Below are positions 1-38,674 of a stretch of 38,674 bases of DNA, piece by piece. Position 1 is the first letter of the stretch, and the number at the start of each line of letters is the position of its first letter. Under the pieces are notes generated by a model. That model did not search any database and had not been told where the DNA came from. It saw only the letters and a list, made by a program, of their open reading frames with translations. Source of the DNA: Propionispora vibrioides (GTDB lineage: Bacteria; Bacillota; Negativicutes; Propionisporales; Propionisporaceae); contig NZ_FODY01000033.1 in NCBI RefSeq assembly GCF_900110485.1, positions 1-38,674 on the forward strand, written 5' to 3'. Made by a program: the position numbers and the translations under genes.

Positions 1-74
1 CACAGTAGTTAAGCCCACATACGTCGAAAGTACTTGGTTGGAAACGGCCCGGGAGGATAGATAGTTGCTGGTTA
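1..74 (+). rRNA. rrf: 5S ribosomal RNA, 3' part (cut by window start)
   Basis: The first ~74 bases read as the 3' two-thirds of a bacterial 5S rRNA. The AGTTAAG motif after the conserved ACAC/ACAG stretch, the CGAAAGTACTTGG segment and the GGGAGGATAGATAG loop-helix segment fall in the order seen in Firmicutes 5S genes. A hairpin terminator follows directly. The gene therefore closes an rRNA operon lying upstream of the window. The exact 3' end is estimated. Confidence 0.85.
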
Positions 75-82
75 AGAGAAAA

Positions 83-107
83 ACACTCACCTTGGTGAGT
101 GTTTTTT
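83..107 (+). terminator. rRNA operon terminator
   Basis: An 8-bp stem (83-90 with 95-102) with a 4-base loop is followed by six T. It lies just after the 5S 3' end, so it should end the rRNA transcript. Confidence 0.85.
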
Positions 108-123
108 GTTGTGCTGATAAGTT

Positions 124-306
124 GAAGTAGTTAATCACATACGTCAAGGAAGGTACTGACGTACCTATGATTTATTCCTGTGTGTGGCTGGCAGAAGAGT
201 TATCTTCTTTAGTAACGAAAATGGAATAAGTCAGTGCCTGCCGGTTTAAACGGAAGACTTGGTTGGAAACGGCCCGGGAGGATAGATAGTTGCTGGTTAA
301 GAGAAA
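124..306 (+). pseudogene. degenerate second 5S rRNA copy, interrupted
   Basis: Bases 126-157 resemble 5S bases 4-34 (AGTAGTTAA, CACATACGTC and GTACT are shared, with small indels). Bases 257-306 repeat bases 32-81 with only a difference at the very end. Between the two halves lie about 100 bases unrelated to 5S rRNA. The copy also lacks the 5' third of a 5S gene, so no functional 5S can be made from it. It keeps its own downstream terminator. The likely origin is a duplication of the 5S-terminator end of the rRNA operon followed by an insertion or rearrangement. Confidence 0.65.
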
Positions 307-307
307 G

Positions 308-333
308 ACACTCACATTTGTGGGTGTTTTTTT
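308..333 (+). terminator. terminator after 5S-like remnant
   Basis: Stem 308-315 with 320-327 (one G-T pair) followed by a T run. It is a diverged copy of the terminator at 83-107. Confidence 0.75.
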
Positions 334-556
334 GTTGTGCTTTGAAAACGGGTAACGCATCAAGGCGGGCCGGTAAGGGCAACGCTCCAACGCTGTCGCT
401 GACTTATGCTTATGTTAAAATACGACCCTCACCGGGTGGCAGTAGTTTGATCAAAACTTTTTAGCGCTTTGTAGAATGGTTTTATTTATTTAGCTGAAAC
501 CCTATCCTCTTGAGTCGTTACCCCGTGGCCTTTACGGAAAAAGACGGTCCGTAGGA

Positions 557-640
557 TGAAAAAGGAGCGCTTTCCGTTAAGAAAATCCGTTTGTTTGAGC
601 GAAGCGAGTTTCGGATTTTTAGGAAGGTGCTCCTTTTTCA
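557..640. repeat. 84-nt imperfect palindrome downstream of rRNA operon
   Basis: A perfect 12-bp outer stem (557-568 with 629-640) and an inner 8-bp stem (582-589 with 612-619) enclose a loop at 590-611. It lies in a stretch (334-908) with no credible gene. It could be an extra terminator or a repeat unit; no coding potential was seen. Confidence 0.6.
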
Positions 641-672
641 AGTCTTTTGGAGTTCAGGCCTAGATTTTTTTA

Positions 673-700
673 CCCCTTTTTGTATCATGACAAAAAGGGG
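673..700. repeat. perfect 11-bp-arm hairpin
   Basis: CCCCTTTTTGT (673-683) pairs exactly with ACAAAAAGGGG (690-700) around a six-base loop. Together with the palindrome at 557-640 it fills most of the gap between the rRNA operon and the porin gene. Function unknown. Confidence 0.6.
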
Positions 701-908
701 GATACAACGATTGGAGATAGTTTGTCTATTAAAATGTCCAAAAGAATAAGTACGGTTACCATATTTCCAATTACTCCTACAATAAACATACTGGATTTTC
801 CGACAAGAAAATCAGATAATCACTGATATCTAAATATTCTATATAATGCGATAATTTAACATATCTCTAATGCTATTATAATAATATCGATGAAAAGGGG
901 ACAAAAGT

Positions 909-1844
909 ATGAGGAAAAGGTTACTTGCGGCGGCTGTCTTAACGATGGTCACACTTTCTGGTGGTACTGTTTTTGCTAATCCGGTGGAACTTTCCGGAAA
1001 CGTTGTTATCGAAAATCGTCAGGAGAAAATGAGTAATGTAGACCGAGATGGCACAAAGTACGTATTCCGGTTAAATGCTAAAACCATGGTTAATGAGAAC
1101 GTTACTGTATTTGCCCGCTTTGGTGCAGAAAGTCTTACTAATGAGAGTGTGGGTAAGGACTTTGTCCGGACAGGCAAATCTACCGGGGCTATTGATCAAT
1201 TCGGATTAATTTATAAAAATGGAGGCTTCGCATATAAGCTTGGCCGTCAGGATTTATTCCTTGGATCTGGTATCTTATTCGACAACACTGCTAACATCGG
1301 GAGAAATTATTTCTTAGATGGTTTGACGATTTCCGGCAAATCCGGGGAAACTTCTTTGTTTGCCGCTGCCCTGCAAGAAGATAATACCGGCAGTAATGAC
1401 AACAAAATTTATGCCCTGCGGGCCGGTTTTAGTCCGGCAAAAAATGTAACCTTAGGGGCTACTTTTGCAAAGTATGACTATGCGGATAGTACTGGCGACG
1501 TTAATTTTGGGGCCATTGACGGTTCTTATACCAAAGGGAAGGCTTCCTTCTATGCCGATTACGCTAAGTCCGATGCGGCAGCGAAGAATACCGCCTATTC
1601 AGTAGGTGTAGCCTATAATTTTGATGGGGTGAATTCAGTATCTCTTTATAACTATAAAGTAGAAGCCAATGCTTCGATCAATGGATGGACAACCTGGTGG
1701 GGCAATGAAAAGGGATATTGGTATACCTTTAACCATAAGATTGACCCCAATACTACCGTAGGTTTGGCCATGCGTGATGGTAACCAAATTGACAACGGCA
1801 ACGACAAAAAATCCTTCCGTACTACAGTGACTTATAAATTTTAG
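909..1844 (+). CDS. putative outer-membrane porin
   Basis: A 311-residue exported protein. Residues 1-23 form a signal peptide (MRKR followed by a hydrophobic core and a VFA-type cleavage site). The mature part is rich in alternating polar/hydrophobic and Tyr/Phe/Gly/Asn stretches, as in transmembrane beta strands. It ends in TVTYKF, and a C-terminal Phe is the usual signal for the BAM machinery. This fits a general diffusion porin of a diderm Firmicute. The start at 909 follows a purine-rich site at 891-899. It stands alone, with a terminator after it. The substrate cannot be inferred. No SLH domain is present in this protein. Confidence 0.75.
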   Translation: MRKRLLAAAVLTMVTLSGGTVFANPVELSGNVVIENRQEKMSNVDRDGTKYVFRLNAKTMVNENVTVFARFGAESLTNESVGKDFVRTGKSTGAIDQFGLIYKNGGFAYKLGRQDLFLGSGILFDNTANIGRNYFLDGLTISGKSGETSLFAAALQEDNTGSNDNKIYALRAGFSPAKNVTLGATFAKYDYADSTGDVNFGAIDGSYTKGKASFYADYAKSDAAAKNTAYSVGVAYNFDGVNSVSLYNYKVEANASINGWTTWWGNEKGYWYTFNHKIDPNTTVGLAMRDGNQIDNGNDKKSFRTTVTYKF

Positions 1845-1866
1845 CTTGCCACTCTATGTACATTAT

Positions 1867-1914
1867 AATGCAAAGTGTGAACTTTTTAGCCAGAGTTCAT
1901 GCTTTGCATTTTTT
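1867..1914 (+). terminator. terminator after porin gene
   Basis: Long imperfect stem (1867-1883 with 1894-1910) followed by a T run. Confidence 0.8.
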
Positions 1915-1989
1915 ACATTATTATAGGAATTTTATATTTGAAACAGTGTTCACAAGGACACTGACTTACGTTTATGCTAAAGTAACAAT

Positions 1990-2020
1990 AAAAGTAAAGG
2001 GCACTCACAAGGAGTGCCCT
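1990..2020 (-). terminator. terminator of the SpeD-like gene
   Basis: Perfect 8-bp stem 1998-2005 with 2013-2020. On the minus strand it is followed by a T-rich tail, 15 bases past the stop codon at 2035. Confidence 0.7.
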
Positions 2021-2034
2021 AAGTAATGTAACAA

Positions 2035-2487
2035 TTATTTAGGCCGCGACAGCAACCGCAATACTTTAGCTCCTGTATCACGTACGCGGCGCAACGGGGT
2101 AATACTGACTTTTACTTTGGGTTTCATATCGCGTTCTGAACCAAAATCTCCCCGCTTTATATGGGTAGTTCTCGTTTTTTCCGGTTTAAGCCGTTCTCTC
2201 AACACGGCAATTGCGTTATTGGGGCTGCTCTGCTCTTCGCAGGTCATAATATCAATCGCGGCATAGCCCAGATCAGGATAGCTATGAACACTCATATGGC
2301 CTCTGGCGAGCAGGGCCATCATCGACAGACCCTGCGGCTCGAATCTATGGGAAGTAAAACCGATCACGGTCATATTGGCCTCGGTAACGGCACTATATAT
2401 GGTGTCTCTAATGAAATCCATGTTGTTTAGCTTATCAAAATTGCAACCATACATATCAATGGTTACGTGCTTGCCAATTAATTTCAC
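2035..2487 (-). CDS. SpeD/SpeH-family protein lacking the pyruvoyl-forming serine
   Basis: The 150-residue protein aligns over residues 1-125 with class 1B S-adenosylmethionine decarboxylase. That enzyme makes decarboxylated AdoMet for spermidine synthesis. Family residues seen: Ser55 (QGLS), His68 (SVHSYP), and Cys83 (IDIMTC) at the same numbers as in the Thermotoga enzyme. The self-cleavage site, normally Glu62-Ser63, reads Arg62-Gly63 (LLARGHMS). Without Ser63 the chain cannot form a pyruvoyl group by the known mechanism. A basic tail of about 25 residues (KPKVKVS... to RLLSRPK) exceeds the usual length. Start is GTG at 2487, with AAAGGAG upstream. Monocistronic. Could be a pseudoenzyme or regulator, like the trypanosome prozyme, rather than a decarboxylase. 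Confidence 0.85.
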   Translation of the reverse strand: MKLIGKHVTIDMYGCNFDKLNNMDFIRDTIYSAVTEANMTVIGFTSHRFEPQGLSMMALLARGHMSVHSYPDLGYAAIDIMTCEEQSSPNNAIAVLRERLKPEKTRTTHIKRGDFGSERDMKPKVKVSITPLRRVRDTGAKVLRLLSRPK

Positions 2488-2934
2488 GATGAATATCGCT
2501 CCTTTGGATGTATTCGATATGACTATAGAAACTCAAAATGGGTAAAATATAGGAAGGATTTGGCGAAAAGTGGGTATTTCTCGCGGTATAATTACGATTA
2601 CGCTGTTTTATATCTTTATTCTACAACTTTTGATTATAAGTGTCCTGCCGGGGATTGTAAAGGGGGTATTTTAGAAAGGCGAGGCGGCAGCAGATAGTGC
2701 TCTATTTGCACTTACAAAATAAACAGAGTTAGGGTGTGTCTTGCAACAGGATGATCCATGGCGAATGATTTTTGTGCCAGATGAATTATACCTCAAATGG
2801 TACGCGAAATTTGGCAGGAATAGCGGACTATTTCAAAAAAATAATGAGGTAGGGCACGGATAGTTTAAAGACACGCTCCAGAGTTTGAGCGAATTGAGAA
2901 TTGAGGTTTGATTGCGGAGGCTTTTGCACTGCAA

Positions 2935-2984
2935 GGCGGAGAAGCCGCGTATACCGGGCATAAGTAAGGTGATGATAACGATAC
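2935..2984. repeat. dispersed repeat core, copy A
   Basis: Shares about four in five positions with 24673-24722, including AGCCGCG, GTAAGGTGA and an AACGA block. Related, more diverged copies lie at 4268-4318 and 29421-29470. Confidence 0.6.
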
Positions 2985-3097
2985 AGGCAGGGAGCAGTAA
3001 GCTAGTCAAAGTTTGGATCCTGCCAAGGTAGCAGCTATATCCAAAGTATAAACATACCGCCTATAGTTATTCTTATTCGCGATAGTTTTAAAATTTC

Positions 3098-3127
3098 TTG
3101 CAGGAATATTGCTATATATAGTAAAAT
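3098..3127 (+). promoter_or_regulatory. possible fabK promoter
   Basis: TTGCAG and TAAAAT with 18 bases between them, 42 bases before the fabK start. The region is very AT-rich, so other registers are possible. Confidence 0.3.
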
Positions 3128-3169
3128 TTTCTTCATAACATAGTAAACTTTAATGTAAGGAGAATTATA

Positions 3170-4114
3170 ATGACCAATACAATAACAGCGTTGTTAGGTA
3201 TTAAATATCCCATTATTCAGGGGGGAATGGCCTGGGTTTCGGAACACCGTTTGGCGGCGGCCGTTTCTAATGCCGGTGGTGCCGGTATTATTGCTACCGG
3301 CGGCCGGGATGCGGCCTGGGTCCGGGAGCAGATTCGTCTGGCCAAGACTTTGACTGACAAAGCCTTTGGGGTTAATGTGCAGCTTATGGCTCCTAATAAA
3401 GAAGAAATCATTGATATCGTTTGTGAAGAAAAAGTGGCTTTTGTTACCTTGGGGGCAGGCAATCCGGTTCCTTTCTTTGAGAAGTTAAAACAGGCAGGAG
3501 TTAAGATTATTCCGGTCGTGCCTAATGTTAAGCTGGCTTTACGGGTCCAGGAGAAAGGTGCCGATGCGATTGTTATCGAAGGCATGGAAGCTGGCGGTCA
3601 TATTGGTGTGCTGACCACAATGGCACTGATGACGCAGGTCCTGCCCTTAGTTAAACTTCCGGCTATTGTAGCCGGCGGCTTTGCTGATGGACGTGGTTTG
3701 GCAACGGCTTTGCTGATGGGGGCTGCCGGTGTGCAGATGGGAACCCGGTTTCTGGTTTCGGAAGAGTGTGCTGTCCATGCCAACGTAAAACAAAAGTTAA
3801 TTGATGCAATTGATACCGATACAGTCGTAACCGGGTTGACGATGGGCCATGCTGTCCGGGGCGTTAAGAATCCGTTTACCGATAAGTTCCTGGCCCTGGA
3901 ATATGGCGGCGGTGCCTCCAAGGAAGAACTGGAAAAGCTAGCGGCCGGAACTAACCGGAAGGCTGCTATCGATGGCGACGTAGTAAATGGCATGGTGCAG
4001 GCCGGCCAAAGTCTGTTGCCGTTAAAAAAGGTTGAGCCGGTGAAGACGATTATAGAAGATATTGTTACGCAGGCTCGCCAGGTTCTGGCCGATGCTGCTA
4101 AGATTAAACTATAA
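3170..4114 (+). CDS. fabK: enoyl-ACP reductase II (FabK), FMN-dependent
   Basis: The 314-residue protein is a TIM-barrel flavoprotein of the nitronate monooxygenase/FabK family. It probably reduces enoyl-ACP in the last step of each fatty-acid elongation cycle in the cytosol. The N-terminus (LLGIKYPIIQGGMAWV) is typical of FabK. The GMEAGGHIG motif places His144 exactly where the catalytic His of the pneumococcal enzyme lies. The GTRF segment near residue 190 fits the phosphate-binding part of the FMN site. Length matches FabK (310-320). Start is supported by AAGGAG six bases upstream. It stands alone, outside any fab operon, and ends in a hairpin. A nitronate monooxygenase is the alternative, but the match at the start and at His144 favours FabK. 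Confidence 0.85.
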   Translation: MTNTITALLGIKYPIIQGGMAWVSEHRLAAAVSNAGGAGIIATGGRDAAWVREQIRLAKTLTDKAFGVNVQLMAPNKEEIIDIVCEEKVAFVTLGAGNPVPFFEKLKQAGVKIIPVVPNVKLALRVQEKGADAIVIEGMEAGGHIGVLTTMALMTQVLPLVKLPAIVAGGFADGRGLATALLMGAAGVQMGTRFLVSEECAVHANVKQKLIDAIDTDTVVTGLTMGHAVRGVKNPFTDKFLALEYGGGASKEELEKLAAGTNRKAAIDGDVVNGMVQAGQSLLPLKKVEPVKTIIEDIVTQARQVLADAAKIKL

Positions 4115-4129
4115 ATAACTAAAGATTGA

Positions 4130-4160
4130 TAAAATGGGCGTGATTACCACGCCCATTTTA
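4130..4160 (+). terminator. hairpin after fabK
   Basis: Perfect 13-bp stem (4130-4142 with 4148-4160) with a five-base loop. The T run is short and built into the stem, so it may work in both directions. Confidence 0.7.
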
Positions 4161-4251
4161 TCCGCGGCGGCAAAGCAAATACATAGCCACAGGACATATG
4201 TGCCAAACTAGTGTAGTAACAGGTTCCTATTTTAATCAAAGGACGCAGAAT

Positions 4252-4330
4252 GAATTTTCATCTGCAAGGCGGAGGAATGAGGCGTAGTGGTTCCTATGCC
4301 GATTGACGACAACGTAGCAAATGAAGATTC
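4252..4330. repeat. 79-bp palindromic repeat, copy D
   Basis: Imperfect 14-base terminal inverted repeats (4252-4265 with 4317-4330, two mismatches) enclose an internal hairpin around 4281-4300. The interior contains GGCGGAGGA and TGACGACAACG, found again in other intergenic repeats of the window. An apparent in-frame ATG at 4321 lies inside this repeat and is not the start of the next gene. Confidence 0.65.
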
Positions 4331-4407
4331 GGACGAGTCTTTTAGTTGAAGTAGGAGCTTGTTATTACACTAGCGATAAGAAAACAGTGCAGAAAAAAGA
4401 AGGTACT

Positions 4408-4929
4408 ATGTTTACATTACATCATGGTTTTTGGATATATTTTTTTACTCGGAAGCAGGCAAAAGTGTGGCAATATGTCCTGGGGTCTATGCTGCCTGAT
4501 TATGTGTATGTGGGGCTGATCTTAGCGCTGCTGTATAACCGGCAGATACAGTGGAACGAGTTGACCGATATAGACCCGACGATGATGATGTCGTTGCTTC
4601 CTTTATATCCATGGGTAGTTAAAATTGATCTGTTTTTTCACTCAGTGGTTATTTGGGGGATCGGCCTAGCGTTAACCTTTCTGCCCGTGCTTCGTCACGT
4701 CCAGGCTTTTGTGATTGGCTGGGGGACTCATATATTAATCGATTCCCTTACCCATGCCGCCCATGCTAATTTTTATTTGTATCCTTTATCCATGGCGGCA
4801 GTACACAGTCCGGTATCGTACTGGGAAATGCAATATTTTTCCAGAGAGTTCAAATGGGTTAATTATGGGCTTATGAGCCTGGTGGCATTATATTTGATTT
4901 ATCAATGGTGGAAAACAAAGAGGAAATGA
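4408..4929 (+). CDS. YdjM-like membrane-bound metal-dependent hydrolase
   Basis: A 173-residue membrane protein with about four hydrophobic segments. It carries the spaced acidic and His motifs of the YdjM/metal-dependent hydrolase group: SMLPDYVYV near residue 30, FFHS near 75, and GWGTHILIDSLTHA near 108. These residues probably bind metal at the membrane face. The substrate is unknown. I start it at the ATG at 4408, preceded by AGAAGG. The in-frame extension back to 4321 begins inside a palindromic repeat and has no family similarity. It overlaps or abuts the methyltransferase gene that follows, so the two are likely co-transcribed. Family assignment rests on the motifs only. Confidence 0.65.
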   Translation: MFTLHHGFWIYFFTRKQAKVWQYVLGSMLPDYVYVGLILALLYNRQIQWNELTDIDPTMMMSLLPLYPWVVKIDLFFHSVVIWGIGLALTFLPVLRHVQAFVIGWGTHILIDSLTHAAHANFYLYPLSMAAVHSPVSYWEMQYFSREFKWVNYGLMSLVALYLIYQWWKTKRK

Positions 4930-4943
4930 GGAAAATAGAAACG

Positions 4944-6125
4944 ATGCAGGTTACTACGAGCGTATTTTTGCGAAAGGGTGCGCAACACAGGGTGGAAAGT
5001 GGTCACCCGTGGGTGTACCAAAGTGAGCTTGACTATATTGATGGTGAATTTGAGCCGGGCGATATTGTTGATGTTTATAATTTCCGACAAAAGTTTATTG
5101 GTCGCGGCTATATCAATCCCCGGTCTCAGATTATTGTCCGGCTTCTCAGCCGGGAGCAGGAACCGATTGACCGGGAATTTTTCAAAAAACGTATTCAGAC
5201 GGCCTGGAAATACCGGCAGACTTTTATCAGCGAGCCGGAATATTGCCGCTTAGTGTATGGTGAGGCTGATTTCCTGCCGGCGCTTATTGTCGATAAATTT
5301 GGTCCCTATATGGTTATCCAGACGCTGGCCTTAGGTATTGATGTACATAAAGATACGATTGTCTCGGTGCTGGATGAGCTGTTTCAGCCGGAGGGAATTT
5401 ATGAACGTAATGATGTGCCGGTTCGCCGGTTGGAAGGGCTGCCGGAGGTAAAGGGCTATTTAAAAGGCGACTTTCCGACAGAGATTAAAGTACTGGAAAA
5501 TGGCATACCCTTTTATGCCGATATTAAAGAAGGGCAGAAAACGGGATTTTTTTATGACCAACGGGAAAACCGGGTGTTTTTAAAGCCGTTTATCCGCGAT
5601 GCGGAGGTTCTCGACTGCTTCTGTCATACTGGTTCGTTTGCTGTTCATGCCGCTTTGTATGGGGCGAAGAAGATTACCTCGATTGATATATCGGCCGAGG
5701 CTATTGAATTGGCTAAGAAAAATGCTGAACTAAACGGAGTGGCAGCGGTTTGCGATTTTCAGGTGGCTAATGCTTTTGACGCGCTGCGGTCTATGGCGGA
5801 GGAACAGCGGCAATTTGATGTAGTTATTCTGGATCCGCCGGCCTTTACTAAAAGCCGTCATGCGTTGGAAGGCGCGGCACGGGGCTATAAAGAGATTAAT
5901 TTGCGGGGATTAAAGATGGTGCGCCCCGGTGGCTTCCTGGTTACCTGTTCCTGCTCGTTCCATATGGGCCGCGATCTTTTCCAGGCGATTGTGGCCGATG
6001 CGGCCAGGGATGCCAAACGTGTCATACGCCAGGTCGAATACCGGACGCAGGCGAAGGATCATCCGATATTACCGTCAGCGGCGGAAACGGAATATCTGAA
6101 ATTCTTAGTTGTTCAGGTTTTTTAA
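4944..6125 (+). CDS. class I SAM-dependent rRNA methyltransferase (RlmI/YwbD family)
   Basis: About 393 residues, the usual length for the RlmI family (m5C methylation of 23S rRNA in E. coli). An N-terminal PUA domain (GHPWVYQSELD, residues 15-80) is followed by a Rossmann methyltransferase domain. The SAM-binding loop is VLDCFCHTGSFAVHAA near residue 225, with ISAEAIELAKKNAELN after it. The catalytic region has ILDPPAFTKS near residue 295 and VTCSCSFHM near residue 335, the Cys expected of an m5C enzyme. An in-frame ATG at 4926 overlaps the preceding stop, but its ribosome-binding site is only two bases away. The ATG at 4944 has GAGG about 12 bases upstream and gives the family length. Exact target base not inferable. 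Confidence 0.8.
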   Translation: MQVTTSVFLRKGAQHRVESGHPWVYQSELDYIDGEFEPGDIVDVYNFRQKFIGRGYINPRSQIIVRLLSREQEPIDREFFKKRIQTAWKYRQTFISEPEYCRLVYGEADFLPALIVDKFGPYMVIQTLALGIDVHKDTIVSVLDELFQPEGIYERNDVPVRRLEGLPEVKGYLKGDFPTEIKVLENGIPFYADIKEGQKTGFFYDQRENRVFLKPFIRDAEVLDCFCHTGSFAVHAALYGAKKITSIDISAEAIELAKKNAELNGVAAVCDFQVANAFDALRSMAEEQRQFDVVILDPPAFTKSRHALEGAARGYKEINLRGLKMVRPGGFLVTCSCSFHMGRDLFQAIVADAARDAKRVIRQVEYRTQAKDHPILPSAAETEYLKFLVVQVF

Positions 6126-6154
6126 GTACTTAGGAGTAGCATACAGAGAAAATA

Positions 6155-6189
6155 AAGGATGGTGTTATGGGCACCATCCTTTTGTTTTG
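6155..6189 (+). terminator. terminator after methyltransferase gene
   Basis: Perfect 10-bp stem (6155-6164 with 6172-6181), a seven-base loop and a T-rich tail. Confidence 0.85.
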
Positions 6190-6347
6190 TCTGAACCTTT
6201 GGCATAGCCGGCAGGTGTATGCCGTTGGGGGCCTTTTGCAAGCCAGCCGGGCATTGCAGAGGGATGAAAATAATAGCAAAGGCAGGAAAGCGGGGCGTAG
6301 CGGTTGTAATTTTACTATAAAATGGATATATAAAGTAATAAAGGCTA

Positions 6348-6376
6348 TTGCAAAAAGTCAAATGGTCAAATATAAT
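6348..6376 (+). promoter_or_regulatory. sigma-A promoter of the ctsR-clpC operon
   Basis: TTGCAA (6348-6353), 17-base spacer, TATAAT (6371-6376). The spacer contains two of the four GTCAAA heptads, so a repressor bound there would block RNA polymerase directly. Confidence 0.85.
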
Positions 6377-6393
6377 AAAGTCAAATAGTCAAA
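6356..6393 (+). promoter_or_regulatory. CtsR-type operator: four heptads in two pairs
   Basis: RGTCAAA heptads lie at 6356-6362, 6364-6370, 6379-6385 and 6387-6393. The first pair fills the -35/-10 spacer; the second covers the start-site region. CtsR is known to bind tandem RGTCAAA heptads, usually three bases apart (10-bp period). Here both pairs have a single spacer base (8-bp period). The position directly before ctsR fits autoregulation. Confidence 0.8.
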
Positions 6394-6419
6394 ACAGTTG
6401 AAGCAAGGAGGGGAAGCTT

Positions 6420-6863
6420 TTGAGCAATTTGGCTGATATCATTGAGCAATTTATTTTGCGCCGCTTATCGGCAGAAAACAGTGATATTGTGATTTTGAAA
6501 CGTAACGAACTTGCTGATGAAATAGAATGTGCCCCCTCGCAGATCAGTTATGTACTGAGTACGCGTTTCACCACGGAAAAGGGGTTTATCGTCGAATCGC
6601 GGCGGGGTCTGGGTGGCTTTATCCGTATTGCCCGGCTTGTCGCTCCGGCCACGCTTTATGAAAAGGTAGCTGCTGAAATTGATGAGGATACGCCGCTGGA
6701 CGATATTCTGGCGATTGTGGAATATTGGCAGTCCCACAATCTGTTAAGCGCTAGGGAGGCGGCCCTGATTACACAGTACTGTGCTATGCTGTACGATTTT
6801 GTCGTGCCGGATCGGCGGGTTCCGTTATTACGGATGATCTTTATAACACTAGGGAACCACTGA
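6420..6863 (+). CDS. ctsR: CtsR, repressor of class III heat-shock genes
   Basis: A 147-residue winged-helix repressor. It binds GTCAAA heptads upstream of clp genes and is released on heat or by loss of McsB/ClpC control. The N-terminal half has the helix-turn-helix part (KRNELADEIECAPSQISYVLSTRF, here split at residue ~37) and the wing glycine segment VESRRGLGGFIRI that contacts DNA. The C-terminal half is the dimerisation/McsB-interaction domain. Start is TTG at 6420, with AAGGAGG eight bases upstream. It is first in an operon with mcsA, mcsB and clpC. Its last five codons and TGA stop lie inside the left end of a palindromic repeat (6852-7012), so the C-terminus is probably slightly altered. 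Confidence 0.93.
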   Translation: MSNLADIIEQFILRRLSAENSDIVILKRNELADEIECAPSQISYVLSTRFTTEKGFIVESRRGLGGFIRIARLVAPATLYEKVAAEIDEDTPLDDILAIVEYWQSHNLLSAREAALITQYCAMLYDFVVPDRRVPLLRMIFITLGNH

Positions 6864-7012
6864 TTTATCTGCAGTGCGCGTCCTGAAGGAGTTTTTTCCG
6901 CTTGGCTGCGTCAGTAAAACCTTGAAATAGCTGGGCTAGTCTCTGGGCTTTACTTTCTTGCCAGACGCCAAAATTTCACACCAGGCCGACAGACTTATTA
7001 AATCAGCGGTTC
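6852..7012. repeat. palindromic repeat between ctsR and mcsA
   Basis: Inverted ends (6854-6867 with 6999-7012, one mismatch). A shorter relative lies at 35085-35164 with the same outer ends and a shared GCCGACAGA segment. Size 161 bases here against 80 there. No coding capacity. It sits inside the clp transcript and provides the ctsR stop codon. Confidence 0.7.
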
Positions 7013-7044
7013 TTTAGGTAAGTATTCATAGGGGGGAACGGTTC

Positions 7045-7578
7045 ATGTTATGTGATAACTGCAAAAAGCGCTCGGCAACGGTACACATTACTAAAATCAT
7101 TAATAACAGCAAGGTAGAAAGCCACTTATGCAATGAATGTGCCCAGGAATCGGGCGAAATGAGCCTGGCTGGCTTTTCGGTAGATAATAAGTTTTCGGTT
7201 CAGGATTTTCTGAAGGGAATGTTTAATTATGGCTTTGTCGAGGCGCCACAGGCTAAGAGCGAGATAGCCTGCAGCAATTGCGGCATGACCTACAGTGAAT
7301 TCAGCCGTAGCGGGAAAATCGGCTGCAGTGTTTGCTATTCGATCTTTGGCGAAAGACTGGAACCCCTACTCAGGCGCATTCATGGGTCCAGTGCTCACAC
7401 CGGAAAGGTGCCGCGACGGACGGGCGGCCTCTTGGAAACCAAACAGCGGCTAAAACGCCTGAAGCAGGAACTGGAACGGCACATCAGCCGTGAGGAATAT
7501 GAACTGGCGGCCAAAGTGCGCGATGAAGTGAGAAGCATTGAAAAGATCATTAGTGATCAGAGCAAAGAGCAGGAATAG
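7045..7578 (+). CDS. mcsA: McsA, activator of the McsB arginine kinase
   Basis: A 177-residue zinc-binding adaptor that activates McsB and takes part in CtsR control. Zinc motifs: CDNC at residues 3-6 with CNEC about 29 residues later, and CSNC near 78 with CSVC near 94. The C-terminal third is a UVR motif (LKRLKQELERHISREEYELAAKVRDEVR), as in ClpC and UvrB. A strong GGGGGG site precedes the ATG at 7045. It follows ctsR after the repeat and is 15 bases before mcsB. Length is normal for the family. Confidence 0.93.
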   Translation: MLCDNCKKRSATVHITKIINNSKVESHLCNECAQESGEMSLAGFSVDNKFSVQDFLKGMFNYGFVEAPQAKSEIACSNCGMTYSEFSRSGKIGCSVCYSIFGERLEPLLRRIHGSSAHTGKVPRRTGGLLETKQRLKRLKQELERHISREEYELAAKVRDEVRSIEKIISDQSKEQE

Positions 7579-7593
7579 GGGAGGGAAAAGAAT

Positions 7594-8670
7594 ATGTCAA
7601 TAGAAAGCTTGCTGAACGAATCGATGAATTCATGGATGTTGGGCGGCGGCAAGGAAGCGGATATTGTTCTTTCCAGCCGGGTACGCCTGGCCCGTAATCT
7701 GGAGGGAATCCCCTTTCCAAACCGGGCCAGCGATGAGGATTTGGCTGTTGTGGCCAAGGAAATTGCCGGGTCGATGGAGGATTTAAAGAAAGCAACCCAA
7801 CATGAGTATATTTTTGCCGACATGGAAGAGCTTTCGCCGCTCGACCGGTATGTGCTGGTGGAAAAACATATCATCAGTCCCCAGCATGTACAGGAGGTAC
7901 AGCACAGAGCCTTACTGGCAGCGGAAGACGCTTCCGTAAGTATTATGATCAATGAGGAAGATCACCTGCGTATTCAGTGCATGACGGCAGGCCTGGAATT
8001 GGGGGAAGCCCTGGACCTGGCCAACCGGGTGGATGACAGTCTGGAGGCAAAGCACAGCTTCGGGTTTAATGAGCAAATGGGCTACCTGACAGCTTGTCCG
8101 ACTAACCTGGGAACAGGGCTCAGGGCTTCGGTGATGCTTCATCTTCCGGTCCTGGTGCTTACGCGGCAAATCAACCGGGTTATTGGAGCTGCCACCCAGA
8201 TTGGACTGGCGGTGCGCGGCTTTTACGGTGAAGGGACGGAGGCCGTTGGCAATGTGTTTCAGATCTCCAATCAGCTGACCTTAGGGTATACGGAGAATGA
8301 GATTATTGACAATCTAAATAGCGTGGTGCGTCAAATTGTTGAACAGGAGCGAAAAGCCCGCCGGCTGCTGCTGGCGGAATCCAAGGACACTTTGTCCGAC
8401 CGGATCTGGCGGTCCTTCGGAATTTTGCGTTATGCCCGCAGTATAACCGGACAGGAAGCGCTGACCATGCTGAGCGAGGTGCGGCTGGGGATTGATATGG
8501 GCATTGTAACCGATGTCCCGGAAAATATTTTTAATGAACTATTGGTAACTACGCGGCCTAACTTTTTGCAGAAGCTGGCCATGAACAGAGGTCTTCACAG
8601 TGAGCATCGCGATCAACTGCGGGCCAAAATCATTAGAAAACGTTTGAGAGAGGTGGATAAATATGTTTGA
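7594..8670 (+). CDS. mcsB: McsB, protein arginine kinase
   Basis: A 358-residue phosphagen-kinase-like enzyme. It phosphorylates arginines on CtsR and misfolded proteins; phospho-arginine marks them for ClpCP. Family features seen: the ATP-site arginines in [20 protein letters not shown] (residues 27-46, given here in full at the 20-residue limit), [11 protein letters not shown] with the acidic/His pair near residue 125, the [16 protein letters not shown]-type loop near residue 170, and the C-terminal phospho-arginine-binding domain with the conserved RPNFLQ segment. RBS GGAGGG lies upstream. The stop overlaps the clpC start by eight bases, so translation of the two is probably coupled. Confidence 0.93.
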
Positions 8671-11110
8671 TAGATTTACGGAACGGGCCCAACGGGTATT
8701 GAATCTGGCGCAGCAGGAAGCCATCCGGCTGGGTCATAACTATATTGGCACCGAGCACTTGCTGCTGGGGCTCATTCATGAAGGAGAAGGCGTGGCGGCA
8801 AAAGCGTTGTCTTCGCTCAATATAAACCTGGATACAGTGAGAAAACAGGTAGAGGCGATCATTGGCCGCGGTGAAGGGGCTACGGAGATCGCCTACACAC
8901 CGCGGATTAAAAAAGCGCTGGAACTGGCGGTGGATGAAGCCGTTCAGTTAGGACACAACTATGTCGGGACCGAACATATTCTGCTGGGCTTGATCCGGGA
9001 AGGCGAAGGTGTGGCCGCGCAGGTGCTGGCCAGTCTGCATGTCAATCTCAATCTGGTAAGGCAGCGTACGATGGAGTTATTAGGCGGCAATGCCGCTGCC
9101 GGTCAGGCTGCGCAGCCAGGACAGGGCTATACTGCCGGTCCGACCGCCAATCAGACTCCCACTCCTTCGTTGAATGAATTTGGCCGTGATTTGAATAAAC
9201 TGGCTCAGGAGGGAAAAATCGATCCGGTCATCGGACGGGAGCAGGAAATCGAACGGGTTATCCAGATCTTAAGCCGGCGTACCAAAAATAATCCGGTGCT
9301 TATCGGTGAACCAGGCGTTGGCAAGACGGCCATTGCCGAAGGGCTGGCCCAACGTATTGTTGAGGGGCGGGTGCCGGAAATACTCCGGGATAAACGGGTC
9401 GTATCCCTCAGCATTGCTTCTATGGTGGCCGGTTCGAAATACCGGGGTGAATTTGAAGAGCGTCTGAAAAAGGTCATGGAGGAAATTCGTGCCCACGGCG
9501 ACATTATCTTGTTTATTGATGAACTGCATACCCTGATTGGCGCCGGAGCGGCCGAAGGGGCTATTGACGCCGCCAATATTTTAAAGCCGGCTTTGGCCAG
9601 AGGGGAACTGCAGGCCATCGGTGCCACTACACTGGATGAATATAAGAAGCATATTGAAAAGGATGCGGCTTTGGAGCGTCGTTTTCAGCCTATCATGGTT
9701 GGAGAACCTAACGTGGAGGATGCCATTAAAATCCTCACAGGCATCCGGGATAAGTATGAGGCCTTTCACCGGGCCCAGATTACCGATGAAGCCATTGCGG
9801 CGGCGGTCAATCTGTCTCATCGCTATATTGCCGACCGTTTTCTGCCGGATAAGGCTATTGACTTAATGGATGAGGCTGCATCAAGGGTAAGGCTGCAGGC
9901 GGCTTCGTTGCCACCTGATGTAAAGGGAATTGAAAAGTCCCTGGAAAAGCTGCAGGCTGAGAAAGAGGCGGCTATTGCGGCCCAGGAATTTGAACAGGCC
10001 GCCAAATTGCGCGATGAGGAGCAGCGTCTAAGGGCATCTCTGGAGGAAAAACAAAAGGCCTGGAAACAGCGGGGCAGTGAGCGGATCGTTGTGACGGCCG
10101 ACGACATTGCCCACGTGGTGGCCACCTGGACAGGCGTGCCTGTTAAAAAACTGGCTCAAGAGGAATCGGAGCGGTTGCTGCAACTTGAGTCGGTGCTGCA
10201 TGGCCGGGTAATTGGTCAGCAGGTGGCTGTTCAGGCAGTGGCCCGGGCCATTCGCCGGGCTCGTGCCGGCTTAAAGGATCCTAAACGGCCGATCGGTTCC
10301 TTTATCTTCCTGGGACCTACCGGTGTTGGTAAAACCGAACTGGCCCGGGCTTTAGCGGAAGCGATTTTCGGCGATGAAAATGCCATGATCCGGTTGGATA
10401 TGTCGGAGTATATGGAAAAACACACCGTGTCCCGTCTGGTGGGCGCACCTCCCGGCTATGTCGGCTATGAAGAAGGTGGCCAACTGACCGATGCTGTTCG
10501 CCGTAAACCCTATAGTGTGGTGCTGCTGGATGAAATCGAAAAGGCCCATTATGATGTATTCAATATGCTGCTGCAGGTGCTGGAGGATGGGCACCTCACC
10601 GATAGCCAGGGACGAAAGGTAGATTTTAAAAATACCGTAATCATTATGACCTCCAACCTGGGCGCGAAGCATTTGAAGAAGGAATCTGCCCCGCTGGGCT
10701 TTGTCACCACCGGTAAGAATGACGATGCCGAGGAAAAGGCTAAGGCCAGAGTTCTGGAAGAAGCTAAACGGGTTTTCCGTCCGGAGTTTATTAACCGGAT
10801 TGATGAAATTCTGGTGTTCAGCAGCTTAACCGATCAGGAATTAATCCAGATTGTCGATATTATGTTGCACGATATGGCAAAACGCCTGAAAGACAACGAG
10901 CTTAAGCTGGACGTGACCGAAAAGGCTAAGAAGGAGCTGCTCAGAGCGGGCAGTGATCATGATTATGGTGCCCGTCCCTTACGCCGGGCCATTCAGAAAA
11001 TGGTGGAAGATGAAATTGCCGAACGGATGCTCCGCCAGGAAGTGAAAGCTGGGGATACCATCCTGGTGGATGCCGACGACAATCATCGACTTGCTTTCAG
11101 CAAAAAGTAA
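8663..11110 (+). CDS. clpC: ClpC, AAA+ unfoldase of the ClpCP protease
   Basis: An 815-residue Hsp100 ATPase that unfolds phospho-arginine-tagged or adaptor-bound proteins for ClpP. Order of parts: two Clp_N repeats (about 1-70 and 76-145), a Gln/Pro/Thr-rich linker, AAA domain 1 with Walker A GEPGVGKT near 215 and Walker B LFIDELHT, the middle coiled coil with a UVR motif near 430-466, AAA domain 2 with Walker A GPTGVGKT near 551, and the ClpP-contact and C-terminal domain. The middle insertion is short, as in ClpC rather than ClpB. It is the last gene of the CtsR-controlled operon, followed by a hairpin. Full length. Confidence 0.96.
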
Positions 11111-11166
11111 GTAAGAGATTTTTTCGACAAATTGTGATTTCGGCAGGAATAACCAGAAAATATCAC

Positions 11167-11209
11167 GAAAAGCACTTTGGAGAACGTAAGTTTTTCAAAG
11201 TGCTTTTTT
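11167..11209 (+). terminator. terminator between clpC and radA
   Basis: 11-bp stem (11168-11178 with 11196-11206), a 17-base loop and six T. radA starts only 26 bases later with no clear promoter between, so the hairpin may attenuate rather than fully stop transcription. Confidence 0.75.
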
Positions 11210-11235
11210 AATAATCCGCGCAGGGAGCGTAGCAT

Positions 11236-12612
11236 ATGTCTAAAATAAATAAACGAAAAACCGCTTTTTTCTGTCAGGAGTGCGGTACGGAAGCTTCCAA
11301 ATGGCTGGGACGCTGTCCGGGCTGCGGCGCCTGGAATACCATGGTGGAGGAGCCGGTGGCCGCCCATACGACCGATCAGGGCGGCTTGGTTATGGGATTG
11401 TCCAGCGGGCAGGCGGCTATTCCGATTGTCGAAGTGGATATTGACGAGGCGCCGCGGTTTAAAACCGGCTCGCTGGAATTGGACCGGGTGTTGGGCGGCG
11501 GTGTGCTGCCAGGGTCACTCAGCCTGATTGTCGGGGATCCCGGCATTGGCAAATCCAGCCTGACCATTAAGGTGTGCGCCAAGGTGGCCGAACATGGCGG
11601 TCCTGTTTTATATGTAACCGGTGAGGAAAGCACTCGTCAGGTACGGCTTAGGGCCAACCGGCTGAGTGCAATTCAGAATACGTTGTATGTGTTGAGTGAA
11701 ACCAATCTGGAATTGATTGAACAGCAAGTGCTGAAGCTCAAACCCAGCTTATTGGTCATTGATTCAATTCAAACGGTATGTCGGCCGGATATCCAAAGTG
11801 CACCAGGCAGCATCAGTCAGGTGCGGGAATGTGCCGCCCAATTGCTAAGGCTGGCTAAACTGCATTCGGTGGCTGTTTTTTTAGTGGGCCATGTATTGAA
11901 AGACGGGACCATGGCCGGACCGCGGACACTGGAACATATTGTGGATACCGTATTGTATTTTGAAGGGGATCGCAACGCTCAGTACCGGGTGCTGCGGGCG
12001 GTGAAAAACCGTTTTGGCAGCACTAATGAAATCGGCTTGTTCGAAATGAGAAACGAAGGCCTGATTGACGTACCCGATGCCTCTAAAATCTTCTTGTCCG
12101 AGCGGCCGATGGATGTGCCGGGTAGCATTGTCGTACCCACGATGGAGGGGACACGGCCGCTGCTGGTGGAAGTACAGGCGCTGGTCAGTGCCTCGCCCTT
12201 TATGCCGCCGCGCCGTACTTCCGACTGTGTTGATATCAAACGGATTCAGCTTTTGCTGGCGGTATTGGAAAAACGCATCGGCATGCTGCTGGGCACTTCC
12301 GATGTGTATGTAAAGGTGGCCGGCAGTATCAAGATTGATGAACCGGCGGCCGATCTGGGAATTATTGTGGCGCTGGCCTCCAGCTTTCACAATCGCAAGA
12401 CGCTGGACAGTACGGTTGTGTTAGGGGAAGTGGGGCTGGCCGGTGAAGTGCGGGCGATTACTCAAATTGAAGCCCGGATTCGCGAATCGGAACGGATGGG
12501 CTTTAAGCATATTATCGTGCCGAAGAATAATCTAAAGGGGCTGCCGGCAGTCGATATTGACATTATCGGCGTGGAAACGGTGGCGGAAGGCTTAGCCGCC
12601 GCGCTCCGCTAA
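11236..12612 (+). CDS. radA: RadA/Sms, DNA repair branch-migration ATPase
   Basis: The 458-residue RadA helps process recombination intermediates as a DnaB-like ATPase. It has an N-terminal zinc finger with C13-x2-C16 and C27-x2-C30, a RecA-like core with Walker A GDPGIGKS near 100-107, the RadA-specific KNRFG motif at 257-261, and a C-terminal Lon-like domain. Length is normal. RBS AGGGAG precedes ATG 11236. disA follows after 74 bases, the same pairing as in Bacillus, where the two proteins act together at branched DNA. Confidence 0.95.
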   Translation: MSKINKRKTAFFCQECGTEASKWLGRCPGCGAWNTMVEEPVAAHTTDQGGLVMGLSSGQAAIPIVEVDIDEAPRFKTGSLELDRVLGGGVLPGSLSLIVGDPGIGKSSLTIKVCAKVAEHGGPVLYVTGEESTRQVRLRANRLSAIQNTLYVLSETNLELIEQQVLKLKPSLLVIDSIQTVCRPDIQSAPGSISQVRECAAQLLRLAKLHSVAVFLVGHVLKDGTMAGPRTLEHIVDTVLYFEGDRNAQYRVLRAVKNRFGSTNEIGLFEMRNEGLIDVPDASKIFLSERPMDVPGSIVVPTMEGTRPLLVEVQALVSASPFMPPRRTSDCVDIKRIQLLLAVLEKRIGMLLGTSDVYVKVAGSIKIDEPAADLGIIVALASSFHNRKTLDSTVVLGEVGLAGEVRAITQIEARIRESERMGFKHIIVPKNNLKGLPAVDIDIIGVETVAEGLAAALR

Positions 12613-12686
12613 GACGGAAGGCAAACTGATAAGCTGGGTAAGCAGCAATACCGATTTTGGGCTAGAACAGAGGGGCGTGTGCAGGT

Positions 12687-13769
12687 ATGACAAAGGTCCG
12701 GGAGGAAAATTTCTGGAATGACCGGTTTATTAAGGCGTTGAAATCACTGGCGCCGGGAACACTATTGCGGGATGGCCTGGAGAATGTGTTGCGGGCTAAA
12801 ATGGGGGCCTTGGTGCTTATTGGCGACAGCCCGCCTATTATGAAGGTGGTGGACGGCGGCTTTAACCTGCACTGCGAGTTTACGCCGGCGGGCTTTTATG
12901 AACTGGCCAAAATGGACGGTGCTTTGCAGTTGTCGGCAGATGCCAGAAAAATTGTATGCGCCAATGCCCAGCTTATACCTGACCCTTCGATACCGACTGC
13001 GGAGACCGGAACCCGCCACCGTACGGCCGAGCGGGTGGCCAAACAGACAGGTGCCTTAGTCATCGCCATTTCCCAGCGGCGTAATATTATTACCGTATAC
13101 ATAGGAAATTTGCGCTATACCTTAAAGGATAGCCCGAGTATTTTGAACCGGGCCAATCAGGCGTTGCAGACACTGGAAAAGTACCGGACGGTTTTTCAAA
13201 AGGGTTTGACCATGCTCACTGCCCTGGAATTTGAGGATATGACTACGCTGGCCGATGTGGCCGGTCTGATCATTAAAGGCGAGCAGGTGGCCCGTATTGC
13301 CCGCGGCATCAGGCGGGATATTATCGAATTAGGTGAGGACGGACGGCTTCTCACCATGCAGTTGGAGGAAAAAAGTCCGGAAGAGGATGAAGTACTGCTG
13401 CTTATTCATGACTATGCCGCCAACGGTGATGTGATGACCCATCGGGAAGTCCGGGAACAATTGGCGGCATTGCCGGAAGAAGACCTGGAGCCAACAGCCG
13501 TTTGCCGGTTATTGGGTTTTCATGTAACGACGGCAGCCATTGACATGCCGGTGGTGCCGCGGGGTTATCGCATCCTGAGAAAGCTTCCCCGTTTACCGGT
13601 CAATATCATTGAGAATCTGGTTCTTCATTTTAAAACTTTGCACCGGATCTATAATGCCGCTATCGGTGAATTGGATAGTGTGGAAGGGATTGGCGAGGTC
13701 CGGGCTAAAACCATTAAGGACGGCTTGAAGCGGGTACGGGATCAGGCGGTATTGGAACGCTATCTATGA
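12687..13769 (+). CDS. disA: DisA, DNA-integrity-scanning diadenylate cyclase
   Basis: A 360-residue enzyme that makes cyclic di-AMP from two ATP and lowers activity at branched DNA. In spore-formers this delays sporulation while DNA is damaged. The N-terminal DAC domain has the DGA motif (KMDGALQLS, residues ~76-79) and the RHR motif (GTRHRTAER, ~109-112). A central helical domain and a C-terminal helix-hairpin-helix (SVEGIGEVRAKTI) for DNA binding follow. Full length. It is convergent with the spoIIP block, only ten bases from the next stop, with no obvious terminator between them. Confidence 0.95.
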   Translation: MTKVREENFWNDRFIKALKSLAPGTLLRDGLENVLRAKMGALVLIGDSPPIMKVVDGGFNLHCEFTPAGFYELAKMDGALQLSADARKIVCANAQLIPDPSIPTAETGTRHRTAERVAKQTGALVIAISQRRNIITVYIGNLRYTLKDSPSILNRANQALQTLEKYRTVFQKGLTMLTALEFEDMTTLADVAGLIIKGEQVARIARGIRRDIIELGEDGRLLTMQLEEKSPEEDEVLLLIHDYAANGDVMTHREVREQLAALPEEDLEPTAVCRLLGFHVTTAAIDMPVVPRGYRILRKLPRLPVNIIENLVLHFKTLHRIYNAAIGELDSVEGIGEVRAKTIKDGLKRVRDQAVLERYL

Positions 13770-13779
13770 TGGCTGGGCA

Positions 13780-14103
13780 TTATTCTTTGTATTTTTCAAT
13801 ATTTATATCTCTGACAAACCGGGCATAGGCCCGGTTTTCTTCAATCCGGACAATTTCGTAAAGTTTATTGTCCTCGGAGAGAACCTCATCGCCCACATGA
13901 GCGACCAGCGGGATATACATTAGGGTTGTTCCACTGGCTTCATCAATGATCATGTAATAGTCGTAAACCTTCTGTGGTGCCTGATCCGGCTTATTCTGGG
14001 GCGGCATTACACTGAACGGGGCATAATAGACATAGCCTGACAGCACTACTGCGCTAAGGATGCAAATGCCGGCTAACAGCAAGAGGGCCCGTTTCCACCT
14101 CAT
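13780..14103 (-). CDS. small membrane-anchored protein sharing a domain with SpoIIP
   Basis: 107 residues. A basic N-terminus and a hydrophobic segment (residues 6-27) anchor it to the membrane. Residues ~46-98 resemble residues ~30-80 of the upstream SpoIIP. Shared features are an acidic-Gly turn followed by hydrophobics, a Val/Ala-Gly-Asp centre, a Tyr-Glu-Ile stretch and an (H/Y)AR ending. AAAGGAGG just before the ATG overlaps the spoIIP stop, so the two are co-transcribed. I do not recognise a named family. It may take part with SpoIIP in engulfment, or be an unrelated regulator using the same fold; both are inference. Confidence 0.7.
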   Translation of the reverse strand: MRWKRALLLLAGICILSAVVLSGYVYYAPFSVMPPQNKPDQAPQKVYDYYMIIDEASGTTLMYIPLVAHVGDEVLSEDNKLYEIVRIEENRAYARFVRDINIEKYKE

Positions 14104-14117
14104 TATACCAGCCTCCT

Positions 14118-15293
14118 TTAGTCGTTGCGCTTATTTCGCCGGGATCGACGGCGGAATAAGTCGGCAAATTCTCTGGTGCGGAACCGGTACAGTTTTCGCC
14201 TGACTTCCTGCCAACTACCTGTGCTGATATAGGCGTAGCCAAGCAGCCCAATGAGCAGTAGAAGCAGCAGTTTCGCCACATCGTAAAAAGGGGCTTGCCG
14301 ATTAGCCGGAGTGCCGGCTTCCGGTGGGGGAGCAGGAGCAGGTGACGAAGGTTCTGCCGGGGCGGGAACTTCGGTATTGGCGGATGGCGCGGGAGACTCG
14401 GGCGCTTTTTCGGCGGCTGCCGGGGTGAACAGGGCGGGCAGAATATCGGCAAAAAGTGCTGCGCTGTGCTCGGCCGCCTGGCGGGTATTATACTGCGAAC
14501 CTATTTCCACCAGCATGGCCTGTGGATCAAGGTCCTGATTATAATTGCCGTGAGCAATAAAGATGCCGCGAACTAGTCCCCGATACTTCCGGTCGGCTGC
14601 CGCTTTGAGCTGCCGGGCAAATTGTTCGGTGGTGCTCCGGTTTTGATTTTGCCGGCCGACCACCAGCAGCAGTCTGGTGGCGTCTTTTCCGTCAATGGTC
14701 AGCTGGTAGGCGCTGGCCGGGGCGCTGTCGCGGTGAATGTCAAATAGAGCGGTTGGCCGGTTGCGGAGCAGTTTCATAAAGGTACGGCGGGAACGGTGAT
14801 AGGCATTGGCATCATGAGGATCATGGAGGGTGGTATCATGCAGCGTTTGGTAGCCCAGTTCATTGAGGCGGCTGACCAGACTTTCACCTACCTGCATGAT
14901 GGAACCCTGGCCTTTACGGGTAGTTGTGCCATCGCTAGGGAGGTAGCATTCATCGGTGTGGGTGTGGTATACAGCAATCAGGGGAGCTGCCGTGCTAACC
15001 GTTCCCTGGGTGGGAACCGCCGGCTCTTGAACTGCCGGGGCCCAGGCCAGCGGGCTGCGCCGGGCATGGGCATTATAACCGTCCAGACCGGTAATTTCGT
15101 AGCAGATATCCTGTTCATCAATAAAAAGATCACCGGCAGTCAGGGGCAGCCCGGTCTGGAACAGCAGGCGGCCTGTTTCATCGCTGACGGTGATATAGCC
15201 GTCGATCAGTTCCGTTTCCCCGGCAAAAACGGCGGCAGGCTGAAAAGAAAAAAGCAATAGGACGATCAGGATGGAAAACGTATAGTAGCCCAT
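14118..15293 (-). CDS. spoIIP: SpoIIP, sporulation peptidoglycan amidase/endopeptidase
   Basis: 391 residues. SpoIIP removes stem peptides and cuts cross-links of septal peptidoglycan during engulfment, with SpoIID and SpoIIM. Residues 1-24 are a signal peptide or anchor. An extra N-terminal domain spans ~28-85. The catalytic domain has VYHTHTDECY near 110, DIHRDS near 186, IAHGNYN near 246 and LVEIGSQYNT near 261; the His and Glu are expected zinc ligands and catalytic residues. A Pro/Ala-rich linker (~300-335), a second membrane segment (VAKLLLLLLIGLLGYAYI) and a basic tail follow. The C-terminal anchor and linker exceed the Bacillus form. GAGGTG precedes the ATG. Its presence shows sporulation capacity. 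Confidence 0.9.
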   Translation of the reverse strand: MGYYTFSILIVLLLFSFQPAAVFAGETELIDGYITVSDETGRLLFQTGLPLTAGDLFIDEQDICYEITGLDGYNAHARRSPLAWAPAVQEPAVPTQGTVSTAAPLIAVYHTHTDECYLPSDGTTTRKGQGSIMQVGESLVSRLNELGYQTLHDTTLHDPHDANAYHRSRRTFMKLLRNRPTALFDIHRDSAPASAYQLTIDGKDATRLLLVVGRQNQNRSTTEQFARQLKAAADRKYRGLVRGIFIAHGNYNQDLDPQAMLVEIGSQYNTRQAAEHSAALFADILPALFTPAAAEKAPESPAPSANTEVPAPAEPSSPAPAPPPEAGTPANRQAPFYDVAKLLLLLLIGLLGYAYISTGSWQEVRRKLYRFRTREFADLFRRRSRRNKRND

Positions 15294-15390
15294 GACACAC
15301 CTCGCTGTAAACGAATGCTCTGCGGCGAAAAGTTTGTTTACTTAACCGGTAATTATTTATTAGGATATCCTGATTTTAGCTGAGTATGTA

Positions 15391-15422
15391 AAATAAAAAC
15401 GCGGCCTCTATAGGGCCGCGTT
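15391..15422 (-). terminator. terminator of the minus-strand Cys-rich gene
   Basis: Perfect 9-bp GC-rich stem (15398-15406 with 15414-15422). Its T tail is on the minus strand, so it serves the gene at 15436-15831. Confidence 0.85.
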
Positions 15423-15435
15423 CGGATTTTCTTTC

Positions 15436-15831
15436 TTATGACAGATGAAAAACTCCCAAGGTTTTCACTGTTTTTAATTCTTGTTCAAAAATATTCTGCA
15501 TATCAACACCGCAGTGATTACATAAAGCCGCCAAATAAAAAAGACTGTGGCCGATTTCTTTGCTAAGCACTTCCTGGCATTGTGGGCAGGGCCGGCCGGA
15601 TACATGTGAGGACATAAATTGCAGTAAGTCACTGTACTCTGTTTCACTGGGAACTTTTTGACGGGTAGCCTGGATATCAATACAGCCGCATTCGGTGACA
15701 GCCTTGGCGAAGGCCCGGCTGATTCTGGCAGAAGATTCCTGGTACTTTGTCAATACGTCAAGAATGCTGCGATGACGGATCAGGTATTGATCGACAACTA
15801 ACTGGAAATCGCGGCAACATTTATCTGTCAC
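15436..15831 (-). CDS. conserved Cys-rich protein (often annotated DUF1573)
   Basis: 131 residues with no export signal. Cys-rich: CC near residue 5, CGC near 50, CPQC near 82 and CNHC near 105, suggesting metal binding. A helical centre (LIRHRSILDVLTKYQESSARI) precedes them. I recall similar proteins near disA/carD in Clostridia and Negativicutes, often labelled DUF1573, with no proven function. I start it at GTG 15831, seven bases after GAGGTG. The earlier in-frame ATG at 15870 lies within the promoter -10 region and has no ribosome-binding site. It has its own promoter and terminator. Confidence 0.75.
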   Translation of the reverse strand: MTDKCCRDFQLVVDQYLIRHRSILDVLTKYQESSARISRAFAKAVTECGCIDIQATRQKVPSETEYSDLLQFMSSHVSGRPCPQCQEVLSKEIGHSLFYLAALCNHCGVDMQNIFEQELKTVKTLGVFHLS

Positions 15832-15855
15832 ATGGATACACCTCACTTTGAATTT

Positions 15856-15884
15856 ATTATATAAATGCAAAATATGATTGTCAA
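15856..15884 (-). promoter_or_regulatory. sigma-A promoter of the Cys-rich gene
   Basis: On the minus strand, TTGACA (15884-15879), 17 bases, TATAAT (15861-15856): a full consensus match just upstream of the ribosome-binding site. Confidence 0.85.
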
Positions 15885-15907
15885 TGTTTTTGGGGATAAA
15901 TGATTAA

Positions 15908-15937
15908 TTGACAATGTCATGGAAAGTGTGCTAAAAT
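15908..15937 (+). promoter_or_regulatory. upstream promoter of carD-like gene
   Basis: TTGACA (15908-15913), 18 bases, TAAAAT (15932-15937). It is the first of two tandem promoters. Confidence 0.65.
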
Positions 15938-15945
15938 AATAAATT

Positions 15946-15974
15946 TTGACAAAAAGACATTTCTGTGTTAAAAT
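15946..15974 (+). promoter_or_regulatory. downstream promoter of carD-like gene
   Basis: TTGACA (15946-15951), 17 bases, TAAAAT (15969-15974), 23 bases before the start codon. Confidence 0.75.
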
Positions 15975-15997
15975 AAAATTAGATAGGAGGGACTGCA

Positions 15998-16492
15998 ATG
16001 TTAGCAATAGGCGATAAAGTAGTTTATCCTATGCATGGCGCCGGTGTTATTCAAGCTATAGAGGAACATGAAGTGCTGGGAGAACGGCAGCTCTACTATA
16101 TTTTGACGATGCCCTTCGGTGGTATGAAAGTCATGATTCCTATGCAGAGTGTAGACAATATAGGCTTGCGGGACATCATTGCGGAGCCGGAAGTGCAGCG
16201 GGTAATCGACATTTTGCAAACTGCTCCGGTACCGGTTAATGTCAGTTGGAACCGAAGGTTCAACGCTTGCCTGGTTAAATTAAAAACAGGCAGTATTTAT
16301 GAAGTGGCAGAGGTCGTCAAAAATCTGATGTCCCGTGATCAAGTGAAAAAATTGTCTACGGGTGAACGAAGATTATTGGATACGGCCAAGCAAATCCTGG
16401 TCAGCGAGTTAGTGCTTGTCTGCCGGAGAGATCCGGGCAGCGTGGAAGAATGGGTTCATGATTTGTGCCAAGAAAATACGCCAGGTAACTGA
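15998..16492 (+). CDS. CarD/CdnL-family transcription regulator
   Basis: 164 residues. The N-terminal part (IGDKVVYPMHGAGVIQAI, residues 4-21) is the Tudor-like RNA-polymerase-interaction domain of CarD/CdnL. The helical C-terminal part (about 75-160) has basic and Trp residues of the DNA-binding domain (VSWNRRF, KNLMSRDQVKKLSTGERRLLDTAKQIL read in parts). CarD stabilises open complexes, chiefly at rRNA promoters. RBS AGGAGGG. Tandem promoters upstream imply strong expression. Followed by the PIN-TRAM gene, as in other Firmicutes. Its stop codon sits in the terminator hairpin. Confidence 0.88.
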   Translation: MLAIGDKVVYPMHGAGVIQAIEEHEVLGERQLYYILTMPFGGMKVMIPMQSVDNIGLRDIIAEPEVQRVIDILQTAPVPVNVSWNRRFNACLVKLKTGSIYEVAEVVKNLMSRDQVKKLSTGERRLLDTAKQILVSELVLVCRRDPGSVEEWVHDLCQENTPGN

Positions 16493-16503
16493 CGTATTTT
16501 TTT
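16473..16503 (+). terminator. terminator overlapping the carD-like stop codon
   Basis: 12-bp stem with one mismatch (16473-16484 with 16489-16500), GTAA loop and T run. Confidence 0.75.
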
Positions 16504-16616
16504 ATTTGAATGGGGTAATACTAATAGTGAGATTCCATTTTTTGGTTTATTTCTGCCGGCGGCTTGCCGGAGAGCCAAAACTCTTATATAATTAACAAAA
16601 GGAAGGAGGTGGAACA

Positions 16617-17747
16617 TTGATTAATAAGATTTTACGTTCCATTATTACTTTGTTGGCAGTTATCGGTGGTTTTGTAGTAAGCAGTCATTTGGTTCCACTG
16701 TTATCGGAGGTATTAGGAGAGGATCTTTTGCATAATACGGTGGCGGATATTGCTGTGGCCACTATTGTTTCCCTGATTGTAGGCGGAGTGATCTTTGGTA
16801 TAATCGGCTACTTGGTGGCTCCTTATTTTATCAGGTATCTATGGAGGATCATTGATTGGGTGGAAGCCAGACTCAATAAAATGCCGGTATACGATGTACT
16901 GGCCGGTTCCATAGGTATGGCTATCGGACTTATACTATCTAATTTATTGGGGTCTGCTTTTCTTCATATTCCGTATGTCGGAAGTTATGTTCCCGGAATA
17001 CTCAGTATTATATTGGGGTATCTCGGTATTAATATTGCCATTCGCAAGCGGAGTGAGTTTGTTACGCTGCTGGAAGCGATCCCTTGGATAGGTAGGGACA
17101 AGGATAAGGGAAAAGACAAGGATAAGGACAAGGCGCCGCCACAGTACAAAATATTGGATACCAGCGTCATTATTGACGGCCGTATCGCCGATATCTGTCA
17201 AAGCGGTTTTATCGAAGGAACCTTGCTGATTCCCAGCTTTGTGCTGGAGGAGCTGCAGCACATTGCCGATTCCTCCGACTTGCTAAAACGCAACCGGGGG
17301 CGACGCGGCCTGGATATTTTAAATCGTATCCAGAAAGAACTGGGCATGTATGTGCAGATCAGCAACCGTGATTTTGAGGACATCGCCGAGGTGGATTCAA
17401 AACTGGTGAAGCTGGCTCAGGTGCTGCAGGGCAAAATTATCACTAATGATTACAATTTGAATAAGGTTGCCGAAATACAGGGTGTTTCCGTACTGAATAT
17501 TAACGAACTTTCCAATGCGGTCAAGCCGGTCGTATTGCCAGGGGAAGAAATGGTGGTCCATGTCGTCAAGGACGGCAAGGAATTTGGCCAAGGCGTCGCC
17601 TATCTGGATGACGGCACGATGATTGTTGTCGACGGCGGCAAGAAGCATATGGGAGAAACCATTGGCGTCATGGTCACTTCCGTGCTGCAGACGGCGGCGG
17701 GAAGAATGATTTTTGCCAAACCTAAGTTGATTGAGCGTGGTGCGTAA
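16617..17747 (+). CDS. yacL: YacL-like membrane PIN-TRAM protein
   Basis: 376 residues. Four or so transmembrane helices fill residues 1-145. A very charged linker follows, built of repeated Asp-Lys and Gly-Lys pairs (around 160-175). The PIN nuclease domain has KILDTSVIIDGRIADI near 180, with acidic residues in VLEEL and NDYNLNKVAE that would form the metal site. A TRAM RNA-binding domain lies at ~305-370. It may be a membrane-tethered RNase, but activity is not established for the family. Start is TTG 16617 with GGAAGGAGGT seven bases upstream. It precedes ispD as in Bacillus. Confidence 0.9.
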   Translation: MINKILRSIITLLAVIGGFVVSSHLVPLLSEVLGEDLLHNTVADIAVATIVSLIVGGVIFGIIGYLVAPYFIRYLWRIIDWVEARLNKMPVYDVLAGSIGMAIGLILSNLLGSAFLHIPYVGSYVPGILSIILGYLGINIAIRKRSEFVTLLEAIPWIGRDKDKGKDKDKDKAPPQYKILDTSVIIDGRIADICQSGFIEGTLLIPSFVLEELQHIADSSDLLKRNRGRRGLDILNRIQKELGMYVQISNRDFEDIAEVDSKLVKLAQVLQGKIITNDYNLNKVAEIQGVSVLNINELSNAVKPVVLPGEEMVVHVVKDGKEFGQGVAYLDDGTMIVVDGGKKHMGETIGVMVTSVLQTAAGRMIFAKPKLIERGA

Positions 17748-17777
17748 AGCAGCATAAATGGATAGATTATCCGGTAG

Positions 17778-17822
17778 AATGCCTTTTAGTTTGTTGTGTT
17801 AAGCAAATTAAAAGGCATTTTT
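17778..17822 (+). terminator. terminator after yacL
   Basis: Long 16-bp stem (17778-17793 with 17804-17819, one mismatch) followed by T. Confidence 0.85.
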
Positions 17823-17831
17823 ACTATATCA

Positions 17832-17860
17832 TTGTTTTAACGGGATTGCTGTGCTATTAT
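17832..17860 (+). promoter_or_regulatory. likely promoter of ispD copy 1
   Basis: TTGTTT (17832-17837), 17 bases, TATTAT (17855-17860), directly after the yacL terminator. It leaves a ~160-base leader in which I recognise nothing. Confidence 0.5.
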
Positions 17861-18022
17861 GTTAAAGATGGTCCAAAACAGCAGGATTTAACAAAACTAT
17901 GTTGAAGTTAGTACGATGTACCTTACGCCAGAATAAAATAGGGGCATTATTAAGCGGATACGCTCTTCGCACGGTTGTAAGAATTTAGCTAATAGCCAAG
18001 TTTGGAAAGGATGATATTTTTA

Positions 18023-18772
18023 GTGGTTACGGTAATTTTACCTGCTGCCGGTCAAGGCAAACGAATGAACCATGTGACGAATAAAGTGTTCATTCCTTTG
18101 CTGAATCGTCCGGTGCTGATTCACAGCGTGCTGGCGTTTTCAGCTTGTCCCGAAGTCGATAATCTGGTGATAGCGGCAGCCCGGTCGGAAATCGCTTTTG
18201 TCGAAAAGATGCTGTCCGGTGTTGCTGGAATAAAACCTTGGAAAGTGGTTGCCGGCGGCAGTGAACGGCAATATTCTATTGCCAATGCCCTGGCGGTGAT
18301 CCCGGATACAGTGGAAGTCATTCTAGTGCATGATGCGGCCAGACCGCTCATAAAACCCAGAATGATCAGCCAAATGATTGCGGCTGCCAGAGAATTTAAA
18401 GCAGCGGGACTGGCGGTCCCGTTAAAAGATACAGTAAAGAAAGTAGATGAAGACTGTTTTGTCACCGAGACTCCGGCTCGCCGGAGCATGTGGATCATGC
18501 AGACACCACAGGCTTTTGACGCAGCTATTTTGCGTCAGGCTTATATCCACGCGGCCCAAGATGGATTTCTCGGTACCGATGATGCTTCACTGGTGGAGCG
18601 CCTGGGAATCCGGGTTAAGCTGGTGGAGGGAAGCTATAGCAATGTCAAGATAACGACACCGGAAGACATCATTATCGCCGAGGCGTTGATGAAGAAACGA
18701 TACGGCTATGAAATGCTGCGTTTCGGGGTAGACTATGAAGAGAACCGGGTTGTGGAGGGAAACTTTAAGTGA
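18023..18772 (+). CDS. ispD: IspD copy 1 with a vestigial IspF start
   Basis: 249 residues. IspD joins CTP and methylerythritol phosphate in the MEP isoprenoid pathway. The CTP-binding loop LPAAGQGKRM (6-15), the DAARP motif near 105 and the late MQTPQAF segment near 160 are intact, so activity is plausible. Residues 231-249 (MLRFGVDYEENRVVEGNFK) match the first residues of IspF in the next gene, but the Asp and His zinc ligands (DVH) are changed and the frame ends. The gene is thus a shortened copy of ispDF. GTG 18023 follows AAAGGATG; the second copy has the same start context. A terminator separates the copies. Confidence 0.88.
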   Translation: MVTVILPAAGQGKRMNHVTNKVFIPLLNRPVLIHSVLAFSACPEVDNLVIAAARSEIAFVEKMLSGVAGIKPWKVVAGGSERQYSIANALAVIPDTVEVILVHDAARPLIKPRMISQMIAAAREFKAAGLAVPLKDTVKKVDEDCFVTETPARRSMWIMQTPQAFDAAILRQAYIHAAQDGFLGTDDASLVERLGIRVKLVEGSYSNVKITTPEDIIIAEALMKKRYGYEMLRFGVDYEENRVVEGNFK

Positions 18773-18838
18773 TACTATGTTGGCTTATTTAATATAATAC
18801 TAAGTAAGCTGGTATTACATAGATTGATTGGTACATGT

Positions 18839-18867
18839 AAGCTGTGCGTGACACAGCTTGTTTTTTT
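18839..18867 (+). terminator. terminator between the two ispD copies
   Basis: Perfect 8-bp stem (18839-18846 with 18852-18859) with a five-base loop and seven T. Confidence 0.85.
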
Positions 18868-18965
18868 GGCAGCGGCGGCCGGTCTGGCCGCATATTCCCG
18901 AACCCTGAGGACAGGGAAAAGGCCGGGAAACCGGACAGTATTGTGACGGGAAGGATGATGCGCTG

Positions 18966-20156
18966 GTGGTTACGGTAATTTTGCCTGCTGCAGGACAGGG
19001 CAAACGGATGAACCAGGTAACGAACAAGGTGCTGCTGCCTTTGTTGGGCCGCCCGGTACTTGTCCATACGGTCCTGGCAGTTTCTGCTTGTCCTGAGGTA
19101 GACAATATAGTGATTGCCGCTGCGCCGCAAGAAGTAGGTCTCGTACATTGCCTGTTGGCCGGTCTGGAGGGAGTAAAACCCTGGCAGGTTGTGGCCGGCG
19201 GGACGGAGCGTCAGTATTCTATCGCCAATGCGCTGACGGTGATTCCTCAGACAGTAGGTATCATTCTGGTCCATGATGCGGCCAGGCCGCTTATCCGTCC
19301 GGACATGATCAGCCGGATGATTGCTGCTGCCCGTGAATTCAGTGCCGCCGGTCTGGCTGTGCCGCTCAAAGATACGATCAAACGGGTTGATAGTAACGGT
19401 TTTGTCGTAGAGACACCACCACGCAGCACCATGTGGATTATGCAGACACCGCAGGCTTTTACGGCTGACATATTGCGGGCTGCCTACCGGCAGGCAACCC
19501 AGGACGGATTTCTCGGCACCGATGATGCCTCGCTGGTGGAACGGCTTGGCGTACGGGTTAAACTGATTGAAGGTTGCTACAGCAATGTCAAGCTTACGAC
19601 GCAGGAGGACATTGTCACGGTGGAAGCGTTAATGAGAAAGGATTGTGAAGATATGCTACGGTTTGGAATGGGTTATGATGTGCACCGGCTGGTGGAAGGT
19701 CGCAAGTTGATTCTGGGCGGGGTAGAGGTGCCTCATACTTATGGCTTGGACGGTCATTCCGACGCAGACGTATTGCTGCACGCCATCAAAGACGCCCTGT
19801 TGGGGGCGGCTGCCCTGGGTGATATCGGCAGGCATTTTCCCGACAGTGATCCCCGGTATAAGGGAATATCGAGTTTGATTTTATTGGGCAAAGTAAGAGA
19901 TATCATTGCCGCCAAAGGATATCAGGTGAACAATATTGACGCGACGATTGTCGCCGAGAAGCCCAAACTGGCGCCATATATTGAACGAATGAACGCCAAT
20001 ATAGCGGCTGAACTGGAGATTGCCGTAGACATGGTCAACGTAAAGGCGACCACCACGGAGGGGCTGGGCTTTGCCGGCAAAAAGGAAGGCATTGCGGCCT
20101 ATGCAGTTGCTTCTATAGTGAAGAATACGATAGCCGATGATCAAGCCGTGCTTTAA
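18966..20156 (+). CDS. ispDF: bifunctional IspD-IspF enzyme of the MEP pathway
   Basis: 396 residues. Residues 1-~229 are IspD (LPAAGQGKRM loop, VHDAARP, MQTPQAF). Residues ~230-390 are IspF, the zinc enzyme that cyclises CDP-methylerythritol phosphate. Its metal ligands are present (GYDVHRL near 235, LDGHSDADVLLHA near 262), as are GDIGRHFPD and the C-terminal TTTEGLGF. Fusion of D and F is known in several bacterial groups. GTG 18966 has AAGGATG upstream, as in copy 1. The two IspD parts are close paralogues over their whole length. No promoter was recognised in the ~100 bases after the intervening terminator. Confidence 0.93.
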   Translation: MVTVILPAAGQGKRMNQVTNKVLLPLLGRPVLVHTVLAVSACPEVDNIVIAAAPQEVGLVHCLLAGLEGVKPWQVVAGGTERQYSIANALTVIPQTVGIILVHDAARPLIRPDMISRMIAAAREFSAAGLAVPLKDTIKRVDSNGFVVETPPRSTMWIMQTPQAFTADILRAAYRQATQDGFLGTDDASLVERLGVRVKLIEGCYSNVKLTTQEDIVTVEALMRKDCEDMLRFGMGYDVHRLVEGRKLILGGVEVPHTYGLDGHSDADVLLHAIKDALLGAAALGDIGRHFPDSDPRYKGISSLILLGKVRDIIAAKGYQVNNIDATIVAEKPKLAPYIERMNANIAAELEIAVDMVNVKATTTEGLGFAGKKEGIAAYAVASIVKNTIADDQAVL

Positions 20157-20165
20157 ATAGATACG

Positions 20166-20209
20166 GCAGCAAAAAGGGGCGCAAGTGATGGGAGCGCTTT
20201 TTTTGCTGC
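20166..20209 (+). terminator. terminator after ispDF
   Basis: Stem of about 10 bp or more (20166-20175 with ~20199-20209) plus an inner GCGC stem, with a T run inside the right arm. Confidence 0.6.
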
Positions 20210-20227
20210 GAAAATGATAAATTTACT

Positions 20228-20279
20228 AAAAAAAGTCTTCTGCCGATGTCCGAACGGACTTGGCAGAAGACTTTTTTTT
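20228..20279. terminator. bidirectional terminator between ispDF and glnB
   Basis: Perfect ~17-bp stem (20228-20244 with 20262-20278) with A and T runs on both sides. It can serve ispDF on the plus strand and glnB-amtB on the minus strand. Confidence 0.85.
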
Positions 20280-20291
20280 AGAACAGGCTGT

Positions 20292-20648
20292 TTATTTCGG
20301 ATCAATAATGGCGATATCGCCTTCTTCGCCGGTACGGATGCGAACGGCGTTTTCGATCGGATAAACGAAGATTTTTCCGTCACCCAGGTTACCGGTATGG
20401 CAGGATCTTTTTGCCGCTTCCAGCACCTTCTCGACAGGTACTTCACAAACAACTGTTTCGACTTTGACTTTTGGCACCAGGTTAACGGTGACTTCCTTGC
20501 CACGGTATACTTCTTTATGTCCCTTGGACAACCCGCAACCGTACACCTGGGTTACCGTCATGCCGGCAACGCCGATGGCGTTGAGAGCTTCTTTCAGTTC
20601 TTCCAGCTTCTCAGGACGGGTAATGATATCTATTTTGGTTATTTTCAT
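20292..20648 (-). CDS. glnB: P-II nitrogen signal protein (GlnB/GlnK type)
   Basis: 118 residues. P-II trimers sense ADP/ATP and 2-oxoglutarate and block AmtB or tune other targets. The N-terminus (KITKIDIITRPEKLEEL) and GMTVTQV are typical, and the T-loop lies at ~38-56. The C-terminal GDGKIFVYPIENAVRIRTGEEG is the second nucleotide-binding part. At the site of E. coli Tyr51, which is uridylylated, this protein has Val53. Uridylylation there is therefore impossible, which is common in Firmicutes. It lies 31 bases after amtB, so the pair is an operon in the usual order, with ATG 20648 after AGGAGG. Confidence 0.93.
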   Translation of the reverse strand: MKITKIDIITRPEKLEELKEALNAIGVAGMTVTQVYGCGLSKGHKEVYRGKEVTVNLVPKVKVETVVCEVPVEKVLEAAKRSCHTGNLGDGKIFVYPIENAVRIRTGEEGDIAIIDPK

Positions 20649-20679
20649 AGGATTTCCTCCTCAGGATTCAAATTAACGG

Positions 20680-22095
20680 CTACTTGGATGGAGCTAGTGA
20701 GGTCTTTACTGCCGGTTCGGATACGATAGATGCCTGCAGGCCGATGGGAGAGCCGCTGACCAAATCCTGGTAAGCATAGCCTCTTTCACCGTGCTCGGTG
20801 ACATCGAGACCTTCGATTTCCTGAGCTTCATCAGCCCGTAGTTTTAAGAAGACGCCCAGGACTTTCAAGATGATGAAAGTCATCACTGCGGCAAATACCC
20901 AACTTACCAGTACGCCGATAAGCTGCGTGGTCAATTGGTCGGGATTGCCATAGAACAGTCCGTCAGCACCGGCGGAATTGACTGCCTTGGAAGCGAACAA
21001 GCCTGTTGCAAGTGCACCCCAGGTGCCGCCTAAACCATGAACCCCAAAAGCGTCTAAGGCATCATCGTAACCAACTTTTGCTTTCAGGACAGCAACAGCC
21101 AGGAAGCAGAGGGCGCCACCAACTAAACCGATGGCAATCGCTGCCAGGGGAGTTACGAAACCTGCAGCCGGGGTAATTGCTACCAGACCGGCTACGCAAC
21201 CGCTGGCTGCGCCTAAGATGGTCGGCTTACCATGATACAGCCATTCAGTTACAACCCAGGACACGGTGGCAGCAGCGGCTGCAATATGAGTAGTGACAAA
21301 AGCGCTGGCTGCAAGGCCGTTAGCACCTAAAGCACTGCCTGCATTGAACCCGAACCAGCCAAACCAGAGCAGTGAAGCGCCGATAACCGTCATCGGCAGG
21401 TGATGGGGCAGCATAACTTCAGAACCATAACCGCGGCGTTTGCCGATAACCAAAGCAACGACAAGGCCGGATACACCGGAGAGAATATGGACGACAGTAC
21501 CGCCGGCGAAGTCGAGGACCCCTAAATCACGCATCCAGCCGCCGACACCCCAGACCCAGTGAGCAACAGGAGCGTATACGATGGTAGCCCAGATTAGAGA
21601 GAATACAGCAAAAGCGGTAAATTTCATACGTTCGGCGAAGGCACCGGTAATCAGGGCGGCAGTAATAACGGCGAACATACCCTGGAAAGTCATAAAGGCA
21701 AAATGAGGAATGGTTGCGGCATAATCAGGATTCGGATCTTGGCCGACCCCGGCTAAACCAAGCCAGTCTAACCCGCCAATAAAGTGATTGATGTCGGGAC
21801 CGAAGGCCAGAGTATAGCCCCAAAGTGCCCACTGCACAGAAATAAGTCCAAGAATGAAGAAGCTCTGCATAATAGTGCTTAATACGTTTTTGGTTCTTAC
21901 CATACCACCGTAGAATAGAGCTAAGCCAGGCGTCATCAACATAACAAGGGCGGCACTTACCAATACAAACGCGGTATCACCGGTATCAATGGTAGGAGTA
22001 GCCGCTGCGTTGGCTGCTTCGTCAGCAAATGCGGCCGGCAGCCAAGCCAGCATCATAAATAACGTGAGTCCCAATGTGTTCCATAGTCTTTTCAT
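20680..22095 (-). CDS. amtB: AmtB ammonium transporter
   Basis: 471 residues. A cleavable signal peptide (residues 1-24, ending AFADE) is followed by eleven transmembrane helices. Hallmarks: LALFYGGMVRTKN near 63-75, the AHWVWG segment near 190, GGTVVHI with the first pore His near 210, and the second pore His in DAFGVHGLGG near 345. It conducts ammonia into the cell. I start at ATG 22095, preceded by AGAAGG; a 39-residue in-frame extension to 22212 runs into the leader and is not protein-like. The leader has a promoter and antitermination-like structure, and a palindromic repeat lies between leader and start. Confidence 0.95.
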   Translation of the reverse strand: MKRLWNTLGLTLFMMLAWLPAAFADEAANAAATPTIDTGDTAFVLVSAALVMLMTPGLALFYGGMVRTKNVLSTIMQSFFILGLISVQWALWGYTLAFGPDINHFIGGLDWLGLAGVGQDPNPDYAATIPHFAFMTFQGMFAVITAALITGAFAERMKFTAFAVFSLIWATIVYAPVAHWVWGVGGWMRDLGVLDFAGGTVVHILSGVSGLVVALVIGKRRGYGSEVMLPHHLPMTVIGASLLWFGWFGFNAGSALGANGLAASAFVTTHIAAAAATVSWVVTEWLYHGKPTILGAASGCVAGLVAITPAAGFVTPLAAIAIGLVGGALCFLAVAVLKAKVGYDDALDAFGVHGLGGTWGALATGLFASKAVNSAGADGLFYGNPDQLTTQLIGVLVSWVFAAVMTFIILKVLGVFLKLRADEAQEIEGLDVTEHGERGYAYQDLVSGSPIGLQASIVSEPAVKTSLAPSK

Positions 22096-22149
22096 GGTTA
22101 CAACCTTCTTTCCTTTAAAATTAAAATTGAATGAACATAAGCAATAATT

Positions 22150-22243
22150 CCAGGTGCTCCCCAACTTGGAAACGGGAAGATGGTAACGAGGCAAAATTTT
22201 GACCGTCAGCAATTTCTGCTTTCAAGGTTGGTAGAGCACCAGG
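22150..22243. repeat. palindromic repeat upstream of amtB
   Basis: Arms about 20 bases long (near 22151-22171 and 22222-22243) are imperfect reverse complements. The centre (TTTTGACCGTCAGCAA) recurs at 34986-35001, with similar arms. The unit lies in the amtB mRNA leader, so it will be transcribed. Confidence 0.65.
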
Positions 22244-22280
22244 TAACGGATGAGAAAACAATTCGCCTCCTCCTTTGCGG

Positions 22281-22380
22281 AAATAAAAAAAGTCCTAAGG
22301 AAAAAAATCTTCCTTAGGACGTCATTGTCCGCTTGAAAATAAAAACACCTTCGCTTATTAGCGAAGGCGCCATTGCCTTT
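22281..22380 (-). promoter_or_regulatory. ANTAR-type antitermination leader of amtB-glnB
   Basis: Read on the minus strand. P1: AAGGC-loop-GCCTT at 22379-22364 with hexaloop AATGGC. P2: GGAC-loop-GTCC at 22330-22317 with hexaloop AATGAC. Both loops have A1 and G4, as recognised by ANTAR antiterminators of the EutV/NasR kind. P1 overlaps a first hairpin (22367-22348) with a T-rich tail. P2 overlaps a perfect 10-bp terminator (22320-22292) with a T tail (22291-22281). Formation of P1/P2 would prevent the terminators. No ANTAR gene is in the window. Confidence 0.7.
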
Positions 22381-22398
22381 GTTTTAGATTATGTATGT

Positions 22399-22427
22399 AT
22401 AATAGCAAAGTTTTAGGGCGCTGTCAA
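22399..22427 (-). promoter_or_regulatory. sigma-A promoter of amtB-glnB
   Basis: Minus strand TTGACA (22427-22422), 17 bases, TATTAT (22404-22399). A start near 22392 puts the complete leader in the transcript. Confidence 0.85.
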
Positions 22428-22620
22428 TAATAAAATAGGTTTAATTTATTTGGAATATAGTAGAAGATGAGGAAAATAATTGCTGACCAATAGAAAACTG
22501 TTACGGCGGCAATAGGTTGATAGAGAAAATAATTTAATTTGTGGCTGTATTTATAAATTCCACCACTGCTGGATACAATACATAGTAATAAAAGCTGTAC
22601 ACCATAAAGGAGGGGCAGTC
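22428..22620. other. non-coding gap before the small secreted protein
   Basis: AT-rich, with no gene. It holds the RBS (AAAGGAGGGG, about 22607-22616) of the next gene. No clear promoter for that gene was found. Confidence 0.5.
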
Positions 22621-22890
22621 ATGAGGAAAAAGATAGCCATGATCATGCTGTTGATGCTGCTTGCCTTTCCCGGTCAAGCCATGGCAGCGGGTTTTAACTT
22701 CGATATTCATCTGTCAAGAACGGAAGACGGTACTGCTTATACCGAGATTTTATACAATAACCGCGTGCTTTGGAAGATCTCGCTGCTGACCGACGGAGCT
22801 CGGCCGGCAGCCAGTATAGGCGAGGATGATGGAATCATCATTGCGCCGGACCTGGAAAACGGAATGTTTGTCTTACGGATATGCAAATAA
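22621..22890 (+). CDS. small exported protein of unknown function
   Basis: 89 residues. Residues 1-22 are a good signal peptide (MRKKIAMIMLLMLLAF... AMA), and a short mature domain of about 67 residues follows. It has alternating beta-like stretches (FNFDIHLSRTEDGTAYTEIL, VLWKISLL) and one Cys near the end. AAAGGAGGGG five to fourteen bases upstream is strong support that it is translated. No family recognised. It stands alone between the amtB leader and gltX, and its stop codon lies in a perfect palindrome that should end transcription. Confidence 0.75.
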   Translation: MRKKIAMIMLLMLLAFPGQAMAAGFNFDIHLSRTEDGTAYTEILYNNRVLWKISLLTDGARPAASIGEDDGIIIAPDLENGMFVLRICK

Positions 22891-22940
22891 CATGCAAAAA
22901 ATAAAAAGCGCCTAGCGCTTTTTATTTTTTGCATGTTATT
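22886..22940. terminator. perfect palindrome, 26-bp arms, probable bidirectional terminator
   Basis: 22886-22911 is the exact reverse complement of 22915-22940, with a three-base loop. A6-T-A5-type blocks give T-rich ends on both strands. It starts in the last codons of the preceding gene and includes its TAA. Confidence 0.85.
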
Positions 22941-23107
22941 GGATAATCTGCTACAATTAAATTTTGTAAGGTACAGCTTGTACGACACATGTGATGTGTG
23001 CAAGGACCGTCTGTCATGATGCATTGCTGTAAGGTATACCTATTATAGTAAGGTCGGGGAAGACGTTCATTGTTCAAGATAGAAATTATGGGTTGGAGGT
23101 AGTGTGA

Positions 23108-24577
23108 ATGATGTTGAAGGAACCAATTAGGGTACGGTTTGCGCCAAGTCCCACCGGACCGTTTCATATTGGCGGTGCCCGTTCTGCCTTATTCAATTGG
23201 CTGTTAGCCAAGAAACAGGGCGGTACATTAATACTCAGGATTGAGGATACCGATCGGGAGCGTTCCACCAAGGAGTCGGAGGAGAATATTAAGGAAGCTT
23301 TACGCTGGCTGGGTATGGACTGGGATGAAGGCATTGATGTGGGCGGCGAATATGGCCCTTACCGCCAGACTGAACGTTTGGAGATTTATCGTCAATATAC
23401 CGAAAAACTGCTGGCTGAGGGGTTGGCTTACCATTGCTACTGTACGGACGAGGAGTTGGAAGCCGAACGGCAAAACCAACTGCAACGGGGGGAAACTCCG
23501 TTATATTCCGGCCGTTGCTGCCATTTGAGCACCGCTGAGCGGGACGCTTTTGAACAAGAAGGCCGTAAGCCCACTGTCCGTTTCCGGGTGCCGGAAAATA
23601 AGCAAATTGTTTTTACCGACCTGGTTCGCGGTACAGTGTCGTTTGAATCCAATGGGGTCGGCGACTATGTCATTGTAAAATCAGATGGTATCCCTGTCTA
23701 TAATTATGCGGTTGTGATGGATGATGCCCTAATGCAGATAACGCATGTCATCCGGGCAGAGGAACATCTTTCTAATACACCACGGCAAATTCTTCTCTAT
23801 GAAGCGCTCGGCTTCCCCGTTCCGGCCTTCGGCCATATTTCCCTGATTCTGGGCAAGGACCGCACGAAAATGAGTAAGCGGCATGGGGCTACTTCGGTGG
23901 AACAGTACCGTAAGCTGGGATATTTGCCGGAAGCATTAGTCAACTTCTTGGCTCTCTTAGGCTGGGCACCTGTCGGTGAACAGGAAATCTTTAGCCTGGA
24001 TGAATTGATTGAACAGTTTTCCATCGACCGGGTCGCCAAAAATCCGGCGGTGTTTGATGTGGACAAATTAAACTGGATTAATGCGCAATACATCAAAAAA
24101 TCCAGTCCGGAGCGGATTGCCGAACTGGCTCTGCCTCATTTAATTGAAGCGGGCTACGTAAAAGAGGACGAATTAACTGAAGAAAAGCGGGCCTGGATCG
24201 TGCAGTTCGTAGCGGCTATTCAGGAGCATCTCAGCTATGCCGCCCAAGTGCTCGAGCATGCCGACATATTCTTTCATGATGAGTTTACCTTTGAAAACCA
24301 GGAAGCGGAGGCCGTGCTGAAAGAAGAAGAGATTCCCGCTGTGCTGGACAAGTTTCAGGAAAGACTGAGCGCACTGGAGGCTGTTGATGCAGCCGCTGTG
24401 CAGGCTTTACTGAAGGGGCTGGTAAAAGAACTGAAGCTGCCCGGGAAAAAGGTATATATGCCCATCCGTATTGCCCTCACGGGGAAAATGCATGGACCTG
24501 AGCTGCCCCATTTCATACCGGTTATTGGTAAGGAAAGAGCCTTGCGCCGCCTGTCCGCTTCCCGGTCTAAAATCTGA
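23108..24577 (+). CDS. gltX: glutamyl-tRNA synthetase
   Basis: 489 residues, class I synthetase charging tRNA-Glu (and possibly tRNA-Gln, with GatCAB). The HIGH-type motif is FAPSPTGPFHIGGAR (residues 11-25) and the KMSKS-type motif is KMSKRHG near 254-260. The RIEDTDRERS motif follows the first. A C-x-C and downstream Cys in the YHCYCTDEE region (~107-115) resemble the zinc-binding insert. Length is normal. RBS GGAGG lies ten bases before ATG 23108. The gene order gltX-cysE-cysS is typical of Firmicutes. Confidence 0.96.
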   Translation: MMLKEPIRVRFAPSPTGPFHIGGARSALFNWLLAKKQGGTLILRIEDTDRERSTKESEENIKEALRWLGMDWDEGIDVGGEYGPYRQTERLEIYRQYTEKLLAEGLAYHCYCTDEELEAERQNQLQRGETPLYSGRCCHLSTAERDAFEQEGRKPTVRFRVPENKQIVFTDLVRGTVSFESNGVGDYVIVKSDGIPVYNYAVVMDDALMQITHVIRAEEHLSNTPRQILLYEALGFPVPAFGHISLILGKDRTKMSKRHGATSVEQYRKLGYLPEALVNFLALLGWAPVGEQEIFSLDELIEQFSIDRVAKNPAVFDVDKLNWINAQYIKKSSPERIAELALPHLIEAGYVKEDELTEEKRAWIVQFVAAIQEHLSYAAQVLEHADIFFHDEFTFENQEAEAVLKEEEIPAVLDKFQERLSALEAVDAAAVQALLKGLVKELKLPGKKVYMPIRIALTGKMHGPELPHFIPVIGKERALRRLSASRSKI

Positions 24578-24615
24578 TTGACACCCCAGAGGCGGATGAG
24601 TATAATTTAATCACG

Positions 24616-24775
24616 GGAGTTCGCCAGGGCTAAAGCCGTAGAATAAATGGCGTGAGAGTTTTCGTTCGGTTTGGCGGAGGAGCCGCGCATATCGTACATA
24701 TGTAAGGTGACGACAACGAAACAGGACGGAAAATATCGCGTCAGGAATACTATGGATTTAGCCCTGGTGAACTCC
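24616..24775. repeat. 160-bp element with 22-base terminal inverted repeats
   Basis: 24616-24637 pairs with 24754-24775 with two mismatches. The interior carries repeat core B (24673-24722). No transposase. Its size and inverted ends resemble a MITE, but no target-site duplication is evident. It lies between gltX and the T-box leader. Confidence 0.65.
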
Positions 24776-24784
24776 TAACTATAT

Positions 24785-25050
24785 GGAAAATGTAGCGATT
24801 GGGAAAAGTAAGCGTGTTTCGGACCTGCAGAGAGGCACTGTCACCGGCTGCGAACAGTGCCAGGAAAGATCCGCTGAAGTGCCCCCATGAACAGGATGGC
24901 TGAAAAAAGCGGCCCGGTTTACTGCCCGGCTCTTTTAGTAGGTGGTCCCGGCGGCAGCCGTTATCATGTTTGAGTGGGATATGGTTTGTTTACATATCTA
25001 AACAGAGTGGAACCACGGCCACCGTCTCTGTCAAGAGACGGTGGCTTTTT
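24785..25050 (+). promoter_or_regulatory. T-box leader of cysE-cysS (probably Cys-specific)
   Basis: The T-box sequence AGAGTGGAACCACGG (25004-25018) is followed by a perfect 12-bp terminator (25018-25029 with 25034-25045, loop 25030-25033, T run to 25050). Stem I features lie upstream: AGTA at 24807-24810, a distal hairpin ~24836-24862 and a candidate specifier TGC (Cys) at 24880-24882. Uncharged tRNA-Cys would bind the specifier and T-box, forming the antiterminator. The cysteine genes downstream agree. Specifier register is inferred. Confidence 0.85.
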
Positions 25051-25075
25051 ATTATTTTGGACAGGAGGGAGACTT

Positions 25076-25756
25076 ATGTTTAAACGGATACAGAGAGACA
25101 TCGACGCGGTATTTGAACGCGATCCTGCTGCTAAAAATGTGCTGGAAGTACTTTTATGCTATCCCGGACTACATGCTATCTGGCTGCACCGTATCAGTCA
25201 TTATTTATTTAAAAAGGGTCTGGTGTTGTTGCCGCGTCTGATTTCCAATTTCGCAAGGTTTTTAACCGGCATAGAAATTCATCCCGGTGCCACAATAGGA
25301 GAAGGACTGTTCATTGACCACGGCACAGGAGTTGTCATCGGCGAAACGGCTGAATTGGGAGATAATGTCACCCTGTATCAGGGCGTGACGCTCGGCGGCA
25401 CCGGCAAGGAAAAAGGCAAACGCCATCCGACAGTGGGCAATAATGTCGTTGTTGCTACCGGCGCCAAAGTGCTGGGATCTTTTAAGGTAGGCGACAATTC
25501 CAAGATTGGTGCCGGCTCGGTGGTGCTGCGGGAAGTGCCGCCTAACTCTACGGTTGTCGGGATTCCGGGAAAGATTGTGTGGCATGAAGGCAAGAAGATT
25601 GATGATGCCAGACCGGATGTCGATCTGGAACATAACAACCTGCCCGATCCGGAAGCGGAAATGATATTCTGTCTACAGCGCGGCATGATGCGGCTGGAAG
25701 AGCGGATTTGTCAGTTAGAAGAGGAGCTGAAACAATATGAGTCTAAGAGTGTATAA
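25076..25756 (+). CDS. cysE: serine O-acetyltransferase (CysE)
   Basis: 226 residues. It makes O-acetylserine from serine and acetyl-CoA, the first step of cysteine synthesis. An N-terminal helical domain precedes a left-handed beta-helix with hexapeptide repeats. The catalytic region has [18 protein letters not shown] near 64-81 and GVTLGG near 105, with the Lys/Arg-rich [11 protein letters not shown] segment after it. I start it at ATG 25076 after AGGAGGG. The in-frame extension to 24974 encodes T-box sequence and is not real. Its end overlaps cysS by 20 bases. Controlled by the T-box leader. Confidence 0.93.
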
Positions 25757-27182
25757 TACATTAACCAAACAAAAAGAAGAATTTGTACCCATGACAGCGG
25801 GACAGGTAAAAACCTATGTGTGCGGTGTAACCCCCTATAACCATCCGCATATCGGCAATGCCCGCCCGTTTGTTACCTGGGATGTCATTAAACGGTATTT
25901 GGAGTATATCGGCTATAAGGTATACCATGTGCAGAATTTTACCGATGTGGATGACAAAATCATTAAAACCGCCAATGCCGAAGGCGTGACCTGGGATGTG
26001 ATTGCCAATCGCTATATCGCAGCCTACTTTGAAGTGATGGATCAGCTGAATGTACGGCGGGCCGATTTGTACCCGCGGGTTTCCGGCCATATGGCGGACA
26101 TTATCCGGATGGTGAAAACACTGGTTGATAAGGGCTTTGCCTATGAGAAGGACGGCGATGTCTACTATGCCGTGACCCGTTTTGAAGAGTACGGCAAGCT
26201 GAGCGGCCGCAGCCTGGACGATATGAAAGCCGGCGCCCGGGTCGATGTGGATGACCGGAAGGGCCATCCTATGGATTTTGCGCTGTGGAAAAGCGCCAAA
26301 CCGGGTGAACCGGCCTGGGAAAGTCCCTGGGGACCGGGGCGGCCGGGCTGGCATATCGAGTGTTCGGCCATGTCGCTTAAATATTTGGGCGAAACCTTTG
26401 ATTTTCATGGTGGCGGCAGCGATCTGGTATTTCCCCATCACGAAAATGAGATTGCCCAGTCGGAAGCCTGTACCGGCGTGGAGCCATTTGTCCGGTATTG
26501 GCTCCATAACGGTTTTATTACTGTGAATGAAGAAAAAATGAGTAAATCGCTGGGGAATTTTTTCCTGGTTAAAGACATTTTGGAGCATTATTCACCACAG
26601 GTGTTACGGTTCTTCATTTTATCCACCCATTATCGCAGTCCCCTGGATTTCAGTGATGAAAGACTGGATGAAGCGCAGCGCAGTCTGGAACGGTTGACCA
26701 CAGCTATGCACAGCCTTAAGCAACTGGCAACGGTGCAACCTGCGGACAGTTCTGACGGATCAACGGCTGACCAGGAAGTGATCGTCCGGCAGGCCAAGGA
26801 AGAATTTCTGGCGGCGATGAATGATGATTTTAATACATCCCTGGCCATCAGCGTGTTGTTTGGTCTGGCTAAAGAAATCAATATATACTGCAGTGCCGTG
26901 ACTGGCGGTAAAGCACCGTATAGTGCGGCCGGCGCCGCCGTATTGCAGTCGGCTTACCAGGAGTTGGCCGATATTTTGGGAATTAATCTGGAACAGGAGC
27001 CGGCGGGAGCGGACGCTCAGGACGGTTTGCTGGAGGGTGTGATGGATATCGTGATTGACATTCGTCAACAGGCCCGCCAGAACAAAGACTGGGCCACAGC
27101 CGATCAAATCCGCAACCGGCTGCAGGAAATCGGCATTGTGCTGGAGGATTCACCGCAAGGGATCAGGTGGAAGAAAAAATGA
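25737..27182 (+). CDS. cysS: cysteinyl-tRNA synthetase
   Basis: 481 residues. It charges tRNA-Cys. The zinc/HIGH region reads [17 protein letters not shown] near residue 29; the KMSKS motif is KMSKSLGN near 266-273. Other zinc ligands are in the HIECSAMS and [14 protein letters not shown] segments. The C-terminal DALR-type anticodon-binding domain follows. It begins inside cysE in a different frame and is followed by mrnC, which overlaps its end. Its dependence on the Cys T-box upstream of cysE is an inference from co-transcription. Confidence 0.96.
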
Positions 27183-27676
27183 GGTTTGACCACTATCAGT
27201 ATTTAATGGCCAATATGTTCAAACAGCAGTCTGAAGAAACGAGCGCTTTCCCGGTCAATTATACCGACATTCCGGTTCATCGCCTGCCACCGTTGGTGCT
27301 GGCCTATGTAGGGGATGCTTACTTTACCCTGTATGTGCGGACACGGTTGTTGTCTTATGAGCAGAATAAAGTGCGAGTACTGCATGACTGTGATGCCAAA
27401 ATGGTGTCGGCGGTTATGCAGGCCCGCGCCTATAAAGCGCTGGAGGCCACTTTGTCTGAGGAGGAAATCGCTGTGGTCAAGCGGGGCCGCAACGCCAAGT
27501 CCAGCGTTCCCAAAAGCGCGACGGTTGCCGAATACCGCTACAGTACCGGCTTTGAGGCTTTGCTGGGATATCTGTATTTAAAGGAAGATTACCGTCGTTT
27601 GGTGGAACTTGTCAGTCAGGCTTTTGACGTTATTTCCCGGGAAATGACAAAAACAGGGGCTGCCTCGCCGCAATAG
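27179..27676 (+). CDS. mrnC: Mini-ribonuclease III (MrnC)
   Basis: About 165 residues. It is an RNase III catalytic domain without the dsRNA-binding domain and matures 23S rRNA ends. Acidic catalytic residues are in LPPLVLAYVGDAYFTLYVR (residues ~33-50) and in YSTGFEALLGYLYL near 122, matching the family signature. I favour ATG 27179, nine bases after AGGTGG, overlapping the cysS stop; a GTG at 27167 is in frame. The cysS-mrnC order is the standard Firmicutes one. Confidence 0.9.
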   Translation: MRFDHYQYLMANMFKQQSEETSAFPVNYTDIPVHRLPPLVLAYVGDAYFTLYVRTRLLSYEQNKVRVLHDCDAKMVSAVMQARAYKALEATLSEEEIAVVKRGRNAKSSVPKSATVAEYRYSTGFEALLGYLYLKEDYRRLVELVSQAFDVISREMTKTGAASPQ

Positions 27677-27870
27677 ACGGTGCATAGGTGCCTGTAACGG
27701 AGAATAAGCAGAATGCTGTTAAAATAATACAGACAGAGCAGGGTTTATGGTGTAAAATTTAGGTAAGAGCTGCCGGCAGATTGTTGTGTACCCTTTGCCG
27801 GGCAGCGCTGCCCTAACTTGGTGGACAGCCCTGCCGTTGCCGGTGCCGGTGGTTTGCCGGTATCCTACGG

Positions 27871-27894
27871 GACTTGGTTTGGGCCAAGTCTTTT
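27871..27894 (+). terminator. terminator-like hairpin before thyA
   Basis: Perfect 7-bp stem (27871-27877 with 27884-27890) with four T, inside the 261-base gap between mrnC and thyA. The rest of the gap is GC-rich and contains no gene. Confidence 0.6.
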
Positions 27895-27937
27895 CCTATC
27901 CTAATAAATGAGGTGAATCATTCTGAGTAAAGCAGAC

Positions 27938-28753
27938 ATGACATTCATTGCTATGTGTAAAGATATTCTGGCCCATGGTTTTTCCTCTGAAGGGGAAGCG
28001 GTACGGGCCAGATGGGCGGACGGTGCTCTGGCCCACACGATTAAGAAATTTGCGGTGGTCAACCGCTACGATCTGGCGGAGGAATTTCCGATCCTTACGC
28101 TCAGGCCAACCAATTTAAAGGCTGCCATTGATGAGATGCTGTGGATCTGGCAGAAAAAATCCAATAACATCAAAGAACTGAACAGCCGCATTTGGGATAG
28201 CTGGGCTGATGAAAGCGGCTCGATTGGCAAGGCCTATGGTTATCAACTGGCGATTAAGCATCAATATCGCGAAGGCGAGTTTGACCAGGTGGACCGGCTT
28301 TTGCTGGATTTAAAAGAAAATCCTTACAGTCGGCGCATCATTGTCAACATGTATAACCATGCCGATTTGCACGCTATGAATTTGTATCCCTGTGCCTATA
28401 GCATGACCTTCAATGTGACCGGTAACCGGCTCAATGCGATTTTGAATCAGCGCTCCCAGGATATTCTGGTGGCCAATAACTGGAATGTAGCCCAGTATGC
28501 TGTGCTGGTGCATATGCTGGCCCAGGTGAGCGATCTGGAAGCGGGTGAACTGGTGCATGTCATCGCCGATGCCCATATCTATGACCGGCATATTCCTCTG
28601 GTGGAGGAGCTGATCAACCGTCCTGCTTATCCGGCACCTAAGCTGCTAATTAACCGGCAGGTGAAGAGCTTTTATGATTTTACCGTAGCTGACTTTGTGT
28701 TGGAGGGCTATCAAAGTGGTCCGCAAATCAAAAATATCCCTGTCGCTATTTAA
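27938..28753 (+). CDS. thyA: thymidylate synthase (ThyA)
   Basis: 271 residues from the ATG. It methylates dUMP to dTMP using methylene-tetrahydrofolate. The catalytic Cys is in LYPCAYSMTF near residue 152; the RSRR-like arginines are in SRRII. It is closer in style to the phage phi3T/Bacillus ThyA group than to E. coli. Alignment by eye with that group suggests the real start may be CTG at 27923, six bases after GAGGTGA, giving five more residues; the ATG at 27938 has no good site. dfrA follows after 12 bases, so the folate cofactor made by ThyA is regenerated next door. Confidence 0.92.
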   Translation: MTFIAMCKDILAHGFSSEGEAVRARWADGALAHTIKKFAVVNRYDLAEEFPILTLRPTNLKAAIDEMLWIWQKKSNNIKELNSRIWDSWADESGSIGKAYGYQLAIKHQYREGEFDQVDRLLLDLKENPYSRRIIVNMYNHADLHAMNLYPCAYSMTFNVTGNRLNAILNQRSQDILVANNWNVAQYAVLVHMLAQVSDLEAGELVHVIADAHIYDRHIPLVEELINRPAYPAPKLLINRQVKSFYDFTVADFVLEGYQSGPQIKNIPVAI

Positions 28754-28765
28754 AAGGAGACTTGT

Positions 28766-29272
28766 ATGAAAGCCATTGTTGCAGTTGATGCCAACTGGGG
28801 AATTGGTTGCGGCGGAAGATTGCTGCAACATATCCCGGAGGATATGAAGTTTTTTAAACAGACGACCTTGCATAAGGTTGTGATTATGGGCAGGGAGACC
28901 TTTGAATCGCTGCCGGGCCAGGAGCCTTTAAAGGACCGGGTTAATATTGTACTGAGCAGGAAGGCGGATTTTATCCATGAAAAAGTAACCATCTGCCGTT
29001 CGTTGCCGGAATTGTTTCGGGCCATAGCGCAATATGATACGGATGATGTTTTTGTAATCGGTGGGGAATCGGTATATACCCAATTGCTGCCATACTGTTC
29101 GGCGGCCCTTGTCACCAAGATAGAAAAACTTTACGTGGCGGACAAGTTCTTTGTCGATTTGGATGAAGAAAAGAACTGGCGTCTGGTCGCTGCCGGTGAA
29201 CCCAAAAGCTATCAGGACATTCGTTTTAGTTTCTGCACCTATGTGCAAGACGAGACTGCTGCCGGGGTGTAG
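28766..29272 (+). CDS. dfrA: dihydrofolate reductase
   Basis: 168 residues. It reduces dihydrofolate with NADPH and restores the tetrahydrofolate used by ThyA. Signatures: VDANWGIGCGGRLLQHIPEDM near the start with the acidic substrate-binding residue after Ile-Pro, VVIMGRETFESLP near 38, and FVIGGESVYTQLLP near 95. AAAAGGAG precedes ATG 28766. Length is normal. It ends the thyA-dfrA pair; a hairpin of low quality follows. Confidence 0.94.
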   Translation: MKAIVAVDANWGIGCGGRLLQHIPEDMKFFKQTTLHKVVIMGRETFESLPGQEPLKDRVNIVLSRKADFIHEKVTICRSLPELFRAIAQYDTDDVFVIGGESVYTQLLPYCSAALVTKIEKLYVADKFFVDLDEEKNWRLVAAGEPKSYQDIRFSFCTYVQDETAAGV

Positions 29273-29307
29273 CTGACAACGCCGCAGGATGGGACGATAA
29301 CGGAACA

Positions 29308-29348
29308 TAAAGGCTGACCTGACGGGAACCCGGGTTGGCCTTTATCCA
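29308..29348 (+). terminator. possible terminator after dfrA
   Basis: Stem ATAAAGGC/GCCTTTAT (about 29308-29315 with 29338-29345) with further imperfect pairing inside. The T tail is weak, so it may be only a hairpin. Confidence 0.45.
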
Positions 29349-29420
29349 TGTAGTGGTCCGCCAACTTTAGGGACAAATTAAATTTGCGGGGCTTTTTTTG
29401 CAAGGCCTTTTGTCTTCAAA

Positions 29421-29470
29421 GGCGGACATAGTTGTACATAACGGATATATATAAGGCGACGACAAAGGAA
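29421..29470. repeat. dispersed repeat core, copy C
   Basis: GGCGGA start and a GACGACAA block match the copies at 2935, 4268 and 24673. It lies in the ~280-base gap before rlmB, where nothing else was recognised apart from the preceding hairpin. Confidence 0.5.
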
Positions 29471-29555
29471 AAAAAGACTGCGAGATGATCCATGTATTTA
29501 GGTGACGTAAGGTACTGGATACATAGTAGATTAGGAAAAGGAGAAAATAAAGGAT

Positions 29556-30338
29556 ATGGGAAATGGGAAGGAGCGCGATACCACCATGCCGGTAACAGAA
29601 GATTTTGTGGCGGGAAGAAACAGCGTGATGGAAGTGTTGAAAGGCGGCCGGTCGGTTAATAAAATACTGGTAGCCAAAGGAGAACGGCATGGGACGGTAC
29701 GGGAGATTATCGGACTGGCTCGCAGCAAAGGCCTGGTTATTCAGGAAGTGGAGATGAGCAAGCTAGATCAGGTGGCGGCCGGGATCCGTCATCAGGGGGT
29801 TGTGGCACTGGTGCCGCCAGTCGCTTATGTGGAACTGGAAGATATCCTGCATAAAGCCTCTGTCCAGGGCGAGGCTCCCTGCCTTGTTGTACTGGATGAG
29901 CTGGAAGATCCGCACAATCTCGGCGCTATTTTAAGGACGGCTGATGCCGCTGGCGTGCATGGGGTGCTTATCCCTAAACGGCGGAGTTGTCCACTATCGG
30001 GAACGGTGGCCAAGACATCGGCCGGTGCAGTGGAATATGTGCCAGTTGCCCGGATCGGCAATGTGGTGCAAACGCTGGAGAACCTTAAAAAGCAAGGCTT
30101 CTGGATTGTCGGCGCCGATATGGACGGCGAAAAGGCTTATTATCAGGCCGATTTGACCGGCCCGCTGGTTGTGGTAATCGGCAGCGAGGGGAAAGGTCTG
30201 GGCCGGTTGGTGAAGGAGGCCTGTGATTTCTTGGTGCGCATTCCGATGAAGGGGCAGATCAATTCGCTAAACGCTTCGGTTGCCTGTTCCCTGCTTTTAT
30301 ACGAAGTTCTTAAACAACGGGAGATGAAAGAGATTTGA
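29556..30338 (+). CDS. rlmB: 23S rRNA 2'-O-methyltransferase (RlmB/TrmH family)
   Basis: 260 residues as called. It belongs to the SpoU/SPOUT family and probably methylates the 23S rRNA 2'-O position known as Gm2251 in E. coli. The N-terminal RNA-binding part begins near VAGRNSVMEVLKGG. SPOUT motifs: LDELEDPHNLGAILRTADA near 110, VVIGSEGKGLG near 205, and IPMKGQINSLNASVA near 228. The family length is near 250, which would fit an alternative ATG at 29586 (GGAAGGAG 12 bases away). The next gene begins inside its last codons. Confidence 0.92.
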   Translation: MGNGKERDTTMPVTEDFVAGRNSVMEVLKGGRSVNKILVAKGERHGTVREIIGLARSKGLVIQEVEMSKLDQVAAGIRHQGVVALVPPVAYVELEDILHKASVQGEAPCLVVLDELEDPHNLGAILRTADAAGVHGVLIPKRRSCPLSGTVAKTSAGAVEYVPVARIGNVVQTLENLKKQGFWIVGADMDGEKAYYQADLTGPLVVVIGSEGKGLGRLVKEACDFLVRIPMKGQINSLNASVACSLLLYEVLKQREMKEI

Positions 30339-31687
30339 AAAACTGGCAGTCCACGATAGCTTTCTTGTTGATTATTTGCTTTGGTATCGTTTTTTTTGCC
30401 GGAGGAACTTCGCTGTTTTCCTCCCGAGTGTATGCCGGTGTAACGGTGGACGGGGTATCGCTGGCGGGCTGCAGCCGGGAGGATGTGCAGCAACTCCTGG
30501 CCGTTTGGCGTCAGGAGTTGCTGCAAAAACGAATCAAGGTATATTATGGAGAGAATTCTTTTGATTTGGCGGCACAGCAGATTGATCTTGACTGGGATAT
30601 TGCTGCTGCTGCCAATGAGGCGTGGAATTATGGCCGAGACGGCGGGCTTTGGACCAGAATGAAAAAAATTTATCAGGCAAGAGAAGAGGGCTATCATGTT
30701 ACGCTGCGGGTACAGTATAATAAAGATAAGCTTGACCGTTATATAGCCGAGTGGCGGCAAGCGGTGGAACGGGAGCCGCGTAATGCGGCGATCAGTATGC
30801 AGAGCGGCACGGTGCTGCCGCAGGAGCAGGGAATGCGGTTAGCGGTAGAGACCGCAGGTCCTGCTGTGCTTAAGGCATTGTCCACTGTGGATGTGCCGGC
30901 GGTGATTTTGCCGGTTGTGACGGTGCCGCCGGAAGTTACCGTGCAGGATGTTGCCGCCAGGGGGATTGGCGATCTATGGGGCAGTTATACCACAGATTTT
31001 AATGAGGACGATATCAACCGGTCGGCGAACATTATTCTGGCCGCTAATAAAATAAACGGGAAGATTCTGGAGCCCGGTGCCGTTTTCTCTTTTAATGAAG
31101 TGGTTGGCCCCCGGGAAAAAGAGTATGGATTTAAAGAAGCGATGGAATTGATGGACGGTGAACTGGTGCCCGGAATTGGCGGGGGAATTTGCCAGGTTTC
31201 CTCTACGCTGTACAATGCGGTACTGCTTTCCAACCTGACGGTAGTGGAGCGGTACAATCACTCGAAGGCCTTGGGCTATGTGCCTTTGGGGCGGGATGCT
31301 ACGGTTGTATATGGCTTGCTTGATTTTAAATTTGCTAACAATACCGGCGCGCCGGTTTTGATTACGGCCGAAATTCAACGGGGCCGCTTGAGTATTGGCC
31401 TGTTTGGCCGGGGAAAAATGAAGGAAGCGGTCAAAATTATTTCGACTGACAAGAAAGCCATTTTACCGGCTGAGGTCAGGAAAGAAGACCAAACGCTCTA
31501 TTTGGGTGAAACGGAAGTGGAAAAACCGGGAAAGCCCGGTTATGAAATCACTACCCTGCGGATTGTGGAATCCGGGGGGCAGGAAATTAAACGGGAAGTC
31601 CTGGCAAAGGATAGATATTTGCCTGAAGATAAAATTATAAAAATGGGGACACGGATGCCGCCATTTGCAAGAGCCGGTGGCGAGTGA
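30335..31687 (+). CDS. VanW-family membrane protein with peptidoglycan-binding and G5 domains
   Basis: 450 residues. An N-terminal membrane segment (8-27) is followed by a putative peptidoglycan-binding region (~30-200), then the VanW domain (FNEDDINRSANIILAANKIN, GGGICQVSSTLYNAVL near 287-302, VERYNHSKALGYVP), and a C-terminal G5-like domain (~375-430). Role: cell-envelope function in Firmicutes; it does not by itself imply vancomycin resistance. Start is TTG 30335, overlapping the rlmB stop by four bases, so translation may be coupled. No van cluster is present. Confidence 0.88.
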   Translation: MKNWQSTIAFLLIICFGIVFFAGGTSLFSSRVYAGVTVDGVSLAGCSREDVQQLLAVWRQELLQKRIKVYYGENSFDLAAQQIDLDWDIAAAANEAWNYGRDGGLWTRMKKIYQAREEGYHVTLRVQYNKDKLDRYIAEWRQAVEREPRNAAISMQSGTVLPQEQGMRLAVETAGPAVLKALSTVDVPAVILPVVTVPPEVTVQDVAARGIGDLWGSYTTDFNEDDINRSANIILAANKINGKILEPGAVFSFNEVVGPREKEYGFKEAMELMDGELVPGIGGGICQVSSTLYNAVLLSNLTVVERYNHSKALGYVPLGRDATVVYGLLDFKFANNTGAPVLITAEIQRGRLSIGLFGRGKMKEAVKIISTDKKAILPAEVRKEDQTLYLGETEVEKPGKPGYEITTLRIVESGGQEIKREVLAKDRYLPEDKIIKMGTRMPPFARAGGE

Positions 31688-31731
31688 CCGGCTGGGGGAG
31701 CGCAACTACATAATGTTGTTTGGAGAAGTTT

Positions 31732-32277
31732 ATGAAACATATTCCTAAAGACAAATTACTGGTTGATGGGTATAATGTTATCAATGACTGGCAAGAGCTT
31801 GTGGCAATAAAGGACAATCTGGAATATGCGCGGGACAAACTAATAGAAATCTTGTCAGGCTATGGTGTTTTTAAAGATTGCAGGATTACGGTCGTTTTTG
31901 ACGCCCATGCGGTGGCGGACGGTGAAGGCTGTCAGCAGATAATCAACGATTTCGTCGATGTGGTGTTTACCAAAGAAGGCGAAACGGCGGACAGCTATAT
32001 CGAAAAAATGGCCTATTTCTTTATGCGCCAAACCGGTGGCGGGCGGGTTTATGTGGTGACTTCCGACTGGGCCGAACAAATGCAGATTCTGGGCTCGGGA
32101 GCGTATCGCATTTCGGCCCGGGAGCTAAGGAGCTATGTGCGGGCCGCAGAAAAAAGCATGAAGCAGGGGTTTTCGGAGCATGTCCTGAACTATCGCCGGC
32201 AGGAACTTTCTGACCGGCTGAATGGTGATGTGGCAAAAAGGCTGGATGAGTTGCGACGGGGTGGGAGAAAACGTTGA
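31732..32277 (+). CDS. yacP: YacP-like NYN-domain RNase
   Basis: 181 residues. NYN/PIN-like fold. The first acidic motif is LLVDGYNVINDW near residue 9-20; others are TVVFDAHAVADG near 50-60, KEGETADSYIEK near 82, and VVTSDWAEQ near 105. These Asp residues bind metal. Bacillus YacP (Rae1) cuts mRNA in the ribosome A site; here that is family inference. The ATG at 31732 lies six bases after GGAG; TTG at 31720 is in frame but lies in that site. The rlmB/yacP/sigH order is typical. Confidence 0.9.
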   Translation: MKHIPKDKLLVDGYNVINDWQELVAIKDNLEYARDKLIEILSGYGVFKDCRITVVFDAHAVADGEGCQQIINDFVDVVFTKEGETADSYIEKMAYFFMRQTGGGRVYVVTSDWAEQMQILGSGAYRISARELRSYVRAAEKSMKQGFSEHVLNYRRQELSDRLNGDVAKRLDELRRGGRKR

Positions 32278-32317
32278 GAATCCTGACTTCCCGGCGCTGG
32301 CGGCCGGCAGGTTAAGC

Positions 32318-32346
32318 TTGACTTAGGACAGGGTGTAGGGTATACT
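32318..32346 (+). promoter_or_regulatory. sigma-A promoter of sigH
   Basis: TTGACT (32318-32323), 17 bases, TATACT (32341-32346). It gives a leader of about 80 bases before sigH. Confidence 0.8.
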
Positions 32347-32433
32347 TTTATAAGTAAATAGAGTCGTTTTGTAGCACCAAATTAGTGAATAAATCGTTTT
32401 TTATAGATAAAAATGCAAAGTGGGGGCGATGTG

Positions 32434-33174
32434 ATGCGGGCTAGTACTCAATACGATTTATACAGTTGTTTTGAAAATATGACTGATGAAGAAATCGTAA
32501 TTGATGCCAAGGATAATGACAATGCAGTAGCTCTGGACTACTTGATTAATAAATACCGCAACTTCGTTCGCGCGAAGGCCAGGTCTTATTTTTTAATTGG
32601 TGCTGACAGAGAGGATATTATTCAGGAAGGCATGATCGGTCTCTATAAGGCGATTCGGGACTTTCGCAATGATAAGCTTTCCTCTTTCCGGGCGTTTGCC
32701 GAGTTGTGCGTAACGCGCCAGATTATTACTGCCATTAAAACTGCCACCAGGCAGAAGCATATTCCTTTGAATTCTTACGTTTCTCTGAACAAGCCGATTT
32801 ATGATGAAGACTCTGATCGGACGTTGCTGGATGTGCTGTCGGGTTCCAAGATATCCGATCCGGAGGAACTGGTAATCAGCCGGGAAGAATTCATTGACAT
32901 CGAAGAGAAGATGGGCGAAATTCTCAGCGATCTGGAATGGAAGGTCTTAATGTCCTACTTGGACGGCAAGTCGTACCAGGAAATCGCCGTGGAGTTGGAA
33001 CGCCACGTGAAATCGATCGACAATGCCCTGCAGCGAGTTAAGCGCAAGCTGGAACGTTATCTGGATCATCGCAGTGAAGAATGCGATGCCGGAGGCAACG
33101 CCTATAAGGCTTTAGCCGGTCTGGATAAGGATGCCGCCCTGTTCCGGGACTGTAGCGAAGAAATTGATGACTAG
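32434..33174 (+). CDS. sigH: sigma-H, RNA polymerase sigma factor for early sporulation
   Basis: About 246 residues. Region 2 (YLINKYRNFVRAKARSYFLI, ADREDIIQEGMIGLYKAIRD) and region 4 (MSYLDGKSYQEIAVELERHV, KSIDNALQRVKRKL) are nearly the same as the Bacillus protein. Sigma-H drives spo0A, spoIIA and stationary-phase genes. A C-terminal extension of about 30 residues beyond the Bacillus end (SEECDAGGNAYKALAG...) has no recognised function. The ATG at 32434 has GTGGGGG upstream; an earlier in-frame ATG at 32413 is possible but includes that site. Together with spoIIP it supports sporulation. Confidence 0.93.
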   Translation: MRASTQYDLYSCFENMTDEEIVIDAKDNDNAVALDYLINKYRNFVRAKARSYFLIGADREDIIQEGMIGLYKAIRDFRNDKLSSFRAFAELCVTRQIITAIKTATRQKHIPLNSYVSLNKPIYDEDSDRTLLDVLSGSKISDPEELVISREEFIDIEEKMGEILSDLEWKVLMSYLDGKSYQEIAVELERHVKSIDNALQRVKRKLERYLDHRSEECDAGGNAYKALAGLDKDAALFRDCSEEIDD

Positions 33175-33185
33175 CAGAAATATTG

Positions 33186-33214
33186 AGGCACCCTTCTATG
33201 GAGGGTGCCTTTTT
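33186..33214 (+). terminator. terminator after sigH
   Basis: Perfect 9-bp stem (33186-33194 with 33202-33210) and five T. Confidence 0.9.
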
Positions 33215-33456
33215 GTATCTCTTAAGCAAGCCGGTATACCGCTTGCTTCTGTCGGCAAAACAGCAGGGACGCTTTTTCGAGCGGCTTCTTGTGATATATT
33301 ATGACGATAACGGGAATAGATCGCTGTTTTATGGCAGAATATGATTAATTTTTACCCCGGGAAAAGGGATTTCTGATAGCCCGACGAATATAAAAAGCGG
33401 ACATATCGCCATACTATACCATGACGGCGCGACCGGTTCTGTTCAAACATAAAAGC
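33215..33456. other. non-coding gap upstream of pfp
   Basis: No gene on either strand. It includes a 25-base near-perfect palindrome at 33224-33248 with a single unpaired base. Nothing else was recognised before the promoter. Confidence 0.5.
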
Positions 33457-33485
33457 TTGTTAACAGTGTAATGGCGCGGTATAAT
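33457..33485 (+). promoter_or_regulatory. sigma-A promoter of pfp
   Basis: TTGTTA (33457-33462), 17 bases, TATAAT (33480-33485), 135 bases before the start codon. Confidence 0.75.
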
Positions 33486-33620
33486 AGACGTTGTGCATAG
33501 ATGATCTGATACATAATACAAGCGGTTCTATACCTGTATGAAGGTTGCTTTTGACTTTGAAGGATCATTTTGTTAACAATGGCGATTATTTGCCAAACAG
33601 CAATATAAGGAGGAAAATGT

Positions 33621-34862
33621 ATGTCGAAAAATACGGTAGCAATTCTTTGCGGCGGCGGTCCGGCACCTGGCATGAATGGAGTTATCAGCGGTGTTACGAT
33701 TGCGGCAAGAAATAATGGCTGGGATGTAATCGGGGTTTATGAGGGTTTCTCTCATTTAGCCAAAGGCGAGAAGAAAGTGACCTCCCTGACAGTTGATGAT
33801 GTAAGCAAAATTCATTTGCAGGGTGGCAGTATTATACATACAGCGCGCTTTAATCCTACGAAAAATGAAGAACATCTTAAAACCGCGATCAACACGCTGC
33901 GGGAATTGGGTGTAACCCATCTGGTAACCATCGGCGGCGATGACACGGCATATTCGGCTTCTACAGTGGCTTCCTATGCCAAGAAAAATATGGGAATCAA
34001 TTTCAGCGTAGTGCATGTGCCCAAAACTATTGATAATGACCTGCCGTTACCGGAAGGCGTTCCTACTTTCGGCTTTGAAACCGCCCGTCAGGTTGGTGCA
34101 GATATTGCTACCAATATTCTGGAAGATGCCAAAACGGCCCAACGCTGGTTCCTCGGCATTGCCATGGGACGTACAGCAGGCCATTTGCCGCTGGGTATTG
34201 GCAAAAGCTCGGCTGCCCAGGTTACCATTATTCCGGAAGACTTTACGGAAGCCAAAGTTCACTTGAGCACCGTTGTGGACATCATTGTCGGTTCGGTAAT
34301 CAAACGTCTGGCTGACGGAAAAGGTTTCGGTCTGGCAGTTGTCGCCGAAGGCATTATCGAAAAAATTCCGGAAGAAGACTTGAGTGCAGTGGAAGGGCTG
34401 GAAAGAGACGAACACGGCCACATCCGTTATGCTGAAATTAACTTCGGTGAATTGCTGAAAAAAGCGGCGACCAAACGGTTGGCTGAACTGGGCATCAAAA
34501 TGAACTTTGTGACTAAAGACATCGGTTACGAAACCCGCTGCGCTTCACCGAACGCTTTTGATATCGAATACACCCGTGACCTTGGCTATTCGGCCGTTGA
34601 ATTCCTGAAAAACGGCGGTGCCGACGCGATTATTACCGTGGTTAACGGCGAAGCTAAGCCGCTGCCGTTCAGCGAAATGCTGGACCCGGTAACCAAGAAA
34701 ACGGCAGTCCGTTTCGTGAATGTAAATTCGGTAAAATACAAAATCGCCAGAGCGATGATGACTTTGCTGACTGCAGAAGACTTCAAAGCAGGCAAGGTAG
34801 AAAAGCTGGCAGCCGTAACCAATCTGTCGGTTGACGAGTTTACCAAACAATTTAACAAGTAG
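33621..34862 (+). CDS. pfp: pyrophosphate-dependent 6-phosphofructokinase
   Basis: 413 residues. It transfers phosphate from PPi to fructose-6-phosphate, reversibly. The nucleotide-site motif reads GGDDT at 105-109, where ATP enzymes have GGDGS; the second Asp is the usual mark of PPi use. PKTIDND at 134-140, with Lys135, also fits the PPi group. MGRTAGHLPLGIGKSSAAQ near 180 is the substrate region. An energy-saving glycolytic step is common in anaerobes. RBS AAGGAGG precedes ATG 33621. It is monocistronic with its own promoter and terminator. Confidence 0.9.
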   Translation: MSKNTVAILCGGGPAPGMNGVISGVTIAARNNGWDVIGVYEGFSHLAKGEKKVTSLTVDDVSKIHLQGGSIIHTARFNPTKNEEHLKTAINTLRELGVTHLVTIGGDDTAYSASTVASYAKKNMGINFSVVHVPKTIDNDLPLPEGVPTFGFETARQVGADIATNILEDAKTAQRWFLGIAMGRTAGHLPLGIGKSSAAQVTIIPEDFTEAKVHLSTVVDIIVGSVIKRLADGKGFGLAVVAEGIIEKIPEEDLSAVEGLERDEHGHIRYAEINFGELLKKAATKRLAELGIKMNFVTKDIGYETRCASPNAFDIEYTRDLGYSAVEFLKNGGADAIITVVNGEAKPLPFSEMLDPVTKKTAVRFVNVNSVKYKIARAMMTLLTAEDFKAGKVEKLAAVTNLSVDEFTKQFNK

Positions 34863-34874
34863 TCCGTGAACAAT

Positions 34875-34911
34875 AAAGTCCCGGAGCCTGTCTTACAGGT
34901 TCCGGGATTTT
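34875..34911 (+). terminator. terminator after pfp
   Basis: 13-bp stem with one G-T pair (34879-34891 with 34895-34907), three-base loop, T run. Confidence 0.85.
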
Positions 34912-34945
34912 ACTGTTTGCGGATTAAGGCGTGTCCTTTCACCTA

Positions 34946-35032
34946 GAGCTCCACCAGCTCTGCAATGGAAAGATGCTGACCAAGTTTTGACCGTCAGCAA
35001 ATCCTGCTTTCAAGATTGGTGGAGTGCTAACT
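34946..35032. repeat. palindromic repeat downstream of pfp, related to the amtB-leader repeat
   Basis: The centre TTTTGACCGTCAGCAA (34986-35001) and the following CCTGCTTTCAAG (35004-35015) match the amtB-leader repeat at 22198-22235 with few differences. Arms near 34949-34960 and 35018-35029 are partly complementary. Confidence 0.6.
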
Positions 35033-35084
35033 TTTTACTGGCACATAAACCGCCGAGGGGCTGATTATACTATTGGATAATTGA

Positions 35085-35164
35085 GGGAACCACTGATTTG
35101 TTTGCGCTGTGCGTTCTGACGGATCTTTTTCTGCCATGCCGACAGATTCATTAAATCAGCGGTT
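35085..35164. repeat. short palindromic repeat upstream of the DUF421 gene
   Basis: Ends 35087-35099 and 35152-35164 are inverted with one mismatch. They match the ends of the element at 6852-7012. It stops three bases before the ribosome-binding site of the next gene. Confidence 0.7.
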
Positions 35165-35183
35165 TCTAAGGAGGGGAGACGGC

Positions 35184-35864
35184 GTGGATGTGCTGGGCAT
35201 AACTGTCTTTAGAGTGATTACAGTTTTTGCGCTGCTTATAGCAGTCTGGCTGTTGACAGGACGTAGCCACCTCGGTGAAACCACTCCTGCGGAACTGGTA
35301 GGATTGATTATTTTTGGTACGGTGGCCGGTGCAGCAATCCTTAGTCCCCAAAGTGACTTTTCTGATAGTCTGGTCGTTTTGACGGCAGTAGGTCTTATGC
35401 AGTGTGGAACGGCTAAACTGGTAAAGTGCCTGCAAGGCTGGCGGACTAAGCCGTTGCCACCGCTGGTGATCATAGAACAGGGGCAACCCATCCGGGCTAA
35501 TTTGGCTAAAACACGATTATCGGTAAAAACTCTGCTGGTTCTGTTGCGTGCACAAGGGATTTTTCACCTAAAGGAAGTACAATTGGCTGTTTGGGAATCT
35601 CTGGGAGGACTCAGTATTCTAAGGGCGGCGGAAGGTTTATCTGAAAAAGGACCAGTGGGCACCGATGACGTGGCGGTGCCAGTTATTATCGAGGGAGAGC
35701 TTCAGGAAAAAGTGCTGGAAAACCTGGGGTTTACACCGGAAGATATTGTGGCGTTTAAAAGCCGGCATAAAGAAGAGTTAAAGGCGATTATGGTGGCTTA
35801 TATGAATAAGAGCAGGCAACTCTGGATTGTCCGGGATAAGCCCAAAGCGGATACCGTGCTTTGA
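35184..35864 (+). CDS. DUF421 (YetF-like) membrane protein
   Basis: 226 residues. Transmembrane helices at ~4-22, 32-52 and 58-75, then a cytosolic DUF421 domain (PLPPLVIIEQGQPIRANL near 90-107, then LLVLLRAQGIFHLKEVQLAV). Role of the family is unclear; related genes occur near sporulation and envelope genes. I start at GTG 35184 because AAGGAGG (35168-35174) lies nine bases before it; the longer in-frame reading from 35109 runs through the palindromic repeat. No partner gene is obvious. Confidence 0.8.
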   Translation: MDVLGITVFRVITVFALLIAVWLLTGRSHLGETTPAELVGLIIFGTVAGAAILSPQSDFSDSLVVLTAVGLMQCGTAKLVKCLQGWRTKPLPPLVIIEQGQPIRANLAKTRLSVKTLLVLLRAQGIFHLKEVQLAVWESLGGLSILRAAEGLSEKGPVGTDDVAVPVIIEGELQEKVLENLGFTPEDIVAFKSRHKEELKAIMVAYMNKSRQLWIVRDKPKADTVL

Positions 35865-35910
35865 GGTTGCCTAAAGCCGTAACAAAGAAGTGGCGCAAAG
35901 GGATTTATGG

Positions 35911-35939
35911 TTGTTTGCGGCCATGGCATGGAGTATAAT
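35911..35939 (+). promoter_or_regulatory. sigma-A promoter of uppP
   Basis: TTGTTT (35911-35916), 17 bases, TATAAT (35934-35939). Confidence 0.75.
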
Positions 35940-36037
35940 AAAATGCGTGTGAAAAAGACGGCGGTTCCTAGCGGTCAGCAGATGAATGGCTGACTGGGCT
36001 CTAACAGGAATACATAGCCGTGACAGGGGGATGGAAA

Positions 36038-36838
36038 GTGACGGAGACGATGATTGCCATTATACTTGGCATTGTGGAAGGCATGACGGAGTTTTTACCT
36101 GTTTCATCGACAGGACATATGATTTTAGTGGGCAATATGCTGCATTTTGAAGGTGAATTTGCCAGCGTATTTGAGGTGTTTATTCAATTAGGCGCCATAC
36201 TGTCTATCTTGTTTCTATATCGTGACAAATTTATGCGCATGATCAAGCCGGGGCGGCTTAACATACACCGCAGCGGCCTAACGCTGTCCCATGTGGCGGC
36301 CGGGATTGTGCCGGTCATGATTATTGGCTATTTGCTGCATAAACCGATTAAGGAATACCTGTTTTCGCCGGCGACGGTGATTATCGGCCTGATAGCCGGG
36401 TCTGTTTTGATGCTGGTGGCGGAAAAGGTGGCAAAAAGACCGGTGGCCCGCAGTGTGGAAAATATCACTGTCAGGCAGGCTTTTTGGGTAGGCCTATTCC
36501 AGGTACTGGCCCTGTGGCCGGGATTTTCCCGTTCCGGGTCGACACTTTCCGGCGGTTTGTTTTTTGGTTTAAGCCGAACGGCGGCAGCTGACTTTTCTTT
36601 TATCATTGCGGTCCCGTTAATGATGGTAGCCTGTTTCTATGATTTGCTGAAAGTGATTAGCCATTTGAGTGTTGATAACTTGCATATGCTGGCTATTGGC
36701 TTTGTAATATCCTTTGTTGTAGCTTATGGTTCAGTGGTTTGGTTTTTAAAGTTTCTGAATAAATCAACCCTGGCTTCCTTTGCCTACTACCGCCTGGTCC
36801 TGGCGGCCGTTTCGTACTATTACTTTTTTATGAATTAG
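36038..36838 (+). CDS. uppP: undecaprenyl-diphosphatase (UppP/BacA)
   Basis: 266 residues. It recycles the lipid carrier for cell-wall synthesis by removing a phosphate. Signatures: GIVEGMTEFLPVSSTGHMIL near 10-30 with the acidic and Ser catalytic residues, and WPGFSRSGSTLSGG near 160-173. Six to eight helices. Loss or gain affects bacitracin tolerance in other species. GTG 36038 follows AGGGGG; the earlier GTG at 36020 includes this site and is less likely. Monocistronic with its own promoter, directly before the tRNA cluster. Confidence 0.94.
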   Translation: MTETMIAIILGIVEGMTEFLPVSSTGHMILVGNMLHFEGEFASVFEVFIQLGAILSILFLYRDKFMRMIKPGRLNIHRSGLTLSHVAAGIVPVMIIGYLLHKPIKEYLFSPATVIIGLIAGSVLMLVAEKVAKRPVARSVENITVRQAFWVGLFQVLALWPGFSRSGSTLSGGLFFGLSRTAAADFSFIIAVPLMMVACFYDLLKVISHLSVDNLHMLAIGFVISFVVAYGSVVWFLKFLNKSTLASFAYYRLVLAAVSYYYFFMN

Positions 36839-36870
36839 TTACTTTACATAAATTAACAGGTGATAGACTC

Positions 36871-36899
36871 TTTACAATATGGATAAGCTGTGATAATAT
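36871..36899 (+). promoter_or_regulatory. promoter of the tRNA cluster
   Basis: TTTACA (36871-36876), 17 bases, TAATAT (36894-36899), about 110 bases before the first tRNA. Confidence 0.6.
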
Positions 36900-37014
36900 A
36901 ATATTCCGTTACAGGACGTCGGGCGCAGCAGTTTACCGCTGCCGTGCATTGGCTCAGGTAATGGGAAAGCTGGCTAATGGACTGTGGTAACGCAATCCTT
37001 AAGCCGGATTTGAC

Positions 37015-37099
37015 GGAGGGATTCCCGAGTGGCTAAAGGGAGCAGACTGTAAATCTGCCGGCTCTGCCTTCGCTGGTTCGAATCCAGCTCCCTCCACCA
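37015..37099 (+). tRNA. tRNA-Tyr (GTA), copy 1
   Basis: 85 bases with a long variable arm and encoded CCA. Anticodon GTA in the stem CAGACTGTAAATCTG. Acceptor GGAGGGA pairs with TCCCTCC. Confidence 0.97.
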
Positions 37100-37157
37100 A
37101 TTTATCCATAGTAGGAATGAAAGAACGAAGATGGTGGGAAACTACTGTCAAACACAT

Positions 37158-37234
<77 letters not shown>

Positions 37235-37265
37235 ATAAACAAACGCCAATAGGCGTTTTATCTAT

Positions 37266-37341
37266 GCTGGTGTAGCTCAGTTGGTAGAGCGTATCCTTGG
37301 TAAGGATAAGGTCACCGGTTCAATCCCGGTCACTAGCTCCA
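37266..37341 (+). tRNA. tRNA-Thr (GGT), copy 1
   Basis: 76 bases. Anticodon GGT in CCTTGGTAAGG. Acceptor GCTGGTG pairs with CACTAGC with one wobble. CCA encoded. Confidence 0.96.
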
Positions 37342-37605
37342 TTTTTTTGTAATGTTTTGTAATGAAGGTATTCTAACAGAATACCGATAACACAACCGGA
37401 CTTGTGAGACAAGACCGGAGGGTGCCGATGCAAGACCAACTTACCTGTTGGTTGATATCAGGCTTAATGGCTTAGGGCATTGATAAATGGACAGCTGCAA
37501 GGCGCGACGAGGACGCGAGCGAGGGCGTACTGATGAGGTACGTTGAGCGAGCGACCGCAGGAGCAACGCAGCAGATGGCCGTTTAGCGATGGCCGTGCCG
37601 AACAG
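37342..37605 (+). other. tRNA spacer, first copy, with hairpins
   Basis: 264 bases with no gene. It contains a perfect 8-bp hairpin (37367-37374 with 37378-37385), a conserved hairpin (37396-37418: CCGG and CTTGT with their complements), and a repeat unit running from CAGCTGCAAGGCG (37483-37495) to GCAGATGGCC (37571-37580). The conserved hairpin recurs in the second spacer. Confidence 0.6.
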
Positions 37606-37682
37606 GGCGGCGTAGCTCAGTTGGCTAGAGCATGCGGTTCATACCCGCAGTGTCCGGGGTTCAAATCCCTGCGCCGCCACCA
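37606..37682 (+). tRNA. elongator tRNA-Met (CAT), copy 1
   Basis: 77 bases. Acceptor GGCGGCG pairs with CGCCGCC; anticodon CAT; CCA encoded. The acceptor is fully paired, so it is not the initiator. A lysidine-modified Ile tRNA is possible from anticodon alone, but the body resembles elongator Met. Confidence 0.9.
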
Positions 37683-37750
37683 AAAAAACATTGACAGACT
37701 GATCTTTGAATTGTATAATTAACTTTGTCGTAAGGCAAGTAATACAAAAT

Positions 37751-37826
37751 GCTGGCGTAGCTCAATTGGTAGAGCAGCTGACTTGTAATCAGCAGGTTGG
37801 GAGTTCGATTCTTCTCGCCAGCTCCA
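37751..37826 (+). tRNA. tRNA-Thr (TGT)
   Basis: 76 bases. Anticodon TGT in GCTGACTTGTAATCAGC. Acceptor GCTGGCG pairs with CGCCAGC. The only tRNA of the cluster present once, between the two duplicated blocks. Confidence 0.96.
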
Positions 37827-37834
37827 GACATCAT

Positions 37835-37919
37835 GGAGGGATTCCCGAGTGGCTAAAGGGAGCAGACTGTAAATCTGCCGGCTCTGCCTTCGCTGGTTCG
37901 AATCCAGCTCCCTCCACCA
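37835..37919 (+). tRNA. tRNA-Tyr (GTA), copy 2
   Basis: Base-for-base the same as 37015-37099 by eye, including CCA. Confidence 0.97.
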
Positions 37920-37972
37920 TTTATCCACAGTAAGAAAGAACGAAGATGGTGGGAAACTACCGTCAAGCACAT

Positions 37973-38049
<77 letters not shown>

Positions 38050-38091
38050 ATAAATAAACGCCGTTAGGCGTTTTATCTAATAAAGTTAGCT

Positions 38092-38167
38092 GCTGGTGTA
38101 GCTCAGTTGGTAGAGCGTATCCTTGGTAAGGATAAGGTCACCGGTTCAATCCCGGTCACTAGCTCCA
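38092..38167 (+). tRNA. tRNA-Thr (GGT), copy 2
   Basis: Same sequence as copy 1 at 37266-37341. Confidence 0.96.
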
Positions 38168-38364
38168 TTTTTTTGTAATTACGTTCCTTTACCGGGTATT
38201 CTAGTTTGACGTATCCGGACTTGTGAGACAAGACCGGAGGGTGTCGATAAAGGCACAGCTGCTAGGAACGATGAGTACCGCAGCGGAGGCGCACTGGTAA
38301 GTGCATTGAGCAGCGGAACGCAAGAGTGACAACGCAGATGGGCGTTTAGCGGCAGCCGACCTAA
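38168..38364 (+). other. tRNA spacer, second copy, with conserved hairpin
   Basis: 197 bases with no gene. The hairpin at 38215-38237 and the bases after it (GAGGGTG) match the first spacer; other parts have diverged in sequence and length. Confidence 0.6.
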
Positions 38365-38441
38365 GGCGGCGTAGCTCAGTTGGCTAGAGCATGCGGTTCA
38401 TACCCGCAGTGTCCGGGGTTCAAATCCCTGCGCCGCCACCA
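38365..38441 (+). tRNA. elongator tRNA-Met (CAT), copy 2
   Basis: Same sequence as copy 1 at 37606-37682. Last tRNA before the terminator and tuf. Confidence 0.9.
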
Positions 38442-38452
38442 CTTTGACTACA

Positions 38453-38486
38453 GATCTTACTTAATTATTAGGTAAGGTTTTTTGTT
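38453..38486 (+). terminator. terminator after the tRNA cluster
   Basis: Arms at about 38455-38466 and 38468-38479 pair with two wobbles and are followed by a T-rich tract. It separates the tRNAs from tuf. Confidence 0.65.
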
Positions 38487-38597
38487 TTTTATGCAGGAAT
38501 TTAAAAAAATTAATAGAATATTTCCATTTTGTAAAATACTAGTGGTGTGCCAAAAGTATAATTCTAACCATACAGTTTGAGGAGGCAAAGAAAAGAA

Positions 38598-38674
38598 ATG
38601 GCAAAGAAGAAGTTTGAAAGAAATAAACCGCACGTAAACATAGGAACGATCGGTCACGTTGACCATGGCAAGAC
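38598..38674 (+). CDS. tuf: elongation factor Tu (start only, cut by window end)
   Basis: The first 25 codons read [20 protein letters not shown], then VDHGK: the EF-Tu N-terminus and the start of the GTP-binding P-loop. EF-Tu delivers aminoacyl-tRNA to the ribosome. GAGGAGG lies upstream, about 12 bases from the ATG. The gene continues beyond the window. A tRNA cluster followed by tuf is a common bacterial arrangement. No convincing promoter was found between the tRNA terminator and tuf, although a TATAAT lies about 40 bases upstream. Confidence 0.95.

Follow-up and report, generated by a model that had tools for sequence, protein, structure and literature searches.

SpeD, the AdoMet decarboxylase, works through a pyruvoyl group formed at Ser63; if this serine is missing, the cofactor does not arise and the known route to decarboxylation is closed, and a glycine cannot form pyruvoyl. 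Pseudoenzymes of AdoMet decarboxylase (AdoMetDC) are known from trypanosomes and from domains of eukaryotic enzymes, and no stand-alone, near-universal bacterial one was found in the open literature. The trypanosome prozyme has been described as an AdoMetDC paralogue which binds the active enzyme (PMC5201418), and the literature on SpeD neofunctionalisation describes pyruvoyl decarboxylases and names no Negativicutes (PMC10407285). Here we report that a SpeD-derived pseudoenzyme with a C-terminal module of its own is a core gene of Negativicutes.

The window, that is the whole stretch of 38,674 nucleotides analysed (contig NZ_FODY01000033.1 of Propionispora vibrioides), carries on its reverse strand a SpeD-like coding sequence of 150 aa (2035–2487, stop included) with a GTG start, delimited by family matches and orthologues. 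The protein displays a SpeD (AdoMet decarboxylase class 1b) domain at residues 3–113 (2149–2481, reverse strand), recognised by TIGR03330 and by superposition of the model on 1vr7_B, followed by a class-specific module at residues 112–150 (RGDFGSERDMKPKVKVSITPLRRVRDTGAKVLRLLSRPK; 2038–2154, reverse strand). The signals around the gene lie on the same strand: a ribosome-binding site AAAGGAG (2499–2505) 11 nt upstream of the GTG, a promoter TTTACA-N17-TATAAT (2633–2661) with 11/12 consensus bases that is conserved before orthologues in related genera, and an intrinsic terminator hairpin of 9 pairs (1998–2020) on the 3' side. The description of the gene in an earlier note (GTG start, ribosome-binding site, terminator, SpeD match and Arg62-Gly63) holds throughout.

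Convergent with this gene is one for a secreted, porin-like protein (909–1844, from a look at the sequence), and ctsR, mcsA, mcsB and clpC-like genes are found a few kb away (6420–11110). This proximity is kept in Sporomusaceae-like and Veillonella genomes, the other side being often occupied by rRNA operons or rubrerythrin. Across the class the neighbours vary by family (nitronate monooxygenase, ctsR-mcsA-mcsB-clpC, rubrerythrin, an rRNA operon, and RecD2 in others), and none of the neighbourhoods showed a polyamine operon; we thus rejected a function based on operon context. Elsewhere in the window we observed a T-box leader scoring above the gathering threshold (24786–25032) and nine tRNA genes (37015–38438), several of which recur with equal scores about 760–825 bases apart, which suggests that a tRNA array was duplicated at the end of the contig.

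The window protein matches PF02675 (1.4e-34) and TIGR03330 (1.2e-34, 119 bits for a curated cut-off of 75.65), which places it in the class-1b SpeD family. The nearest solved structures are those of Thermotoga maritima SpeD (1tmi/1tlu, 5e-21 across residues 2–115), a class 1b enzyme (TM0655; PDB 1tlu, 1tmi, 1vr7; TIGR03330, PF02675) of the same fold (Z 20, 32% identity). The AlphaFold model superposes on 1vr7_B with Z 20.2 and an rmsd of 1.6 over 117 aligned residues (1.6–1.8 across T. maritima SpeD), and Foldseek ranks the non-processing S63A mutant of this enzyme first; these match lists concern the core, the tail region being barely covered by known-fold comparison. A likeness to the phage SAM lyase 6zm9 (Z 6.5) fell within the range of chance arrangements and was set aside. 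The window protein differs from the T. maritima enzyme by about 37 additional C-terminal residues, a module for which order is predicted, and by Ser63→Gly, Glu62→Arg, Trp70→Tyr and Glu72→Asp. Codons 62–63 (AGA GGC; 2299–2304, reverse strand) thus specify Arg-Gly where the alignment gives Glu-Ser, the self-cleavage site, in wild-type T. maritima SpeD. Ser55, His64, His68 and Cys83 are retained, including the His68/Cys83 pair of processing and catalysis, and so are the substrate-loop residues F49, P51 and Q52. Given the absence of Ser63, judged from the sequence, the protein is expected not to decarboxylate AdoMet.

A sequencing error that hides a serine, or a serine in all close orthologues, had been named beforehand as what would reduce this replacement to a simple lesion. 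Neither holds, since another Propionispora species (G002) has the identical Arg-Gly in a gene that differs from the window copy by 27 synonymous and 4 non-synonymous changes (dN/dS 0.034), and Propionispora sp. 2/2-37 (G001) has Glu-Gly at 62–63; a sequencing error or a fresh lesion is therefore ruled out. In the tree, a single loss of Ser63 accounts for all three Propionispora genomes.

The C-terminal module defines a clade that extends far beyond this genus. In the alignment it follows the SpeD fold as RGDFGSxxDMKP...PLRRxRxTGAKV, with the consensus RGDFGSxxDMKPK then PLRRVRxTGAKV, and the window protein carries it (RGDFG..DMKP and PLRR.R.TG.KV, with profile positions 1–147 matched). We refer to such proteins as tail-type. 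Of 60 relatives searched first, 56 have the protein, as do 51/52 of the good-quality genomes; tail-type copies were then read in 136/150 Negativicutes genomes. These counts, like every presence or absence reported below, rest on searches of mostly draft genomes. Two genomes about 99–100% complete (G017 and G493) are without a tail-type protein. When 398 genomes of the phylum were searched, copies from the same class matched the profile to position 145–147, and the matches listed from other classes stopped near 112–128, with one exception that reaches 139 by stop-codon read-through; the other-class SpeD sequences that were read have ordinary short ends. All named relatives with the tail motif are Negativicutes or Bacillota bins, among them Veillonella, Phascolarctobacterium, Mitsuokella, Propionispira, Anaerospora and Lucifera; the restriction of the tail to the class is shown by computation. 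No significant score for the tail was obtained on any other protein in 40 genomes, no significant Pfam match was found, and the PDB returned repeat-like chance matches only. A phage origin was rejected, as the matches of relatives on viral contigs are confined to the core, reaching no further than residue 120, and do not include the tail.

Loss of the serine is recurrent in this clade. Among 139 distinct tail-type proteins, residue 63 is Gly in 67, Ser in 45, Cys in 11, Phe in 9, Ala in 4, Thr in 2 and His in 1; all 15 canonical class-1b SpeD proteins used as outgroup have Ser63. Rooted on these 15, the tail-type proteins form one clade (SH-aLRT support 92), in which Ser63 is reconstructed as ancestral with nine or more changes: 9 by Fitch (the fewest) and 14 losses by Dollo (no regain allowed), both approximate counts from a quick tree with weak inner branches. 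Purifying selection is evident with or without the serine, and strong in the Ser-less pairs, the median dN/dS being 0.029 for Ser-less pairs (n=45) vs 0.044 for Ser pairs (n=25), pairs that are not independent. The proposal that a pseudoenzyme has been retained here, and that its basic tail is conserved, is supported and extends to the whole class; we hold the retained pseudoenzyme with high confidence. The Arg-Gly pair itself did not prove conserved, Arg62 being lineage-local; what is conserved is the loss of Ser63 and the tail.

The C-terminal module is the most conserved part of the tail-type protein. Mean entropy among Ser-less members falls from 2.36 bits in the core to 1.85 in the active-site strands and 1.08 in residues 112–126. 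From residue 112 onward the window protein has a net charge of +8, and the mean is +11.4 in Ser-less members vs +0.9 in canonical SpeD. Modelling with 105 homologues gave a mean pLDDT of 93, with tail blocks at 81–90, and predicted a helix (118–121), a strand (124–129) and a second helix (131–147); the predicted order depends on the alignment, since 34 homologues left the tail helix uncertain (51–63). Compared with shuffles, this helix is amphipathic (mean z 2.15).

The reading we favour, and consider rather probable as a whole, is that of a SpeD-derived protein that has given up catalysis for binding or regulation, with the basic helix of the module as its probable contact surface. An ancestral Ser-bearing SpeD would have gained the C-terminal module (short helix, strand, basic amphipathic helix) no later than the root of Negativicutes; as function shifted to the module and the conserved fold, self-cleavage and decarboxylation would have become dispensable, and Ser63 could then be lost many times. 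The exposed basic helix would contact a polyanion, most likely RNA of the ribosome or an mRNA, and an uncleaved SpeD dimer would present two such helices. RNA as the partner, taken by itself, is a tentative assignment with somewhat less than an even chance: the basic tail could equally meet an acidic protein, a lipid or a nucleotide, or merely shield the dimer.

Among the alternatives, the one that survives best is a small-molecule sensor in which the AdoMet (or polyamine) pocket is kept without the chemistry and the ligand is reported through the tail. The model can be overlaid on AdoMet-binding SpeD, F49, P51 and Q52 persist in the window copy together with H68 and C83, and His64, His68 and Asp79 are nearly invariant among Ser-less members across the class, which could mean a ligand pocket kept beyond the needs of structure alone. 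That invariance may nevertheless be structural, canonical SpeD also keeping these residues, and the substrate side has decayed: all 15 outgroup proteins have F49, P51 and Q52, whereas these residues are retained in 16/94, 15/94 and 14/94 Ser-less members, respectively. AdoMet binding is thus unlikely as a common function. The decay weakens the sensor role, least of all for the window copy, and we rate it as improbable though worth keeping in view. The suggestion in the earlier note of an AdoMet-binding regulator is accordingly doubtful for most Ser-less members, and what stands of it is the intact loop of the window copy.

A second alternative holds that the Ser-bearing members are working decarboxylases (of AdoMet, arginine or ornithine) and that the Ser-less ones are degenerating and in the course of being lost. 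Glu-Ser is kept in 34 tail-type members, 27 Ser-bearing members have all the processing residues (Ser63, His68 and Cys83, with Ser or Thr at position 55), and neofunctionalised SpeD decarboxylases are known elsewhere (PMC10407285); by these residues some Ser-bearing lineages may still be enzymes. However, purifying selection on the Ser-less copies is as strong as on the Ser copies, Ser-less copies are near universal across whole families with the tail as their most conserved part, a class-1a SpeD is also present in 43/46 genomes with a Ser copy, and Cys83 is missing in 16/45 Ser-bearing members. This explanation is quite unlikely.

The earlier note had raised an analogy with the prozyme, by which the dead paralogue would heterodimerise with the true SpeD and switch it on, and had advised looking for a second, serine-bearing speD in the genome. 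Such a gene was found: a separate class-1a SpeD (DKSHITVHTYPE) lies on contig C30, and SpeE on contig C2. The own genome thus offers an active partner to a paralogue that is dead by sequence (Ser63 lost under purifying selection), and the model resembles the trypanosome AdoMetDC/prozyme chains (Z about 10), as any AdoMetDC would. Over the class the picture is different. A class-1a SpeD was found in 108/150 genomes, and in the 136 tail-type genomes a Ser-less copy accompanies class 1a in 59, a Ser copy accompanies class 1a in 43 and class 1b in 2, and one genome has a Ser copy alone; in the remaining 31 a Ser-less copy is the sole SpeD that we could find, which excludes a prozyme-like activator as the general function. 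Three of these genomes (G047, G057 and G501, 98–99% complete) also lack a SpeE detectable by search, so that independence from other SpeD and SpeE is demonstrated at the level of gene content. Moreover, the other SpeD is of class 1a and thus distantly related, the two genes are not neighbours in the own genome (C33 vs C30), and class-1a SpeD is active without a partner in E. coli. We regard a prozyme-like role as very unlikely. As for expression, Vpar_0438, which is down 18-fold in coaggregation (PMC6529473), was considered as evidence and discarded, being more likely the class-1a gene (SKV38 561,973) than the tail-type one (1,017,172).

Slightly less probable still is a scaffold for the aminopropyltransferase SpeE, on the model of the AdoMetDC-like N-domain of human spermine synthase, which is used for dimerisation (PMC11203672). 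The window model superposes on that domain (3c6k) with Z 11.0 and an rmsd of 2.4 over 97 aligned residues, and SpeE was found in 18/19 genomes checked; yet no operon is shared, G017 and G493 have SpeE without the tail-type protein, and G047, G057 and G501 show the reverse, on which ground SpeE was rejected as an obligate partner. Concerning polyamine genes in general, a cluster with carboxynorspermidine synthase and decarboxylase is present in two genomes without other SpeD and suggests an AdoMet-independent route to spermidine. At loci L300 (3351–9091) and L302 (2912–7791), in genomes where no class-1a SpeD was found, we observed genes for a fold-I decarboxylase, speE, agmatinase or agmatine deiminase-type enzymes, carboxynorspermidine synthase and nspC; speE is retained there although no catalytic SpeD was found. 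That the Gly63 proteins are catalytic by a route needing no pyruvoyl group is scarcely credible: some Ser-less-only genomes do keep SpeE, which would need decarboxylated AdoMet, but the two whose cluster was read hold the carboxynorspermidine enzymes, Cys83 is lost as well in 41/94 Ser-less members, and we know of no SpeD chemistry without the pyruvoyl cofactor.

Returning to the reading of a polyanion-binding protein, the 5' leader of the gene is of interest. In Sporomusaceae-like genomes the tail-type genes share the promoter and a leader of about 80–160 nt, represented in the window by a candidate leader of about 145 nt (2488–2632, reverse strand). A helix between GGCGTA and TACGCC is possible in many orthologous leaders, and the window leader has no partner for it. 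Across 45 genomes, 5/6 matches to the GGCGTA...TACGCC pattern precede a tail-type gene; folding z-scores are -2.2 and -2.65, and covariation is weak. Many of the orthologous leaders, as at L006, L015 and L026, also have an unusual ribosome-binding site, GGGGCGA, which could pair with CGCCTC. The orthologous leader is, by sequence, a possible candidate for a translational switch or for autoregulation. In a more specific version, which we offer as speculation and hold to be unlikely as it stands, the class would have recruited the SpeD fold with its C-terminal strand and basic helix as a ribosome- or mRNA-associated RNA-binding protein, and the Sporomusaceae-like leader may let it control its own expression.

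In the open papers on SpeD, searched for Negativicutes, for Veillonella and for pseudoenzymes, we found no description of the tail-type clade; one may exist elsewhere. TIGR03330, an NCBIfam equivalog, matches 49/105 tail-type proteins at about cut-off strength (E up to 1e-21), the Gly63 window protein included, and by naming them adenosylmethionine decarboxylase it is a likely source of misannotation; applied to Ser-less members, this name misleads pathway predictions. The tail-type protein probably does a job other than spermidine synthesis. As a core gene that spans Veillonella, Phascolarctobacterium, Mitsuokella and relatives of Sporomusa, it points to an additional function in diderm Firmicutes, and, with a catalytic serine lost again and again and a tail that does not change, it provides a natural series for studying the passage from enzyme to non-enzyme.

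Compared with the known systems, the tail-type protein resembles the trypanosome prozyme (PMC5201418) in being an AdoMetDC-fold paralogue that is selected for without catalysis; however, the prozyme has the class 2 fold and acts by binding the active enzyme, whereas the window protein is of class 1b and many tail-type genomes have no other SpeD that was found. The arginine and ornithine decarboxylases SpeDA and SpeDC (PMC10407285) are likewise SpeD paralogues that have left AdoMet decarboxylation beside a second SpeD; they are pyruvoyl enzymes which require the serine, and in the Ser-less tail-type proteins, the window protein among them, this serine is lost and no substrate is implied. In human spermine synthase (3c6k) the N-domain, and in class 2 AdoMetDC the non-cleaving C-terminal half, also use the fold without catalysis, for dimerisation or structure. 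Both are parts of larger enzymes, whereas the tail-type protein is a stand-alone bacterial protein with a tail of its own.
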